Shown here: piece after piece, positions 1 to 64,000 of the stretch | Layout of the letters: the number at the start of each line of letters is the position of its first letter | Numbering within the stretch: position 1 is the stretch's first letter | Origin: an uncultured Alphaproteobacteria bacterium | GTDB lineage: Bacteria > Pseudomonadota > Alphaproteobacteria > Caulobacterales > Hyphomonadaceae | Assembly (NCBI GenBank): GCA_903831255.1 | Contig: CAIKWZ010000038.1 | Span: 1-64,000 of the forward strand | Direction of reading: 5' to 3' | Length of the DNA: 64,000 bases | The notes under the pieces: generated by a model | The model's input: only the letters and a program-made list of their open reading frames with translations | Databases searched by the model: none | What the model was told of the DNA's origin: nothing | Program-made: the position numbers and the translations under genes

Positions 1-219
1 GCGTCCTCTGGAGATCGTAAAGAGGATGACCCCGGCGATCGCAGTCATGAAAACGCCAGTCGCCCAGTAGATCGCATTCTCCTTAGATAGCGCGCCCGAT
101 CCTTCAGGGAACCGCCGGACGACGTTGTACACCACGACGAAGGCGAGGACCGGGCCCAGATCGGTCCATAGTCCGCCAGCTCCGGTCACAGGTGGTTTGG
201 GTGGGGTGGAGGTCGTCAT
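1..219 (-). CDS. Septation protein IspZ/YciB, N-terminal part (cut by window edge)
   Basis: The first 73 residues of a protein whose C-terminus lies beyond the window. After a Pro-rich start it reads LWTDLGPVLAFVVVYNVV, the characteristic first membrane segment of the IspZ/YciB inner-membrane family, followed by a second hydrophobic stretch. The family spans the inner membrane and has been linked to septation and envelope synthesis. The ATG is at 217-219. It lies 52 bases downstream of the EamA transporter gene on the same strand and is probably the distal gene of the dapF-mtaB-ftsY run, a common alphaproteobacterial order. Confidence 0.8.
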   Translation of the reverse strand, partial: MTTSTPPKPPVTGAGGLWTDLGPVLAFVVVYNVVRRFPEGSGALSKENAIYWATGVFMTAIAGVILFTISRGR

Positions 220-271
220 GGGGTCTCCGGACCGGCGAAGTTGTGATAATGGGGCGACAGCCACAGAAGAC

Positions 272-1129
272 TTAGCCCATTTGTCCAATCTGCATAAGGG
301 CGAGTCCCACGCACAGGCACAAGGCCGAAAGGCTTCGCTTGAGTCCGAAGCCCTCCTTCAGAACGAGCCAGCCCATAATTGAGGCGAAGACGACGGCTGT
401 CTCCCTTGTGGCGGAGATGTAGGCGACATCCGTGATAGAAAAGCCGTAGAGCGCCAGTGAGAACGAGACGAGTGAAAAGAGACCTGCGGCGAAACCAGCC
501 TTGAGCACCCCCGACATGGCGCGCAGATAAGTCCCGCCGCGGGTGATCACGGCCGCTGCGGTGACCCCTATCCAGTCGAGCAAAAACAGCCATACGATGA
601 ACGTCCATGGTGATTCAGCGCTTCGCACGCCAGCCGCGTCGATAACGTTGTAAAGCCCTATGCATGCCCCTGTGGCGAGGGCCCATAATACGGCGGAGCG
701 GTCTCCCGGGCCTGGCGCTTGTCGCGGCGCGACGAAAAAAGCTACTGACGCGCTGGCGACTGCGAGGCCCACGAGCGCAGGTGCCGGTAGGCGTTCGTGC
801 AGGAACAAAGCGGCGCCAACGGCGGTCAGAAGAGGCGCCGAACCTCTCATAATCGGAAAGACCAGCGACAGGTCTCCCTTCGAAAGGGATCGGATAAGTG
901 CTGTCTGATAGAGCCAGTGAGCAGGAAGAGAGAGACATAGCAATGCGATGGTCTCAGGGCCGGGCAGCGGAACCATAAACGCGCCCGGGAGAACCAGGAG
1001 AGCGGCGCTCAGCGCCATCACGCCTCGAGTCACGAGTATGTCGCCGCCGGCCTTCACGAGTGTATTCGCTGCCGCGAGGGAGAGCGCAGATCCGAGGCCG
1101 ACGGCGAGGGCGGTCAGACCGTCGGTCAC
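272..1129 (-). CDS. EamA/DMT-family membrane transporter
   Basis: 285 residues, almost wholly hydrophobic, with about ten membrane segments arranged as two five-helix EamA halves (roughly residues 5-135 and 145-282). These proteins export or import small metabolites across the inner membrane; the substrate cannot be read from sequence. The start is a GTG at 1127-1129, one base after the ftsY stop codon, so translation is probably coupled to ftsY. The family is large and function varies, so only the class is assigned. Confidence 0.8.
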   Translation of the reverse strand: MTDGLTALAVGLGSALSLAAANTLVKAGGDILVTRGVMALSAALLVLPGAFMVPLPGPETIALLCLSLPAHWLYQTALIRSLSKGDLSLVFPIMRGSAPLLTAVGAALFLHERLPAPALVGLAVASASVAFFVAPRQAPGPGDRSAVLWALATGACIGLYNVIDAAGVRSAESPWTFIVWLFLLDWIGVTAAAVITRGGTYLRAMSGVLKAGFAAGLFSLVSFSLALYGFSITDVAYISATRETAVVFASIMGWLVLKEGFGLKRSLSALCLCVGLALMQIGQMG

Positions 1130-1130
1130 A

Positions 1131-2312
1131 TCAGGCGCTCAGGCCGACAAGGGCCCGCGCAAAGGTTTCTGCGTCGAATGGCTGGAGGTCTTCGGGACGC
1201 TCCCCGACGCCAACAAAATGGATAGGCAAATTGTATGTCTCGGCGATCGCCACGAGCACCCCGCCTTTAGCGGTCCCGTCGAGTTTCGTCATCACGAGAC
1301 CGGTGACGCCCGCCGTGCCCCTGAACACCTCCACCTGACTATGGGCGTTCTGGCCGACGGTTGCGTCAAGCACAAGGATCACGTCATGAGGCGCGCTGGC
1401 GTCCAGCTTTCGGATGGCGCGTACGATTTTGGCCAGCTCATCCATGAGCTCGCTTCGGTTTTGAAGGCGGCCAGCCGTATCGATCAGAACGATGTCCCGG
1501 CCCTCTTTTTGAGCCGTGGAAACCGCCTCGTAGGCGAGGGCGGCTGCATCGGATCCCTGGGGCCTGGAAATGAAACGGGCGTTTGAACGCTCCGCCCACA
1601 CCCGCAATTGCTCCACTGCCGCCGCCCGAAAGGTATCGCCCGCAGCGAGGGTCACGTCCGCCCCCATGCCGGCGAGCCGATAGGCGATCTTTCCGATCGT
1701 AGTTGTTTTCCCTGATCCATTGACGCCGACGAAAAGGGCGATTCGTGGCGAGGGCCCATCAGAGAAGTCCACGATCCTTTCGCGTGGCCGAAGGATCGAT
1801 ACGATTTCGCTGGCGAGAGCTTCTTTTATCTCCGTCTCGCTGACGTCACGGTCAAAGCGACCCGTCGAGATCGATTTGGTCAGGCGGGCTGCAACCGTGG
1901 GACCCATGTCGGACGTGATCAGGAGATCCTCAATGTCCTCGAGCGCCGCCCGATCGAGGCGCTTCCGGTTCAAAATCGCGCCCAGGCCTTCCGCGATTTT
2001 TCCAGAGGAGCGGCGGAGGCCTTCCTGGAGCCTCTGAAGTATTCCCGCTTCACGGGTGGCTTGTCGCGCCGCCCGTTCAGCCGCGATCCGCGCCGCAGCG
2101 GCCTTCAGGCCGATGGGGTCAGTCTCCTCGACCTCGGCGGACCTGGAGGAGTTGGGGGCCTTCAGGTCCTGAACGCTGTCTTCCTCCCGGTGGGGTTGAG
2201 GCGCCGTTCCTGCGGCGTCTCCGGACACGAGGCTTGTCGAGACATCTCCCGACGAGCGGCCATCATCCTTGGCACCGCTGACAGTTTTTTTCCGGCCCCA
2301 CCACAATATCAT
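1131..2312 (-). CDS. ftsY: Signal recognition particle receptor FtsY
   Basis: SRP receptor GTPase, which docks the SRP-ribosome complex at the inner membrane. 393 residues: a charged, low-complexity N-terminal region (1-70), the helical N domain (about 80-175) and the GTPase G domain. The G domain shows GVNGSGKTTT (196-205), DTAGRLQ near 280 and TKLDGTAKGG near 345. The ATG overlaps the mtaB stop by four bases (2309-2312), so the two genes are translationally coupled. Ffh, its partner, is encoded at 58.7 kb in this window. Confidence 0.96.
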   Translation of the reverse strand: MILWWGRKKTVSGAKDDGRSSGDVSTSLVSGDAAGTAPQPHREEDSVQDLKAPNSSRSAEVEETDPIGLKAAAARIAAERAARQATREAGILQRLQEGLRRSSGKIAEGLGAILNRKRLDRAALEDIEDLLITSDMGPTVAARLTKSISTGRFDRDVSETEIKEALASEIVSILRPRERIVDFSDGPSPRIALFVGVNGSGKTTTIGKIAYRLAGMGADVTLAAGDTFRAAAVEQLRVWAERSNARFISRPQGSDAAALAYEAVSTAQKEGRDIVLIDTAGRLQNRSELMDELAKIVRAIRKLDASAPHDVILVLDATVGQNAHSQVEVFRGTAGVTGLVMTKLDGTAKGGVLVAIAETYNLPIHFVGVGERPEDLQPFDAETFARALVGLSA

Positions 2313-3598
2313 GCTATTCGACCTACGAGTTCGTTATCTGTCCGGCTCGCCAGAAAAACGTGCGCGGTCTCCCCGGCTTTTGGGGCCGCCCCCTCGAGCC
2401 GGATCGGTGCGAAGTTCGGCAGGCGTGCGCGACCTCCGCCCTCTACCAGAGCAATGGCGTTCGTCCCGACATGTTGCTCGAGTCTAAGCGCGAGCCGTTC
2501 ACGACCCTTTTCCCGCAGCCGCGCGGCGCGCTCGCGGATCAATCCGGCGTCGACCTGCGGCATACGTGCTGCGGGAGTTCCCGGCCTGGGAGAAAATGGA
2601 AAGACATGAAGATAGTCGATGCCGCAGGCATCGATAGATGCAAGCGTGTTCTCGAACATTTCAGCGGTCTCGGTAGGGAAGCCTGCGATGAGATCCGCCC
2701 CGAACGCAGTTTCAGGTCGCGCGGTCCGAATACGGCTGCAGAGGTCGATGGCATCCTGTCGGGAGTGGCGTCTCTTCATTCGCTTGAGGATCATGTCGTC
2801 CCCTGACTGGAATGATAGATGAAGATGGGGAGCGATCCGACCCTCGGTGGTCAGCAGTTCGAACAGACGATCATCAATCTCGATAGCGTCCAGAGAGGAC
2901 AGCCTGAGTTGGCTGAGGTCTGGAACGCGTGTGAGGATGGTTTCGACGAGTTGTCCGAGTGACGGCGTTCCGTCCAGATCGCCTCCCCAGGAGGTGAGAT
3001 CGACGCCTGTCAGGACGATTTCAAAATGTCCACGATCATGAAGTCGTTGGACCTGTTCGACGATCGTCTCAGCGTCGGTGGACCGCGAGTTGCCTCGTCC
3101 GAACGGGATCACGCAGAAGGTGCAGCGATGGTTGCACCCTGTTTGAACCTGGACGAAAGCACGTGCGCGACCTTCGAGACCGTCGACAGCATGTCTGGGA
3201 GGGGGGGCTAGGCTCGTGAGGATATCGGCGACCTGGGTCCTGTCGGCTGCGTCGTCGAGCAGACTCTCACGGCGAAACGTTTCCGCCTTCAGCTTTTCGG
3301 TGTTTCCGATGACACGAGTGACCTCGGGCATCTTTGAGAACGACGAAGGGTCGATCTGGGCAGCGCACCCGGTCACGATGATCGCTGCGTCCGGACGCTC
3401 TCGTCGCGCGCGGCGGATCGTCTGGCGAGCTTGCCTGACCGCTTCTCCGGTTACGGCGCAGGTATTGACGATGACCGCGTTATCGAGCCCCCCCGCGCGG
3501 GCGTGATCGCGCATGACTTCGCTTTCATAGCTGTTTAAACGACATCCCAGCGTGAGAATGTCGACCGGCTTGTCAGAAGGGGGGGGCGGGTCAATCAT
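2309..3598 (-). CDS. mtaB: tRNA t6A37 methylthiotransferase MtaB
   Basis: Radical-SAM enzyme that adds a methylthio group to t6A37 in ANN-decoding tRNAs. 429 residues. The N-terminal methylthiotransferase domain has cluster cysteines C19 (LGCRLNSYES), C47 (NTCAVT) and C78 (TGCAAQ); the radical-SAM domain has C155, C159 and C162 in CNHRCTFC; a C-terminal TRAM-like end follows. It uses the t6A made by TsaD, also present here at 42.4 kb. It lies between dapF and ftsY on the same strand. Confidence 0.94.
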   Translation of the reverse strand: MIDPPPPSDKPVDILTLGCRLNSYESEVMRDHARAGGLDNAVIVNTCAVTGEAVRQARQTIRRARRERPDAAIIVTGCAAQIDPSSFSKMPEVTRVIGNTEKLKAETFRRESLLDDAADRTQVADILTSLAPPPRHAVDGLEGRARAFVQVQTGCNHRCTFCVIPFGRGNSRSTDAETIVEQVQRLHDRGHFEIVLTGVDLTSWGGDLDGTPSLGQLVETILTRVPDLSQLRLSSLDAIEIDDRLFELLTTEGRIAPHLHLSFQSGDDMILKRMKRRHSRQDAIDLCSRIRTARPETAFGADLIAGFPTETAEMFENTLASIDACGIDYLHVFPFSPRPGTPAARMPQVDAGLIRERAARLREKGRERLALRLEQHVGTNAIALVEGGGRARLPNFAPIRLEGAAPKAGETAHVFLASRTDNELVGRIA

Positions 3599-3630
3599 GG
3601 CAGTGGGAGATAGGATGCATTCGGCGCCTT

Positions 3631-3682
3631 GTCATCTGGCCGGGTCATCTGGCCGGGTCATCTGGCCGGGTCATCTGGCCGA
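3631..3682. repeat. Four tandem copies of a 13-bp repeat
   Basis: The unit GTCATCTGGCCGG occurs three times exactly (3631-3643, 3644-3656, 3657-3669) and a fourth time with its last base changed (3670-3682). It fills about half of the 126-bp gap between the mtaB start and the dapF stop. The unit is not a multiple of three and lies outside any recognised gene. It is probably a slippage-type microsatellite, or it may space the mtaB promoter. Confidence 0.95.
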
Positions 3683-3724
3683 TGGCCTCGCCGTTGGCGC
3701 GATTTGGGCTTCGGCCCAGGCGCT

Positions 3725-4543
3725 CTAAAACCGGCTTTCGTACTCCAGCTCGACCGGGCCCGTCATAATGACCCTGTCGGTGTCTCCACGCCAGTGGATT
3801 CCAAGTTCGCCTCCATCGGCGATCACAGTTGCTTGTCGGTCGGCCAGCCCGCGGCGAACTGCGGCCACGACGGCCGCGCATGCCCCGGTTCCGCACGCTC
3901 GGGTCAGACCTGCGCCTCTCTCCCAGACCCGTAATCGAATACGATTACTGCTCAGTATCTGAGCGAAGCCGACGTTGACTGCCTGTGGAAAGAGAGGGTG
4001 ATGTTCGATCCGGGGACCGATGGTTGGAATGTCGACGGCCTCGAAATCGGGGATGAAGAACACGACATGGGGATTTCCCATGTTGACACACCCCCCCTGG
4101 CCGATCGGCACCCCCGCAAGAGAGTCGAAGGAGGTCTCCAGCGCCCGGGTATCCTGTCGGCGGGCCAGGGGGATCTCCTCCCACTTGAGGAGGGGCGATC
4201 CCATGTCGACCGATATCAGATGGTCGCCGGCTCGCGCAGCCGTGAGGGGGCCGGCTGCTGTTTCGATACGCGTTCTGTCTGCGCCTGTCTCCTCCATCAT
4301 CAACCAGCCAACGCAGCGTGTGGCGTTGCCGCAGGCCGACACCTCCGATCCGTCAGAGTTCCAAATGCGCATGAAGACATCGCCGCGAAGCGATCGCTCC
4401 ATAACAATCACCTGATCAGCGCCGGCGCCTTCTTTGGGGTCGGCAATCTGGCGGATACGCTCAGGGTCAAGGCGCAGGGCCTGCGATCGCGCATCGAAAA
4501 CAACGAAAGCGTTGCCGGCGCCATTCATCTTGTAGAATTTCAT
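3725..4543 (-). CDS. dapF: Diaminopimelate epimerase
   Basis: Converts LL- to meso-diaminopimelate for lysine and peptidoglycan synthesis. 272 residues, the normal size. The two catalytic cysteines are visible: C71 in ACGNATRC and C217 in ACGTGACAA. The ATG at 4541-4543 is chosen because MKFYKMNGAGNAFVVFD is the family N-terminus; the frame is open 59 codons further upstream, but that stretch does not look like the family. It is first in the dapF-mtaB-ftsY run and divergent from the peptidase gene. Confidence 0.96.
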   Translation of the reverse strand: MKFYKMNGAGNAFVVFDARSQALRLDPERIRQIADPKEGAGADQVIVMERSLRGDVFMRIWNSDGSEVSACGNATRCVGWLMMEETGADRTRIETAAGPLTAARAGDHLISVDMGSPLLKWEEIPLARRQDTRALETSFDSLAGVPIGQGGCVNMGNPHVVFFIPDFEAVDIPTIGPRIEHHPLFPQAVNVGFAQILSSNRIRLRVWERGAGLTRACGTGACAAVVAAVRRGLADRQATVIADGGELGIHWRGDTDRVIMTGPVELEYESRF

Positions 4544-4664
4544 GGGGCCGGAGTTTAAGGTCTCGAGAACGGTTCGGCTAGTAGGACACGTTCTGGGCGC
4601 CTGCGCAAAGACGGGCGTCTTGGGCGCTAAGGCGACGCGGAAGGTTAGGCGAGAGGGGGCGAGG

Positions 4665-6806
4665 ATGGTGCGTGTGACAGGGGTCGCGCTGGCTCTGGCT
4701 CTTGGGGCCTGTGAGATCATGGAGAATAAGGTGACCGAGGCCCCAGTATTTGATGCCGAAGCCCATCTGTTTCTCGAGGAGGTCGAGGGAGAGCAGGCTC
4801 TGGGCTGGGTGCGCGCCCAGAACGATCGTACCCTCGAGCTCCTGCAGTCGGATCCCCGCTACGCACCCTATTACGAGGAAGCTCTCAGGATTGCGACGTC
4901 GCGCGATCGGATACCCTATGGGGCGCTCCGGAATGGATATGTCTACAATTTCTGGCAGGACGACCGTCATGAGCGTGGGCTCTGGCGTCGGGCGACCCTC
5001 GCCTCCTATGGGGAGGCGTCCCCTCAGTGGGAGACCATCCTGGATGTCGACGACCTCGCCAGCCGGGAGGCGCGTAACTGGGTTTACAAGGGCGTGTCAT
5101 GTCTGCCTCCGGAGAACGCTCGATGCCTGATGTCGCTCTCTGATGGCGGCAAGGACGCGGTCAGACAGAGAGAGTTCGATGTGACGTCGCGCTTGTTCGT
5201 CAAAGACGGGTTTGACTTGCCTGAAGCAAAGACGACTGCTGTGTGGAGTGATCCGGACAGTTTGCTGGTGGCGACGGACTGGGGACTTGAGGCTGGGACG
5301 CCCAGCCTGACGGAGTCAGGCTATCCATTCATCGTCAAACGGCTTGATCGCGGCGGCCTTCTCGCCAATGCGGTGGAGGTGTTTCGCGGGGCTCGTCAGG
5401 ATGTCGGGGCCTTTCCCTTTTCTCTGGAGGACGAGCAGGGCCGTCGCTGGTTGGGAGTCGTGCGGTCAGAGACTTTTTTCACATCCAGCTACCATCTCTT
5501 GAAAGACAAGGAAGCAGCGCCTGTGAGGCTCCCGCTTCCTCCTAAGGCGACGATCCAGGGACTGTCTTCCGACAGGATGCTGGCGACCCTGGAGCAGGAC
5601 TGGAGTTCGCCCGACGGGCAGTCGTTTCTGGCCGGTGATCTGGTCGGTCTTTTCTGGTCTGATTTTCTCCTTAATCCTGATCGTCCGGTTTTTGAACGAA
5701 TCTGGAGGCCGACATCCCGGCAGGCGGTTCAGGGAGTGTCTGTATCTCGTCAGGGTGTTTTGTTGACCGTTTCTGACAATGTAGTCCTCAAGGTCGCTCG
5801 GCTTTCGAGGACCATGTCCGGCTGGACGACGACGGATGCGCCTCTCCCGGCCAACGGATCGGCAGGCGTGGCCTTTGCCGACCCTTCCGAGGATGTCGCC
5901 TTCCTCAGTTACGAGGGCTATCTCAACCCCGACACCCTCTTTCAGTATGACGTGGCGAAAGATGACTTGAAGGTGGTGAAGTCGCTTCCGAATTGGTTCG
6001 ATCCGAGCGCATTTCGGGTCGATCAGTTCGAAGTCGCATCCACAGACGGCGTTCGGATTCCCTACTTTATCGTCCGCGGGTCGGCGGCGGCCCCCTCAAA
6101 GCCTGCCCCGACCCTTTTATATGGGTACGGCGGCTTTCAGGTGTCTCAGACCCCCTCCTATTCCGGGTCCGTCGGCAAGCTGTGGCTTGAGCAGGGCGGA
6201 GTTTATGTCGTCGCCAACATCCGCGGGGGAGGCGAGTTTGGTCCGGCCTGGCACCAGGCAGGGCTCAAAACGAATCGTCAGATTGTCTATGATGATTTCA
6301 TCGCAGTCGCTGAGGACCTGGTTCGGCGGGGGATTACGACGCGCTCTCAGCTGGGCGTGATGGGAGGGTCGAACGGAGGCCTCCTGATGGGCGTAATGTT
6401 CACACAGCGCCCGGATTTGTTTGCGGCAGTGGTCTGTCAGGTGCCGCTTCTGGATATGCTACGTTATCATCTCCTGCTCGCTGGAGCATCGTGGATGGAT
6501 GAATACGGCGACCCCGATGATCCGGAGGAGAGGGCTTTTCTCGAGCGCCTGTCTCCCTATCACAACCTGAAGCCCGACGTTTCCTACCCTGAAATCTACT
6601 TCGAGACTTCGACAAAGGATGATCGCGTCCATCCCGCTCACGCTCGCAAGATGGCCTATCGCCTGCAGGAACTCGGAAAGCCGTTCCTTTACTATGAGAA
6701 CATAGACGGAGGGCATTCGGCGGCCGCCAACCAGAAAGAGGCGGCCCGCCGCGCTGCTCTCGAATTCACCTACCTTGCGCGGAAGCTGATGGGTTCAGGG
6801 TCTTGA
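4665..6806 (+). CDS. Prolyl oligopeptidase family serine peptidase (S9A), lipoprotein
   Basis: 713 residues. The start at 4665 follows a purine-rich ribosome site and gives a lipoprotein signal peptide ending LALGAC (Cys18). Next come a seven-bladed propeller region (about 80-430) and an alpha/beta-hydrolase domain. The catalytic triad is visible: Ser569 in GGSNGGL, the DDRVHP motif (652-657) and His684 in DGGHS. It cleaves proline-containing peptides and is probably anchored in the envelope, so it acts outside the cytoplasm. The frame is open back to 4542, but that extension would bury the signal peptide. It stands alone, divergent from dapF. Confidence 0.93.
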   Translation: MVRVTGVALALALGACEIMENKVTEAPVFDAEAHLFLEEVEGEQALGWVRAQNDRTLELLQSDPRYAPYYEEALRIATSRDRIPYGALRNGYVYNFWQDDRHERGLWRRATLASYGEASPQWETILDVDDLASREARNWVYKGVSCLPPENARCLMSLSDGGKDAVRQREFDVTSRLFVKDGFDLPEAKTTAVWSDPDSLLVATDWGLEAGTPSLTESGYPFIVKRLDRGGLLANAVEVFRGARQDVGAFPFSLEDEQGRRWLGVVRSETFFTSSYHLLKDKEAAPVRLPLPPKATIQGLSSDRMLATLEQDWSSPDGQSFLAGDLVGLFWSDFLLNPDRPVFERIWRPTSRQAVQGVSVSRQGVLLTVSDNVVLKVARLSRTMSGWTTTDAPLPANGSAGVAFADPSEDVAFLSYEGYLNPDTLFQYDVAKDDLKVVKSLPNWFDPSAFRVDQFEVASTDGVRIPYFIVRGSAAAPSKPAPTLLYGYGGFQVSQTPSYSGSVGKLWLEQGGVYVVANIRGGGEFGPAWHQAGLKTNRQIVYDDFIAVAEDLVRRGITTRSQLGVMGGSNGGLLMGVMFTQRPDLFAAVVCQVPLLDMLRYHLLLAGASWMDEYGDPDDPEERAFLERLSPYHNLKPDVSYPEIYFETSTKDDRVHPAHARKMAYRLQELGKPFLYYENIDGGHSAAANQKEAARRAALEFTYLARKLMGSGS

Positions 6807-6827
6807 CGCCGCAGTCATAAAGCGAAT

Positions 6828-7046
6828 TCAGGCGATGATGTCGGGGGTAAGCCGGCTCATGAGCCACGAGATGCTGTCCTTGAGGCGGAGTTTCTCTCGC
6901 TTGAGGGCCATAATCTGAAAGGAAGACCCGCCAGCTTCCATCAGCGCGTTGATCTCGTCGTCGAGGTCGCGATGCCTTAACTTCAGCTCTTCGAGCCTCG
7001 CCAGCATGGCGTCAATGTTCGCAGGATCAAAGCGCTCCTCGCTCAC
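6828..7046 (-). CDS. DUF465 (YdcH-type) small coiled-coil protein
   Basis: 72 residues, mostly charged helix. It matches the DUF465/YdcH family through the L-x-x-R-H-x-x-L-D-x-E-I pattern and the LKREKLRLKD end motif. Function is unknown; members are short cytoplasmic helical proteins. The start is a GTG at 7044-7046 with GGAG six bases upstream. It converges on the prolyl peptidase gene and faces away from a second DUF465 gene at 7467. Confidence 0.85.
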   Translation of the reverse strand: MSEERFDPANIDAMLARLEELKLRHRDLDDEINALMEAGGSSFQIMALKREKLRLKDSISWLMSRLTPDIIA

Positions 7047-7466
7047 GCTTGACTCCAGACCCGGAAGTCTCTCACGGACACCGACGTCCAGAGAGACCCC
7101 CTCGCTTCAACATGTGGGTTAACGACACCTCAGCCATGGTCATGAGGTTGTCAACCCGGATGTCGCCGTTCTCGGGAGGTTGGGGTCATTTGACCAGGAC
7201 GGACGTCACAGACCCAGAGCCAGCATGATCTCTCACTTTTGCGGGAAGTGATGAGATTGTCGTGCGCTCAATCGCGCTTCTGTGGTGACGGGCGCGTCCG
7301 ATCATGTTTTCATGAGGAGGTCGGCTTCCGGGATTGTTGTTTCAATCGTGAGGAGTTTCGGCCCGGTCAAATGGAGGCGCCCAACCAGTCAAATCGCTGC
7401 CAGTCACGCTAGGTCCGGTCATCTGCCTCATTGGCGATGGCCTGTTTTCAAAGAGGAAGACGACCC
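7047..7466. other. 420-bp gene-free gap between two divergent DUF465 genes, with two inverted repeats
   Basis: No convincing gene. Two inverted repeats are visible. The first is GTCTCTC (7067-7073) pairing with GAGAGAC (7091-7097), with GGAC/GTCC nested inside. The second is an imperfect arm pair at 7116-7132 and 7143-7157 around a 10-base loop. The first lies just upstream of the minus-strand DUF465 start, in its leader or promoter. The remaining 300 bases towards the plus-strand gene show nothing I recognise. Confidence 0.6.
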
Positions 7467-7634
7467 ATGAGCTTGGATGCGCATATCCGGGAATTAGGCG
7501 AGCGGCATAGAAAACTGGAGAAAGAGATTGCCGCCGAGGTTCGGCGGCCCGCAGGTGACCAGCTTCATCTGGCGGAACTGAAACGCAGGAAGCTTCGGAT
7601 CAAGGATCAGATCCGACACCTCCAACCTGATTGA
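7467..7634 (+). CDS. DUF465 (YdcH-type) small protein, second copy
   Basis: 55 residues, a charged helix with the same E-L-x-x-R-H-x-x-L-x-x-E-I pattern and an LKRRKLRIKDQI end, so it is a paralogue of the gene at 6828. The ATG at 7467 follows AAGAGGAAGA at a suitable distance; an upstream in-frame extension is rejected because it does not resemble the family. It converges on the trcR-like gene. Confidence 0.83.
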   Translation: MSLDAHIRELGERHRKLEKEIAAEVRRPAGDQLHLAELKRRKLRIKDQIRHLQPD

Positions 7635-7657
7635 TCGTCGCCGATTTCGGGCGTTCG

Positions 7658-8347
7658 TCAGGTTTCATCAACAGACTTGGATTTTCCGAAATTGGCGAAG
7701 ACTTCCGCAGCGGTCACTTCTCTCTGAGGGCCGTCCTCAGACGCAGGAGCTGACTCTGCGGGAGCGATCTTCCTTAACGTCGGTCCCGACAGTCGCACCT
7801 CTCGTTCGGCGTTGGCTTCCGCACGGCGGGATGCGGCCTTCGAGACGAGCTCATCGAGTTCAATCTGGCTGCAAAGTCCCAGTGTGACAGGATCGACCGG
7901 CTTGAGGTTCGGCGCGTTCCAGTGGTTGCGCGAACGCACGGATTCAATTGTAGATTTCGTCGTTCCGATCAATCTCGAGATTGCTGCGTCGCTGATTTCA
8001 GGATGATGGCGCAGGAACCAGGCGATTGCGTCGGGACGGTCTTTGCGCCGGGAGACGGGCGTAAACCTTGCTCCCTTTCGTTTGATCTCAGGCAGGGCGT
8101 CATGCTTGGGCGCGGGGGACCGCAAGCGGTAGGCGGGCTCGGCCTCGCCGGCGAGGATTTCCTCGCGGGTGAGTTCTCCGGAGGCGACCGGATCGGCGCC
8201 CCGCATGTTTTCGGCGACCTCCCCGTCGGCGATCCCTTTAACTTCCAGCGGATGAAGCTCGCAGAAGTGCGCAATCTGGTCGAACGTCAGGGTCGTATTG
8301 TCGATCAGCCAGACGGCTGTCGCCTTCGGCATAAGAATTCTGGCCAT
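7658..8347 (-). CDS. trcR: DUF1013 cell-cycle transcriptional regulator (TrcR-like)
   Basis: 229 residues starting MARILMPKATAVWLIDNTTL, typical of the DUF1013 family, which is confined to alphaproteobacteria and includes the cell-cycle regulator TrcR. The middle part (about 95-150) carries helix-turn-helix-like segments with the conserved words FLRHHPEISDAAI, LIGTTKSTI and RNHWN. The tail after about 175 is charged and probably disordered. A GGGAG ribosome site precedes the ATG. Its setting near the RcdA-family gene fits a cell-cycle role, but that role is inferred from the family. Confidence 0.87.
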   Translation of the reverse strand: MARILMPKATAVWLIDNTTLTFDQIAHFCELHPLEVKGIADGEVAENMRGADPVASGELTREEILAGEAEPAYRLRSPAPKHDALPEIKRKGARFTPVSRRKDRPDAIAWFLRHHPEISDAAISRLIGTTKSTIESVRSRNHWNAPNLKPVDPVTLGLCSQIELDELVSKAASRRAEANAEREVRLSGPTLRKIAPAESAPASEDGPQREVTAAEVFANFGKSKSVDET

Positions 8348-8369
8348 CTGCGGTCTCCCAAATGAACGC

Positions 8370-8390
8370 GCCCGGCTCTGCGGGCCGGGC
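8370..8390 (-). terminator. GC-rich hairpin between the quinone oxidoreductase and trcR genes
   Basis: Perfect 7-bp arms GCCCGGC (8370-8376) and GCCGGGC (8384-8390) around a 7-base loop. Read on the minus strand it follows the oxidoreductase gene and precedes trcR by about 22 bases. The U-tract is poor (GCGTTCATTT), so it may be a weak terminator or a leader element of trcR. Confidence 0.35.
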
Positions 8391-8493
8391 TGTCCATACG
8401 TTGTGCGGATTGGATAGTCCTGAGCTGACGCTGATATAGGTCGGTTTGATCCGTTTGTGAATTCGTGATCGGCGCCCTTGGGCTGAAATCCTC

Positions 8494-9474
8494 CTAGTCC
8501 CGAGTCACCTCGAGGATGATTTTTCCTGCATGGTCGCCAGATTCCATCCGCTCATGCGCCGCATTTGCCTCAGCCAGGGGAAAAACACTGTCGACGAGGG
8601 GTCGGAACCGGCCCGAGCCGATCATGGGCCAGACATGATCGCGAACGCCGCTGGCGAGATGGGCCTTGTAGGCCTCCGTGCGTATCCGCAGCGTTGACCC
8701 CGTGATTGTCAGCCGCTTCATCATGATTCTGGAAATGTCCGCTTCCACTTTGGCCCCGTGAAGGAAGGCGATATAGGAGAGCCGGCCCATATCTCTGAGA
8801 ATATTGAGATTTTTGTCGAAGTAAGGGGCTCCCACCATGTCGAGTATGAGGTCGGCTCCACCTGCGGATTTGATGATGTCTTCAAAGTCCTCGGTACGAT
8901 AATTAATGCCGCGGCGCGCTCCGAGGGTTTCGCAAAGGCGACTTTTTGTGTCCGACCCCGCTGTCGCATAGACGACAGCGCCCCAGGCGGCTGCGATCTG
9001 GATCGCCGTTGTGCCGATGCCGCTGGCGCCTCCATGGACCAGAAATGTCTCGCCTGGCTTGAGCCGTCCCATTTCAAAGACATTGTTCCACACCGTAAGA
9101 ACTGTCTCCGGCAGGCCAGCTGCCTCCAGAAGCGAAAGGCTGGGTGGGGCGGGCAGAACGGAACCTTCGGGGGCAAGCGCGTATTCTGCATAGCCGCCTC
9201 CCGGAAGAAGAGCGGTTACGGCCTCACCGACCGTCCATGATGTCACGCCTGCACCGACGGCCTCAACCCACCCCGACGCCTCTAGGCCGAGCGTATCGGG
9301 CGCTCCGGGCGGCGGCGGATATCGTCCCGCTCGTTGTATAAGGTCGGGCCGGTTGACGCCGGCGGCCTTGACCCTGATGAGGACTTGTCCCGGACCTGGC
9401 GACGGTCTCTCAAGGCTTATCAGCTCAAGTGGTTGACCGACGACGGATCGAACCGCTTTCATGTGTTTCGACAT
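8494..9474 (-). CDS. NAD(P)H-quinone oxidoreductase, zinc-independent MDR family (PIG3-like)
   Basis: 326 residues of medium-chain dehydrogenase/reductase fold. The N-terminal GroES-like domain includes GVNRPDLIQRAGRYPPPPG, the signature of the PIG3/QorB-like subgroup. The Rossmann domain has VHGGASGIGTTAIQ near 145-160. No zinc-binding cysteines are seen. It probably reduces quinones with NADPH in the cytoplasm. The ATG at 9472-9474 is preferred because a GGGAGA site lies upstream. In alphaproteobacteria this gene often sits beside DUF1192 and RcdA genes, as here (both divergent). Confidence 0.88.
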   Translation of the reverse strand: MSKHMKAVRSVVGQPLELISLERPSPGPGQVLIRVKAAGVNRPDLIQRAGRYPPPPGAPDTLGLEASGWVEAVGAGVTSWTVGEAVTALLPGGGYAEYALAPEGSVLPAPPSLSLLEAAGLPETVLTVWNNVFEMGRLKPGETFLVHGGASGIGTTAIQIAAAWGAVVYATAGSDTKSRLCETLGARRGINYRTEDFEDIIKSAGGADLILDMVGAPYFDKNLNILRDMGRLSYIAFLHGAKVEADISRIMMKRLTITGSTLRIRTEAYKAHLASGVRDHVWPMIGSGRFRPLVDSVFPLAEANAAHERMESGDHAGKIILEVTRD

Positions 9475-9609
9475 GGGAATTGTCTCCCGAGGGGATGGCG
9501 CATAGAGCCTTTCCTCTTGATAGCCTCCCGGCAGTGAGGTCAAGCTATCGAAGAGATGGCGATCTGATCGTCGGGGGATGATCGGGCGGATGCTGGGGAG
9601 TGCGGCTCA

Positions 9610-9786
9610 ATGTGGGCGGATGAGGAGCCGGTAAAGAAGCCGGCGCGGCTTCTGGAAGACATGTCGATTTCCGAGTTGTCGGACCGGATTGAGACGTTGA
9701 AGGACCAGATCAGGCTCTGTGAAGTTGCGATTGCACGGAAGGAAGCGTCAAGAAAGGCTGCGGAGCAGGCTTTTTTCAAATCCTGA
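9610..9786 (+). CDS. DUF1192 small protein
   Basis: 58 residues: MWADEEPVKK, then ISELSDRIETLKDQI, then a short Lys/Ala helix. This matches DUF1192, a small alphaproteobacterial family of unknown function. The ATG at 9610 has GGGGAG about ten bases upstream. It is divergent from the quinone oxidoreductase and upstream of the RcdA gene, an arrangement common in the class. Confidence 0.85.
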   Translation: MWADEEPVKKPARLLEDMSISELSDRIETLKDQIRLCEVAIARKEASRKAAEQAFFKS

Positions 9787-9906
9787 GGCCGTCTGTCGCG
9801 GCGCCGGATTTGCGTAGAGAGTTTGGGGACCGGGAATCACCCTGGGTCCTCGCGTGAGAGGTCGCCGGCGGTCTGTTGTCAGATCCCGGGCAGAGGCGGG
9901 TCCGGA

Positions 9907-10461
9907 ATGAGCACTCAGGATGCAAGTCACTCGGTGGGGTCTCTCCCGGATGAGTGGAAGCGGCGGGTCGCCGATTTCGCTGCCTCAGAAGTTTTTGACC
10001 GTATGTTTCGGGAGGGAATGTCTCTGGTCGAGGAGGCGGCCGCCTATCTGGATGGTCCCGGGAGGATAGATTCTCGGACCCTGAGTCGGGAGCTGGCGCT
10101 TGTGTATGCGGCCGAAAGCATGGAAGTGACCACCCGGCTGATGCAGTCGGCCAGCTGGCTGGTGGTGCAGAAAGCCATTCGTGAGAAGGATATGAAGGTT
10201 GAGGAGGCGGCGGACGAAAAGTTTCGGCTCTCTGAGCCGACGCCGCCTCACGTATTTGGCGATGTCGAATTGCCGGCCGAGCTAAGGGCTCTGATGGCCC
10301 GTTCGCAGGCCCTCTATGAACGAATCTGGAGGCTCGACGAATCTCTTTATTCCGACAGTCATCAGGACGGCGAAAATCCCGTCATGAGACATCTCGATCG
10401 TCTGAGATCGGCAGCCGAGTCAGGGGCTTTCGACCCTCTTTCCGTGTGGCGAAACCGTTAA
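9907..10461 (+). CDS. rcdA: DUF1465 protein, RcdA-like regulator of CtrA degradation
   Basis: 184 residues, all-helical, resembling DUF1465/RcdA: VFDRMFREGMSLVEEAAAYLDG near the start, then LSRELALVYAAESMEVTTRLMQSASWL. In Caulobacter, RcdA is an adaptor that helps deliver substrates such as CtrA to the ClpXP protease during the cell cycle. The ATG at 9907 is chosen because the upstream open stretch is not family-like. The DUF1192 gene lies 120 bp upstream. Family membership is secure; the adaptor role is inferred. Confidence 0.88.
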   Translation: MSTQDASHSVGSLPDEWKRRVADFAASEVFDRMFREGMSLVEEAAAYLDGPGRIDSRTLSRELALVYAAESMEVTTRLMQSASWLVVQKAIREKDMKVEEAADEKFRLSEPTPPHVFGDVELPAELRALMARSQALYERIWRLDESLYSDSHQDGENPVMRHLDRLRSAAESGAFDPLSVWRNR

Positions 10462-10599
10462 CGGTCGCAGGCTCTAAACGGGCTCTCAAGAGACGGCGGC
10501 GCAAATCAGGCCGCTAGCCGATAGTCCGGCCGAGCTTAGCCCGCCGCTGAACTGTGTCGGCTTTCCTGTAAGACCCTAGTCGTGAAACCGGCGGCAAGC

Positions 10600-10821
10600 C
10601 TACTTCACAAAGCCTTTGAACTTGTCCTTGAAGCGGGACAGGCGGCCGCCGCGATCCATCAGCTGAGCGCTTCCTCCGGTCCAGGCCGGGTGGGATTTCG
10701 GATCGATATCGAGAGAAAGCGTGTCGCCTTCCTTCCCATATGTCGACCGGGTCTTGTAGGTGGTACCATCCGTCATCACGACATTGATGAAGTGGTAGTC
10801 GGGGTGGCCTTCACTCTTCAT
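10600..10821 (-). CDS. rpmE: 50S ribosomal protein L31
   Basis: 73 residues, the normal size. It shows the L31 start [20 protein letters not shown] and the conserved SHPAWTGG and [11 protein letters not shown]. No CxxC zinc ribbon is seen, so it is a zinc-independent form. The ATG at 10819-10821 fits the family; the open frame upstream is rejected. It is divergent from the ABC exporter, a recurring alphaproteobacterial arrangement. Confidence 0.94.
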
Positions 10822-10969
10822 GGTCGGTCTCTGAGCTCGAACTTCGATCTTCCGAAGGCCCTCGCCGGACACGTTCCAGAGCGGGCTTGCTGAATTCGGG
10901 AGCGCGGCTAATACCCGAAGTAACTGGTGCTGGCAAGGCGCGCGGGATCCCCCCGGCTGAAAGGTGCAG

Positions 10970-12796
10970 ATGACAGACAATTCGGGTCCTGGAGCGGCGG
11001 AGTTTGATCGGACCGCTGGAGCTCAGCGGTGGGGCGAGGGGACGCCTGATCGGGCCCGGGCGAAGTCTCTGAGGCCTCTGCTGGCGTTGACCCCTTATGT
11101 CTACCGTCAGAAAGGGGTCGCAATCTCGGCAGTCGTTTTTCTGCTGATCGCCGCCGGCCTCAACCTCGCTATCACCTATCCTGCGCGCTGGCTGGGAGAA
11201 AACGGGTTTTCAGGCGGCGATCCCTCCTCGGTGAACGCCGGATTCCTGGGAATCATTGTCATCGCTCTGGCGCTGGGCTTCTTTTCCGCGGTGAGATTCT
11301 ACTTCTTCTCGCGATTTGGGGAGAGATTGGCCGCCGATCTCAGGGCGGACGTCTACGCCCGTCTCCTGTCTTTATCTCCGTCCTACTTCGCAAAGCTGAG
11401 AACGGGCGAGGCGGTCTCGCGCCTGACGGCCGACATCACGCTCATCGAGACATTTTTCGGATCGACCTTCTCCATGGCTGTCCGTTCAAGCGTAACCTCG
11501 ATCGGGGCCCTGATCCTCATGCTGTTCACCAGTTGGAAGCTGACCCTTCTGCTGTTTGTTCTGGCGCCTGTCCTAATTCTGCCCATTCTTGGGATCGGCC
11601 GACGCGTGCGCAAGCTGTCGGTCAACGCTCAGGATCGTATCGCCGACACAGCTGCGGAAGCGAGTGAAACTCTCGACGCTATCGATCTTGTTCAGGCCTA
11701 TGGCATGGAGCGCGATCGTGAGACGCGCTTTCGGGCAGCCGTCGAAGCCGCTTTTCGGGCCGCGTTGGAAAGGATTGGGGCCCGCGCACTGCTGACGGGC
11801 ATCATCATTGCGTTGATGTTCGCAGGCGTGGCCGGAGTGATCTGGCTCGGAGCCCTGAGCGTTATGTCAGGCGAGATGACGACGGGGGCCTTCATCCAGT
11901 TTGTCCTTCTTGCTGTTTTCGGCGTCGGCGGTTTCGCGACTGTGGCCGAGGTCTTTGGAGACGCCATGCGCGCCTCCGGCGCCGCTCAACGGGCGTCGGA
12001 GATACTTGCGCAAACCCCGGAGATCGCAGCGCCCGCGCATCCGAAGACGATGCCAGATAGGATTGAGGGTCGCCTGAGCCTCAGTCAGGTATCGTTCACT
12101 TATCCGGGCGCGGACCGTCCGTCCCTGAGCTCTGTGAGTTTTGAGGCGCGCCCTGGTGAACTCGTGGCGCTTGTCGGACCGTCCGGCGCTGGAAAGTCCA
12201 CCGTGCTGCGTATGCTTCTGAGGTTTTTCGATCCGAATGACGGAGCCGTTACGTTGGATGGCTTCGACGCCCGCGAGGTGGATCCCGCGCAATGGAGAGC
12301 GAGGTTTTCCTATGTTCCCCAGGAGGCCCCTATCTTTACGGGTGAGGCCGCGGCCAATGTCCGTTTCGGGCGGATGAACGCCTCCGATGAGGAGGTCAGG
12401 GCGGCTCTCAGGAAGTCGGAGGCTCTCTCATTCCTTGAGGCGCGTGGAGGGCTGTCGGCGGATGTCGGCGCTAAAGGCCGTTCATTATCGGGCGGAGAAA
12501 GACAGAGGATCGCCATCGCTCGCGCCCTGGTGCGGGGTGCGCCGGTCATGCTGCTTGATGAGGCTACGTCTGCTCTGGATGCAGGCAACGAGAGATTGGT
12601 TCAGAAGGCCCTTGAGCAAGCCAGCGAAGGCCGGACAACGATTGTGATCGCTCATCGTCTGGCGACCGTGCGTCGGGCTGACAGGATCATTGTCATGGAC
12701 GGCGGCCGGGTGGTGGAGGAGGGCGATCATGAGGGGCTGGTGAAGGCGCAGGGTCTTTACGCTCGCCTCGCCGAGCTGCAGTTCACCTCAGGTTGA
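10970..12796 (+). CDS. ABC exporter, fused permease and ATPase (MsbA-like)
   Basis: 608 residues. The N-terminal ABC transmembrane domain has six helices (about 40-330). The nucleotide-binding domain shows Walker [10 protein letters not shown] (403-411), signature LSGGERQR near 506 and Walker [11 protein letters not shown]. It works as a homodimer exporting lipid-like or hydrophobic substrates; the substrate is unknown. The ATG at 10970 is preferred over a GTG two codons earlier because GAAAGG lies at the right distance. Confidence 0.9.
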
Positions 12797-12798
12797 TC

Positions 12799-13605
12799 TC
12801 AGCGTTTTCCCTGCGGCGGGCCTCCGCCCTCGAGACGCTCGACCAGTTTTGCCGCGAGGCTCCGATTGCCAACGACCAGATCGCCCTGGCGTGGGTCCGA
12901 TTTGTTAAGGCCGATAGCGAGGCCTCCTGCCTCCTTAAGGATCACCAATCCTGCTGCCACGTCCCATACCTTAAGCCCGCGTTCCCAGAAACAGTCGAAC
13001 CGTCCTGCTGCGACCCAGGTGATGTCCAGCGCTGCCGAGCCAAAGCGTCTGACCGCGCCGACGCATTGTGTGACGATATCGAGCTCGGCGAGGAAACGTT
13101 CCCGGCCCGGAGTTCCAAGCTGAGGAATTCCGGTAGAAACGATCGCCTCTTCCAGCTTTCGACGGGCCGCCACTCTGAGACGGCGGTTTTCCAGCCAGGC
13201 TCCTTGGTCGGTTTCCGCCCAGAAGAGTTCGTTTCTCATCACGTCAAAGACAACCCCGCCCCGCAGCTCGCCGTCTCGCTCAAGCGCGATAGAGACCGCG
13301 AAGTGCGGCGTTCCATGCAAGAAATTCAGTGTTCCATCCAGCGGGTCTATGATGAAGCGATGAGATTTGTCGGTGCCCTCCACGAGGCCTCGCTCCTCCA
13401 TTATGAAGCCGTAGCCCGGCCGGGCCTTCGAGAGACGCGAGTGAATAATCTCCTCCGCCTTCAGGTCGGCTGTGGAGGCGAAGTCTGCAGGTCCTTTCTG
13501 GGATACCTGAAGGTTTTCGATTTCCCCGAAGTCGCGCACAAGGCGTCTGCCTGCGGCGCGCGCGGCGTCGATCATAAGGCTGAGTGTAGGAGACGGACGG
13601 GACAT
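12799..13605 (-). CDS. Inositol monophosphatase family protein
   Basis: 268 residues with the metal-binding signature DPLDGTLNFLHG (87-98), the acidic pair E71/E72 and a C-terminal WDVAAG motif. These are Mg-dependent phosphatases; bacterial SuhB-type members act on inositol phosphates and some also bind RNA polymerase. The enzyme class is clear, but the substrate is not. It converges on the ABC exporter with two bases between the stops. Confidence 0.9.
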   Translation of the reverse strand: MSRPSPTLSLMIDAARAAGRRLVRDFGEIENLQVSQKGPADFASTADLKAEEIIHSRLSKARPGYGFIMEERGLVEGTDKSHRFIIDPLDGTLNFLHGTPHFAVSIALERDGELRGGVVFDVMRNELFWAETDQGAWLENRRLRVAARRKLEEAIVSTGIPQLGTPGRERFLAELDIVTQCVGAVRRFGSAALDITWVAAGRFDCFWERGLKVWDVAAGLVILKEAGGLAIGLNKSDPRQGDLVVGNRSLAAKLVERLEGGGPPQGKR

Positions 13606-13743
13606 GTCGGTTCCAGTGATTTGGACGGCGCAGGACGGAGCGCCGTCTTCCCCTAGATCATCATCGGACAGGAATGAAGCAAGGGCCGGGGCAAAGTTGA
13701 CCTATTTTGCGATCAGCCATCATTTGTTTCAGGCGGCGGATCG

Positions 13744-14409
13744 TCACTCGAGGCCCGACGCCGCGGCGTCGAACAGGGTGTTGAACGCCCTGACGGCCGC
13801 CTCGGGCCCCTCGGGATGGGCCCAGACGCCAGAAGAGACGGCAAGAAAGTCCGCTCCCGCCTCGACGAGAGGAGAGGCGTTAGCGGTCGTAACCCCGCCG
13901 ATCGCCACGCATGGAATCTCGATCATTTCCTGCCACCAGCTGAGAAGCGAGGGGTCGGCCTGATGGAGCGTCGCCTTGGTTTGGGTTGGATAGAAGGCGC
14001 CGAAAGCCACATAATCTGCACCGGCTTCTCCAGCCTCAAGGGCGAGATGACGACTATCGTGGCATGTGACCCCTAGAATGCGATCAGGCCCCATCAGCTT
14101 GCGCGCCCGCGCGCAGGCCATATCGCCCTGCCCGAGATGGGCGCCATCGGCCCCGAGCTCGAGCGCCAGATCAGGCCGGTCATTGATCAGGACGGCGACG
14201 TTCCTGGCCTGGGCGTCGGCCATGATGGCGTCCGTGAGCGCCCGAATCTCATCGTCAGGCGCAGGCGATCCCGATGAAGTCTTGAGGCGGATCTGAAGGC
14301 ACGCGACATCGCCCGCATCCAGCGTCGCCCTCAGGACGGCGGCGAACGCGCCAATTTCCGGAACACTCGGCGGTGTGATGAGATACAGGCGACAGCGAGG
14401 AGACTTCAT
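13744..14409 (-). CDS. thiE: Thiamine phosphate synthase
   Basis: Joins the thiazole and pyrimidine moieties to make thiamine phosphate. 221 residues, TIM-barrel fold, with [19 protein letters not shown], the CHDS loop and [13 protein letters not shown] binding elements. The ATG overlaps the fba stop by four bases, so it is translationally coupled to the glycolytic genes. That makes sense because transketolase, encoded upstream, needs thiamine diphosphate. Confidence 0.93.
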
Positions 14410-15470
14410 CCTACTTTAGGAGCAAGTTCGCGAGACGAGTAGCGCTTCGCCATCTGCGCCAGGGAAGCGGGACGGATGCGTGAGGCCATTCCCTCTGCCC
14501 CAAACTCCTGGAACCGCTGAACGCACACGGCCTTCATCGCGTCCTTCGCCGGTTTGAGATAGCTTCTCGGGTCAAATTCTCGGGGGTTCTCGGCAAGATA
14601 TCTTCGGATAGCGCCCGTGATCGCCATGCGATTATCCGTGTCGATATTGATCTTCCGGACCCCGTGCCTGATCCCTCTCTGGATCTCATCGACCGGGACC
14701 CCCCACGTCTGCGGCATCTGCCCGCCATACGCGTTGATAACATCCTGAAGCTCCTGAGGAACCGATGATGATCCGTGCATGACAAGATGGGTGTTTGGGA
14801 GTCGTCGATGGATCTCCTCGATGACATTCATCGCAAGCACATCTCCGTCCGGCTTACGCGAGAACTTGTAGGCGCCATGACTGGTTCCCATCGCTATGGC
14901 GAGCGCGTCGACCTCCGTCGCCTTCACGAAATCGACGGCCTGGTCCGGATCGGTCAGAAGCTGTGAATGATCGAGCGCGCCCTCCGCTCCATGTCCATCC
15001 TCCGCCTCTCCCATGCCTGTTTCCAGCGAACCGAGGACGCCAAGCTCGCCTTCCACGGAAACGCCGCAGGAGTGGGCCATGACGACCACCCGCCGGGTGA
15101 CATCGACATTATAGGCGTAGTCCGCCGGTGTCTTCGCATCCTCCTTGAGTGAACCATCCATCATCACTGAGGTGAAACCATACTGGATCGCGGTCGCACA
15201 GGTGGCGGGGCCGTTCCCGTGATCCTGATGCATGCAGACCGGGATATGGGGGTAGAGCTCCGACATGGCGTCGATGAGATGCTTCAGGACGACGTCATTG
15301 GCGTAGGACCGAGCTCCGCGGCTTGCCTGCATAATCACAGGCGCATCGACCTGAGCAGCGGCCTCCATGATGGCCAGCGCTTGTTCCATATTATTGATGT
15401 TGAAGGCGGGAAGACCGTAATTGTGCTCTGCGGCGTGATCCAGAAGCTGCCTCAGCGTAATTCGCGCCAT
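14406..15470 (-). CDS. fba: Class II fructose-bisphosphate aldolase (Calvin-cycle subtype)
   Basis: Zinc-dependent aldolase splitting or making fructose 1,6-bisphosphate. 354 residues; metal-site motif MHQDHGNG near 80, MMDGS, and [10 protein letters not shown]. Length and motifs match the class IIB Calvin-cycle subtype. The ATG at 15468-15470 is chosen because AAGGAG lies about nine bases upstream and [15 protein letters not shown] is the family start. It lies downstream of pgk and overlaps thiE. Confidence 0.95.
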
Positions 15471-15571
15471 CTCAATACTCCTTGCTCGTCCCGATATCCT
15501 CATCGACGGGTCACCGCCGACGAAATTTGGTCCCGACCCCGTTCAGCCGGAGAATCGGCGTCCGCCTCGTG

Positions 15572-16762
15572 TTAGATCTTGAGCGCCTCGACACCGGGCA
15601 GAGCCTTCCCCTCCATCCATTCGAGGAAGGCGCCGCCGGCTGTCGAGACGAAGGATAGGTCGTCTGCGACTCCGGCCGCATGAAGTGCGGAGACCGTGTC
15701 TCCGCCGCCGGCCACAGCCACCAGACGTCCCTGACGAACAAGATCAGCGGCGTGCTGCGCTGCCGCGACTGTTCCCCGATCGAATGGAGGGATCTCGAAA
15801 ACCCCGAGCGGTCCATTCCATACGAGCGTCTTCGAATTCTCCATCGCTCTCTTCAGGCGTGCGACTGTTTCAGGTCCTGCGTCTAGAATACGCTCGTGCT
15901 CGTCTACTTCCCCGAGCCCCCGCACACGGGCGGGCGCGCCGGGCGCCATCTGCTCGGCGACGACGATGTCGATCGGAAGAAAGAGCTTACAGTTGTTGCG
16001 ACCCGCAAGGCCGATGATGTTTCTTGCAGTCTCCGCCAGATCCTTCTCGCAATAGGACGCCCCGACATCATGCCCTTGCGCGTAAAGGAATGTGTTGGCC
16101 ATGCCCCCGCCGATGGCGAGTTTGTCGAGGCGCGTAACAAGATTTTTCAGGAGGTCGAGCTTAGTTGAGACTTTCGAGCCTCCGACGATGCCGAGCACCG
16201 GTCGCTGAGGAGAGCCTAGCGCGATGTCCAGCGCGCTGAGCTCGCGCTCCATGGCGAGCCCCGCGTATGAAGGCAGACGTCTCGCTATGCCCTCAGTGGA
16301 GGCGTGGGCCCTGTGAGCGGCGGAAAATGCGTCGTTGACAAAGAGGTCGCCGAGCCGGGCGAGTTCGGCAGCAAACGATGGGTCGTTCGTTTCCTCTCCG
16401 GCATGGTACCGGACATTCTCCAGAAGGGCTACCTGTCCTGGAGCGAGATCAGCCACGGCCGCCTGAGCCGCTGGTCCGATGCAGTCGTCCGCCCAACCCA
16501 CGGATGTTCCAAGCAGAGCCGAGAGAGGGGCGAGGATCGGCTTTAAACTCATTTCCGGGACGCGCTTGCCCTTCGGTCGGTCGAAATGGGCGAGCAGCAC
16601 TGTGCGCGCGCCGCGAGAGGTGAGAAATTCGATCGTCGGCAAAGCCGATCGCAGACGGGTATCATCCGCGACGGCGCCATGGTCCATCGGCACGTTAAAG
16701 TCGACGCGAACGAGGGCGATCTTTCCCGTCAGGTCTGCATCTTTCAGTCGTCGAAACGTCAT
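15572..16762 (-). CDS. pgk: Phosphoglycerate kinase
   Basis: Transfers phosphate between 1,3-bisphosphoglycerate and ADP. 396 residues, normal length. The N-terminal VRVDFNVPM substrate loop, the LLENVRYHAGEE segment, the GGSKVSTKLDLL hinge and the C-terminal GGGDTVSALHAAG nucleotide site are all visible. It sits between gap and fba on the same strand, 59 bp after gap. Confidence 0.97.
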   Translation of the reverse strand: MTFRRLKDADLTGKIALVRVDFNVPMDHGAVADDTRLRSALPTIEFLTSRGARTVLLAHFDRPKGKRVPEMSLKPILAPLSALLGTSVGWADDCIGPAAQAAVADLAPGQVALLENVRYHAGEETNDPSFAAELARLGDLFVNDAFSAAHRAHASTEGIARRLPSYAGLAMERELSALDIALGSPQRPVLGIVGGSKVSTKLDLLKNLVTRLDKLAIGGGMANTFLYAQGHDVGASYCEKDLAETARNIIGLAGRNNCKLFLPIDIVVAEQMAPGAPARVRGLGEVDEHERILDAGPETVARLKRAMENSKTLVWNGPLGVFEIPPFDRGTVAAAQHAADLVRQGRLVAVAGGGDTVSALHAAGVADDLSFVSTAGGAFLEWMEGKALPGVEALKI

Positions 16763-16822
16763 GATCCCCGCCTTGCCGAACCCGCCGATCTCCCGGCTCC
16801 TCGTCCCGATCGCCCTGTGCGA

Positions 16823-17833
16823 TCAGATCAGGCGCGCCATAGCCAGAGCGGTGTCTGACATGCGTGTGGCGAACCCCCACTCGTTATCATACCAAGACAG
16901 CACCCTCACCAGCTGGCCGTCTATCACCTGAGTTTGGGCAAGAGCCACGGTGGAGGAAGCCGCCACATGGTTGAGATCCGTGGACACCAGCGGATCGTTC
17001 GAGACCGCCAGAATACCCTTGAGCGGACCGGAACTTGCAGCCGTCTCGAGGGCCTGATTGATCTCCTGGATCGTAACCGCCCTCGAGGGGACGATCTTCA
17101 GATCGACCACCGAGACGTTAGGGGTGGGAACTCGAATGGAAGATCCATCAAGGCGTCCTTTCAGCTCTGGAAGAACGAGGCCTATGGCCTTGGCTGCGCC
17201 TGTCGAGGTCGGAATCATTGAAAGGGCGGCCGCCCGGGCCCGATAGAGGTCCTTGTGCATCGTGTCGAGCGTCGGCTGATCGCCTGTGTAGGCGTGGATC
17301 GTGGTCATGTAACCGCGTTCGATGCCGCACAATCCGTGCAGAACTTTCGCTACGGGAGCGAGGCAGTTGGTTGTGCACGACCCGTTCGAAACGACATGAT
17401 CGGAGGATGTAAGCGTATCATGGTTGACGCCGAAGACGATCGTCTTGTCAGCGTTGTCTGCTGGGGCGGAGACAAGAACCCTTCGCGCGCCGGCGGCGAG
17501 ATGAGCCGAGGCCTTATCCTTCGCCGTGAAAATCCCCGTGCATTCCATCGCTATGTCGACGTTCAGATCCTTGTGCGGCAGTCGCGCAGGATCTCGTTCC
17601 GCTGTGACCTTGAAAGACTGGCGGCCAACCTTGACCACATCCCCGGAGATCTCCACGGGCATCCCGAGACGTCCGTGAACGCTGTCATACTTAAGAAGAT
17701 GAACGTTCGTTTCGATCGGCCCCAGATCGTTGACCGCGACGACTTCTATATCGCGACGGTCGTGCTCAAGGATTGATCTCAGAACCAGACGGCCAATTCG
17801 CCCGAAGCCGTTGATTGCGACACGCACTGTCAT
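16823..17833 (-). CDS. gap: Glyceraldehyde-3-phosphate dehydrogenase, type I
   Basis: 336 residues. NAD-binding N-terminus VAINGFGRIGRLVLRS, catalytic cysteine in SNGSCTTNCLAPV near 150, and the C-terminal SWYDNEWGFATRM. It oxidises glyceraldehyde-3-phosphate to 1,3-bisphosphoglycerate and is cytoplasmic. It lies between tkt and pgk, with a 158-bp gap after tkt in which no clear promoter or terminator was identified. Confidence 0.97.
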   Translation of the reverse strand: MTVRVAINGFGRIGRLVLRSILEHDRRDIEVVAVNDLGPIETNVHLLKYDSVHGRLGMPVEISGDVVKVGRQSFKVTAERDPARLPHKDLNVDIAMECTGIFTAKDKASAHLAAGARRVLVSAPADNADKTIVFGVNHDTLTSSDHVVSNGSCTTNCLAPVAKVLHGLCGIERGYMTTIHAYTGDQPTLDTMHKDLYRARAAALSMIPTSTGAAKAIGLVLPELKGRLDGSSIRVPTPNVSVVDLKIVPSRAVTIQEINQALETAASSGPLKGILAVSNDPLVSTDLNHVAASSTVALAQTQVIDGQLVRVLSWYDNEWGFATRMSDTALAMARLI

Positions 17834-17991
17834 TTCACCATCCGCCCGTTTCTATGAACCGGTCGCGCGCGTGGGCTTCGACCAGCGATTTTATTGCGGT
17901 CATAGAGGATTTTTAGGAAATGTGGAGACCGCTTCTGGTTGAATCCCCGGTGATTCTCCCGGTCGACGAACAAAGCGGTGCGGCCCTCGCC

Positions 17992-19962
17992 TTAAAGCCT
18001 CGACTTAACCGCCTTGACCACCGCGTCAGATGTGATCCCGAACTCCCTGTAGAGTTCTTTGTACGGCGCGGATGCTCCGAAGCCGTCCATGCCGATGAAC
18101 CCGCCATCGGGGCCGATCCAGCGGTCCCATCCGTCCCGAACCCCGGCCTCGACGGCGACAGTTGCAAGGCCCTGGCCCAGGACCTCCCGGCGATAGCTCT
18201 CGCTCTGACGAGCGAAAAGAGAAAAACATGGAAGGGAGACAACCCGCGTTCCGAGGCCCGCCGCCTCGAGCTCGTCCTGGGCCTTAAGGGCGATCTCGAT
18301 TTCCGATCCGGTGGCGAGAATCGCCGCCCGCTCGGGAGCGCGCGCCGGGCGCAGGATGTATCCCCCTCTCGCGACGAGATTGTCTGACACGTGAGTCGTC
18401 CGAGCGAGGGGGACGTTCTGACGCGTGAGGGCTATCAGAGACGGGGCTCCTGCCGACTGGAGGGCGACCTCCCAGGCTTCAGCGGTCTCCACCCCGTCGC
18501 AGGGCCTGAAAACCAGCAGATTGGGCATCGCCCGCAGAGAAGCGATATGCTCCACGGGCTGATGAGTCGGGCCGTCTTCGCCGACCCCGATCGAATCGTG
18601 GGTCATCACATGGATGACCCGCGCGCCCATGAGCGCTCCCAATCGGATGGCTGGTCGGGAATAGTCTGAAAAAACAAGGAATGTGCCTGAATAGGGGATG
18701 ACGCCCCCATGCAGCGCCATTCCATTCATGGCGGCCGCCATGGCATGCTCACGCACGCCATAGTGAATATAGCGTCCGTCATACCGATCCGGCCCGAGAG
18801 GCGCCTTGGCGGCAGCCGTTCGGGTATTGTTGGACCCGGTGAGATCCGCCGACCCTCCGATCATCTCCGGCGTCAGTCTGGTCAGGACTTCGAGCGCGGC
18901 TCCGGACCATTTCCGGGTTCCGTCTGATTTGGCGCCCTCGGTGACCGATCGTTTGTGAGCTTCAATCGCCGAAGCCATCTCTGTTGGCACGACGCCCGCC
19001 ACTGCGGCCTCAAATTCGCCGCGACGGCTCGAATTGTTCAACCGCTCCTGCCAGGCGAGGTTCGTCCCGCGGCTCCGCGCACCCGCCTCCCGCCAGGTCT
19101 TCAGGATGTCCTCCGGAATGACGAATGGCTCGTGGGGCCATGAGAGGGCTGATCGGATGCCAGCGACTTCCTCCGCCCCGTATGGGCCGCCGTGCGCCGG
19201 CCCCGTCCCAGCCAGTTTGGGTGCGCCGAAACCGATGATTGTCCGACAGGCGATAAGGCTTGGCGCATCGCTTGTCTGGGCCTCCTGCAATGCCTGCCGG
19301 ACAGCGTCCTCATCATGCCCGTCGACCCTGCGGACATTCCACCCCGAAGCCCTGAAGCGTTCGATCTGGTCCGTGCGATCCGCCAGCCCTGTCGAACCGT
19401 CTATGGTGACCGCGTTGTCGTCGAACAGGACGATCAGGCGGTTAAGCTTGAGGTGTCCTGCGAGCGTGAGCGCTTCCTGGGAGATCCCTTCCATGAGGCA
19501 CCCGTCCCCGGCGACGACATATGTCCGGTGGTCAACGAGGGCGTCGCCGAAGCGCGAATTCATGTGACGCTCAGCAATCGCCATTCCCACCGCTGTCGCA
19601 AGACCCTGGCCCAGCGGTCCGGTCGTGGTCTCGACCCCCGGCGTGTGTCGGAACTCAGGGTGACCGGGAGTTTTGGAGCCCAGCTGACGAAAGTTTCGGA
19701 TCTCCTCGATTGTCATTTCGGGATAGCCCGTCAGGTAGAGGAGCGAGTAAAGAAGCATTGATCCATGGCCGGCCGACAGAACGAACCTGTCTCGATCAGG
19801 CCAGGCGGCGTCCTGAGGATCAAATTTGAGGAACTCTCTGAAGAGGACGCTGGCGGCGTCCGCCATGCCCAGCGGAAGACCCACATGACCGCTTTGCGCC
19901 TTTTCCACAGCGTCCATGGAGAGCGCCCGAACGGCGTTGGCGACGGGATTTGAAACGATCAT
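17992..19962 (-). CDS. tkt: Transketolase
   Basis: Thiamine-diphosphate enzyme of the pentose phosphate and Calvin pathways. 656 residues. The N-terminus IVSNPVANAVRALSMDAVEKAQSGH precedes LGMADA; a GDGCLMEG thiamine-diphosphate site lies near 155 and the pyrimidine-domain GVREHAM near 410. The ATG at 19960-19962 has AGGAAG upstream; 19 further upstream codons are rejected. It is divergent from the DUF4164-zapA pair and leads the gap-pgk-fba-thiE run. Confidence 0.97.
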   Translation of the reverse strand: MIVSNPVANAVRALSMDAVEKAQSGHVGLPLGMADAASVLFREFLKFDPQDAAWPDRDRFVLSAGHGSMLLYSLLYLTGYPEMTIEEIRNFRQLGSKTPGHPEFRHTPGVETTTGPLGQGLATAVGMAIAERHMNSRFGDALVDHRTYVVAGDGCLMEGISQEALTLAGHLKLNRLIVLFDDNAVTIDGSTGLADRTDQIERFRASGWNVRRVDGHDEDAVRQALQEAQTSDAPSLIACRTIIGFGAPKLAGTGPAHGGPYGAEEVAGIRSALSWPHEPFVIPEDILKTWREAGARSRGTNLAWQERLNNSSRRGEFEAAVAGVVPTEMASAIEAHKRSVTEGAKSDGTRKWSGAALEVLTRLTPEMIGGSADLTGSNNTRTAAAKAPLGPDRYDGRYIHYGVREHAMAAAMNGMALHGGVIPYSGTFLVFSDYSRPAIRLGALMGARVIHVMTHDSIGVGEDGPTHQPVEHIASLRAMPNLLVFRPCDGVETAEAWEVALQSAGAPSLIALTRQNVPLARTTHVSDNLVARGGYILRPARAPERAAILATGSEIEIALKAQDELEAAGLGTRVVSLPCFSLFARQSESYRREVLGQGLATVAVEAGVRDGWDRWIGPDGGFIGMDGFGASAPYKELYREFGITSDAVVKAVKSRL

Positions 19963-20083
19963 GGATGTCTTCCTGTCCGGGATACGGCCATTGGTTAATG
20001 GATATCGTAGCGGCGGCAAAGGGGCATTCGTCCGTCAGAGCGCCATTGCGAAGTCCGCCTCGGCGCCACACAGTGCCGCGGCC

Positions 20084-20371
20084 ATGAGCGAAGACAGGGA
20101 TAGTACAGGCGATATGGAGGCCGCCGCGCGGAGGCTTGAGGAGGCCGTCGGCCGCCTTGAGGTGCGCCTTGACGGCCTCTTCGAACGCCTCGATTCCTGC
20201 CTTCCCTACGAGCGGGAGGCCGAGGCCCTCCGTCTGGACAGGACAAGACTGGCGAACGATCTGGATGCCGCGAGGTTCCGCGAACGCGAGCTGCAAAAAC
20301 TGGCGGATGAGGCCTCTGAAGCGCTTGGGGCTGCGATCGCTGAAGTTCGTGAGGCGTTGGGGAAGGTCTGA
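20084..20371 (+). CDS. DUF4164 coiled-coil protein upstream of zapA
   Basis: 95 residues, strongly heptad-like (EAAARRLEEAVGRLEVRL, then a long Leu/Arg/Glu helix), matching the DUF4164 family found beside zapA and tkt in many alphaproteobacteria. Function is unknown; the linkage suggests a part in division. The ATG at 20084 gives the usual size; the open stretch upstream overlaps the tkt start region and is not family-like. Confidence 0.75.
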   Translation: MSEDRDSTGDMEAAARRLEEAVGRLEVRLDGLFERLDSCLPYEREAEALRLDRTRLANDLDAARFRERELQKLADEASEALGAAIAEVREALGKV

Positions 20372-20390
20372 GCTATTTGACGCAGGATGG

Positions 20391-20744
20391 ATGACGGTGG
20401 CGGTCTCACGCGCTGAACTATCGATTTCCGGAAAGCGGTATCTCTTAAGCTGTGCTCCGGGTCAGGAGGCCCGACTTGAGGAGCTGGGCGCTCGGTTTGA
20501 CGCTCGCGTCCGGGAACTGGCGGAAGCGATGGGCGACATCGGCCCTGAGCGCTTATTCCTGGCAGCAGGATTATCCTTTATCGACGAACTCGATATCGAG
20601 ACAGCGGGCGGAAATGCGCGGGCACTCGATGAACGGATACGAGGACTTGAGCAGCGTGCGGCCTTTGCGTTGGCGGAAGCGGCGGCTCGAATTGAGGCAT
20701 TGTCAGTCCGTGTTGAGGAGGCCGGCGAACCTGAGGGACGCTGA
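20391..20744 (+). CDS. zapA: Cell division protein ZapA
   Basis: 117 residues. It starts MTVAVSRAELSISGKRYLLSC, the beta strand and helix of ZapA, then GQEARLEELGARFDARV and a C-terminal coiled coil (about 65-112). ZapA bundles FtsZ filaments at the Z ring. The ATG at 20391 lies 19 bases after the DUF4164 stop, so the two are probably co-transcribed. No 6S RNA or 5-formyl-THF cyclo-ligase gene follows, unlike in some relatives. Confidence 0.9.
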   Translation: MTVAVSRAELSISGKRYLLSCAPGQEARLEELGARFDARVRELAEAMGDIGPERLFLAAGLSFIDELDIETAGGNARALDERIRGLEQRAAFALAEAAARIEALSVRVEEAGEPEGR

Positions 20745-20765
20745 GGCGCGTCCGGGCGCGGTCGT

Positions 20766-21950
20766 TTAGGCCGCCTGTCCGGCGGCCCACCCCGAAGACC
20801 AGGCCCACTGAAAATTGTAGCCCCCCAGCCATCCTGTGACGTCCACGCACTCCCCAATGAAGAAAAGGCCCTTGCGACCCTTCGCTTCAAGAGTTTGAGA
20901 GGAGAGGTCGCGAGTATCGACGCCGCCGACGGTGACCTCGGCGGTCCTCCAGCCTTCGGTTCCGCTCGGTCGCAACCGCCAGTCCTGAACGGCCTCCGCG
21001 ACTCGCCGCAGTTTGAGGTCGGAGAGATCCGCCAGACGCAGATCTCCAGCAGTTGTCTCGGCGAGGTGAAGAGCGAGACGTCGGGGAATCATGTCCGACA
21101 GACCAGAGGTCAGGGTCGCCTTAGGGCGCTCCTGTCGCGCGATCTTAAGATCTGTCAAAACGTCTCGTCCTGGCGCGAGATCGATAGACACGTCGGAGGG
21201 CGTTTTCCAGTACGACGAGGCTTGCAAAACCGCCGGTCCGGACAAGCCGCGATGAGTGAAGAGGAGGCCTTCCTCAAAGGTCCTATCGCCTGCAGTGACG
21301 CGAGCGGGCGTTGATAATCCGGCCAGCGCTGAGATGGCGTCGAGAGTGGGTGGTCCGATCGTGAAGGGAACAAGGCCTGGCCTCGGATCGACGATCCTCA
21401 GTCCGAACTGGGCGGCGACATCATAGGCGTAACCCGTCGCCCCCATTTTGGGTATCGACTTGCCGCCGGTCGCGATCACAAGCGATGAGCAGACGAACGT
21501 CTCTGAGGCGGCGCCAACGATAAACCCATCCGTCCCGCCTTCTAAGCTGGTTGGACCAACGCCGAGCTTCAGGTCTCCGCCCGCCTCGCGAAGATCTGAG
21601 AGCAGCATAGCGATGATCTGCTTCGCCGACCCGTCGCAGAAAAGCTGTCCCGCTGTCTTTTCATGATAGGCGATCTGGTGCGCCTCCATTCTGGCGATGA
21701 AGTCATGCTGACTGAAGCGTCGCAGAGCCGACACGCAGAAGTGCGGATTATCTGAGAGAAAGGCCTCCGGCCTACAGTTCAGATTTGTGAAGTTGCATCG
21801 CCCTCCGCCCGAGATTCGTATCTTTTCAGCGGGCGCTTGATTATGGTCGATGACGAGGACGCGTCGTCCTCGACGACCGGCCTCTATGGCGCACATGAGG
21901 CCGGCAGCCCCGGCCCCTATGACAAGAACATCTGTGACGATGGTCGCCAT
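20766..21950 (-). CDS. HI0933/BaiN-family NAD(P)/FAD-dependent oxidoreductase
   Basis: 394 residues. An FAD-binding N-terminus (VLVIGAGAAGLMCAIEAGRRG), the family mark RISGGGRCNFTN near 45-56, and a C-terminal FIGECVDVTGWLGGYNFQWAW motif place it in the HI0933 (YhiN) family of flavoproteins. The physiological substrate is unknown. It starts four bases after the GMC oxidoreductase stop, so the two are probably co-transcribed. Confidence 0.9.
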   Translation of the reverse strand: MATIVTDVLVIGAGAAGLMCAIEAGRRGRRVLVIDHNQAPAEKIRISGGGRCNFTNLNCRPEAFLSDNPHFCVSALRRFSQHDFIARMEAHQIAYHEKTAGQLFCDGSAKQIIAMLLSDLREAGGDLKLGVGPTSLEGGTDGFIVGAASETFVCSSLVIATGGKSIPKMGATGYAYDVAAQFGLRIVDPRPGLVPFTIGPPTLDAISALAGLSTPARVTAGDRTFEEGLLFTHRGLSGPAVLQASSYWKTPSDVSIDLAPGRDVLTDLKIARQERPKATLTSGLSDMIPRRLALHLAETTAGDLRLADLSDLKLRRVAEAVQDWRLRPSGTEGWRTAEVTVGGVDTRDLSSQTLEAKGRKGLFFIGECVDVTGWLGGYNFQWAWSSGWAAGQAA

Positions 21951-21954
21951 CGCC

Positions 21955-23553
21955 TCAGGCAGCTCGCTTGTCGAGTACGTGTTGGCAGGCTCTGGCGGTG
22001 AGAGCCATGATGGTCAGAGCCGGATTTTGACTTCCCTGGGAGGGAAACGACGCTCCATCGGTCACAAAGAGCCCGGGCATATCCCAGCATTCGTTATGAG
22101 GGTTGAGCACTGAGGTCTGTCGATCAGTTCCCATGCGTGCAGTTCCGCACTCGTGAATGGCGACGCCGGGAGTGGAGGGGACGGTATCGACGTGAGTGAG
22201 AACAGCTCCTAGGGACTTGCCCAGCTCGCGCAGCGCGCTGGCGGCCTCATCAGTCAGCTTCAGGTCGTCCTCATTGTAAGAGTAGTCAATTTCGAGCCCA
22301 ACTGGGCTGCCGGCCTTATCCGGCGTCACCCGGATATGATTGGAAACCCGAGGCGACCCCTCAATGAACGCCACAGCTGTGAAGAACGATGAGCGACCAG
22401 ATGGATAGGTGTAGAGTTGCACGCCGTATCCTCTCTCTTTTCCTGCACCGCCGTCCCGCAGGTCAAATCTGGGAAGAGCGAGGCAGCGGCCCGGAGGGGG
22501 GGCGACGGGATGGTGCGTATCGTTGATGACGCCCTCCGCCCTGACGATGATCCGGTCCGTCAGGTTGGCTCCGAGAACGCCGCTATCTTCTCCCGGCCGA
22601 CGACCGTCGGGAGTGGACGAGGCCATGAGGATACGCGTGCTTTCGATGGTCGAAGCGCAAAGAAAAATGATCGGCGCTCGCGACGACCGCAGAACGCCAT
22701 CCCTCTTATCTCTCCATTCTGCGCCGCCGGCTCGACCGGAGTCATCGGGAAGAATGCGTTCGACGACGGCCCCGGTCCTGCAGGTCAATCGTCCGGTCGC
22801 CGCCGCAAGGGCGATGCTTGCCTTCGGAGGCGCAAAGCGGCTCATCATAATCTTTGCTTGCGGCCATCGAAGGCGAACACCGGCCATCAATCGCGCCTCC
22901 AGGGCGTCAGGATCGATCCGGCGTGAGATCAGGCTGTCGGGGGGGCAGGAGAAGCCATCCTCTCGTCCCGAGAGACCTAAGAGTGTCTCAACATCCTCAT
23001 ACCAGGGCGTCAGGTCTTCAAGCGTGATCGGCCAGGCCGGACGGTGGGGCGAGGCGGGTCGGAAATCCGATTGAGCCAGGCGATAATATTGCCAGCCATG
23101 GCCAGGGACGATCATACGTCCGCCCAGGGAGTGGGTGCGTATCCATGAAAAAAGTCGTCCCGAAGGAGTTGCGTAGGGATAGTCACGATCGTCAACAAAG
23201 GCCTGCGGCATCTTTTCCCAGGCGTAACACTGGGTCTGGATGGGTTGACGAAGGTTACCCACCGCACGGAGCGCCCTTTGGGCCAGGCGTGCAACGGGTC
23301 GGGCGAGGCGGAAGGCCAACGGAGAATTAGCCGCCACGCGGGTGAGGAATTGGGTGGCGGTTGTAAACGGGCGCTTCCGGATGGACGTGTTCATTCCCGC
23401 ATCGAGCAGGAGCACATTCAGCCCCCCCTCGCAGAGCTTCAGGCAGGCCAGCCCGCCGGCGGCGCCGGAGCCGACGACGATAGCGTCGAACCGCTCTTCC
23501 GCTCCGAGGCGTTCGCCTCGCTTGATGGAGGCTTTGAGCGAGGGAGGGATCAT
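21955..23553 (-). CDS. GMC-family FAD oxidoreductase
   Basis: 532 residues. The dinucleotide motif is VVGSGAAGGLACLKLCEGG (26-44); the C-terminal GMC half carries HECGTARMG and NPALTIMALTARACQHVL. GMC enzymes oxidise alcohols or sugars. This one resembles the gluconate/choline-type bacterial members and lacks an obvious export signal, though the N-terminus is basic. It heads a two-gene unit with the HI0933 flavoprotein. The substrate is not assignable. Confidence 0.88.
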   Translation of the reverse strand: MIPPSLKASIKRGERLGAEERFDAIVVGSGAAGGLACLKLCEGGLNVLLLDAGMNTSIRKRPFTTATQFLTRVAANSPLAFRLARPVARLAQRALRAVGNLRQPIQTQCYAWEKMPQAFVDDRDYPYATPSGRLFSWIRTHSLGGRMIVPGHGWQYYRLAQSDFRPASPHRPAWPITLEDLTPWYEDVETLLGLSGREDGFSCPPDSLISRRIDPDALEARLMAGVRLRWPQAKIMMSRFAPPKASIALAAATGRLTCRTGAVVERILPDDSGRAGGAEWRDKRDGVLRSSRAPIIFLCASTIESTRILMASSTPDGRRPGEDSGVLGANLTDRIIVRAEGVINDTHHPVAPPPGRCLALPRFDLRDGGAGKERGYGVQLYTYPSGRSSFFTAVAFIEGSPRVSNHIRVTPDKAGSPVGLEIDYSYNEDDLKLTDEAASALRELGKSLGAVLTHVDTVPSTPGVAIHECGTARMGTDRQTSVLNPHNECWDMPGLFVTDGASFPSQGSQNPALTIMALTARACQHVLDKRAA

Positions 23554-23730
23554 ATCCTCAGGCCTTGGAAGCGGTCGCGGGCGTCCTTCACGTGTCGCCC
23601 TTCAGACCATGACGAACCGCTGCTATCCGATTGAGTATCAGATTTGTGTCTCAAACTGGTAAAGTTTCCCCCCTTGCGTGAGAGCCTCGCTATCCCGCTT
23701 CCTCAGGTCAGAGCGCCTCGCCCCCCATGC

Positions 23731-24039
23731 TCAGGCGCGATCGATGCGGCGTCCTGAGGCGCGGGTGTCCCCGGATCGGGTTAGGCCAGCCCCGGGTCCG
23801 GCGCCGCACGGTTTGTCCCTTAAAACCCGCGTCGAGGAGGGGGGGTAAGCCGCCAGGAGCCTCCGGGGACGAGGCGGGCGGGGGAGGAGGTCTCCCCCGC
23901 AGTTTGGACAAACCTGATGAAGGTCCTCACTGGAGCATGTGGTGCAGAAGGTACACTCGAAACTACAGATCACCGCGCCCTCGGCGTCCGCCGGCAGATC
24001 CCGATCGCAACACTCGCAGTTAGGCTTGAGAATGAGCAT
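23731..24039 (-). CDS. DUF1272 small cysteine-rich protein
   Basis: 102 residues. The first 55 match DUF1272: MLILKPNCECC then CSFECTFCTTC and CPNCGGDLLPRPPRP, a zinc-ribbon-like set of paired cysteines. The last 45 residues are a Pro/Arg/Gly-rich tail not expected in the family and may be poorly conserved. The ATG at 24037-24039 is chosen from the family start. Function is unknown. Confidence 0.8.
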   Translation of the reverse strand: MLILKPNCECCDRDLPADAEGAVICSFECTFCTTCSSEDLHQVCPNCGGDLLPRPPRPRRLLAAYPPSSTRVLRDKPCGAGPGAGLTRSGDTRASGRRIDRA

Positions 24040-24237
24040 GGTCCGGATGGTCCTCTGAATGCCTGAGATCGAGGGTCGCTCAGGCCGGAGGTCGGATCCT
24101 TCCCGAGGCGCCGCAGCGCGGGCTGCCAGAAGCGAATCTTGCATCAATCAGCAAGGTTGACGAAGAGGCGTTTTTTCAGGCTGTCATTCTGTCCGCGGCT
24201 GGACTCCGGCTTGAAAAATTCAAAAGCAGTTCAAAAC

Positions 24238-24888
24238 ATGTGCGGGAAGTTTAGTCAGTCAATGACATGGCGGCAGCTGGTTGATGCCTCCCAGCCCCTG
24301 ATGCCGAGGCCCGAGGAGGCGTGTGCGGTCGTGACGCCCATGACGCCGGCTTACGTGGTCGGGGTCGGCGGGGACGGCCGAAGATGGGCGGCGCCTATGG
24401 TCTGGGGGTTTGTCGAGGGCGGAAGACTGCGCCACATTCATGCCCGTGGCGAGACCTCGAACATTCGGCCGACCTTCCGGAGGCCCTTCGCAGAGGGGCG
24501 TGGAGTGGTGATGGTGCGCTCCTTCAACGAAGCCGATGAACCAAGGCCGGGTCGAACACGTCAATGGGTGATCGCCCCTGGTGGCGCGAAGGAGATCGCC
24601 ATCGCTGTTCTGTTCAGAAAACAGGAGGTCTATCACGGGCTCGAGTTCGGATTTGTTCAGGTCACCACGGGCGCCAACGCAAGGATAGCTGCGATAGGAG
24701 ATCGGATGCCGGCGGTGCTTGATCCCGATTCGATCTCGGTTTGGCTCGGCGAGGTCCCCGCTTCCGCCTCGTCTCTGCTTTCACGGCTTCGTCCGTTTGA
24801 AGACGATGCCGACTGGACGATAACTCCTGAAGTGACCACAGCTGCTGGCGGTCCTGGCTCGGGTGATCGGCAGTTAAGTCTCTTTTGA
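24238..24888 (+). CDS. Divergent SRAP (SOS response-associated peptidase) family protein
   Basis: 216 residues. It starts MCGKFSQ, keeping the reactive Cys2 that, in the YedK/HMCES family, forms a thiazolidine cross-link with abasic DNA. The later FNEAD (for the YEW glutamate) and DRMPAVLDPD segments are present. By eye, the usual Asn in NARAET is replaced (HARGET) and the His before DRMP is Gly (IGDRMP). It may bind abasic DNA with altered turnover. The ATG at 24238 is fixed by the requirement for Cys2. Confidence 0.8.
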   Translation: MCGKFSQSMTWRQLVDASQPLMPRPEEACAVVTPMTPAYVVGVGGDGRRWAAPMVWGFVEGGRLRHIHARGETSNIRPTFRRPFAEGRGVVMVRSFNEADEPRPGRTRQWVIAPGGAKEIAIAVLFRKQEVYHGLEFGFVQVTTGANARIAAIGDRMPAVLDPDSISVWLGEVPASASSLLSRLRPFEDDADWTITPEVTTAAGGPGSGDRQLSLF

Positions 24889-25077
24889 TTAAACCCGCCC
24901 CCTTGAGGGCGGCGCGAGGGTGTGACCACCCGAGATGAGCTTGCCCCGGGGCGATTGGGTGATCTATGCCCTGCAGACAGAGCACAGCGTCCCGATCCGC
25001 CTCGGCGCGCTGTGTCTCGGGGAGGGTGAACCCCTTCACCTGACCCCTAGGATCTAAGTTTCGGAACGGACGGTCTC

Positions 25078-26160
25078 ATGTCAAATCCATTCAGCGCGCT
25101 GTCGATCGGAACCGGATCGGTTTTGAAGAACAGATTCGCGCTTGCCCCGCTGACGAACACCCAGAGCCATTCAGACGGGACCCTGAGCGAGGATGAGTAC
25201 CGCTGGCTCGTAAAGCGAGCTGAAGGGGGATTTGGACTGACGATGACCTGCGCCGCCCTTGTCCAGCGCGATGGGCAGGGTTTTCCAGGTCAGCTTGGCG
25301 TCTATGAGGATCGACATGTCGAGGGGCTGGCTCGCCTGGCGGAGGGAATTAAGGCCCATTCGAGCCACTCTGTCGTCCAGCTGCATCATGCCGGCATGCG
25401 CGCTCCGCAGGCGCTGATTGGAGGGACCCCGATCTGTCCATCCGATAACGCTGAGACTGGAGCGAGGGCCATGACCTATGATGAGGTCGTCAGAACACGG
25501 GACGCCTTCGTAGCCGCGGCCCGGCGTTGCGAACGGGCGGGGTTTGATGGCGTGGAGATTCATGGCGCCCATGGCTATCTTCTGTGTGAGTTTTTGAGCC
25601 CTGAGCTCAATGTCCGGGACGATCGCTACGGCGGCGATATCTGGGATCGATCGCGGATTATTTCTGAGATCATTGACGGCGTGCGAAGCGAATGCCGGCG
25701 TGAATTCAGTCTGGGCGTTCGTCTCTCGCCTGAACGCTTCGGTTTGCGGCTGGCCGAGATCCGTGACCTGGCTGCGCGGCTGATGGCGGAGGGCGCGATT
25801 GATTATCTTGATATGTCCCTTTGGGATATCTTCAAGGAACCGGTTGAAGATGAGTTCCGCGGACGATCGCTGCTGTCCTGCTTCACTGAACTCGACCGCG
25901 GGAAAGTGAAGCTGGGCGCCGCGGGAAAGATCGCAACGGGCGAGGATGTGGCGCGCGCGATGGATTTGGGTCTGGACTTCGTGGTGGTGGGACGTGCAGC
26001 GATCCTGCATCACGACTTGCCAGAACGGATCAGGGCGCATTCGGGTTTTTCGCCGACGTCTCTGCCTGTCACCGCAGACTATCTCAGAGAGGAGGGGCTG
26101 GGGGAGCCCTTTATTTCATACATGCGGTCCTGGAAGGGCTTCGTGGCGGATGAGGGCTGA
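25078..26160 (+). CDS. NADH:flavin oxidoreductase, old yellow enzyme family
   Basis: 360 residues, TIM-barrel FMN enzyme. It shows NRFALAPLTN at the start, VQLHHAGMRAP near 100, the substrate-binding HGAHGYLL near 162 and the FMN-phosphate loop GLDFVVVGRAAI near 300. No C-terminal iron-sulfur or FAD domain, so it is the short OYE type, which reduces activated alkenes or xenobiotics. It opens the accessory region and has no obvious operon partner. Confidence 0.9.
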   Translation: MSNPFSALSIGTGSVLKNRFALAPLTNTQSHSDGTLSEDEYRWLVKRAEGGFGLTMTCAALVQRDGQGFPGQLGVYEDRHVEGLARLAEGIKAHSSHSVVQLHHAGMRAPQALIGGTPICPSDNAETGARAMTYDEVVRTRDAFVAAARRCERAGFDGVEIHGAHGYLLCEFLSPELNVRDDRYGGDIWDRSRIISEIIDGVRSECRREFSLGVRLSPERFGLRLAEIRDLAARLMAEGAIDYLDMSLWDIFKEPVEDEFRGRSLLSCFTELDRGKVKLGAAGKIATGEDVARAMDLGLDFVVVGRAAILHHDLPERIRAHSGFSPTSLPVTADYLREEGLGEPFISYMRSWKGFVADEG

Positions 26161-26388
26161 CGGCCGACTGGCCGCTTAGTGACGCCAGGATCTGGGTCTG
26201 CGCGCAGCGCGGTATGACGAGACGGCGGTCACCCGACATTCCTCAGAAATTCTCAATCGCGATGATGGCTTTGCTCTCTGGACGTTTCAGGCGCCTGCCT
26301 CCTTAGGGTGAGACTGAGGAGGCTGGGTCGCAGCTCCTCCCGTAAGGCTCTTCAATGGTCTGAAGGGCGCTATGGCAGGAGACGCGCC

Positions 26389-27126
26389 ATGAAATCCGCG
26401 AAGGTGAAGCTATTGGATCAGGCGCGGGTTCGCGTTGGAGCGTATCTGCTTGTTCTTCTAATAGGGGGGTGTGGCGACAGTGGAAACCTCCCGCCATCAG
26501 AGAGACTGGCGTCGCCCCGGATCAGTCTCGGGGCGGATGAGCTGCCTCGAGATCGGTGGCTGACGTTGAATGACGCGATCCCGATTTCTCCGGATGGCGC
26601 TATAGTGAAGGACGAGGCTGATCGACCCTACGGGTATGTCAGGTTGGGCCAAGCCGTCCCGAATTTCTCCACCACGGCGTTCGGCGGGGGTCAGGTCACG
26701 CAGGAAGCATTTCGGGGAAAATGGACCATCATCGACTTTTGGGGTGTCTGGTGCGGAGATTGTCGGGTTGATGCGCCGCTTGTCGAGGCGCTCGCCCGAG
26801 ATCTCAGGGACGACCCGGAGCTTTCCTTTCTGTCGATCCACTCCCCTCCGAGCCGGGAGAGGGCGGACGAGGCCTATGGGCAGTTTGGCTCGCTCGACGC
26901 CTATTTCGCCGCGCGCGGAGAGGTCTATCCCACGGCTCTCGATACGGACGGCGCGCTGAGAGAGGCCTTTGCAATCAGCTGGACCCCGACTTACCTCCTC
27001 ATTGGTCCCGATCTGACCATTCGGGCGTTTCGGACCGATCTGAGTGTTGGAGGTAAACGCGCCGTCAGGATGGCTTTGGACGAGGCGCGCGCCATTCGTC
27101 AGGAGTTTGAAACCGATCGCCCTTAG
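26389..27126 (+). CDS. TlpA-like thioredoxin-fold lipoprotein
   Basis: 245 residues. A lipoprotein signal ends LLIGGC (Cys28). The thioredoxin-fold domain runs about 88-240, with the redox pair C122 and C125 in WGVWCGDC and a cis-proline in WTPTYLLIG. It probably works as an envelope disulfide oxidoreductase. The CGDC pair differs from the more usual CxPC, so its redox potential may differ. AGGAG lies before the ATG. It stands alone, converging on the methyltransferase gene. Confidence 0.85.
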   Translation: MKSAKVKLLDQARVRVGAYLLVLLIGGCGDSGNLPPSERLASPRISLGADELPRDRWLTLNDAIPISPDGAIVKDEADRPYGYVRLGQAVPNFSTTAFGGGQVTQEAFRGKWTIIDFWGVWCGDCRVDAPLVEALARDLRDDPELSFLSIHSPPSRERADEAYGQFGSLDAYFAARGEVYPTALDTDGALREAFAISWTPTYLLIGPDLTIRAFRTDLSVGGKRAVRMALDEARAIRQEFETDRP

Positions 27127-27156
27127 GGATTATTGACGTCACTGACCTTTCGGCGA

Positions 27157-28236
27157 TCAAATTGGATTCAGCCGTCCCATCGATCCAATCAGCCCTCGAA
27201 GATTTTCATCAGCGCCGGTCTCTATGGCTGCAACAATCGCTTCCCCCAGATGCCGGGTTGTCGCCTGCGGGGGCCATTGGTGATAGTTCACATCGATCTC
27301 CGAATGAGTCGGGAGAGGGGACCGCGCGAGTGTCATGATCCCTCGCGAGATAGCCGAGCAGGATAGGGCCTCGGGTCCTGCCCGAAGGACCCCCAGAGCC
27401 TTTTCAAGAAAAAACCTCGGACCCGATGAGCGCCGCCAGAGTCTGAGTAGGACGGCTCCGAACGCATGATCCGTCGGGCCTATCCAGGAGCGCATGCGCG
27501 TCACAAAGGGGTCGCCCGGCCAGTCGCGGAAGCATAAATTCAGTTGAACGACGCCTGTCTCCGCAAGGTGATGCGGCATAGCGTTGAAGAAGGCCTCGAG
27601 GATGGCCTCTCCGGCCTCAAGCATGTGCCTCGGGCGAAACTCCGTTCCTACAGGAGCATTGAACACAATCTGATCGAAGATCTGACCCCTGAATGCTTCG
27701 AATAGGTCCGATTGGACGAACGAGACGTTATCAATCGAGTTGAGCCGCGCATTGAGCTCGCCCATCGCCAAGGCCCGCGGGTTGATATCCGAGGCGATGA
27801 CATGATCGCTCCACTGAGCCAGCTGAAGGGCGAGTATTCCGCATCCCGTTCCGAGGTCGAGCGAAAGTCTACGCCGGCGACTGGGCATCAGGCGGGCGAG
27901 GGCGGGGCCTTCCCAGAGGGGATCGACGATCAGGCTCTCGCCCCTGAAGCCTGACTGCGGGTGATCGGTGACAAGCACTTTCCCAAGCACATGCCGGACC
28001 GCGAGGCGGGCGATCAGGCGGTCGCCTGGGCAGGTGTCGATGATCTTAAGCGACCTCAGGTCCCTGACCGCCTGGGAGCCCATGCAGTCCTCGGCTTCGG
28101 ACCGTCTCATCGGCCTCCCCGAGAAGACTTTCGCGGCGCCGGCGGGATCATTAAGAAACGCTCGAGTAAGCCCCTGTCCCAATCGGGCGCAGTTCACCTG
28201 AGAGATCTGGTCGGAAGCGAGCGCCGGGAGAGGCAT
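27157..28236 (-). CDS. Class I SAM-dependent methyltransferase, HemK/RsmC-like
   Basis: 359 residues. The SAM-binding motif LDLGTGCGILALQ sits near 125-137 and SDINPRALAMGELNARL follows. At the place where N-methyltransferases have NPPY it reads FNAPVGTEF. A helical N-terminal region (1-110) precedes the catalytic domain. The substrate is unknown; it may act on protein, nucleic acid or a small molecule. Divergent from the paraoxonase-like gene. Confidence 0.78.
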   Translation of the reverse strand: MPLPALASDQISQVNCARLGQGLTRAFLNDPAGAAKVFSGRPMRRSEAEDCMGSQAVRDLRSLKIIDTCPGDRLIARLAVRHVLGKVLVTDHPQSGFRGESLIVDPLWEGPALARLMPSRRRRLSLDLGTGCGILALQLAQWSDHVIASDINPRALAMGELNARLNSIDNVSFVQSDLFEAFRGQIFDQIVFNAPVGTEFRPRHMLEAGEAILEAFFNAMPHHLAETGVVQLNLCFRDWPGDPFVTRMRSWIGPTDHAFGAVLLRLWRRSSGPRFFLEKALGVLRAGPEALSCSAISRGIMTLARSPLPTHSEIDVNYHQWPPQATTRHLGEAIVAAIETGADENLRGLIGSMGRLNPI

Positions 28237-28393
28237 GATAGGGGTCTTTTCGCTAGTGGAGAGAGCCGGGCGAGATACGAAGTACCCTGAGCAAGAAGCA
28301 GGCCTTGAACTTAGAGGCCTGACGCTATCCTTCTTGTCTTCGGGAGCGCATGGACTTGATCTGGCCCAGAAGGGGCCCTTGGGGGAGGCGCAG

Positions 28394-29497
28394 ATGAAGC
28401 TGACAGCACTTCGGATGGTGGTGACGGCGCTAAGTGTTGGCGCAGCGACCTCATGTGGAGCGGCGCGTCTGTCGGATGGACGGGGAGACCGTGAGGCGTC
28501 CGGACCCTGTCAGGTTCGCCCCGGCGCGCCGGGGGCTGAGGATTTCGCTATAGATTGGGAGAGGGGACATTTGTTCGTGTCCTCCGATGATCGCAGGGCC
28601 CAGCAGATTGAAGGAAACGGAGAAGATCCACCCTTGGGTCGAGTACTCACGCTGGCCGCTGAAGATCCTGACCCCAGGCGCCCCATCGTGCAGATGGACA
28701 GCCAAAATCTTCCAGAAAGGTTTCATCCGCACGGGATCGGTTTGTGGTCTGCGCCGAACGGGGAACGCGTTCTCATGGCGGTCAGTCATCCCCTCGCGCC
28801 TGCTTATGAGGGATCCGTCATCGAGATATTTGATGTCGACCCGGATGGGGGCCTGAGACATCGGCGTTCAGTGTCGGCGCCGGGGATGACGCGCCCGAAT
28901 GACGTCGCTCCAACCGGACGCGACAGTTTTTATGTGACCATCGAAGGTTCGGCGAAGGCGGGATCCATTGGGGACCTGATCGGCATGGCGACCGGCCAGG
29001 ACAGAAGCGGCACGGTCTGGTTCTTCAATGGGAGTTCAGGCCGAAAGGTTGGCGAGGGGTTCTCTTTCGCAAACTCACTTGCTTTGAGCGCAGACGGGAG
29101 CAGGCTTTTCGCGACCTCGACGGTTGCGCGCGATCTTCATGTCTTTGAGCGGGATCTGGTTTCGCAAGATCTGGTTCCAGTCAGGGTGATTGATCTCGGC
29201 TCGGGGCTCGACAACATCATGCTCGATCCGGTGGATCGGATGTGGATTGGGGCCCATCGCGATCTGCCGGCGTTCGTCTTCGGTCACGCGAGGAACGCTC
29301 GCCGGCAGGCGCCCAGCCAGGTTCTGCAGGTTGAGGGAGCGACGGGTGCGGGCGAGGCCGTTGTCCAGGAGGTCTTTGCGTCCGACGGGGAGGATCTCTC
29401 CGCGGCTTCTGTCGCGGTCAGGATCAACGGCCGACTGATCCTCGGGGGAATTTATGATGACGGACTTCTGGTGTGTGATGCGTCCCGCGCCCCTTAG
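28394..29497 (+). CDS. Paraoxonase/arylesterase-like beta-propeller lipoprotein
   Basis: 367 residues. A lipoprotein signal ends GAATSC (Cys23). The rest is a six-bladed propeller like PON/SMP-30: HPHGIGLWS, RPNDVAPTG, FANSLALS and LDNIMLDPVDRMWIGAH carry the Asn/Asp residues that bind calcium in paraoxonases. Likely a calcium-dependent lactonase or arylesterase in the envelope. The ATG at 28394 follows GGGGGAGG; the long upstream open frame is rejected. Confidence 0.82.
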   Translation: MKLTALRMVVTALSVGAATSCGAARLSDGRGDREASGPCQVRPGAPGAEDFAIDWERGHLFVSSDDRRAQQIEGNGEDPPLGRVLTLAAEDPDPRRPIVQMDSQNLPERFHPHGIGLWSAPNGERVLMAVSHPLAPAYEGSVIEIFDVDPDGGLRHRRSVSAPGMTRPNDVAPTGRDSFYVTIEGSAKAGSIGDLIGMATGQDRSGTVWFFNGSSGRKVGEGFSFANSLALSADGSRLFATSTVARDLHVFERDLVSQDLVPVRVIDLGSGLDNIMLDPVDRMWIGAHRDLPAFVFGHARNARRQAPSQVLQVEGATGAGEAVVQEVFASDGEDLSAASVAVRINGRLILGGIYDDGLLVCDASRAP

Positions 29498-29536
29498 AAG
29501 GCTCGGGCGGAGCCTCGATCCCTGACGGGCCCGGTT

Positions 29537-31153
29537 TCAGCCGTCCCCGATCAGAAGTGAGGCGTATCTTGACCGTAAGGCCTTCTTGTCGATCTTTCCG
29601 GTCGCCGTGAGAGGGGCCGTATCGAAGATGATGCGGTCAGGCATCCACCACCGGGCGATCAGCGGCTCGAGATGCGCGCGAACGTCCGCCTCGCTTACTG
29701 CCCCGGGCGCATGGGCCTCGATGACGAGGACCGGGCGCTCCTCCCATTTGGGGTGCGGGACGCCCACCACTGCGGCGATCTTGACCCCCTTGCAGGCGCT
29801 GGCGGCGTTTTCAAGATCAATCGAGCTGATCCACTCGCCACCCGACTTGATCACATCTTTCTTCCGATCAGTAATCCGCATGAAGCCATCTGGATCGATC
29901 GTGGCGATGTCTCCGGTGTCGAACCACCCGTCCGACCTCGCCGCATCGCTCTCCTGTCTGTAATACCGCTGGATGGTCCAGGGCCCCTTCACCAGCAAGG
30001 CGCCTGAGCTCTCTCCGTCCCAGGGGAGCTCTAACCCCTCTTCATCCTCGATACGCAGTTCGATCCCGAACTGGAGGCGTCCTTGCCGTGTCCAGATGAC
30101 CTCCTGCATCGCGTCCTCACCGCGATCCGCCAGCGCAGGCGTAGGTGTGGCGACGACACCGAGCGGACAGGTTTCAGTCATACCCCAGATCTGGAGCACA
30201 GTGACGTCGTAGCGTGTCTTGAACGCGCTCGCCATTGCGCGGGGAACAGCAGAGCCGCCTATGACCACGCGCTGCAGGCGACCCGGGGTCTCGCCCGTGG
30301 CTTCAAGGTGGGCCAGATACATCGTCCAGATGGTTGGCACTCCGCCTGTGAAGGTCACGCCCTCCCCCTCGATCAGGTCCTGGAGACTCTGGCCGTCCAT
30401 CTTGTCGCAGGGCAGGACGAGCTTGCATCCGTTTACGGGCGCTGCGAAGGGCAGTCCCCATGCGGTGGCGTGGTAAAGGGAGGAGCACGGCATGACGACA
30501 TCGAAAGCAGAGAGGCCGAACGCACCCGACAGTCCGGCTGCAAACGCATGCAGGACGATGGCGCGATGAGAGTAGACCACGCCTTTGGGGTCTCCCGTCG
30601 TCCCTGACGTGTAGCAGAGAAAGGCCCCTGAGTTTTCATCGATTGTCGGCCAGTTGATTATTGGAGAGGCGGTCCGAAGGAGGCTGTCATAGCCGAGGAC
30701 GTCGGGAGCCGGCGCGTCCTGCTCGCACATCATGACATAGGTTCGTATATCCGGCAGCCGGGGCTTGAGCCGTTCAATGAGCGGAAGGAATGTTCGATCG
30801 AAGAACAGGATCTGTGAGCCGCCGTGATTGAGGGTGTAGACGATCTGGTCTTCAGACAGTCGCGGATTAGCGGTGTGGAGAACGGCGCCGATGCCTGGAA
30901 CAGCGTAGAACAACTCGAAGTGGCGATGGGTGTTCCAGGCAAGACTGGCGACCCGGTCGCCGGCTCTGACCCCCAGGCCGCGGAGGGCGTTTGCGCAGGA
31001 GCAGACCCGGGCATAGACCCCCCGATAGTCAGATCTCCATAAGGGCTCATCGACAAGCCGTGACACCACTTCCTGGGTTGGATGCGCGCTGGCGGCGAAC
31101 CGAAGAATGTCAATGATTCTCAGCGAGGCCGTTTGCATCAGACCCTGTGTCAT
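29537..31153 (-). CDS. Medium/long-chain fatty-acid-CoA ligase (AMP-forming)
   Basis: 538 residues of the acyl-adenylate family. YTSGTTGDPKGVVYSH (P-loop) near 180, WGMTETCPLG, WFDTGDIATIDPDGFM and RKKDVIKSGGEWIS (A8 hinge) are all present, with TATGKIDKKALR holding the catalytic lysine. It activates a carboxylic acid as its CoA thioester. The ATG at 31151-31153 is chosen over an upstream TTG. It may feed acids made by the neighbouring P450 or sulfatase reactions, but this is inference. Confidence 0.9.
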   Translation of the reverse strand: MTQGLMQTASLRIIDILRFAASAHPTQEVVSRLVDEPLWRSDYRGVYARVCSCANALRGLGVRAGDRVASLAWNTHRHFELFYAVPGIGAVLHTANPRLSEDQIVYTLNHGGSQILFFDRTFLPLIERLKPRLPDIRTYVMMCEQDAPAPDVLGYDSLLRTASPIINWPTIDENSGAFLCYTSGTTGDPKGVVYSHRAIVLHAFAAGLSGAFGLSAFDVVMPCSSLYHATAWGLPFAAPVNGCKLVLPCDKMDGQSLQDLIEGEGVTFTGGVPTIWTMYLAHLEATGETPGRLQRVVIGGSAVPRAMASAFKTRYDVTVLQIWGMTETCPLGVVATPTPALADRGEDAMQEVIWTRQGRLQFGIELRIEDEEGLELPWDGESSGALLVKGPWTIQRYYRQESDAARSDGWFDTGDIATIDPDGFMRITDRKKDVIKSGGEWISSIDLENAASACKGVKIAAVVGVPHPKWEERPVLVIEAHAPGAVSEADVRAHLEPLIARWWMPDRIIFDTAPLTATGKIDKKALRSRYASLLIGDG

Positions 31154-31352
31154 GCTTTGTCCAGTCTCTCTTGGAAGCGGGGCGATAGAGATAAAATCAG
31201 CATTGTCTGAAAGCGGCAACGGACGTTGCTGAATGATTGGCGGACCACGCTTCGGCCGTTCCTAAGAGAGCAGGGTAGAGCAGGGTCTGGCTGACTGTTC
31301 TTTGATAGACCGGACGTTGACGCAGGCAGGCGATAAGGGGATCAGACCGAAC

Positions 31353-32513
31353 ATGAAGGCGGATGTCGAACCCTTTCGGGCGATTGTGATCAGTCGTCTC
31401 GCCCACGAGCTTGAGCGTCAGGGGCGATCCGTCATCCACATGGAATTCGGTCAGCCTTCCACAGGCGCGCCGGAGAGGGCGCTTGTCTCAGCTCAGAAGA
31501 TCCTTGCGTCCGATCCCATGGGATATTGGGAAAGTCCGGACCTGAAGAACAGAATTGTTCGTCGATATGCGGATGTTCATGGGGTGAACCTCTCGGCCGA
31601 TCAGATCACACTCACCTGCGGAGCGTCGCCCGCTCTCGTGCTTGCGCTCACCGCTGTCTTTTCCCCGGGCGATCGCGTCGCGTTGGCTCGCCCCGGCTAT
31701 GTTGCTTACCGCAATACCCTCCGTGCGCTTTCGATGACGCCGGTTGAGATTCCCTGCGGCGCAGAAAGTCGTTTTCAGCTGACCAGTGAACAGATTGAGG
31801 CGCTCGATCCGCCGCCGGCGGGGATCATCGTCGCCAGTCCAGCCAATCCAACGGGGACGATCATCTCTCCCTCAGGCCTGCAGGCGATTGCACAGACGGC
31901 GCAAGCCCGCTCTGTGCGTATCATCTCTGACGAGATTTACCACGGTTTGACCTATGGACCGCGCACCGCCTCGATACTCGAGTTCGATCCTGACGCGTTT
32001 GTGGTGAACTCGTTTTCCAAGTACTTCTCAATGGTCGGATGGCGTTTAGGTTGGCTTGTCTCTCCGCTCTCTCATGTGGATAGGGTGCGCGCGCTGGTTG
32101 GAAATATGTTTCTGACCGCCCCTTCGCTCAGTCAGCATGCCGGCCTCGCGGCGATGGACAGTTTGCCTGAGCTGGAGGGCCATGTAGCTGTCTACCGACG
32201 CAATCGCGATCTGCTCATGAAGGCGTTGCCGGAGATGGGGCTGAGCCGCACGGCGCCTCCTGATGGCGCGTTCTACATCTATGCCGATATCGGACACCTG
32301 ACCTCTGACAGCATGGCCTTCTGCGAGCGGCTTCTCAGGGACACGGGAGTGGCGACCGCGCCGGGCGTGGACTTTGATCCGATCGAGGGCGGCCGTCACA
32401 TCCGGTTCAGCTTCGCAGTGTCCACGGATCGGATTCTGGAGGCGATTGACCGTATGACCCCATGGTTTCGGGAGCGAGGTCGAGAGGCCCTTGCGCCCGG
32501 CGAAGCGTCATGA
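31353..32513 (+). CDS. Class I/II pyridoxal-phosphate aminotransferase
   Basis: 386 residues of the AspC-like fold: MEFGQPSTGAP at the start, SPANPTGTIIS near 170, SDEIYHGLTYG near 203, the PLP lysine in NSFSKYFSMVGWRLGW near 236, and the C-terminal RFSFAVS. It transfers amino groups between amino and keto acids; the substrate is unclear. The ATG at 31353 is preferred over a TTG 17 codons upstream. Divergent from the acyl-CoA ligase. Confidence 0.9.
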   Translation: MKADVEPFRAIVISRLAHELERQGRSVIHMEFGQPSTGAPERALVSAQKILASDPMGYWESPDLKNRIVRRYADVHGVNLSADQITLTCGASPALVLALTAVFSPGDRVALARPGYVAYRNTLRALSMTPVEIPCGAESRFQLTSEQIEALDPPPAGIIVASPANPTGTIISPSGLQAIAQTAQARSVRIISDEIYHGLTYGPRTASILEFDPDAFVVNSFSKYFSMVGWRLGWLVSPLSHVDRVRALVGNMFLTAPSLSQHAGLAAMDSLPELEGHVAVYRRNRDLLMKALPEMGLSRTAPPDGAFYIYADIGHLTSDSMAFCERLLRDTGVATAPGVDFDPIEGGRHIRFSFAVSTDRILEAIDRMTPWFRERGREALAPGEAS

Positions 32514-32533
32514 GCCCCAGGTGACGTCGGGCG

Positions 32534-33511
32534 TCACGAACACTGATTGTTCTCGCCTCGCAGCCATCTCTCGCCGTCGATGAGAACCCCGTCGGACGCC
32601 TGTCGCAGGGTGTATCGAAGACTGTCTCCATCTGAGGTCGACAGAATGAGCTCGCCCGTCCCCGAGAGGGGACCTTGCACACGCCAGGTTCCCGCGAGGC
32701 CGCCTTCGAAGGCGCCGCTGGCGACCCCTGCCGTAAAGCCCCCCCCATCAACGCGTTTCACGAACGACCCGTTCGAGCAAAGCCAGAGCTCGTGTTTCTC
32801 GCTATATCCGTTCCCGGAATAGAACTTCACAAGATACCGGCCCATGAGCTGCCGCTCCCAGTCGGAAGCCGCCTGGGGTCGCGCAGCGCCGATCTCGAAA
32901 GTCGTCATGAGCTGGTTAAGGGTCGCCTGAACGGCGTCTGACCCCGCCGACGGGACGAGAGCTATCAGGGTGAGGGTGCGGCCCGGGCTGACTTCCCTGA
33001 TCATAATCGACCCCAGAGTCGGCGATGGGGCGCCTCGAACGCTGTATCGGTTGGTGTGGATCCCGCCCTTGACCGAAGGCGCCCCGAGGGGGTCAAGAAC
33101 GATGCCGTCTCCGAGATCGATCGATCCGCCAAGTTCGGCGACGGCCTGCTGGAGCATGCCCTCGTCAAGTGAGGCAATCACCAGGCTTTGGCCATCCGGA
33201 CCGACCAGCGCGGCTCTGTTGCCGTCCGAGCCCTGAGCCGCCCAGCCGGGGGGAGGAAAGAGAGATAATCCTCCCGGAAGGTCAACCCTCGGGCCGCTCG
33301 ACCGACCTGGCGCTGGCTCCGGAGGGGCGGGATTGTCCGGCGTATCGGCATCGTCTCCGACATTGATCATGGGGGGCTCCCCTGAGCTCTGGGTCTGAGG
33401 TGGGTCGAGCGCGGCCTCCTGCGAACGGTTCTCGGCGGGGGAGGGGCTGCAAGCCGCAGCAAGAAGAATGGCTGCGCTGAGTGCGGATCTCGCTCTTGAA
33501 AACATGATCAT
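32534..33511 (-). CDS. Lipoprotein of unknown function
   Basis: 325 residues not recognised as a known family. A lipoprotein signal ends LLAAAC (Cys21), then a long Pro/Glu/Asp-rich linker (to about 95), then a region with PPPGW and ISLG-like strands, and a C-terminal part reading YLVKFYSGNGYSEKHELWLC and GTWRVQG that looks like a small beta barrel. AGAGGTGG precedes the ATG at 33511. Probably an envelope protein; function unknown. It converges on the aminotransferase gene. Confidence 0.72.
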   Translation of the reverse strand: MIMFSRARSALSAAILLAAACSPSPAENRSQEAALDPPQTQSSGEPPMINVGDDADTPDNPAPPEPAPGRSSGPRVDLPGGLSLFPPPGWAAQGSDGNRAALVGPDGQSLVIASLDEGMLQQAVAELGGSIDLGDGIVLDPLGAPSVKGGIHTNRYSVRGAPSPTLGSIMIREVSPGRTLTLIALVPSAGSDAVQATLNQLMTTFEIGAARPQAASDWERQLMGRYLVKFYSGNGYSEKHELWLCSNGSFVKRVDGGGFTAGVASGAFEGGLAGTWRVQGPLSGTGELILSTSDGDSLRYTLRQASDGVLIDGERWLRGENNQCS

Positions 33512-33748
33512 GACCACCTCTGCCCGTGTAGACGCGCCATGAACCATTCTGACCCAATTCGCGAGCTTCGCAATGCTTAGACAAGGCATGGGCAAGCCTT
33601 CCATCGGCTCGCTTCGGGCGTGATCCCATGGCACGCGGGCGGCGGGTCTGATATAGACCCGATGCTTGAAATCGGCGGGCGGCGCCCCGCTGGCGCGGAC
33701 ATGTCCCCTTTCCCGGCAGGGAACATACGGACAGAAGAAGAGGGTCTC

Positions 33749-35074
33749 ATGGAACTGATCAGTCAGACGGCCGTCGAGGGGGTTCCGGGGCCCGGCTATC
33801 CGGAAGCGTACCCGCGTGTGGACGGACTTGCGTTCAACGATGTTGTGACATTTGTGGCCGGGCAGCCCTATGAAGCTTTCAGACGGCTGCGGGCGACCTC
33901 GCCCGTCTGCTGGCACCCAGAATCCAACGGACTCCCTGGCTTCTGGGTTGTGACCCGACATGCCGACGTCATGCGCGTCAATGGCGATCCTCAGACCTTC
34001 TCCTCGCAGAGGGGAGGGATTCTCATGAACACCCCTGCCCCGGGAACGGGTCATGTCCTCCTTGGCCGTGCGTCATTTGACACGATGATCAACATGGACG
34101 CGCCTCACCATCTGCAGCTCCGGCGCGAACACATGCCGTTCTTCACCCCGGGCTACCTCAATCAGCTCAAGTCGAAGATTTCTCTGGAGGTCGAGAGACT
34201 GGTGTCCGGCATGGCGGGCAAGGGTGAATGCGATCTGGTAGACGCCTTTTCGTCCCGATTGCCGTTATTCACTCTGTGCGAAATCCTTGGCGTTCCCGAG
34301 GCTGACCGTCCTCGTTTTCTCGAGTGGATGCATTATCTCGAACTGGCTCAAAATCTCGCCGCGGATCAGGCCGTCCAGCAGGTGGCGCCGTCCCTGGAGC
34401 TCATGCAGTTCGTGTCGGATTTCAACACCAATGTGGCGGAGATGTTCGATTATGGACGCTTCATGCTCCACAAGAGGAGGGCGGACCCTCAGAACGACCT
34501 GATGACCGCTATCGCCCGGGCGCAGGTCGATGGCCAGTTCCTGAGCGATGAATATCTGGACGGATCCTGGCTTTTGATTGTCTTCGCCGGCAACGACACC
34601 ACTCGCAACACCCTCTCGGGCGCCATGAAGCTGCTTACGGAGTTTCCCGATCAGAAGGCGCTTCTCGCTTCACGGGCTGATCTGCTCCCGAACGCCGCCA
34701 ACGAGTTTATCCGAATGGTGAGCCCTGTGATCTACATGCGCCGTACAGCGCTTTCCGACGCCGAAGTCGCGGGTCAGAAGATCGCGGCAGGTGAAAAAGT
34801 GATCATGTACTATGGGGCGGCCAACCGTGACCCTGATGTCTTCGCTGATCCGGATCGGCTGGATATCGCCCGGTCAAATGCGGACAAGCATATCGCTTTC
34901 GGATACGGCCCGCATGTCTGCCTTGGCAAGCGCGTGGCGCAGATCCAGCTGGAAGAGGCTTATCGGCAGTTGCTGGCTCGGTTCCCGGACATTGAATGGA
35001 ACGGCGATATAGATATCGCCCCCAACAATTTCGTGCATGCGATCCGGCGCCTGGGCGTGCGTTTCTCGTCCTGA
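33749..35074 (+). CDS. Cytochrome P450
   Basis: 441 residues, normal for a soluble bacterial P450. The I-helix oxygen-binding motif FAGNDTTRN sits near 280, ExxR is in NEFIRM near 328, and the heme-ligand cysteine is C391 in FGYGPHVCLGKR. GNDTTRN is typical of families acting on steroids, terpenes or alkyl chains, but the substrate is not readable. No ferredoxin or reductase gene was seen nearby. The ATG at 33749 has AGAAGAAGAGGG upstream. Confidence 0.93.
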   Translation: MELISQTAVEGVPGPGYPEAYPRVDGLAFNDVVTFVAGQPYEAFRRLRATSPVCWHPESNGLPGFWVVTRHADVMRVNGDPQTFSSQRGGILMNTPAPGTGHVLLGRASFDTMINMDAPHHLQLRREHMPFFTPGYLNQLKSKISLEVERLVSGMAGKGECDLVDAFSSRLPLFTLCEILGVPEADRPRFLEWMHYLELAQNLAADQAVQQVAPSLELMQFVSDFNTNVAEMFDYGRFMLHKRRADPQNDLMTAIARAQVDGQFLSDEYLDGSWLLIVFAGNDTTRNTLSGAMKLLTEFPDQKALLASRADLLPNAANEFIRMVSPVIYMRRTALSDAEVAGQKIAAGEKVIMYYGAANRDPDVFADPDRLDIARSNADKHIAFGYGPHVCLGKRVAQIQLEEAYRQLLARFPDIEWNGDIDIAPNNFVHAIRRLGVRFSS

Positions 35075-35257
35075 CCTCCTCGAGCTTTTAGTCTTCGGCT
35101 CCATAACCCTTGTCTCCGCCTTGAGACAGGGCGGGTCCAGGTTTGCAATTTTTCCGGATGGCTTCGGCTGTAGGCGCTTTCCTCGGAAGGAAGGACGCGA
35201 AGCGCGTGCGGTTTTCATGATCCTGGCGAGGGACGAACGCTGGGTTGCAAATCCCTC

Positions 35258-35285
35258 TTGACAGAGAAAAGTCCGGCCATATTTT
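35258..35285 (+). promoter_or_regulatory. Sigma-70-type promoter for the ArdC-like gene
   Basis: TTGACA (35258-35263), 16-base spacer, TATTTT (35280-35285). It is a good match to the consensus and lies 42 bases upstream of the ATG of the zinc-peptidase gene. One of the clearest consensus-like promoters in this window, consistent with separate control of that gene. Confidence 0.65.
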
Positions 35286-35326
35286 CGACCCATCCAGTTT
35301 ATAGATGCAAAAAAGAGGGGCAAGAT

Positions 35327-36265
35327 ATGGGTGATAGAGTTACGTCTGTGCATGAGCAGATCACGGCTCAGATCGTGTCGGATCTGGAGCAGGGCTGCAT
35401 TCCATGGGTTCAGCCATGGCGGGACAGCGGTCCCGGCTGGCCAGGGGGGCTGCCCAGAAACGCCGTCTCAGGCCGACCCTATTCGGGGGTCAACGTTCTT
35501 CTCCTATGGGCGGTAACTGCAGACAGGAGGTATCAGTCGGGACGGTGGTTGACGTTTCGCCAGGCTCTTTATCTCGGAGGCTGCGTTCGCAAGGGCGAGA
35601 AGGGTGCCCAGATCGTCTTTGCGGATACCCCACACCGGGCCGCGCCTACTGAGGATGAGCAGGAACAGGCGCCGCTTCCAGGGCCGCGAATTCTGCGTCG
35701 CTTCACCGTGTTTAATGTCGACCAGTGTGAGGGTCTTCCGGCCTCGGCCGCTGGGGATCGGCCGAAGCAGTCCTCTGACGAGATTTTCATACCTCGTGCG
35801 GATGCGCTGGTGGCGGCCTCTGGCGCAGACATCCGGGTGGGTGGTTCTCTGGCGTTCTACGCTCCGGGTCCTGACTATATTCGGATTCCTCCGCCGGACG
35901 TTTTCTACGATCCCATCAACTGGCACAGAACGCGCCTCCACGAGCTTGCGCACTGGACTGGACATTCGTCCCGTCTGGCTAGGGATTTCACAGGTCGTTG
36001 GGCCAGCGAAGCTTACGCCCGCGAGGAGCTGGTGGCTGAACTGTCCGCAGCCTTCCTTTGTGCGGAGCTGGGGATATCGCCGACTGTTCGACACGTGGAT
36101 TACATCGGCGCATGGCTTCATGTTTTGAAGGGCGATAACCGGGCCGTCTTTCAGGCGGCATCGCTTGCATCGCGCGCAGCGAACTATCTTCTGGGGTTTG
36201 AGGCAGGCCTTGATCTCGGTCTGCATAAGTGTGCGGGTCCGTCGGCTTTAGGTCAGGCCGCCTGA
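35327..36265 (+). CDS. ArdC-like protein: ssDNA-binding domain plus zinc peptidase
   Basis: 312 residues in two parts. Residues 1-140 match the ArdC/TraC-type N-terminal DNA-binding domain (EQGCIPWVQPW, GRPYSGVNVLLLW, GGCVRKGEKGAQIVF). Residues 150-300 form a zincin-like domain with HELAH (205-209), H213, and a downstream EELVAELSAAF (near 234) that supplies the third ligand. ArdC proteins are plasmid anti-restriction factors, but chromosomal members exist. AAGAGGGG precedes the ATG, and a strong promoter lies upstream. Usually mobile; here it is alone. Confidence 0.84.
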   Translation: MGDRVTSVHEQITAQIVSDLEQGCIPWVQPWRDSGPGWPGGLPRNAVSGRPYSGVNVLLLWAVTADRRYQSGRWLTFRQALYLGGCVRKGEKGAQIVFADTPHRAAPTEDEQEQAPLPGPRILRRFTVFNVDQCEGLPASAAGDRPKQSSDEIFIPRADALVAASGADIRVGGSLAFYAPGPDYIRIPPPDVFYDPINWHRTRLHELAHWTGHSSRLARDFTGRWASEAYAREELVAELSAAFLCAELGISPTVRHVDYIGAWLHVLKGDNRAVFQAASLASRAANYLLGFEAGLDLGLHKCAGPSALGQAA

Positions 36266-36269
36266 CGCA

Positions 36270-38015
36270 TCAGTTCTTTCCGTCAGAGGGTTCTGGCGGA
36301 AGGAATGCATCCCCGAACTGGTAAAAGTTGAACGTTGCACGCGGACTTTCGACAAGCGGGGGAGAGGCGTATTGTCTCGCCTCCCGCCACCAGAGATCCT
36401 TGAGCTCTTCGAGTTTTGAGGGGTTCTGGCTCGCCACATCGACAGACTCAGAAAAATCAGTCGGGACGAAGTGAAGGGACCATTCGTCCGCGTCGAAAGG
36501 GTCTCCTATCCTGTGCATCGCGACAGCCTTCCAGTCTCCTGCCGTAATGGACCTGTTGCCCCGAAGTTCGAAGTATTGAACGCTTCGTGGGGCGGGGGCC
36601 TGTCCCGAGGCGAATGTGGTGAGGATGGATCGACCGGCCACAGGTAACTGGGGAACTCCGTTGATGACATCCGGAAACGAAACTCCAGCGGCCTCCGCAA
36701 TGGTTGGGGCGAGGTCGATGACATCGACAAACTGGGATCTGACGGCTCCCTGATCCTGGATCCGTTCTGGCCAGGAAATGATGAGCGGCGCCCGCACCCC
36801 GCCAGCCTGCGGCCAGACCTTGTAACGTTCGAAGGGCGTGGCGCCGACCATGCCCCATGGACGTGGATAGAGCGCCGAAGAGCGAACGCTGCCCAGGTCG
36901 TCAAGTTGTTGATCCATCGCCTCTATGGTCATGGATCCGGAATAGGGATGTTCGAAGCGGCCCACCTGACCTGCTTCTCCAGCCGCCCCATTGTCGGACA
37001 TCAGTATGATGAGGGTGTTATCGTAATCTCCAGACTGCTTGAGATCCGCGAGCAAGCGTCCGATCTCCGCATCGGCATGATCGACAAACCCGGCATAGAC
37101 CTCCATGAAACGTGCGAAGACCCGCTTCTCGGTGTCAGAGAGGTCTTTCCACCGACGATCGCCAGGATTGGGCGCCGGTAACCGGGTGGAGGCAGGGATG
37201 ACGCCAAGCGCCTTCATGCGCGCGAAGCGCTCGAGGCGAACGGCATCCCAACCCTGGTCATAGGCGGCTTCATAACGGTCGATCGAAGTCTTGGGCGCCT
37301 GAATGGGAGCGTGAGCGGCTCCGAGGGCGAGATAGAGAAAGTAAGGCTTCTGCGGTGAGGCGCCCCGGTGAGAGGAGAGCCATGAGATCGCATGGTCCAC
37401 AAGATCCGACGTAAGATGATACCCTTCCGTCTCCTGTCGTACGCCGAGGACCGTGTTGTCGGACGCGAGAAGGGGACGAAACTGGTCGGTCCATCCACTC
37501 AGGGAGCCATAATACTTGTCGAAGCCGCGTTGAAGGGGCCACGAGGCGCGGGCGCCTTCGGGGGTCTGTTCGTATTCTGGAGCGAGATGCCATTTGCCGA
37601 GCGCATATGTTCCATAACCTGCAAGCTGCAGTCGCTGTGCAATCGTCTGGATGGTGTCTGGCAGTTCGCCCTTCGTCTTGCTGAGGTCGCTCGGATCCGC
37701 CGCCTTCAGTCGTGATGGGAGCTCACCCATCCGGATGGACTGGGCGTTGCGCCCAGTGAGAAGCGAAGCGCGTGTCGCAGAGCAGATGGCTTTGGTGTCG
37801 AACCGGTTATAGCGCAGCCCCTCCGCTGCAAGGCTGTCAATCGCAGGTGTCCGGATCTCGGATCCGTAGGCCCCAAGATCTGAGAACCCCACATCGTCCA
37901 GAACGATGACTATGACATTTGGGCGATTGGGAGCCTGTCTTTCCCCTCCCGAAGACGAGCAGCCTGCGAGCATCAGGAACAGGAACATGCAGCCGATCGT
38001 CCGGAGGTTCATCAT
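36270..38015 (-). CDS. Arylsulfatase-family lipoprotein
   Basis: 581 residues. A lipoprotein signal ends LMLAGC (Cys19). The alkaline-phosphatase/sulfatase fold follows: PNVIVIVLDDVGFSD (32-46) holds the metal aspartates, and C78 in CSATRASLLTGR is the formylglycine cysteine in the C-x-A-x-R form. It hydrolyses a sulfate ester in the envelope and needs a formylglycine-generating enzyme, not seen in this window. The ATG at 38015 has AGGAG upstream. Convergent with the ArdC-like gene. Confidence 0.88.
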   Translation of the reverse strand: MMNLRTIGCMFLFLMLAGCSSSGGERQAPNRPNVIVIVLDDVGFSDLGAYGSEIRTPAIDSLAAEGLRYNRFDTKAICSATRASLLTGRNAQSIRMGELPSRLKAADPSDLSKTKGELPDTIQTIAQRLQLAGYGTYALGKWHLAPEYEQTPEGARASWPLQRGFDKYYGSLSGWTDQFRPLLASDNTVLGVRQETEGYHLTSDLVDHAISWLSSHRGASPQKPYFLYLALGAAHAPIQAPKTSIDRYEAAYDQGWDAVRLERFARMKALGVIPASTRLPAPNPGDRRWKDLSDTEKRVFARFMEVYAGFVDHADAEIGRLLADLKQSGDYDNTLIILMSDNGAAGEAGQVGRFEHPYSGSMTIEAMDQQLDDLGSVRSSALYPRPWGMVGATPFERYKVWPQAGGVRAPLIISWPERIQDQGAVRSQFVDVIDLAPTIAEAAGVSFPDVINGVPQLPVAGRSILTTFASGQAPAPRSVQYFELRGNRSITAGDWKAVAMHRIGDPFDADEWSLHFVPTDFSESVDVASQNPSKLEELKDLWWREARQYASPPLVESPRATFNFYQFGDAFLPPEPSDGKN

Positions 38016-38193
38016 AGGCGCTCCTGCAGGTCGTCCCATCTCGCGAGATACGCCCAATGTGGCATACGAAAGATCCGCCATTCAACGTGTCCTCGTGGCG
38101 GCTTAGCGGTCGGGCGACAGAAAAAAGCGGTTCGCTTTCCCGTCGATAGGGTCTAAGAGCCCGCCCTAATGATGCGCATGCAAGGATAGGCAA

Positions 38194-38829
38194 ATGGATC
38201 TCCTGGAGAGCTTGAACTGGCGATATGCGGCGAAGAAGATGGACCCCGCGCGGCCCGCGTCTGAAGAAAGCGTCAAGCGCATCATTGAGGCAGTGCGGCT
38301 GGCGCCGACATCGAGCGGCCTTCAGCCTTTTGATCTGATCGTCGTGCGCAGTGCTGAACTGCGAGAGAAGATGAAGCCCATCGCTTTTGGACAAGGCCAG
38401 ATCACCGACGGTTCGCACGTTCTCGTCTTCGCCGCCTGGGACGATTACACGCCTGAGCGAATCAACATGATGTTCGACCTGACGAATGAGCAGCGCGGCA
38501 TGAAGAACGAAGGGTGGGAGAACTACCGCAACTTCCTGTTGAACGCCTATCCGCCTCGCGGAGCTGAAGCTAACTTCCAGCATGCCGCTCGCCAGGCTTA
38601 TATAGGACTGGGCGTGGCTCTGGTTGCCGCCGCAGTCGAAGGGATCGACAGCACGCCGATGGAGGGCTTTGACCCAGCGAGCGTTGATGAACTCTTGGGA
38701 CTGAAGGCGCGCGGGCTCAGGAGCGTCTCGCTTCTGGTGCTCGGTCATCGTGAGGCTGACAAGGATTGGCTGGTCGGACTGAAGAAGGTCCGGCGTCCGG
38801 CTTCGGACTTCGTCATTTCCTTCGACTGA
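38194..38829 (+). CDS. Nitroreductase-family NAD(P)H-dependent oxidoreductase
   Basis: 211 residues: RYAAKKMDPARPA, then IIEAVRLAPTSSGLQPFDLIV, the FMN-site start typical of the NfsB/NfnB group, and LKARGLRSVSLLVLGHREAD near the end. It reduces nitro compounds or quinones using FMN. AAGGATAGG precedes the ATG. Divergent from the sulfatase gene and followed by a long gene-free stretch. Confidence 0.9.
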   Translation: MDLLESLNWRYAAKKMDPARPASEESVKRIIEAVRLAPTSSGLQPFDLIVVRSAELREKMKPIAFGQGQITDGSHVLVFAAWDDYTPERINMMFDLTNEQRGMKNEGWENYRNFLLNAYPPRGAEANFQHAARQAYIGLGVALVAAAVEGIDSTPMEGFDPASVDELLGLKARGLRSVSLLVLGHREADKDWLVGLKKVRRPASDFVISFD

Positions 38830-39279
38830 GGCCTGGAATTTCCTTTTCCCGTGTCTGCTTCAGGGTGTGGACATGTGAGATAGGAGCGGGCCCCGAAGCG
38901 TCGAGAGCGACTAAAGCCGACCCACGCAAGGCGTCCCGGGGTTATCGAGCCGCCTCTGTCTCAGGCGCGTCTGGCGCTCATGGCGATTTCAGGGTTGGCG
39001 ACTGTGAGTTCAGTCGCCTGACGTCGGTGATCTTGAGCAGACGTTTCATCGACAGCCGATCGGCTTGAGGCGTTCAGTAGAGATGGGTTGGCGGGCGAGG
39101 ACGCTCACCCGGAATTGGCGGCCTTCCGACATTCTGCGCCGGTCCTGGAGGTCGATAGAATTGCGGAGGGTCGCCGGTTGGCCAGCGTCCCGCGAACTCT
39201 CTGTTATCCCATCGCCTTCAGGACCCTGTCCCGGAGCATGAGGCCTCGATTATTCCGGGAAATCAGCTCGCGAAGCGAA
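38830..39279. other. 450-bp gene-free stretch before the tRNA
   Basis: No gene, RNA or repeat that I can support. Short open frames here have no family-like features. Only a 12-bp palindrome (AGCCGATCGGCT, 39054-39065) stands out. The tRNA-Thr gene is transcribed towards this region, so a terminator for it may lie here, but no clear hairpin with a T-tract was found. Confidence 0.5.
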
Positions 39280-39355
39280 TGGTGCCGCCTAGGTGACTTG
39301 AACACCTGACCCTCGCATTACGAATGCGATGCTCTACCAGCTGAGCTAAGGCGGC
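39280..39355 (-). tRNA. tRNA-Thr (anticodon CGT)
   Basis: A full cloverleaf on the minus strand. Acceptor GCCGCCT pairs with AGGCGGC; D stem GCTC/GAGC; anticodon stem TCGCA/TGCGA with loop TTCGTAA, so the anticodon is CGT (39320-39322), reading ACG (threonine). The T arm AGGTG-TTCAAGT-CACCT is intact, and CCA is encoded (39280-39282). It is the only tRNA in the window. Confidence 0.96.
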
Positions 39356-39382
39356 CTGCGAAACCTGATCGCAAGGCCGCCG

Positions 39383-39411
39383 CTATAACCCGACGACCCC
39401 GGGTGTGGCAA
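39383..39411 (-). promoter_or_regulatory. Promoter of tRNA-Thr
   Basis: On the minus strand: TTGCCA (39406-39411), a 17-base spacer, TTATAG (39383-39388). The -10 box is 27 bases upstream of the mature tRNA 5' end, which leaves a short leader typical of tRNA genes. Confidence 0.65.
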
Positions 39412-39519
39412 GTTCATGTCTGAGCTTGATATTGGGGCTGCGGAGTAGGGCGAGGCGGGTTGCAGGCGGGGTATCAGGGCGCCCAGCACGCGACTGAAAG
39501 GCGCTGATTTGGGCGGGCG

Positions 39520-39550
39520 ATCTCCGGCCAGACGGCGTCTGGCCGGAGAT
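39520..39550. terminator. Perfect 14-bp hairpin after the methyltransferase-like lipoprotein gene
   Basis: ATCTCCGGCCAGAC (39520-39533) and its exact complement (39537-39550) around a 3-base loop. It sits eight bases past the stop of the minus-strand gene. No T-tract follows on either side, so it may stop transcription weakly, protect mRNA ends, or be a protein site. Confidence 0.6.
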
Positions 39551-39558
39551 TTCAGAAA

Positions 39559-40404
39559 TCAGGCGGGTTTGCGGAAGCGGAGCGTCTGGCGGTCGCTCTC
39601 CCCAATCGCCTTGTACTTGGCGGCGTCGAAGCCTTCAGGCGTCACCCCGCCGCGCGGCGCGGTCCAGGAATTAGGAGGCAGGGTCCAGACCCCGAACGGA
39701 TGATCCTTGGTGTCCTTCGGGTTGGCGTTGATCTCTGATTCCGCCTCGAGCACTAGGCCGGCCTTGGCAGCCGCCGCGACAATGGTCGCCTTCGAGACGT
39801 AACCGTCGCTGGCCGCACGGCCATTTGCGACGGTCTCAGGTCGCGGATCAGCCCGATGTTCAACCACGCCGAGCACGCCGCCAGGCTTGAGAGCTGTAGC
39901 GAAATCCGTCATCGCCTTGTCGAGAAATCCTGGCTGCCACATCCAGTTATGAATGTTCCGGAAAGTCAGCACCATGTCGGCGGAACCGGCGGGAACTAAA
40001 GGACCGGACTCGCGGCCGAAGGGCACATAGCTCTGGGGTCCCCAGACGTTTTGGTCGGCTACCGCGGCGACGGGATTGCCGGTGCCGATATACTTGCCTC
40101 CGGTAGCCTTCAGGTACGGCGCAAGAATCTCAGGATAGTAGCTGCCAGGTGCGATTTCGATAACCGTCATTCCGGGCTTGAGGCCGAAGAAGGTGAGGGT
40201 TTCGGCCGGATGGCGATGGATGTCGCGAACGGTGTTGGCTGATGAGCGCGCCGGGTTTGCGACGGCCGACTTCAGTTCCGCCGAGACTGCGGTGGAGCTG
40301 GCCGCTTGAGATGGGGTCGAACTGGCGGAACCAGGAGCCTCCGAGGTAGCGCAGGCGGTCGCCAGCGCGATCGATATGGCGGTCACGGCGAGTTTCAATT
40401 TCAC
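39559..40404 (-). CDS. Methyltransferase-fold lipoprotein (COG4798-like)
   Basis: 281 residues. A lipoprotein signal ends IALATAC (Cys18) after a GTG start with AAAGGAG upstream. After a Ser/Ala linker it reads HRHPAETLTFFGLKPGMTVIEIAPG, a SAM-fold motif, then RNIHNWMW and LKPGGVLGVVEHRAD. The family is annotated as predicted methyltransferases but is exported; SAM is not expected outside the cytoplasm, so the true activity is uncertain. Probably envelope-located. Confidence 0.82.
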   Translation of the reverse strand: MKLKLAVTAISIALATACATSEAPGSASSTPSQAASSTAVSAELKSAVANPARSSANTVRDIHRHPAETLTFFGLKPGMTVIEIAPGSYYPEILAPYLKATGGKYIGTGNPVAAVADQNVWGPQSYVPFGRESGPLVPAGSADMVLTFRNIHNWMWQPGFLDKAMTDFATALKPGGVLGVVEHRADPRPETVANGRAASDGYVSKATIVAAAAKAGLVLEAESEINANPKDTKDHPFGVWTLPPNSWTAPRGGVTPEGFDAAKYKAIGESDRQTLRFRKPA

Positions 40405-40557
40405 GGGGACAATCTCCTTTGGCCGCAGAGTCTGGGCGTGAGGACCCTACAGTCGGCCCGCCTCTTCGCAAAGTGCTCGCCCGGACACAAGCGCGACAAA
40501 AGCTGGAAACGGAGACGTTTCCGCAGGAAGCGCCTTAAGACCCCAAAGAATAGAGGG

Positions 40558-41274
40558 CTATGAGCTCTGCGCGCTTCGACCGAGCAATGCCTTGAGGGCC
40601 ATAAGAAGGCTGGTTTCGTCAGGCGAGGAGGCGATCGCAGTCTCGGTGGCGTAGTTTTTGAGCGGCGCTGCAGCTGCCGGGGAAATCGCGGCGATGCGCA
40701 GCGGCGATGCAGTGCTTCGTAGGCTGAGAAATCCCGCAAGAATAGCGGCGGCGCGCGGGGAGTGGATCAGCACCGCATCGACAGGATCGCTCCCGGTCAG
40801 GTGCCGCTCAAGGATGGGCCCTGGCCGGGAAAGCGGGGCGGCCCTGTAAAGCGCCCGGAAGAAACATGTGCGCCCGGCATCGTTCAGTCGCCCGCACAGA
40901 TCTCCCCGGCTTTCCTCGTTCCCAGCATGAAGCACCGAGTATCCGTTCGGAAGATCGGCCTGGATACGATTGAACAGGGCGCCTGCCTCGCCATCGGCGG
41001 AGACGACGTTCAGAAACCCCATGGCGCGGGCTTCATCGGCGGTGCGTCGGCCGACGCAGAAGGCTGGCTTGTCCCGGATCGGACACAGTGCGGAAAACAT
41101 ACGAACGCCATTGAGGCTGGTGAAGGCGAGGGCGTCGAATGCGGGCAGGTCCGCTGGCATCGGCTCGAGAGAAAAGATCGGCTCGCAAAGAGGCGTAAGG
41201 TCGATATCCCGAACGCGACGCTCGCTCTCGGCCGCGCCCGGCTGTGAGCGGATGATCAGCACCCGGCCTCTCAT
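40558..41274 (-). CDS. hemD: Uroporphyrinogen-III synthase
   Basis: 238 residues. The family is very variable; the call rests on the N-terminal RVLIIRSQPGA, ALAFTSLNGVRMF, VGRRTADEARAMGF and the C-terminal AAISPAAAAPLKNY pattern, and on position. It closes hydroxymethylbilane to uroporphyrinogen III for heme. The ATG overlaps the hemC stop by four bases, so the two are coupled. Confidence 0.85.
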   Translation of the reverse strand: MRGRVLIIRSQPGAAESERRVRDIDLTPLCEPIFSLEPMPADLPAFDALAFTSLNGVRMFSALCPIRDKPAFCVGRRTADEARAMGFLNVVSADGEAGALFNRIQADLPNGYSVLHAGNEESRGDLCGRLNDAGRTCFFRALYRAAPLSRPGPILERHLTGSDPVDAVLIHSPRAAAILAGFLSLRSTASPLRIAAISPAAAAPLKNYATETAIASSPDETSLLMALKALLGRSAQSS

Positions 41275-42254
41275 TTGGGCTCTGGGAGTTCGGTCCCTAG
41301 GTCGGCGGCGCGATGGGACGCCACATCCTCCGCCAGGAACAGGCCAAGCTCCTGCGCGTCACGTTCGCTGGGATAACGCGAAAGCGCTCCCTCTGCCCGC
41401 CACCTGCGGCCGCCGTCGTCGGCAAGCACTTCGCCCCACATCTCAGCGCCTTCGGGGGTCAACCGGAAGTGCGCGGCGATTGGAGTTCTGCAAGAGCCGT
41501 CGAGGCGCCTGAGAAAGGCCCTTTCGGCGACTGCAGCGAGGCGCGCTTCGCGATCATCGGTGGCGGCACAGGCCGCCTTCAGCCACTCGGGCGCGTCCAC
41601 ATGGAGGGTGACGCCGATGATGCCCTGCCCGCCTGCGGGAAGGAGCTCTTCGATCGGGAGGATGGCCCCGGCCGCCTCGATCATGCCGAGGCGCTTGAGG
41701 CCGGCGGCGGCGAGCAGGGTGGCGTCAGCCGCGCCTTCGGAGAGCTTCCTCAGGCGGGTCTGCACATTGCCACGGAACATTACGACCTTGAGATCAGGCC
41801 TCAGCGCCAGAAGCTGTGACCGACGGCGAAGGCTTGAGGATCCTACGACAGCCCCTTGCGGAAGCTCCTGAATGGACCGGTAAGGCCCAATGAGACAGTC
41901 GCGTGGGTCTTCTCGCGGGAGATAGGCGGCGAGGAAAAGATGCCGGGGAAGACGGACCGTCATGTCCTTAAGCGAGTGAACGGCGATGTCGATTTCGCCA
42001 GCTTTCTGAGCCCGATCGAGTTCCTTGGTGAACAGCCCCTTTCCACCGGCATCCTGAAGGGGTCGGTCGAGGATCTTGTCGCCCGTCGTTGTGTAGGGAT
42101 GGATTGTGTATCGGATCCGCTCCCCGGCCATGGCTCTCAGTCGTTGAGCGAACATCTCCGCCTGGGCGAGCGCCAGCGGGGATCCCCGCGCACCGATGCG
42201 GAGCGCGGGCGGAGACCGCTCGGCCTTCTTAGGGGCGCGCCTAGACCGTTCCAT
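41271..42254 (-). CDS. hemC: Porphobilinogen deaminase (hydroxymethylbilane synthase)
   Basis: Builds hydroxymethylbilane from four porphobilinogens. 327 residues. [14 protein letters not shown] (17-30), [18 protein letters not shown] near 89-98, and C255 in [12 protein letters not shown], which anchors the dipyrromethane cofactor. The ATG at 42252-42254 has a GGAGG-like site upstream. Upstream of hemD; divergent from tsaD, a common alphaproteobacterial arrangement. Confidence 0.94.
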
Positions 42255-42349
42255 GCCTCCGGACTCCGTATTCCGCCTTCCCGGGGCGAGCGCGCACGGC
42301 CGTTGACGGCTTGGCCGAGGGGAGCGAGCGGCGTACAAGCGCCGCTGTC

Positions 42350-43432
42350 ATGATGCAAGAGATCCTCACGGTTCTGGGAATTGAGACCAGCTGCGATGAA
42401 ACCGCGGCTGCGGTCGTCCGTCTTGCAGACGGACATTGCACCGTCTTGTCCGACCGTATCGCCAGCCAGACAGAGGAGCACGCCGCTTATGGGGGGGTGG
42501 TCCCCGAAATCGCCGCCCGCGCGCACGTGGAGCGGCTGGACGGTCTCATCTCCGCCGCCCTTGAGGATGCTGGCGTTGATTGGGACGATTTGTCGGGGGT
42601 GGCGGCGACCGCCGGGCCCGGCCTGATTGGCGGGGTCATGGTCGGCTTGTCGATGGCCAAAGGGATTTGTCTCGCCAGAGGATTGCCCCTCATCGCAGTT
42701 AACCATCTGGAGGGGCACGCCCTGTCAGCTCGCCTGTCAGGAGAAGTTTCGTTTCCATTTCTTCTGCTTCTCGTGTCGGGCGGACATTGCCAGTTCATCG
42801 CTGTGAACGGGCTCGGAGAGTATGAGCGGCTGGGGACAACCATAGACGATGCCGTGGGAGAGGCGTTCGACAAGACGGCCAAGCTCCTGGGGCTTCCCGG
42901 ACCAGGGGGCCCTGCCGTCGAAAATGACGCTCGAAGGGGCGATGCTTCGGCGGTGGCGCTGCCGCGGCCATTGTTGGATCGGGACGATCTCGACATGTCA
43001 TTCTCCGGGCTTAAGACGGCTGTCAGGCGCGCGGCTGAGGCAGCCCCCCTGACGCCCGAGAGACGGGCTGATATCTGCGCTTCCTTCCAGCAGGCGGTGA
43101 CAGACGTTCTGGGCGTAAAGGCCGCGAGGGCGATGGCGATATTCGCCAGAGACCGCGCTGGTCCAATGACGCTTGTGGTGGCTGGCGGTGTGGCGGCCAA
43201 TCAGACCCTGCGAGCCCGATTGGAAGCCGAGGCGGTGCGGGCAGGGTTCTCCTTTATGGCCCCGCCGATGCGATGGTGCACGGATAATGCCGCAATGATC
43301 GCCCTTGCAGGGGCCGAGCGTCTCAGGATCGGTCGCATTGACCCTCTGACGATCGCCGCGCGCCCGCGATGGCCGCTCGATATGCGATCCGCTCCTGCCT
43401 TTGGCGGCGGGCGTAAAGGCGCGAAGGCCTGA
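42350..43432 (+). CDS. tsaD: tRNA t6A synthesis protein TsaD
   Basis: Transfers the threonylcarbamoyl group to A37 of ANN-decoding tRNAs. 360 residues. It starts with [13 protein letters not shown], has the metal-binding [10 protein letters not shown] near 120, [11 protein letters not shown] and a C-terminal GVAANQTLR and CTDNAAMIA. The start is ATG at 42350 or the adjacent ATG at 42353. Its product is the substrate of MtaB, encoded at 2.3 kb. Confidence 0.95.
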
Positions 43433-43450
43433 GGACTGTCGAGCCCAATC

Positions 43451-44128
43451 TCAGTTCAGAGGAATGCGGACGGAATAAGCCCCGCCCATCTCAAGCGAGT
43501 AATAGCCTGTAGCCTCGTCCGCCGGATAGAGCTCCTCGATCTGGTCGAGAAGCGGAGGGTCGATCCTGTCGCCGTGGCATGTCAGACATGTCTCCTCCAT
43601 CGCCACCGGCTTGATCCATCGGAACACTCTTTGTCCCGTAGCCTCATCGACAATCTCGGAGATTTCTAAGGTTGCCGGATCCACGCCCCCTTCCATGGCG
43701 AAACGGAAAATTTCGAGCTTATCGCGTTCCCAGTCATCGGCAGCATTGGCTGGATTGCGGACCCTGAGCGCCGTTCGCCCGACGTCGATCCGGCGGCCTG
43801 CGGCGGGTATCGAGTGCGTCCCCTCGATCACGGTGAGATAGGCGGTGAGGACTTGCCTGGCGTCAGTCCCGTTCTCCAGTGAACCTAGCGCCATGACATG
43901 TAACTCCTGATCTAGGCGCAGCGCGCTTTGCCGGGCCGCAAGGACATCCTCGGGCGAGGGAGGGGAGGGATTGGGATCGCACGCGCCTGTAAGCGCAATA
44001 AGCAGGAGGAGGGCCGTTCGCACGATCTGCCCGCGACCTGGCCCTGGCGACAGGATTGACGAGACAGGATCGCGCCTCTCACCGTCGATGGACCGAACGA
44101 AAACCGCTGGGCGGGTTTCATCGATCAT
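43451..44128 (-). CDS. DUF3365 (Tll0287-like) heme-site lipoprotein
   Basis: 225 residues from the ATG at 44128, which has GAGG at a good distance. A hydrophobic stretch ending LLIALTGAC is a lipoprotein signal, but it lies 34-50 residues in; a GTG at 44023 would put it at the very N-terminus (190 residues). The C-terminal half has a single CxxCH site, CLTCHGD, that binds c-type heme. DUF3365 proteins are periplasmic heme or sensor domains. It lies ten bases after the MliC-chagasin gene, in the same unit. Confidence 0.78.
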   Translation of the reverse strand: MIDETRPAVFVRSIDGERRDPVSSILSPGPGRGQIVRTALLLLIALTGACDPNPSPPSPEDVLAARQSALRLDQELHVMALGSLENGTDARQVLTAYLTVIEGTHSIPAAGRRIDVGRTALRVRNPANAADDWERDKLEIFRFAMEGGVDPATLEISEIVDEATGQRVFRWIKPVAMEETCLTCHGDRIDPPLLDQIEELYPADEATGYYSLEMGGAYSVRIPLN

Positions 44129-44138
44129 GAAACCCGCC

Positions 44139-44882
44139 TCAACCAGCGACGACGTTTATGACGGCCTTGAAAGTGCTGGCGGCCGGTTCGGAGGCCGGCT
44201 CCCAGGGACGGCGCTGCGCCAGTTGGAGTTCGTAGCGTCCGGCCGCAACGGCCCGGAAGGTCGTCACTTCCCAGTGATTTCCGCCCGTGAAGCCCGGAAT
44301 GTTCTGATTGCTTGACGTGGCCCCGCTCAGACCAGCTGTCACCTCAAGTCCCGTGGGTAGATTTTCCGGAGCCCAGACATAGCCCGCTGTCGGAACGCCG
44401 GACAGGGACACTGAGAACGTGTCTCCGACTTTCACCTCGATGGTGGAGCCGTTGTCTGAGGCTGTCAGATCTCGGACAACGCCGGCGGCGACGGGCGCCG
44501 GGAGGCTCTTCGAGACAGCGTTGCATACGACGCTTTCCCCTCTGGTCCACACAGCCTGCGATCCCTGAAGGTCCAGGCTGACCCCGTCTTTCGCGTACGA
44601 CCGCCCGGATCCGCCTTCTGCATAGGGAAGGCTGTGAACGCTTCCATCGCCGGTTCGGACGATCGCGCTGTCTGTTTCGCCCGACTCAATCACGACCTCG
44701 AGGGTCTCCCCGCCGTCGCACTCGAACGCCATAGCGCGTGCGAAAATCTCTTCCGGAATGTTATCGGTCGTCACAGCTTCGGTCTCTCCGCCTGATGCGG
44801 GTTCCTGAGCGGATTGCTCGCACCCGCTGGTCGCCAGCGCGATGATGAGAACGGTCGCCGTAAGTCCTGAACGCATCCCCAT
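44139..44882 (-). CDS. MliC lysozyme-inhibitor and chagasin (I42) protease-inhibitor fusion lipoprotein
   Basis: 247 residues. A lipoprotein signal ends ALATSGC (Cys21). Residues 51-122 match the MliC/PliC fold: a disulfide pair C55/C120, GSGRSYAKDG and WTRGESVVC. Residues 146-245 match chagasin: VPTAGYVW (the NPTTGYxW loop), GGNHWEVTTFR and QRRPWE, the three loops that block papain-like proteases. It would inhibit both C-type lysozyme and cysteine proteases at the surface. The second of three nearby ATGs (44880-44882) is chosen because GGGGAG is six bases upstream. Confidence 0.82.
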   Translation of the reverse strand: MGMRSGLTATVLIIALATSGCEQSAQEPASGGETEAVTTDNIPEEIFARAMAFECDGGETLEVVIESGETDSAIVRTGDGSVHSLPYAEGGSGRSYAKDGVSLDLQGSQAVWTRGESVVCNAVSKSLPAPVAAGVVRDLTASDNGSTIEVKVGDTFSVSLSGVPTAGYVWAPENLPTGLEVTAGLSGATSSNQNIPGFTGGNHWEVTTFRAVAAGRYELQLAQRRPWEPASEPAASTFKAVINVVAG

Positions 44883-45040
44883 CGCCATCTCCCCGGATTG
44901 ATCGGATGTCGATCCGCACACTCGGGCTCCGGGGCCGTGAACGCAAGGAGAATCGGGCGCCCAAAGGGTCGGGAGCCCGGCCTCTGGACTGAGGGCTTCC
45001 GGTCGTGACCCGATGAAACGAATCTTCTAAGAGATCAGAT

Positions 45041-45460
45041 ATGATTTCTCTCGCCGCCACTTTACATGCATTAGCCGCCTTGTGCGCTGGAGGCGCTGCA
45101 GCGTCCGGGTGGACGGTGGCGGTGGTGATCGCCAACATCGCATTTGACGGCCTGGACCATGGCCGCGCGGATCGCCACCTGCGACAATCTCTGATCTCTT
45201 CGGCGCCGCTGCAGGCTGGCTTGCTGGCCTTGGCGGCAGCTTTCGCCCTGTTTTCCGGAGCATTTGCAGCGGCCTTGACGGCAGCCGTGTCGGCATTTGG
45301 CTTTCTTGCCAACCTCTGGACGCTTGCGCCTTCCGACGAGAAGGCGCCTCAGGGGGTGCGTCGAAAGAAATCGACCCGCCGGATTGTCGCCGTCGCCTTG
45401 ACCCTCATGGTGACCGCGGCGGCGCTGACAGCAGGCGTTCTGGCGGCCTTTGGCGTCTGA
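45041..45460 (+). CDS. Small membrane protein of unknown function
   Basis: 139 residues, Ala-rich, with about three hydrophobic segments (roughly 5-32, 58-92 and 113-138) and a basic cytoplasmic patch APSDEKAPQGVRRKKSTRR. No family is recognised. It lies between the divergent MliC-chagasin gene and the serine protease gene. Coding status rests on the open frame and membrane pattern only. Confidence 0.6.
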   Translation: MISLAATLHALAALCAGGAAASGWTVAVVIANIAFDGLDHGRADRHLRQSLISSAPLQAGLLALAAAFALFSGAFAAALTAAVSAFGFLANLWTLAPSDEKAPQGVRRKKSTRRIVAVALTLMVTAAALTAGVLAAFGV

Positions 45461-45563
45461 GCGTCTTTTTGCAGCTTCAGGAGCGCTGTTCCGGAGCGAA
45501 AGAACGCCCGCCGTCTTGTGAGATCGCCTCTCCGACCGAATATACCTAGGCTCGGAGTGATGA

Positions 45564-46415
45564 ATGAGAATTCCCGACTGGCTGGTGTATTCGGTAGTCT
45601 TGGTGGTGGTTTTCGCCGCCATCTTCGTCCGTCGAGAGGATGAGGGGTCTTCCCTCGCCCCGGCCCCCAGGATTGAACGGCTTGAACCGCCGCCGCCAGT
45701 GATTGCGCTGGGGCCCGTTCTTCCTGCGTCCGATCCCTTCGATGAGAAAGTGCTGGTCCAGGTGGGGGCTGTGGAGGATGGGGTTGGAACGGCATTCGCC
45801 ATCAATCGCTCCGGCGCCTGGCTGACGGCCCGCCATGTGGTCGACGGCTGCTCAAGGATCGGGCTTGTGGTCGGTGGCGGTCGGGTGGCTGAAGTGGATG
45901 AGGTCCGAGTATCTGACGATTCGGATCTTGCGCTCCTGTACACAGATCGCGCACCCCGCGCCCTGTCGCTTGACCTCGACCGTCAGCTTCGTGTGGGCGA
46001 GGTCGGCTTTCATGTGGGCTTTCCCCACGGGGCCTTCGCTCAGGCGTCCTCCCAGCTTTTGGCGCGGTCTCAGCTGGTGACCCGCGGTCGCTATGAGGGC
46101 GAGGAGCCCGTTCTTGCGTGGGTTGAGACCGGACGTTCGTCGTCCTCCGGCGCCAGTCTGGCGGGCATGAGCGGGGGGCCTGTATTCGACGATGAGGGCG
46201 CTGTGGTCGGCGTGACAATCGCCGAGAGCCTGGGGAGAGGTCGGATTTACACTGCGGCGCCGGCGTCCATCGATCGCTTTCTTGACGAAAACGGCTTCAC
46301 CCCGGGGCCGGAAGAGGCCATGACGACGGCCATGGTCTCCGGAGCGCCAGACGCGGAACGGTTGCGACGAGACCTCGCTGTCGTGAAGGTTGTCTGCCAG
46401 GTGAACGCGCCGTGA
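45564..46415 (+). CDS. Membrane-anchored trypsin-like serine protease
   Basis: 283 residues. An N-terminal membrane anchor (8-22), a Pro-rich linker, then a chymotrypsin-fold domain with H91 in TARHVVDG, D121 in DSDLALLY and S203 in GMSGGPVF. There is no PDZ domain, unlike DegP. Probably works on the periplasmic face. GGAG precedes the ATG. Its stop overlaps the pyrF start, so the two genes are coupled. Confidence 0.87.
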   Translation: MRIPDWLVYSVVLVVVFAAIFVRREDEGSSLAPAPRIERLEPPPPVIALGPVLPASDPFDEKVLVQVGAVEDGVGTAFAINRSGAWLTARHVVDGCSRIGLVVGGGRVAEVDEVRVSDDSDLALLYTDRAPRALSLDLDRQLRVGEVGFHVGFPHGAFAQASSQLLARSQLVTRGRYEGEEPVLAWVETGRSSSSGASLAGMSGGPVFDDEGAVVGVTIAESLGRGRIYTAAPASIDRFLDENGFTPGPEEAMTTAMVSGAPDAERLRRDLAVVKVVCQVNAP

Positions 46416-47314
46416 CGCTCCAGTCTCCAAATGTCTTTGCTGATCGTCTGACGGAGGGGGTGCGCCGTCTCGGACCCCTGTGTGTAGGGGTCGATCCGCA
46501 CCCGGCTCTGATTCCGGAACTCTTCGGCTCGCCTGGCCCTGCATCTGCGCTGGCCTGGGGAAAGGCTGTGATCGATCGATGCGCGGGCAGGGTGACGGTC
46601 GTCAAGCCGCAGGCGGCGCTCTTCGAGCGCTGGGGAGCTCGGGGCGTTCTTGCGCTGGAAGAAGTCTGCGCAGCGGCGCAGGCCGCGGGCTTGATTGTCA
46701 TTCTGGACGCCAAACGCGGCGATATCGGATCCACGGCGGAAGGATATGCTGAGGCCTATCTGGGGGCGGGGGCCTCTTGTCACGCGGATTGTCTGACTGT
46801 GAACCCTTATATGGGTCTCGACACGATCGAACCTTTTGTCGCCGTTGCGGAAGCCCGCGGTCGGGGAGTGGCGGTTCTGGTGCGCACATCCAATCCGGGC
46901 TCCGCCGATTTTCAGTCGCTCAGGGTGGGGGACGAGCCCCTTTATATGAAAGTGGCGCGCTCTCTTGCGCCCATGACCGAGCGACTGATGGGGGCGTCTG
47001 GGTGGTCCGGTCTGATGATGGTCGCCGGCGCAACCGGCCCGCGGGAGGCTGCGGAGATTCGAGGCGTTGCGGGACGAGCTCTGTTTCTCGTGCCGGGTTA
47101 TGGCGCTCAGGGGGGAGGCGCGGAGGCGGCGCTCTCGGGCTTTGCGCCCGGCTATGGCGGCCGTGAGGGTGGGGTGGTGAATGCATCTCGTTCCGTGTCC
47201 CTTCCAGACGCAGCGAGAGGACTGTCGAAGGCTGCGGAGTGGGATCAGATCGTTGAGGCGGCGATCGAGTCCGCTCAGGCTGACCTAGTTAGGGCGGCGG
47301 CCAATGGGGGCTGA
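46412..47314 (+). CDS. pyrF: Orotidine 5'-phosphate decarboxylase, type 2
   Basis: Last step of UMP synthesis. 300 residues, the long type-2 form. LCVGVDPHP near 24, VVKPQAALFERWG, and the catalytic DAKRGDIGSTAEGYA near 90. The start is GTG at 46412, overlapping the TGA of the protease gene. Its position after a protease is unusual for a pyrimidine gene and probably reflects shared transcription. Confidence 0.92.
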   Translation: MTLQSPNVFADRLTEGVRRLGPLCVGVDPHPALIPELFGSPGPASALAWGKAVIDRCAGRVTVVKPQAALFERWGARGVLALEEVCAAAQAAGLIVILDAKRGDIGSTAEGYAEAYLGAGASCHADCLTVNPYMGLDTIEPFVAVAEARGRGVAVLVRTSNPGSADFQSLRVGDEPLYMKVARSLAPMTERLMGASGWSGLMMVAGATGPREAAEIRGVAGRALFLVPGYGAQGGGAEAALSGFAPGYGGREGGVVNASRSVSLPDAARGLSKAAEWDQIVEAAIESAQADLVRAAANGG

Positions 47315-47409
47315 AGACGCCCGGAAGGGCTGACATCCCCTCGATCCGGTCCTACAATGGTAGCTCGGGAGGCGGTCCGGAGGCAGGTCCGCTGCATAGG
47401 GAGGCGAGA

Positions 47410-49560
47410 ATGAAGCTTCGGTGGGCGATCATGGGCGGTGCGGCGCTGCTGGCGCTGTCGGCTTGCTCGGAGAAGGAAGCTGCGCTTCCTGCGATCACGG
47501 CGGCTGAGGTCGATGGAGCCGCGATCGCTGCGGCGGACGGTCGGCCTGGCGTCTGGCTCTCTCATGGGCGCACCTACTCTGAGCAGCGGTATTCCCCGCT
47601 TAATCAGATCAACGCCGACACGGTGGGCGACCTTGGGCTCGCCTGGTATGCGGATCTGGACGTGGGTCGCGGGATGGAGGCGACGCCCATCGTCGTTGAC
47701 GGCGTGATGTATGTGACCTCAGCCTGGTCGATGGTCTACGCACTGGACGCCAAGACGGGAGAGCGGAAGTGGACGTTCGATCCCAAGGTCGACAAGTCCC
47801 GCGGCGTGTTCGCCTGCTGCGATGTCGTCAACCGCGGCGTCGCCATCTGGCAGGGAAAAGTTTTCGTCGGCACCATCGATGGTCGCCTGATCGCGCTGAA
47901 CGCCAGTGACGGTTCTGTCGCCTGGGAGCAGGTCACGGTCGATCAGAGCAAGCCTTACACCATCACCGGGGCGCCGCGAGTGATCAAAGGAAAGGTCGTC
48001 ATCGGCAACGGCGGCGCTGAGCTCGGGGTCCGCGGCTACATCACCGCCTACGATGCGGTCACTGGGGAAAAGGCCTGGCGTTTCTACACAACCCCCAATC
48101 CTGACAAGAAGCCGGATGGAGAGGCTTCCGATAAGGCGTTCGCTGAGAAGGGCAACGCGACATGGTCGGATGAGGGGCGCTGGCGGACGGATGGCGGCGG
48201 CGGAACCGCCTGGGATGCGATGGCGTATGATCCGGATCTCGACATCATGTATGTCGGCACCGGGAACGGGTCGCCCTGGAATTATCGGTTGAGGTCTCCA
48301 TCTGCGCCTGAGGGCGGGAACAACGACAACCTGTTCCTGTCGTCCATCCTCGCGCTGAAACCGGATACGGGCGAGTATGTCTGGCACTATCAGACAACCC
48401 CGTCCGATACCTGGGACTACACCGCCACTCAGCACATTATGCTCGCTGATCTCGAGATCGACGGTCAGACGCGCAAGGTGGCCATGCAGGCTCCGAAGAA
48501 CGGGTTCTTCTATGTTCTGGACCGGGAGACCGGGGAGCTTCTCTCGGCAGACGCTTTCCAGAAGATCAACTGGGCGACGGGTGTCGATCTTGCGACGGGT
48601 CGGCCCATCGAAAATCCAGCGGCGCGGTTTGCGGATAGTCCCTTTGAGGCGGTTCCGGGTCCCCTGGGAAGTCACAATTGGCATCCGATGGCGTTCAGCC
48701 CGGAAACCGGACTGGTCTACATTCCGGCACACACCCTTCCTCAGATTTTTACTTCCGAGCAGCCGGGCGCTAAGGGGCAGGTTTATTGGAATACCGGCCT
48801 TGAGTTTGCCGCAGCGCCCGGGCCCACTCCCGACGAGGCGATGCGCAAGGCGGCTCGCGCGGCGCTGAAGGGTCAGCTCGTGGCGTGGGATCCGGTGGCG
48901 AAGAAACCCCGCTGGACGGTGGATTACCCCTCGCCCTGGAATGGCGGCGTGCTGGCGACTGCGGGCGGTCTGGTTTTCCAGGGCTCCTTCGATACCGCGC
49001 TTCGGGCGTATGATGCGGCGACGGGCGAAAAGAAGTGGGAGACGAATACGCAGTATCCCTCCCTCTCGGGGCCGATGTCATACGAGATCGACGGTGAGCA
49101 GTATATTGCGACCACGGCGGGTTGGGGTACGGCGTTCTCGCTGACGGGCGGAGCCCCGATCGACAAGGTTGGGACCCCCGAGCTCGGTCGGGTGATCGTC
49201 TACAAAGTCGGCGGCAAGGCGGAGCTCCCTGAATATCTCACGATGGAGCTTGATCGGACACCGGCGGGCCCAAGTTTCGGCGCGCCTCAGCAGATCGGTC
49301 TCGGTCAGGTTCTTTATGACCGCAACTGTCTGGTGTGCCATGGATCGCTCGTTGTCTCGGGCGGCGCCATTCAGGACCTTCGCTGGGCGCAGTCCCCGGG
49401 CGATAAGGACAGCTTCCGAAAAGTCGTTCTTGAAGGGCAGTACGCGTCAGCGGGGATGGCGAGCTTCGCTGGAAAGCTGACGGCCGATGAGGCTGAGGCG
49501 GTTCGTTCTTACATCCTGTTCCGGGCTAACGAGGATGCCGCGCCCGCCGCGGCGAACTAA
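47410..49560 (+). CDS. PQQ-dependent alcohol dehydrogenase with C-terminal cytochrome c
   Basis: 716 residues. A lipoprotein signal ends ALLALSAC (Cys19). The eight-bladed propeller has adjacent C136-C137 (ACCDVV), the vicinal disulfide of PQQ enzymes, and the catalytic Asp336 in TWDYTATQ. The residue two after it is Thr, not Asp, so a calcium rather than lanthanide enzyme is likely. A cytochrome c domain ends the protein: CLVCH at 640-644. It oxidises primary or other alcohols and passes electrons through the heme. No PQQ-synthesis genes are in view. Confidence 0.92.
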   Translation: MKLRWAIMGGAALLALSACSEKEAALPAITAAEVDGAAIAAADGRPGVWLSHGRTYSEQRYSPLNQINADTVGDLGLAWYADLDVGRGMEATPIVVDGVMYVTSAWSMVYALDAKTGERKWTFDPKVDKSRGVFACCDVVNRGVAIWQGKVFVGTIDGRLIALNASDGSVAWEQVTVDQSKPYTITGAPRVIKGKVVIGNGGAELGVRGYITAYDAVTGEKAWRFYTTPNPDKKPDGEASDKAFAEKGNATWSDEGRWRTDGGGGTAWDAMAYDPDLDIMYVGTGNGSPWNYRLRSPSAPEGGNNDNLFLSSILALKPDTGEYVWHYQTTPSDTWDYTATQHIMLADLEIDGQTRKVAMQAPKNGFFYVLDRETGELLSADAFQKINWATGVDLATGRPIENPAARFADSPFEAVPGPLGSHNWHPMAFSPETGLVYIPAHTLPQIFTSEQPGAKGQVYWNTGLEFAAAPGPTPDEAMRKAARAALKGQLVAWDPVAKKPRWTVDYPSPWNGGVLATAGGLVFQGSFDTALRAYDAATGEKKWETNTQYPSLSGPMSYEIDGEQYIATTAGWGTAFSLTGGAPIDKVGTPELGRVIVYKVGGKAELPEYLTMELDRTPAGPSFGAPQQIGLGQVLYDRNCLVCHGSLVVSGGAIQDLRWAQSPGDKDSFRKVVLEGQYASAGMASFAGKLTADEAEAVRSYILFRANEDAAPAAAN

Positions 49561-49569
49561 GCAGTCTCA

Positions 49570-49602
49570 GATCGCCCTCGCGCCGACGGCTCGAGGGCGA
49601 TC
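49570..49602 (+). terminator. 11-bp hairpin after the alcohol dehydrogenase gene
   Basis: GATCGCCCTCG (49570-49580) and CGAGGGCGATC (49592-49602), perfect arms with an 11-base loop, nine bases past the stop. It is followed by a pyrimidine-rich but not T-rich run. Probably part of the end of the transcript together with the hairpin at 49633. Confidence 0.5.
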
Positions 49603-49632
49603 CTTCCCTGGTTTCGCGACGATGGAAAGGAT

Positions 49633-49658
49633 CCCGCCTGTCAGGCGGGTTTTCTTTT
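49633..49658 (+). terminator. Intrinsic terminator of the alcohol dehydrogenase gene
   Basis: CCCGCCT (49633-49639) and AGGCGGG (49643-49649), followed directly by TTTTCTTTT. A standard hairpin plus T-tract. It overlaps the stop of the converging lipoprotein gene by two bases. Confidence 0.85.
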
Positions 49659-50265
49659 ATTTGGGGTTACAGAAGCCGATAAACGCCGGGGCTTCTTTGG
49701 GTAGGTCCTTCAACGAGGCGATGTGAGGCGCGCTGACGGGCGTGGCCGGATCGCGGACGAAGACCCAGGTAGGATCTCCCTTGTCCGTGACGAAGGTCAC
49801 CGTCTCGGCGCCCGCCATCTCTCTGAGTTCCGCCGCAGAGAGGCTGAAGACGAACTCAGCATCTGAGGCGCGGGCCGCCGTTTCGAACCGACCTTCCAGC
49901 GATCGCGTTTTACCCGCCACCCGCAGCTGATAGGTCGCTGACTGTCCTTTCCTGTCCGTCGGCTGCCGCCCGAGGCGCGCCGTGATGGCGCCCGTGTCGG
50001 CCGAGCATGTTGCGGAAAGGCCCGCCGGAGCGTTCACCGAACCGCCTGAGGCGATCAGGGCGAGGATCGGGCGTTGAGGCAGGAGACGTTCATCGGCCAC
50101 CCATAGCGAGGAGGCTCGCAGGTCGAGCGCCGGCGCTGGAGCGGGCTTGAGAGAGATCGCCCCGGCGGTTGGGGCAGGGGCGGCAGGCGCCGCTTCCGGC
50201 TCCGGATTGGCGGCGCACCCAGTGGCGGCGAGCAGAGCCCCGGCGAGAATGAGATATCGGGTCAT
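49657..50265 (-). CDS. Ala/Pro-rich lipoprotein of unknown function
   Basis: 202 residues. A lipoprotein signal ends LLAATGC (Cys17). An Ala/Pro linker follows to about 48, then a domain with two cysteines (87 and the one four residues from the end) that could pair. No family is recognised. AGGGAG precedes the ATG. Convergent with the alcohol dehydrogenase gene. Confidence 0.72.
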   Translation of the reverse strand: MTRYLILAGALLAATGCAANPEPEAAPAAPAPTAGAISLKPAPAPALDLRASSLWVADERLLPQRPILALIASGGSVNAPAGLSATCSADTGAITARLGRQPTDRKGQSATYQLRVAGKTRSLEGRFETAARASDAEFVFSLSAAELREMAGAETVTFVTDKGDPTWVFVRDPATPVSAPHIASLKDLPKEAPAFIGFCNPK

Positions 50266-50308
50266 GTTGGAGCTCCCTCTGACGTCGGCGTCCGTCGGTG
50301 GACGTCTG

Positions 50309-51301
50309 TTAAATGGTCACCACGACTTTGCCCTTGGCCCGCCGCTCGGAGAGCTCTCGGATGGCGTCGGCGGCCTGGGAGAGGGGATACGCGTTCGAGA
50401 TATGGGGCTTGATGGATCCTGCCCGGTAGAGCCGGAACAGGTCGGCCAGATTCTCTTCATGTCCTTTGGGGTCTCTGGCGACCGCCGCGCCCCAGAAGAC
50501 GCCGACGATCTGGCAGGACTTGAGGAGGGTGAGGTTGAGGGGAAGCTTGGGAATTCCCGCCGGAAAGCCGATAACGAGGAACCGGCCCTCCCAGTTGAGG
50601 GCCCGGACCGCCGGTTCGGCATAATCGCCGCCGACCCCGTCATAGATAACGTCTACGCCTCCGCCTGAGATATCCTTGATCTGGTCAGAAAAAGCCTTCT
50701 GCTGGTCCTTCGACAAGGGATTTGACGGATAGACGAACCCCTTGTGAGCGCCCTTAGAGATCGCGAAGTCGACCTTCTCCTGGGACGAGGCGGCCGCGAT
50801 GACTTCGGCGCCCATGGCGCGTCCAAGCTCCACCGCAGCGAGACCAACCCCGCCCGCGGCCCCCAGAACAAGGAGTTTCTCTCCCGGCTGGAGCTTGCCT
50901 CTGTCTTTGAGGGCGTAATGGGACGTTCCGTAGGTCATCAGGAAAGCGGCAGCCTCTTCAAACGGCATGTCGTCTGGCATCGCAACCAGACGGCGGGCGT
51001 CGAGAAGGATTTCTTCCGCCATGCCGCCCGATCCGCAGGAGGCGAAAACGCGGTCTCCCGGCTTAAAGGCAGTGACGCCTTCGCCGACGGATTTGACGAC
51101 GCCTGAGATTTCGCCGCCTGGCGAGAAGGGGCGAGGCGGCTTGAACTGATACATGTCCTGAATGATGAGGAAATCCGGGAAATTGACCCCCACCGCCTTG
51201 ACGCTCACGACCGCCTGGCCTGGGCCTGCGCTCGGCGAGGCGATCTCTTCGAGCACCAGGCTGTCGGGAAGTCCCGGGGCTTTTGAGAGGATGGCTTTCA
51301 T
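50309..51301 (-). CDS. NADPH:quinone oxidoreductase family protein
   Basis: 330 residues of MDR fold, zinc-free: GVNFPDFLIIQDMYQFKP, the family mark of this Qor-like subgroup, and VLGAAGGVGLAAVELGRAMG near 143-162. It reduces quinones or enones with NADPH. A different subgroup from the oxidoreductase at 8.5 kb. Divergent from the SPOUT methyltransferase. Confidence 0.88.
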   Translation of the reverse strand: MKAILSKAPGLPDSLVLEEIASPSAGPGQAVVSVKAVGVNFPDFLIIQDMYQFKPPRPFSPGGEISGVVKSVGEGVTAFKPGDRVFASCGSGGMAEEILLDARRLVAMPDDMPFEEAAAFLMTYGTSHYALKDRGKLQPGEKLLVLGAAGGVGLAAVELGRAMGAEVIAAASSQEKVDFAISKGAHKGFVYPSNPLSKDQQKAFSDQIKDISGGGVDVIYDGVGGDYAEPAVRALNWEGRFLVIGFPAGIPKLPLNLTLLKSCQIVGVFWGAAVARDPKGHEENLADLFRLYRAGSIKPHISNAYPLSQAADAIRELSERRAKGKVVVTI

Positions 51302-51435
51302 GGGGCGCGGCTCCGTGTCTTATTGGCGAGGCTCAAAGGCGTTTGTTCGTTTTGGCTGTCGACCGGGAGGCTAGCGGTCCCATGCGACGGTGTGAAGGCC
51401 GCCCGAGCCGTTGGATCATGATTTCGGGTCGTTGA

Positions 51436-51939
51436 ATGAAACCTCTTCGCGGATATTTCGGGATCGGCGCCGAGGGGGTCTCCAAGCCGATGAATCTCGG
51501 CGCGATCATGCGCACCGCGCACGCCTTTGGGGCCAGTTTTACCTTTTCCGTATCCGCCGCCCGGAACATTCGCCTCGCCTATAAGTCCGACACCTCCAAG
51601 TCCTTCGACCATGTTCCTTACTACGAATGGGACACGATTTCCGATATGCGTCTGCCGCAGGGATGCGTCCTGGTCGGGGTCGAGCTGACGGATGACGCTG
51701 TTGATCTGCCGGCGTTTCGCCACCCTACATCCGCCGCGTACATTCTGGGTCGTGAGAGGGGGGATTTGTCGGAGGAGATGCTTTCGCGCTGCGCTCACGT
51801 CGTGAAGATTCCGACGCGCTTCTGCATAAACCTGTCTCTTGCTGCGGCGCTGGTCATGTATGACCGCGTGACGAGCCTCGGGGGATATCCTTCCCGTCCC
51901 ATCATGCCAGGCGGGCCGCCGGGCGGGTCGGAAACGTGA
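51436..51939 (+). CDS. TrmH/SPOUT-family RNA 2'-O-methyltransferase
   Basis: 167 residues. The SPOUT knot is visible: ILGRERGDLS near 96-105 and IPTRFCINLSLAAALVMYDR near 120-139. The start GIGAEGVSKPMNLGAIMRTAHAFGAS matches the TrmH/SpoU family. It probably modifies tRNA; the target is unknown. The call is at class level only. Confidence 0.87.
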   Translation: MKPLRGYFGIGAEGVSKPMNLGAIMRTAHAFGASFTFSVSAARNIRLAYKSDTSKSFDHVPYYEWDTISDMRLPQGCVLVGVELTDDAVDLPAFRHPTSAAYILGRERGDLSEEMLSRCAHVVKIPTRFCINLSLAAALVMYDRVTSLGGYPSRPIMPGGPPGGSET

Positions 51940-52138
51940 ATTCGAACCTGCGCGCTGTTAACCGAGTGCGTTCCTGAGCGGGCCGAAGACCTGGCGATCC
52001 TGTATCAGTTTCGGTCGATTTTCCCCGAGATCGTTGGAATTAAGCGAGACCTGTTAAGCAGGATTTCAGCGCTCCGTGCCAGTTTGATCCGCAGGGTTGT
52101 TCGCAGGTTCGCTCCTGCGTTCGGACAGGTGAAGACGC

Positions 52139-53587
52139 ATGGCTAAGACCGTTCTCGTCGTTGACGATGATCCCACTCAGCGCCGCCTGATGCAGGCTGC
52201 GGCCGAGAAGCAGGGGTTTCGCGCGCGTGTGGTGGACAACGGAGAGCTGGCGCTTGCCGAGGCCTCTGATCCCCGTCAGGGGGTGGACGTCGTCCTTCTT
52301 GATTTGGTGATGCCGGGACTGTCAGGAATGGAGACACTCGAGCGGCTGATGGAGCGCCGCCCGGATCTTCCCGTGATCGTGCTGACGGCGACGGGCGGGA
52401 TCGACACTGTCGTCCAGGCTATGCGGGCCGGAGCGATCGACTTTCTGGTCAAGCCCGCAAGCCCTGAGCGTATCGGGATTTCCATCCGCAACGCGTTGAA
52501 GGTTTCGGACCTGCGAGGAGAGGTGAAGCGCCTGACCCGAAAGTCTGAGGGCGCAATGGGCTTTGAAGACATGATCGCCGGCGCCCCGACCATGCGTCAG
52601 GTGGTGCGACTGGGCCAGCGGGCGGCGTCCTCCGGCATTCCTATTCTGATCCTCGGTGAAAGCGGGGTCGGCAAGGAAGTGATTGCAAGGTGTATTCAGG
52701 GAGCGTCAGACCGGGCTGGAAAACCCTTCGTCACCGTCAACTGCGGGGCGATACCGGAAAATTTGGTGGAATCGATACTCTTCGGCCACGAGAAGGGCTC
52801 ATTCACCGGAGCTCATGAGAAGAAGCTCGGAAAGTTTGTCGAGGCGGACCAGGGGACCCTGTTCCTTGATGAAGTCGGCGAGCTGCCCCTCGAGATGCAG
52901 GTCAAGCTGCTTCGGGTTCTGCAGGAGGGAGAGGTCGACGCTGTCGGTTCGCGTCGCCCGACCAAGGTCGACGTTCGGATTATCTCTGCGACCAATCGGG
53001 ATCTGGCGACTCAGGTGCGCGAAGGGCGGTTTCGCGAGGACCTCTACTATCGTCTAAATGTATATCCGATCGAGGTGCCTGCGCTTCGCGAGCGACGCGA
53101 AGACCTACCGGCCATGGTTGATCACTTCATCCGGCGGTTCAACGCTGAAGAGGGACGGACGGTTCCGGGCGTCACGGCCGAAGCGATGAGCATGCTGATG
53201 ACATACGATTGGCCGGGCAATGTCCGCCAGCTGGAGAATTCAGTGTTCAGGGCGATCGTGCTCTCGGACGGCGACGCCCTGACGCCCGATGACTTCCCTC
53301 AGATTTCGGGTCTGGTCTCTCCAGCGCGCTCCGTCTCAGAGGGGGCGGCGGTCATGACCACAGATGTGACGACCGGCCAGAAGCTCGCCATCAGCGACGA
53401 GGCGGGCGATCTTAGGACCCTCGAGGCGATTGAACGCGATCTCATCCAGTATGCGATCGACCACTACGCAGGGCACATGTCTGAAGTCGCCCGACGCCTT
53501 GGAATTGGTCGCTCGACCCTTTATCGGAAGGTCCGGGAGTATGATCTGAAGGTGCGCGACGACTTTGAGATCGATGAGGCTGTCTGA
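52139..53587 (+). CDS. Sigma-54-dependent response regulator, NtrC family (TacA-like)
   Basis: 482 residues. The receiver domain (1-120) has the acidic pocket DDD (9-11) and phospho-accepting D55 in LLDLVMPG. The AAA+ domain has GESGVGKE near 177 and GSFTGA (usually GAFTGA), the sigma-54 contact loop, here with Ser. The Fis-type HTH is at the end (ARRLGIGRSTLYRKV). Resembles Caulobacter TacA, which drives stalk genes, but the match is by eye and the target genes are unknown. No histidine kinase adjoins it. Confidence 0.9.
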   Translation: MAKTVLVVDDDPTQRRLMQAAAEKQGFRARVVDNGELALAEASDPRQGVDVVLLDLVMPGLSGMETLERLMERRPDLPVIVLTATGGIDTVVQAMRAGAIDFLVKPASPERIGISIRNALKVSDLRGEVKRLTRKSEGAMGFEDMIAGAPTMRQVVRLGQRAASSGIPILILGESGVGKEVIARCIQGASDRAGKPFVTVNCGAIPENLVESILFGHEKGSFTGAHEKKLGKFVEADQGTLFLDEVGELPLEMQVKLLRVLQEGEVDAVGSRRPTKVDVRIISATNRDLATQVREGRFREDLYYRLNVYPIEVPALRERREDLPAMVDHFIRRFNAEEGRTVPGVTAEAMSMLMTYDWPGNVRQLENSVFRAIVLSDGDALTPDDFPQISGLVSPARSVSEGAAVMTTDVTTGQKLAISDEAGDLRTLEAIERDLIQYAIDHYAGHMSEVARRLGIGRSTLYRKVREYDLKVRDDFEIDEAV

Positions 53588-53689
53588 TTAAAGAGGCCTC
53601 GGGGCGCGAGAGGCGTGGTCGTGACCGGAGGCGTGACCGGTCTCACAATCGCGCAACGTCCTCTCGCTGCGATCTGCTGACGGTCGTTT

Positions 53690-53731
53690 TTGAAACAGGA
53701 AAAGCCGGAAACGGCATATCCGCTTCCGGCT
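53690..53731 (-). terminator. Intrinsic terminator of rpsU
   Basis: On the minus strand, AGCCGGAA (53724-53731) pairs with TTCCGGCT (53703-53710) around a 13-base loop that itself has CGG/CCG, followed by TTTTCCTGTTT. It lies about 30 bases past the rpsU stop. Confidence 0.75.
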
Positions 53732-53759
53732 GTCAGTCTGAACCGACGTGGAAAAAGCC

Positions 53760-53966
53760 TCAGGTCTTGGGAAGAAGACCTTCGCGCTGAGCGCGCTTCC
53801 GAGCGAGCTTCCGAGCGCGACGAACGGCTTCCGCCTTCTCGCGGGCCTTCTTCTCGGACGGCTTCTCGAAATGGTTACGGCGCTTCATCTCCCGGAAGAG
53901 ACCTTCACGCTGCATCTTTTTCTTAAGCGCTTTCAACGCCTGGTCGACGTTGTTATCGCGCACCAC
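53760..53966 (-). CDS. rpsU: 30S ribosomal protein S21
   Basis: 68 residues from the first conventional start (GTG, 53964-53966). It reads [21 protein letters not shown] and ends [18 protein letters not shown], clearly S21. The family normally begins MVQI-x-VRDNN. Upstream in frame the codons are ATC GTT CAG ATC before GTG, so the expected Met codon is ATC at 53976-53978, six bases after GGAGAG. The true start may therefore be a non-standard ATC; an in-frame TGA lies just before (53982-53984). Divergent from the COQ9 gene. Confidence 0.92.
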
Positions 53967-54031
53967 GATCTGAACGATGTGTCACTCTCCATTAGTCAGG
54001 TCCGTCTCCTTTTGGGGATGCCGGACCGGAA

Positions 54032-54075
54032 GAATGCGTTCCCGTCACCCGGCATGCCGGGGGAAGAACGCATTC
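54032..54075. repeat. Nested inverted repeat in the rpsU-coq9 gap
   Basis: Outer arms GAATGCGTTC (54032-54041) and GAACGCATTC (54066-54075), perfect. Inside, the 14-bp perfect palindrome CCCGGCATGCCGGG (54048-54061). The element lies 54 bases upstream of the rpsU start on its strand, so it could fold in the rpsU leader or bind a protein in the shared promoter region. Confidence 0.85.
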
Positions 54076-54170
54076 AAACGCGTTGAATTCATCTCGCTCA
54101 TGACGAGCGATCCGCGGTGCGATAGCATAGGAAAACGGACCTGCCTACTGTTCCGTAAGAGGAGAGGGTC

Positions 54171-54806
54171 ATGAATCTGGGAGATCACGCGGCCACGCCG
54201 AGCGAACGCTTCAGGCTGAAGCTTCTGGAGGCCATGCTTGAGGTCGCTCCGGACCTCGGATGGACACCCGCCTCCCTGCAGGAGGCGCGCGAGCGATGCG
54301 GTCTGACGCAGGGAGAGGCGGATCTGGCCTGTCCTGGCGGGGTAGGCGATCTGCTGGAGGAATTCCATCATGTGATGAGCGCGATGGTCGGGCGGCGCTT
54401 GGGTGAGGCTGATCTCGTCGGTATGAAGATCCGGGACAAGGTGACGTTCGGGGTTCGCGCCTATCTTGAGGCGCTCGAGCCGTTCAGGCCTGCGGTTCGC
54501 AGGGCGATCGCCTCTCCCCTGGGCCTGTTCGCAGGCCCCAGGGGCCTTTGGGGCGTAGCGGATGCGATCTGGTCTGGTCTTGGAGATCGTTCGACCGACT
54601 TTAACTGGTATTCCAAGCGAACCATTCTGTCGGGGGTTATCGCCTCGACCCTTCTTGTATGGCTGGCTGGGGACGCTGCAGAGACCGAGGCGTTTTTGCA
54701 ACGAAGGATCGCCGACGTGATGACCTTCGAAAAGACAAAGAGCAAGGTACGATCGTTCTTCACCACTTCGCCGACCGAACCACAGCCTCCCGGATCAAGG
54801 TCCTGA
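54171..54806 (+). CDS. COQ9-family protein, ubiquinone synthesis
   Basis: 211 residues, helical, matching the COQ9 family: ERFRLKLLEAMLEVAPDLGWTP (a TetR-like start), RDKVTFGVRAYLEAL, DAIWSGLGDRSTDFNWYSKR and LVWLAGD. COQ9 helps ubiquinone synthesis by binding lipid and presenting the substrate to the COQ7-type hydroxylase. It is often found beside rpsU in alphaproteobacteria, as here. Confidence 0.88.
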   Translation: MNLGDHAATPSERFRLKLLEAMLEVAPDLGWTPASLQEARERCGLTQGEADLACPGGVGDLLEEFHHVMSAMVGRRLGEADLVGMKIRDKVTFGVRAYLEALEPFRPAVRRAIASPLGLFAGPRGLWGVADAIWSGLGDRSTDFNWYSKRTILSGVIASTLLVWLAGDAAETEAFLQRRIADVMTFEKTKSKVRSFFTTSPTEPQPPGSRS

Positions 54807-54846
54807 TCTCGGCTGATCGCCCGCGCCCTGTTCTTTGAGCCCGAGG

Positions 54847-55941
54847 TCAGGAGCGCTCCGCCAACCTGACCACATGGCCCATCTTACGGCCTTCGGCGGC
54901 GCGTCGTTTGCCGTATAGGTTGATCTTCGCTCCGTCGCGGAGATGATCGGGCCAGGAATGAGCCTCTGCTCCGAGAAGGTTGAGCATCTCGCCGTCTGAA
55001 TGACGTCGCGTATCGCCGAGAGGCCAGCCGCAGACAGCCCGGATATGCTGTTCGAACTGGCCTGTCAGGCAGGCGTCTTCGGTCCAGTGACCAGAGTTAT
55101 GGACCCGTGGGGCGAATTCGTTCGCCAGGAGGCTCCCATCGCGGGTGACGAACAGCTCAAGGGCCAGGACGCCGACATAATCGAGCTCCGCCGCGAGGCG
55201 GCGGCCCATCGACTGTGCTCGCTCCAGAAGCTCGGATGGAAGGTTGGCCGGAAAGGTTGAGCGTCGCAGAATCCCGCCCTGATGAACGTTTCTTGGGCAA
55301 TCCCAGGTTCGGATATCGCCATCCGCGCCGCGTGCGAGGATGACGGAGATCTCGCAGTCGAAATCGATAAGCGCTTCCAGAACGGCGCGCCCGCCCTGCA
55401 TTTCGGCGAACGCAGCATCTGGGCTTACGACGCCCGAGAGACGGATCTGCCCTTTGCCGTCGTAGCCGGAGAAGCGTGTCTTGAGGATTCCTGCCCCTCC
55501 AAGCTGATCGAGCGCAGGTTGAATCTGGTGGGCGGCGTCGATGCGCGCGAAGGGTGCGGGCTCGATGCCGATCTCCCGAAAGAACGACTTCTCAGCCAGT
55601 CTGTCCTGGGAGATGGCGAGGGCCCGGGCGTCGGGGCGAACCCTCGTTCCCGCCGCCTCGACGATATCGAGCGCTTCGGGCGGGATATTCTCAAACTCCA
55701 GCGTCGCCACCTTCACGCTGGCGGCGAACTCCTTGAGCGCCTCGCGATCGGTATAAGGAGCGATGAACGTCTTGCGCGCCGTTCGCGAGGCGGGGCAGTC
55801 GCTCTCAGGGGCAAAGATGTGGACGTCGAGGCCGAGTCGGGCGGCTGCCAGAGCGAGCATACGGCCGAGCTGCCCTCCGCCGAGAATGCCGATGGCGTCC
55901 CCGGGCTGGGCGTAGGGCGCCGGAAGGACTGTGTCAGTCAC
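54847..55941 (-). CDS. purK: 5-(carboxyamino)imidazole ribonucleotide synthase
   Basis: ATP-grasp enzyme of purine synthesis. 364 residues. It starts [22 protein letters not shown]; the ATP-grasp part has [12 protein letters not shown] near 154 and [20 protein letters not shown] near 270. The start is a GTG at 55939-55941 that overlaps the purE stop, coupling the two. Confidence 0.95.
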
Positions 55942-56477
55942 TGTGTGTCGCTCACCGTTTCAGGCGTCGCCTCGCTTTGATTGCGTCTCCACGCCTCGAG
56001 CCGCTGCGCAAGAGCGCGATCGGAGAGTGCGAGGATGGATGCCGCCAGGATGGCGGCGTTGGCCGCGCCCGGTTCTCCGATGGCGAAGGTCCCTACGGGC
56101 ACGCCGCGTGGCATCTGGACGATGGACAGAAGACTGTCGAGGCCGGAAAGGGCGCTTGATCGAACGGGGACCCCGAGAACCGGAAGGGTCGTCATGGACG
56201 CAATCATGCCCGGCAGGTGAGCCGCCCCCCCGGCGCCGGCTATGATCACCTGCACCCCGCGGGCGTGGGCTCCTTTGGCGTGCTCAAACAGCCTGTCAGG
56301 TGTTCGGTGAGCGGAGACCACGCGCGTCTCATGAGGGACCCCGAGACCCTCAAGAATGGCTGCCGCTTCGCGCATTGTCGGCCAGTCAGAGCGGCTGCCC
56401 ATCACAATACTGACCAGAGGAATGGCGGCGGGTGAGGCCGACTTTTCAGGGCCAGGGTCAGGCGCGTTTGCGCTCAT
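55938..56477 (-). CDS. purE: N5-carboxyaminoimidazole ribonucleotide mutase
   Basis: 179 residues. [14 protein letters not shown] near 23-36, SAHRTPDRL near 60 and [16 protein letters not shown] near 80 are the family signature. It moves the carboxyl group in de novo purine synthesis with PurK. The N-terminal 20 residues are an extra polar stretch. Head of the purE-purK pair. Confidence 0.95.
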
Positions 56478-56646
56478 GCAAGTCTCCCGATGGCGATCGA
56501 ACGCCTTTGCGCCCGGTCATGGCTGCCGCGGAGTATAGGTCTAAAGGGTGCGTCCGCAACATGGGCGTTGGGGCCCGTCCTGCGTATACGGTTAACCATC
56601 TCCTAACGTGGATGGTGTGAACTGAAAGTGTCAAAGAGCTGAAAGT

Positions 56647-57411
56647 ATGAACCGCAGGCCCGCCTCACCCCCGGAAATCTTGGACCCAGAGGCCGATGAG
56701 CGGGTCTCCGGGGCCGTCAGCGTCGCGGACCAGGATAGGCTGACCCGGGCCGCTGGCCTGCTGGGCGTTCCGACCGCACATCTGACCAGGCCGGTTCAGG
56801 GCGCTCTGATCGCCATGCTTGGGGAGGTGGAGGCGCTTCGGCGCGAGCTGGCGGAGGTGAAGGAGGCGTTGGCGGAGGCCGAGGCCTCGGCGGACTTTGA
56901 TCCGCTCGTCTCAGTCTACAATCGCCGAGCCTTTCTCCGTGAGGCCGCGCGAGTGGTGGCGATGGTGCGTCGTCACGAAATCGAGGCCAGTCTGATTTTC
57001 TTTGATCTGGATCGCTTCAAGGAGATCAACGATCGGAACGGTCATGCTGCGGGCGATGCGGCTTTGCGGCAGGTTGGAGAGGTTCTGATTAGTCAGACGC
57101 GGGAAACCGACATCATTGGCAGGCTGGGGGGAGACGAGTTCGCTGTCGTTCTGACCCACATTCGCGACGATGCTGCTCAGGCGAAGGCCGAGGCGCTGGC
57201 GCAGGCGATTGCCGCTTCTCCTGTCCGGCATGAGGGTCGTACCTTGGGCCTGAGCGCCTCGATCGGGGTTGCGCATTTTGGCCCGGACGCCTCGATTGAA
57301 CAGTTACTGGAGGTCGCCGATGAGGCGATGTTCATTCGCAAGGCTCGTCGCTTCGAAATCCCGCAGATCGGGTTGGCCGGGGTCGGTCGGACCCGTGAAA
57401 CGGGCTCCTAG
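56647..57411 (+). CDS. GGDEF-domain diguanylate cyclase
   Basis: 254 residues. A coiled-coil region (about 55-85), then the GGDEF domain with DFDPLVSVYNRRAF, FFDLDRFKEIND and active-site GGDEF near 160. The inhibitory site RETD sits five residues before GGDEF, so product inhibition by c-di-GMP is expected. No membrane segment or sensor domain. Similar in layout to small Caulobacter cyclases such as DgcB, but this is not a firm orthology. Its stop overlaps the DUF1194 stop by four bases. Confidence 0.92.
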   Translation: MNRRPASPPEILDPEADERVSGAVSVADQDRLTRAAGLLGVPTAHLTRPVQGALIAMLGEVEALRRELAEVKEALAEAEASADFDPLVSVYNRRAFLREAARVVAMVRRHEIEASLIFFDLDRFKEINDRNGHAAGDAALRQVGEVLISQTRETDIIGRLGGDEFAVVLTHIRDDAAQAKAEALAQAIAASPVRHEGRTLGLSASIGVAHFGPDASIEQLLEVADEAMFIRKARRFEIPQIGLAGVGRTRETGS

Positions 57412-58292
57412 CGGGGGCCGGGCGGACGACCCCAGCCGCGCCCGCCGCCCCAGACCTTTTCGCCGATCAGGCAATCCGTCTTTTCCGCAGGGAGTTTGAG
57501 CTGCACCCGTTGCAGCCCATCGGACGAGACCCCTGAGGCGTCGGCGAACTGGATCGGGGCGGTCTCTGGCGCGACCTCCAGGCCGGCGATTTCCATCACC
57601 AGTTTCTTGCGTATCGTCGCGGTGAGGTGCTTGAGGTCGTAGACGGGAGCGATAAAGGCGGCCTCCCCTCCGATCACGCAGTGCTTGTAGTAACGGTCCA
57701 GATGGTCAATGTCATAGAACTCCCGGGGCTTGTTGAGCATAATCGGAAGTCCGTTGATCGTGATCCTGCGCTTGATCACTTCGTCCCGTGTGAGGTCGAC
57801 CTGCGGTCCGGTATTGTTGGCCCCGTCGCCTGATACGTCGATGACCCGGCGCGCACCGGAGAATTCGTTCGTCTCGATGAGCTCTGTCGCCTTGATCAGG
57901 GCGCTTGATATTGAAGTTCTCTGCTCACCATAGATGGGCTCCTTCGCCAGACGATCGGCGAACGCCCGCGAGGACGCCTCAGAATCTATAACTGTCCAGG
58001 GAATGATCTGGACCGGTTCATACATGCCGGCCCACTCCATATAGGTCACGGCGATGCGCCCTCTCGGGCCAGAGGTCATGGCGTTGATGACGTCTTTCTG
58101 GCGAAAGGCGTCGACATAGCCATTTCGTTGCAGTTCGTGCTCGTCATAGTCCATGGACTGGGAGACATCGACGGCGAGCACCAGCTCGAGGTCCACCGCC
58201 TGCAGCTTCTGAGCCAGGGCGAGGGATGGCGAAAGGGCGACGACAAGGGCGGACAGCGCCGCCGAGCGCAGGCTAACGAACGAAAAGGGCAT
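57408..58292 (-). CDS. DUF1194 von Willebrand A-like exported protein
   Basis: 294 residues. A signal peptide ends near ALAQ (28). The vWA-like domain has the MIDAS motif DVSQSMD near 43 and a VIDVSGDGANNTGP loop near 150, then ALIKATELI. DUF1194 proteins are exported and bind a metal; function unknown. The C-terminus is Gly/Arg/Pro-rich. Convergent with the GGDEF gene. Confidence 0.85.
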   Translation of the reverse strand: MPFSFVSLRSAALSALVVALSPSLALAQKLQAVDLELVLAVDVSQSMDYDEHELQRNGYVDAFRQKDVINAMTSGPRGRIAVTYMEWAGMYEPVQIIPWTVIDSEASSRAFADRLAKEPIYGEQRTSISSALIKATELIETNEFSGARRVIDVSGDGANNTGPQVDLTRDEVIKRRITINGLPIMLNKPREFYDIDHLDRYYKHCVIGGEAAFIAPVYDLKHLTATIRKKLVMEIAGLEVAPETAPIQFADASGVSSDGLQRVQLKLPAEKTDCLIGEKVWGGGRGWGRPPGPR

Positions 58293-58695
58293 GCTCAGAT
58301 CCTCACTCCTCTTTCACTCTGCCGGTCTCCGACCTCGGGTGCAAGGCGAAGGGGATCACGAACGCACGAGCTCCAGACGGACAAGTCTTGGTTCTCGGGG
58401 CTTGGTCTGAGGCCAGAAAGTCCCTGAAGAGCTTGACCTTTGTCGCGTCTGGAGCTAGTTCCCGGGACCATTCCGCGCAGACTTGTTTTCTGCGCCTTGA
58501 TCAGGACGACCCTGGCCGCTGAGAGGCGGATCAACCGGATGAGCCTGACGAGGTCCCCCGCCCAGCGCGTTGCGCCCGGCGGGGCGTTTGTCGTTTTTCG
58601 GTCGGATCGCCCTTTGTGGCGCGCTGGTCGAGGGTCGGCCGAGACGGCTGCAGGAGGGGTTGGACGGGCTCGCCGATCAGGAAGGGAGGAGAGAC
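58293..58695. other. 403-bp gene-free gap before ffh
   Basis: No gene I can support; the open frames here lack family-like features and shadow each other. No 4.5S (SRP) RNA core was recognised. A possible plus-strand promoter is TTGACC (58433-58438), 17 bases, TAGTTC (58456-58461). The ffh ribosome site AAGGGAGGAG is at the end. Confidence 0.5.
58433..58461 (+). promoter_or_regulatory. Possible promoter upstream of ffh operon
   Basis: TTGACC, 17-base spacer, TAGTTC. The -35 box is good and the -10 weak. It lies about 235 bases upstream of the ffh start, so the leader would be long. Confidence 0.35.
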
Positions 58696-60180
58696 ATGTT
58701 TGAAGCGTTGACCGAAAAGCTCTCCGGGGTTTTTGACGGCCTGACCGGGCGGGGCGCCCTGTCCGAAAAAGATGTGTCCGACGCGCTGCGTGAGATTCGC
58801 GTCGCTCTGCTGGAGGCGGACGTCGCACTTCCGGTGGTGCGCAAATTCATTGACGATGTAAGGCCCAAGGCGGTGGGCGAGAGCGTAATCCGGGCGATCA
58901 AGCCCGGTCAGCTGGTCGTGAAGATCGTTTACGATGCTCTCGTCGATGTTCTGGGCGGGGATTCGGAACCCGAGCGCCTGAAAATCGACAGTCCTCCCGC
59001 CGTCATCATGATGGCGGGCCTTCAGGGTTCAGGCAAAACGACGACCACCGGAAAGCTGGCCCGGCGTCTGAGAGAGGCTGATCGCAAGAAGGTTCTTGTG
59101 GCGTCACTGGACGTTCGGCGGCCTGCAGCAATGGAGCAGTTGCGCATCCTCGCCGGGCAGGCCGGCGTTGAAGCTTTGCCGATCGTGGACGGACAGCTTC
59201 CTGCGGACATTGCGAAGCGGGCGCTGAGCGCTGCGCGCCTTGGCGGCTTCGACGTTCTTATTCTCGATACTGCGGGTCGCACCACTCTTGACGAACAGAT
59301 GATGGAAGAGGCCGCCACGATTGCCTCGATCGCTCGCCCCCAGGAAACGCTTCTGGTGGTCGATGCGTTGACAGGTCAGGATGCGGTCGAGACCGCCCGC
59401 CGCTTCCATGAGCGTCTCCCTCTCACAGGTCTCGTCCTCACCCGTATGGATGGCGACGGTCGCGGCGGCGCCGCACTTTCGATGCGCTCGGTCACCGGAC
59501 TGCCGATCCGGTTTCTTGGGAGCGGGGAGAAGCTTGACGGTCTTGACGTATTCGACGCGCGACGCGTCGCCGGGCGGATTCTGGGTCAGGGCGATATCGT
59601 TTCCCTCGTCGAGAAGGCGAAAGCCGAGATTGACGAGGCCGAGGCTGAAAAGCTTGCGAGGAAGATGGCCAAGGGCCAGTTCGATCTTGAGGACCTCGCC
59701 GGCCAGTTGCGCCAGCTTCAGCGCATGGGAGGGCTGGGCGGGCTGATGGGCATGCTGCCAGGCGCTCAGAAGGCGAAAGCGGCGATGGCTGGAGCGCAGA
59801 TAGACGATCGCATGCTGAAGCGTCAGGAAGCGATCATTCTTTCGATGACGCCGGCAGAACGACGCAAGCCCGATCTTCTGCAGGCCTCTCGCAAGCGCAG
59901 GATTGCTGCGGGGGCAGGCGTCGACGTGGCCGAGGTGAACAAGGTGCTGAAGATGCACCGGAACATGTCGGACATGATGAAGAAGATGGGCAAGGGCGGC
60001 ATGAAGGGCATGGCCCAGGCGATGGGGTCGATGATGGGCGGCGCCCCGGGGCAGGGGCCTCAGCTTCCGCCTGGCGCCTTGAAGGGGCTGCAGGGCCTCG
60101 GCGGCGCTCCTGGCGCTCCGAAGCTTCCGGGGCTTGGCGGCCTGCCGGGCCTCGGTGGGCCCAAGAAGGGGGGCAAGTGA
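58696..60180 (+). CDS. ffh: Signal recognition particle protein Ffh
   Basis: SRP GTPase that binds signal peptides and 4.5S RNA. 494 residues. N domain, G domain with GLQGSGKTTTTGK (108-120), DTAGRTTLD and TRMDGDGRGGAA, and an M domain (about 300-440) rich in Met. The tail is unusually Gly/Leu/Pro-rich (GLGGLPGLGG). The ATG at 58696 has GGAGGAG upstream; the longer upstream open frame is rejected. First gene of an operon through rimM. Confidence 0.96.
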   Translation: MFEALTEKLSGVFDGLTGRGALSEKDVSDALREIRVALLEADVALPVVRKFIDDVRPKAVGESVIRAIKPGQLVVKIVYDALVDVLGGDSEPERLKIDSPPAVIMMAGLQGSGKTTTTGKLARRLREADRKKVLVASLDVRRPAAMEQLRILAGQAGVEALPIVDGQLPADIAKRALSAARLGGFDVLILDTAGRTTLDEQMMEEAATIASIARPQETLLVVDALTGQDAVETARRFHERLPLTGLVLTRMDGDGRGGAALSMRSVTGLPIRFLGSGEKLDGLDVFDARRVAGRILGQGDIVSLVEKAKAEIDEAEAEKLARKMAKGQFDLEDLAGQLRQLQRMGGLGGLMGMLPGAQKAKAAMAGAQIDDRMLKRQEAIILSMTPAERRKPDLLQASRKRRIAAGAGVDVAEVNKVLKMHRNMSDMMKKMGKGGMKGMAQAMGSMMGGAPGQGPQLPPGALKGLQGLGGAPGAPKLPGLGGLPGLGGPKKGGK

Positions 60181-60488
60181 TGACTGACGCCGGACCCTCA
60201 AATCCCATTCCGGAGCTCGCCCGGCTGCGGGCTTCGATCGATAACATCGACGCGGCGCTTGTGCATATGCTGGCCGAGCGCTTCCGTTGCACCAAGGCTG
60301 TCGGCGAGCTCAAGGCGGCGCATAATCTTCCGGCTGCCGACAAGACGCGCGAGACGGAGCAGATCGCCAGGCTGAGGCGGCTTGCCTCGGAGGCCGATCT
60401 GGATCCTGATTTCGCAGAGAAATTTCTTGCGTTCATTGTGACGGAGGTGATCCGTCATCATGAACGTCTGAAGGAGGCGCGCTCGTGA
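60180..60488 (+). CDS. Chorismate mutase, AroQ type
   Basis: 102 residues, an all-helical AroQ domain: LRASIDNIDAALVHMLAERFRCTKAVGELKA and FLAFIVTEVIRHHE. It converts chorismate to prephenate. The ATG overlaps the ffh TGA (60178-60182, TGATG), so translation is coupled. A free-standing mutase in the ffh-rpsP stretch is common in alphaproteobacteria. Confidence 0.9.
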   Translation: MTDAGPSNPIPELARLRASIDNIDAALVHMLAERFRCTKAVGELKAAHNLPAADKTRETEQIARLRRLASEADLDPDFAEKFLAFIVTEVIRHHERLKEARS

Positions 60489-60628
60489 GCGGCCTTAAAG
60501 ACAGGCAGCCGACAGGCGGCCCGGACGCAGCGCAGTATGGTTGCGCTTGTTCGGTCGTTCCGCGGCGTGTCTGGAGAGCGTCCGTCACCCCTTGTCTGTT
60601 AATTGTTTCACTCTGAAAGGTCTGTTCC

Positions 60629-61042
60629 ATGTCCCTCAAGATTCGTCTGGCTCGCGGCGGCTCGAAGCACCGTCCTTATTATCGCATCGTCGTGGCCGAT
60701 TCCCGGTCTCCGCGAGATGGCCGCTTCATCGAAAAAATCGGCTCCTACAATCCGCTGCTGGGCAAGGATGATGAGAAGCGCATCGTCCTCGATCTGGACA
60801 AGACGCGTGAGTGGCTGGCGAAGGGCGCACTGCCTTCAGATCGCGTAGCCCGCTTCCTCGGCGCCGCAGGTCTCGTCAAATGGGAGCATGGCGACAATCC
60901 TCAGCGCGGCGAGCCGGGTGAGAAGGCCAAGGCCCGCGTCGCTGAGCGTGAGGAACGCGAGGCGGCCCGGCGCGCGGCAGAGGAAGAGGCGCGCAATGCG
61001 CCGGCCGAAGAGGTCTCTGCTGAGGAAGAAGCGGCCGGGTAG
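60629..61042 (+). CDS. rpsP: 30S ribosomal protein S16
   Basis: 137 residues. [22 protein letters not shown] and [11 protein letters not shown] are the S16 signature. The last 50 residues are an Ala/Glu/Arg-rich tail beyond the core, as in other alphaproteobacterial S16 proteins. GAAAGG precedes the ATG. Third in the ffh operon. Confidence 0.96.
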
Positions 61043-61048
61043 GCCCTC

Positions 61049-61546
61049 TTGTCTGCGATTATCCGCGAGGCGGGGCCTGAGGATGATGCGTTCATTCTCG
61101 CCCTCAATGCATCCAGCGAACCCGCTTTGGGTCCGCTGGATGCTGAATCGTGGACGCGCCTGAAGACGCTCGCCTTTCGCGTTCTGGTCTCTGAGGCGGG
61201 GGCGGAGCGACTGGCTTTCATGGTGCTCATCAGGCCAGGCTCGGCGTATGGCAGCGATAACTACGCATGGTTTGAACAGCGTTTCGAGCGACACCTTTAT
61301 ATCGACCGCGTGGCGGTCAGCCCCTCGGCGTGGGGAAGGGGTCTCGGCAGAGGCCTTTATCAGTACGCTTTCGCGCTGGCTCGAGAGCTGGGTGAGGCGC
61401 GTCTGACCGCTGAGGTGAATGAGCATCCCCCCAATCCGGAAAGTCTCGCCTTTCACAGGGCCCTTGGCTTTCGCTCCCTGCTCTCGCGGCCTTCAGTGTC
61501 GGGTAAGGTGGTGGCGATGCTTGAGCGCCCCGTGGAGGGAGCATGA
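61049..61546 (+). CDS. GNAT-family N-acetyltransferase
   Basis: 165 residues. The acetyl-CoA site VSPSAWGRGLGRGLYQ sits near 90-105, and EVNEHPPNPESLAFHRALGF ends the fold. The start is TTG at 61049, six bases after the rpsP stop; no upstream ATG or GTG fits. Substrate unknown. It is inserted between rpsP and rimM, which are usually neighbours, and overlaps rimM by four bases. Confidence 0.82.
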   Translation: MSAIIREAGPEDDAFILALNASSEPALGPLDAESWTRLKTLAFRVLVSEAGAERLAFMVLIRPGSAYGSDNYAWFEQRFERHLYIDRVAVSPSAWGRGLGRGLYQYAFALARELGEARLTAEVNEHPPNPESLAFHRALGFRSLLSRPSVSGKVVAMLERPVEGA

Positions 61547-62100
61547 CATCTTCATCCCCCCGTCTGGTTGTGGTCGGACAGATCGTCGGTGCCTTCGGGG
61601 TTCGCGGAGAGGTCAGGGTGCGGTCATTCACGGCGGACCCTGAGGCGTTGTTTTCACTTGGAACGCTTCTGAACGCCCAGGGAGAGGCCCTGATGACCCC
61701 CGTAAGGAGCCGGCCCCTTGGCGACCTGTTCGGGGTGATTGCGTCTGAGGGCCGCTCCCGCGAGGACTGGGAGGCGTTGCGTGGGACACTGCTTCACGCT
61801 CCGCGCAGCGGGCTACCCGTGCTGGAGGAGGAGGAGGTCTATGTCGCCGATCTTCTTGGCTGTGAGGTTCGCCATATAGACGGGCGTCTGATCGGCATCG
61901 TGACCGACGCTCCGAACTTCGGCGCCGGCGACCTCATTGAAATTCGCCCTGAGGATGGCCGCGCATTTTTCCTGCCCTTCACCCGGGAGTGTGTGCCGGA
62001 GATCGACCTCGAGGCTCGAAGGCTTGTGATATCTCCTCCTGAGGCCTTCCTGCCTGAGAGCTTTCAGCGGCAGGAAGGCGAGGGCGACACAAACTTGTAG
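61543..62100 (+). CDS. rimM: Ribosome maturation factor RimM
   Basis: 185 residues. VVVGQIVGAFGVRGEVRVRSFT starts the N-terminal barrel; EEEVYVADLLGCEV begins the C-terminal PRC-barrel, ending FLPFTRECVPEIDLEARRLVI. It helps mature the 30S head. Translationally coupled to the GNAT gene. Its last 37 bases overlap the end of the glycosyltransferase gene on the other strand; trmD does not follow. Confidence 0.94.
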   Translation: MTSSSPRLVVVGQIVGAFGVRGEVRVRSFTADPEALFSLGTLLNAQGEALMTPVRSRPLGDLFGVIASEGRSREDWEALRGTLLHAPRSGLPVLEEEEVYVADLLGCEVRHIDGRLIGIVTDAPNFGAGDLIEIRPEDGRAFFLPFTRECVPEIDLEARRLVISPPEAFLPESFQRQEGEGDTNL

Positions 62101-63707
62101 TAGAGGCTGGCCATGCGGCTGCTTTCGAGCAGGGTGCGAACGATGGCGCCGTCTGGCGCGGGATCGTCGATACGTACCTCAAGCGTTTCGGTCAGGAAGG
62201 CGGCAAGGTCATCCGGCAGGGTTCCGGAATTGCGCCACACCACCAGACAGGCCCCCTGCGAGGTTGCCGGAGGCAGAGCGCCGGATGGCGCTCCTGCGTC
62301 CAGAACCCGCGCTTCCGGGAGCTCGGCGCGTAGATTTCCCATGAGGTGGATGTCCGATCCTACCAGTGTGCCCCCTTCGAAGCCGACCTCTCTGAGCTGC
62401 GCCGCCCATGCCGCGACGGGAGCGTAAGGACGACACTTCTCATCCGGACATGCCCTGATCTCAAGCGGTCGCTCCGCCAGGCGTCCCGCAAAGACGCCGA
62501 TCGCGATGAGAATGAGAAGGGCGGCGAACCCTCGCATCGGGATCGGGAACTCCCCCGCGCGCTTCACGTGGACGAACAGCCACATCGGGAGCAGGAAAAG
62601 AGCAGGTGCCGTCCATGCGGTTTTGAAGGATGAGACGCCCCCGAACACGGCAAGGAGATAGAGGAGGCCTGACAGGAGAAGGGCCCGTCCAAGCACCGAT
62701 CTCCACGCGACATCGTGAGTCTCCTCGTCCGTCGAACGACGAGCGAAGACCGGGTAAAGAACCGGGGCCCACAGCGGCCAGAAGAGGATGCTCCAGAGAA
62801 GCGAGAAGGGCAGGCTGAAGCTGAGGGCTGCGCGTCCCAGAGAGGAAAGACTGACGAGGCGCGTCTCCCACCAGGAGCGCAGATCCTCCGCTCCCAGACT
62901 CGCAGGAAAGGCCTCGAGGAGGAGCGAAGATGGGATGGTCATGGCGAGGCTGTCACCGGACTGCCCGGCGCCGGGCTGAGCGGCGAGCCAGATCAGAAAG
63001 GGTGAGGCGACCGCCCCGGCGGTGACAACTGCGAGAACGAAATTGATCAGGCTGATGCCTTGCCGGAAGAACGCGACAGAAAGCACGCTTGCGATGCACG
63101 CGACGGGCAGGATTGCATATAGGGGATGTGCAAGCAGACCGACACCCGCGACGAGACCCAGATAAATCCAGTCCCCCTGACGTCTCCAGGTGAGGACGCG
63201 TGCGAGGGCGTGGAGGGTCAGAGACAGGCACGCCGTCAGCGCGGCGAGGCCCAGCATGTCCTCATGGACGCCCCACCCAAGACCATAGGTCAAGGTCAGC
63301 GCGCCCGCCGCCGCGGCAGCGGCGCCGGGTCGGACGATGATGATCCGGGCCGCGAGATAGTAGAAGCTGAGGGCAATAAAGAGAAACACGTATTTCAGCG
63401 CGACGGCCGCTTCAGCCGTGCGGCCCCACCACGACGACGTCACTGAGATCAGCCATGCTGTAAGGGGCGGCTTATCACCGGCGTATCCTCCCTGAAGAGA
63501 CTGAGAAAGCAGGATTTGTTCAGCCTCCTCAACGGTCGCGACGGGGGCGATGAGGACACGCAGCGCCCAGTGAGCGAGGCAGAACAGACATATGATCTGA
63601 AGGACGAAGGATGCTTCGAGGCGCGAGGCGCGCGATAACCAGGCCACGCGCTCTTTCGCAGGCCGTTCGGAGCGGTCTGGTCTGCGAGGAGCGGGACGGG
63701 GCGGCAC
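62064..63707 (-). CDS. Glycosyltransferase family 39 (ArnT-like) membrane protein
   Basis: 547 residues with about ten membrane segments. The conserved periplasmic loop EEAEQILLSQSLQGGYAGDKPPLTAW near 60-85 is typical of GT39 enzymes that move sugars from undecaprenyl phosphate to an acceptor. A soluble C-terminal domain follows the helices. The start is a GTG at 63707. It lies 39 bases downstream of a GT2 gene, which would make its sugar donor. The target (lipid A or other) is not known. Confidence 0.87.
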   Translation of the reverse strand: MPPRPAPRRPDRSERPAKERVAWLSRASRLEASFVLQIICLFCLAHWALRVLIAPVATVEEAEQILLSQSLQGGYAGDKPPLTAWLISVTSSWWGRTAEAAVALKYVFLFIALSFYYLAARIIIVRPGAAAAAAGALTLTYGLGWGVHEDMLGLAALTACLSLTLHALARVLTWRRQGDWIYLGLVAGVGLLAHPLYAILPVACIASVLSVAFFRQGISLINFVLAVVTAGAVASPFLIWLAAQPGAGQSGDSLAMTIPSSLLLEAFPASLGAEDLRSWWETRLVSLSSLGRAALSFSLPFSLLWSILFWPLWAPVLYPVFARRSTDEETHDVAWRSVLGRALLLSGLLYLLAVFGGVSSFKTAWTAPALFLLPMWLFVHVKRAGEFPIPMRGFAALLILIAIGVFAGRLAERPLEIRACPDEKCRPYAPVAAWAAQLREVGFEGGTLVGSDIHLMGNLRAELPEARVLDAGAPSGALPPATSQGACLVVWRNSGTLPDDLAAFLTETLEVRIDDPAPDGAIVRTLLESSRMASLYYKFVSPSPSCR

Positions 63708-63746
63708 GTGCTGGGGACCTTCAGGCGATGATTATGGCAACATAAT

Positions 63747-64000
63747 TCAGGGACGCTGGCGCGGATCTCGCCACTCTTCGGCGACGCCATACCCTCCGCG
63801 GCGAACGAGCCAGATCATACCCGCAAGGTCGATGACGCCGGCGCCCAGGCGACCCAGAAAGCCATATTTGGAGACCCCGTGGACGCGCTCCCGGTCGGTC
63901 ACCGGCGTTTCCAGCACATCCCAGCCAGCCCGCTTGATGAGAGCGGGAAGGAAGCGATGCATGGCCGCGAAATAGGGCAGGTCCTCAAATGCTCGACGTC
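63747..64000 (-). CDS. Glycosyltransferase family 2, C-terminal part (cut by window edge)
   Basis: The last 84 codons of a GT2 protein; the start is beyond the window. AFEDLPYFAAMHRFLPALIKRAG and RVHGVSKYGFLGR are the end of dolichol-phosphate-mannose/ArnC-like synthases. It would load a sugar on undecaprenyl phosphate for the downstream GT39 enzyme. The two form an operon-like pair. Confidence 0.85.
   Translation of the reverse strand, partial: RRAFEDLPYFAAMHRFLPALIKRAGWDVLETPVTDRERVHGVSKYGFLGRLGAGVIDLAGMIWLVRRGGYGVAEEWRDPRQRP

Follow-up and report, generated by a model that had tools for sequence, protein, structure and literature searches.

The rpsU locus

The DNA analysed here, referred to as the window, is a stretch of 64,000 nucleotides from an uncultured member of the Caulobacterales. 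Its minus strand carries rpsU, the gene for ribosomal protein bS21 (S21). The predicted protein scored well above the curated cut-offs for bS21 (PF01165, 71 bits against 27; TIGR00030, 70.8 bits against 28.95) and was the sole PF01165 match found in its genome, which is 99.99% complete. The features of the locus and its upstream region are as follows.

53760..53978, minus strand: rpsU, ribosomal protein bS21, 72 codons plus TGA when read from ATC (TIGR00030 E 6e-20, PF01165 E 2.4e-19)
53964..53966, minus strand: GTG, the first conventional in-frame codon of rpsU, rejected as the start
53976..53978, minus strand: ATC start codon of rpsU, from the sequence and a start column conserved in the order
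53982..53984, minus strand: in-frame TGA upstream of the ATC, with one sense codon (CAC) between the two
53985..53990, minus strand: Shine-Dalgarno sequence GGAGAG, 6 nt before the ATC
53990..53992, minus strand: out-of-frame ATG overlapping the Shine-Dalgarno sequence (ATGGAG), from the sequence
54032..54075, minus strand: predicted hairpin from the fold, in what is probably the rpsU leader; a private feature
54120..54150, minus strand: conserved block, probable rpsU promoter, near-identical between the window and two genomes of the same genus
54171..54806, plus strand: COQ9-family gene divergent from rpsU (TIGR02396, a family named diverge_rpsU, E 1.8e-39)

Read on the minus strand, the start region of rpsU is GGAGAG-TGACAC-ATC-GTT-CAG-ATC-GTG-GTG-CGC-GAT. 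A preliminary description of this DNA had reported the codons from ATC to GAT with GGAGAG 6 nt ahead of the ATC, and had named as the first conventional start the GTG at 53966-53964, four codons downstream and 18 nt past GGAGAG; our reading agrees on each point. It had also placed an in-frame TGA just before the ATC. The stop is present (53984-53982), but "just before" is loose, as CAC intervenes. This TGA rules out an in-frame start further upstream, and the sequence holds no in-frame ATG near the ATC. The list of open reading frames, restricted to ATG, GTG and TTG, begins the gene at the GTG (53760..53966).

The 181 nt from 53940 to 54120 gave a predicted fold of -74.1 kcal/mol (z -3.77). 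When 21 same-genus copies were compared, the leader hairpin was partial in the nearest relative and absent from the rest of the genus, and in the predicted folds of these leaders pairing of the Shine-Dalgarno sequence differed from copy to copy. No Rfam family matched positions 53600-54300 up to E 1, and the known structured leaders of ribosomal protein genes were thus not matched. The block at 54120..54150 is the probable promoter of rpsU, judged from its conservation. Beside rpsU, at 52139-53587, lies a sigma-54-type response regulator gene that is NtrC-like but scores under the curated cut-off of each of the 25 families listed.

Start codons of rpsU in the Caulobacterales

Start codons were surveyed in a sample of 61 relatives, 60 of which had an S21 match (67 copies), and a sample of 150 genomes from across the order, all with S21. 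Thirty-three genomes were shared, leaving a set of 178, and rpsU was found in 177; genome G012 gave no match. Direct reading of the start covered 138 copies from 131 genomes; for the remaining 46 genomes the letters are those matched by a CTG/TTG pattern.

Counted per genome (n=177), the start was AUH (ATC, ATA or ATT) in 99, CTG in 60, TTG in 10, ATG in 8 and GTG in none, so that 169 of 177 genomes have a non-AUG start and 159 have AUH or CUG; these counts are not independent events, because the samples are non-random and the genomes are related. The AUH genomes divide into 78 with ATC, 9 with ATA, 5 with ATT and 7 with ATA and ATC in two copies. Among the 138 copies read directly there were 85 ATC, 16 ATA, 5 ATT, 18 CTG, 6 TTG and 8 ATG starts. 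The codon varies by family. All 58 genomes of the window's own family (f1) use AUH; family f2 has 2 AUH and 28 CUG starts, f3 has 5 AUH and 25 CUG, f4 has 21 AUH and 8 AUG, and f5 has 13 AUH, 10 UUG and 7 CUG. All eight ATG copies begin MVEIYVRQNN, and they belong to two genera within a single family. Within the relatives sample, AUG or a near-cognate codon occupied the start column in 67/67 copies, and 57 of 60 genomes were non-AUG, the other three having ATG.

In pattern searches, a VQI-type rpsU starting with CTG or TTG was matched in 136 of 299 genomes of the order, and the pattern ATG-VQI-x-VR[DE]NN, which is blind to the MVEIYVRQNN form of the eight ATG copies, in 0 of 299. An ATH-start rpsU was matched in at least 118 stretches from named genomes, cultured strains included. 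The cultured genera among the matches listed are Maricaulis, Hyphomonas, Henriciella, Hirschia, Ponticaulis, Glycocaulis, Oceanicaulis, Alkalicaulis and Caulobacter, with strains such as Maricaulis maris DSM 4734, Hirschia maritima DSM 19733 and Ponticaulis koreensis DSM 19734. Most of the matches listed belong to families of the Caulobacterales or are labelled plainly as Alphaproteobacteria; two are metagenome-assembled genomes labelled Rhodobacterales and Hydrogenophilaceae. A second copy of rpsU is present in seven same-genus genomes, in each case with an ATC start.

Identity of the start codon

Codon 1 of rpsU was AUG or one base off AUG in 138/138 copies from the order; of the 690 background codons at positions -5 to -1, 70 were of this kind. 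ATA made up 16 of the 106 AUH starts and was found in only 1 of 138 copies at codon 4, a conserved internal isoleucine. By this comparison, AUH at codon 1 acts like a start codon and unlike an isoleucine codon. Codon 2 is variously GTT, GTA, GTC or ATT and in no copy GTG, although 44 of 138 copies have GTG at codon 6. Among the 124 copies with AUH or CUG, 49 have no canonical in-frame start either within six codons upstream or in codons 2-6. A canonical codon does occur among codons 2-6 in 57 of the 124 and within six codons upstream in 21, and in those copies sequence alone does not exclude another start.

A competing candidate in the window is the GTG at 53966, which would give a protein of 68 amino acids and make the ATC region an untranslated leader. 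No conventional in-frame start precedes it, the ORF finder chose it, and 43 of the 124 AUH/CUG copies have a GTG at codon 6. It sits, however, 20 nt after GGAG, and its counterpart, a GTG at codon 5, occurs in only 16 of the 124; moreover, the V-x-I codons upstream of it are conserved as protein and codon 1 is always AUG or a near-cognate. We therefore rejected the GTG as badly spaced and rarely conserved, and regard translation from it as highly improbable. The GTT at codon 2 was likewise rejected as a start, because codon 2 varies while codon 1 stays AUG or near-cognate. One GTC start has been reported in Caulobacter (PMC4117421).

The preliminary description had offered a sequencing error or the loss of the usual start as alternatives to a genuine ATC. 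The window's genome is in 76 contigs, which would leave some room for an error of sequencing or assembly. Non-AUG starts recur, however, in other assemblies of the same genus and across the order, more than 100 in all and cultured isolates among them, and an error would not recur in this way. Nor is there a usual ATG to have been lost, because ATG is rare at rpsU in the order (8/177). Either explanation would be still harder to credit than a GTG start, and on this comparative evidence the ATC of the window's rpsU is not explained by an error or by the loss of an ATG.

Two control genes were read in 31 genomes of the order. infC, which encodes IF3, was readable in 30, G012 having a partial match without the locus, and began with AUH in 30/30 copies; in the window's own genome it begins with AUA after GGGAGA. 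The non-AUG rpsU of 169/177 sampled genomes and this AUA together support the earlier proposal that rpsU has a genuine, if rare, ATC start, which may limit synthesis as the AUU of infC does. rpsO, which encodes S15, was matched in 30 of the 31 genomes, 27 of its starts being read with a pattern that allowed any first codon and three with a pattern that required Met. It began with ATG in 30/30 copies, so that ribosomal genes in the order do not generally start with AUH, as far as one ribosomal control gene can tell. In its class of start codon, rpsU thus appears to go with infC.

Starts in the wider class

Of 289 genomes sampled across the Alphaproteobacteria, 274 had S21, four of them inside the order. 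Ninety copies of rpsU from 90 genomes outside the order were read, namely the 30 best-scoring and 60 picked one per family. The start was taken as the fifth codon before Arg if that was NTG and otherwise as the sixth, with one correction by hand (an ATG two codons upstream of an ATC). This gave 49 GTG, 16 ATG, 14 TTG, 9 AUH and 2 CTG starts. Weak rpsU starts are therefore common in the wider class by this rule, with 74/90 copies non-AUG, mostly GUG and UUG. The AUH starts outside the order come from nine families. In alignment, the short form of the protein (start-Gln-Val) begins where the long form (start-Val-Gln) has its codon 2, and the order may have shifted its rpsU start one codon upstream.

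Shine-Dalgarno sequences

Shine-Dalgarno sequences were scored by the duplex formed with a 10-nt 16S tail, and a core was defined as GGAG, GAGG or AGGA within 20 nt. In copies from the order, a core was present before 106/106 AUH starts, 6/6 UUG, 14/18 CUG and 0/8 AUG. Median pairing energies were -6.7 kcal/mol for AUH (range -6.4 to -11.8), -11.2 for UUG, -8.8 for CUG and -4.4 for AUG, and AUG copies differed from all other starts in strength (rank test p = 1.5e-6). This contrast may represent a single evolutionary event, because the eight AUG copies without a core share MVEIYVRQNN and belong to two genera of one family. The trade-off between start and Shine-Dalgarno sequence is also limited to the order, because 15 AUG copies of the wider class have strong Shine-Dalgarno sequences (mean -10.9 kcal/mol).

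The preliminary description had suggested aligning the rpsU leaders of close relatives. In such a comparison, GGAGAGT and its distance from the start were the same in 21/21 same-genus copies, while the leaders otherwise diverge. An out-of-frame ATG overlapping the Shine-Dalgarno sequence, as ATGGAG, occurs in 63 of 138 copies from the order, and could be a by-product of that sequence, a coupling device or a decoy. In several same-genus copies the tiny ORF of this ATG ends in a TAG that overlaps the ATA start. The order-wide codon, its Shine-Dalgarno sequence and the pattern of infC and rpsO show, by comparison, a conserved weak start of rpsU behind a good Shine-Dalgarno sequence.

Proposed control of S21 synthesis

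The classic AUH-start gene is infC, in which an AUU or AUA start goes with autoregulation by IF3. In the order the rpsU start varies among codons that the initiator tRNA reads poorly, namely AUC, AUA, AUU, CUG and, in some genomes, UUG. IF3 discriminates against AUH and CUG, as is known from infC; GUG and UUG are tolerated starts, and AUH and CUG are weaker. We consider it probable that rpsU is initiated with fMet at its ATC and that initiation is held low, dependent on the Shine-Dalgarno sequence and responsive to IF3 or the 30S subunit in the manner of infC. A good Shine-Dalgarno sequence would position the 30S subunit at the ATC, where initiation with fMet would take place, and selection would keep initiation low yet dependent on that pairing. 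A shortage of IF3 on the 30S subunits, or another permissive state of theirs, would then raise the synthesis of S21, and replete subunits would lower it. rpsU would respond together with infC, whose start in these genomes is of the same kind. In this way the supply of S21, a late-binding and exchangeable protein that aids Shine-Dalgarno pairing, may be adjusted to the number of 30S subunits available.

The weak start would thus make S21 synthesis limiting and sensitive to the state of IF3 or the 30S subunit; it should track that state because IF3 discriminates against AUH and CUG. In Staphylococcus aureus, where infC starts with AUA, the yield of AUA and AUU reporters was about 10% of that from AUG in poor medium and, for one of them, as much as 30% in rich medium (PMC13009471). 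A CUG start is cited at 0.86% of AUG (PMC11497404). With yields of this kind, a weak start should have a large effect on S21. Selection normally favours AUG, above all in conserved and highly expressed genes, which makes its rarity in rpsU striking, and weaker starts tend toward compensation by stronger Shine-Dalgarno sequences (PMC5622118).

The same sequences would be expected if the weak start merely fixed the yield of S21 per mRNA at a low level and feedback played no part. Simple setting of the level explains the variation among weak codons, and in the wider class non-AUG is also the rule, mostly as the tolerated GUG and UUG. Against constitutive attenuation stands the window's own family, which is AUH-only even though GUG and UUG are available attenuators, as well as the absence of GUG throughout the order and a kind of codon that rpsU has in common with infC; we regard attenuation without feedback as possible, if on the unlikely side. 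Alternatively, the feedback might be carried by the ribosome itself, if 30S subunits without S21 initiate better at AUH or CUG behind a Shine-Dalgarno sequence, so that, with replete ribosomes, S21 would hold down its own synthesis. Such a loop would draw on the core found before every AUH copy, on the loose binding and exchange described for bS21 (PMC10931766) and on Flavobacterium johnsoniae, whose ribosomes without bS21 prefer rpsU through an extended Shine-Dalgarno sequence (PMC9976891). In Escherichia coli, however, S21 is said to provide Shine-Dalgarno pairing, from which positive feedback would be expected (PMC10931766), and pairing at rpsU is of ordinary strength in the order, not at the extreme of the Bacteroidota. 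Because the effect of S21 in proteobacteria may run the opposite way, we rank a loop through S21-deficient ribosomes lower and consider it unlikely.

Relation to known systems

The nearest parallel to the rpsU start is infC. Like infC, rpsU is a gene of the translation machinery with an AUH start behind a Shine-Dalgarno sequence. Unlike IF3, S21 does not read the codon, and in some families the rpsU codon is CUG or UUG. Conserved AUH starts with Shine-Dalgarno sequences are also described for cvfC1 (AUU) and ccpN (AUA) of S. aureus (PMC13009471). Neither of the two encodes a ribosomal protein, their Shine-Dalgarno sequences are extended, and their starts were demonstrated by footprints and reporters, whereas the rpsU start is deduced by comparison.

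The autoregulated rpsU of F. johnsoniae is the same gene with a likewise unusual initiation region, but there an extended Shine-Dalgarno sequence occurs in a lineage that rarely uses them, while rpsU of the order combines a weak start with an ordinary Shine-Dalgarno sequence (PMC9976891). None of the AUH copies reached the pairing of the Bacteroidota type (< -13 kcal/mol), by our own duplex calculation rather than that of the paper. Another ribosomal protein gene whose weak start is typical of several families is the enterobacterial rpsT (S20), which starts with UUG; alphaproteobacterial rpsT is said to use AUG (PMC10931766). The UUG of rpsT is a tolerated start, and the AUH and CUG of rpsU are weaker.

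Significance

A conserved non-canonical start with a Shine-Dalgarno sequence, as in infC, is a known arrangement; a search of the open-access literature found no description of its order-wide occurrence in rpsU. Starts outside AUG, GUG and UUG are very rare, with few known cases of conservation, and infC is the textbook one. In a profiling study of Caulobacter, CUG accounts for 0.7% of the starts of coding sequences and other near-cognates for 0.25%; rpsU is absent from the main text of that paper, and its table may list the start uncommented (PMC4117421). Gene finders limited to ATG, GTG and TTG can truncate or miss rpsU, as did the ORF list for the window, which starts it at GTG 53966.

A broader proposal, tentative and in our judgement rather unlikely, is that the weak start of rpsU is an order-wide sensor of ribosome state, at which 30S subunits deficient in S21 or IF3 would initiate relatively well thanks to AUH or CUG with a good Shine-Dalgarno sequence, with S21 and IF3 co-regulated through one class of codon. 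If this is true, an autoregulatory circuit for S21 would have been reached independently of the extended Shine-Dalgarno circuit of the Bacteroidota. The regulation of S21 in E. coli is said to be unknown (PMC10931766). An order-wide weak start in a ribosomal protein gene suggests that the dosage of S21 is controlled at initiation, and the order includes the model organism Caulobacter, in which such control of S21 initiation is testable.
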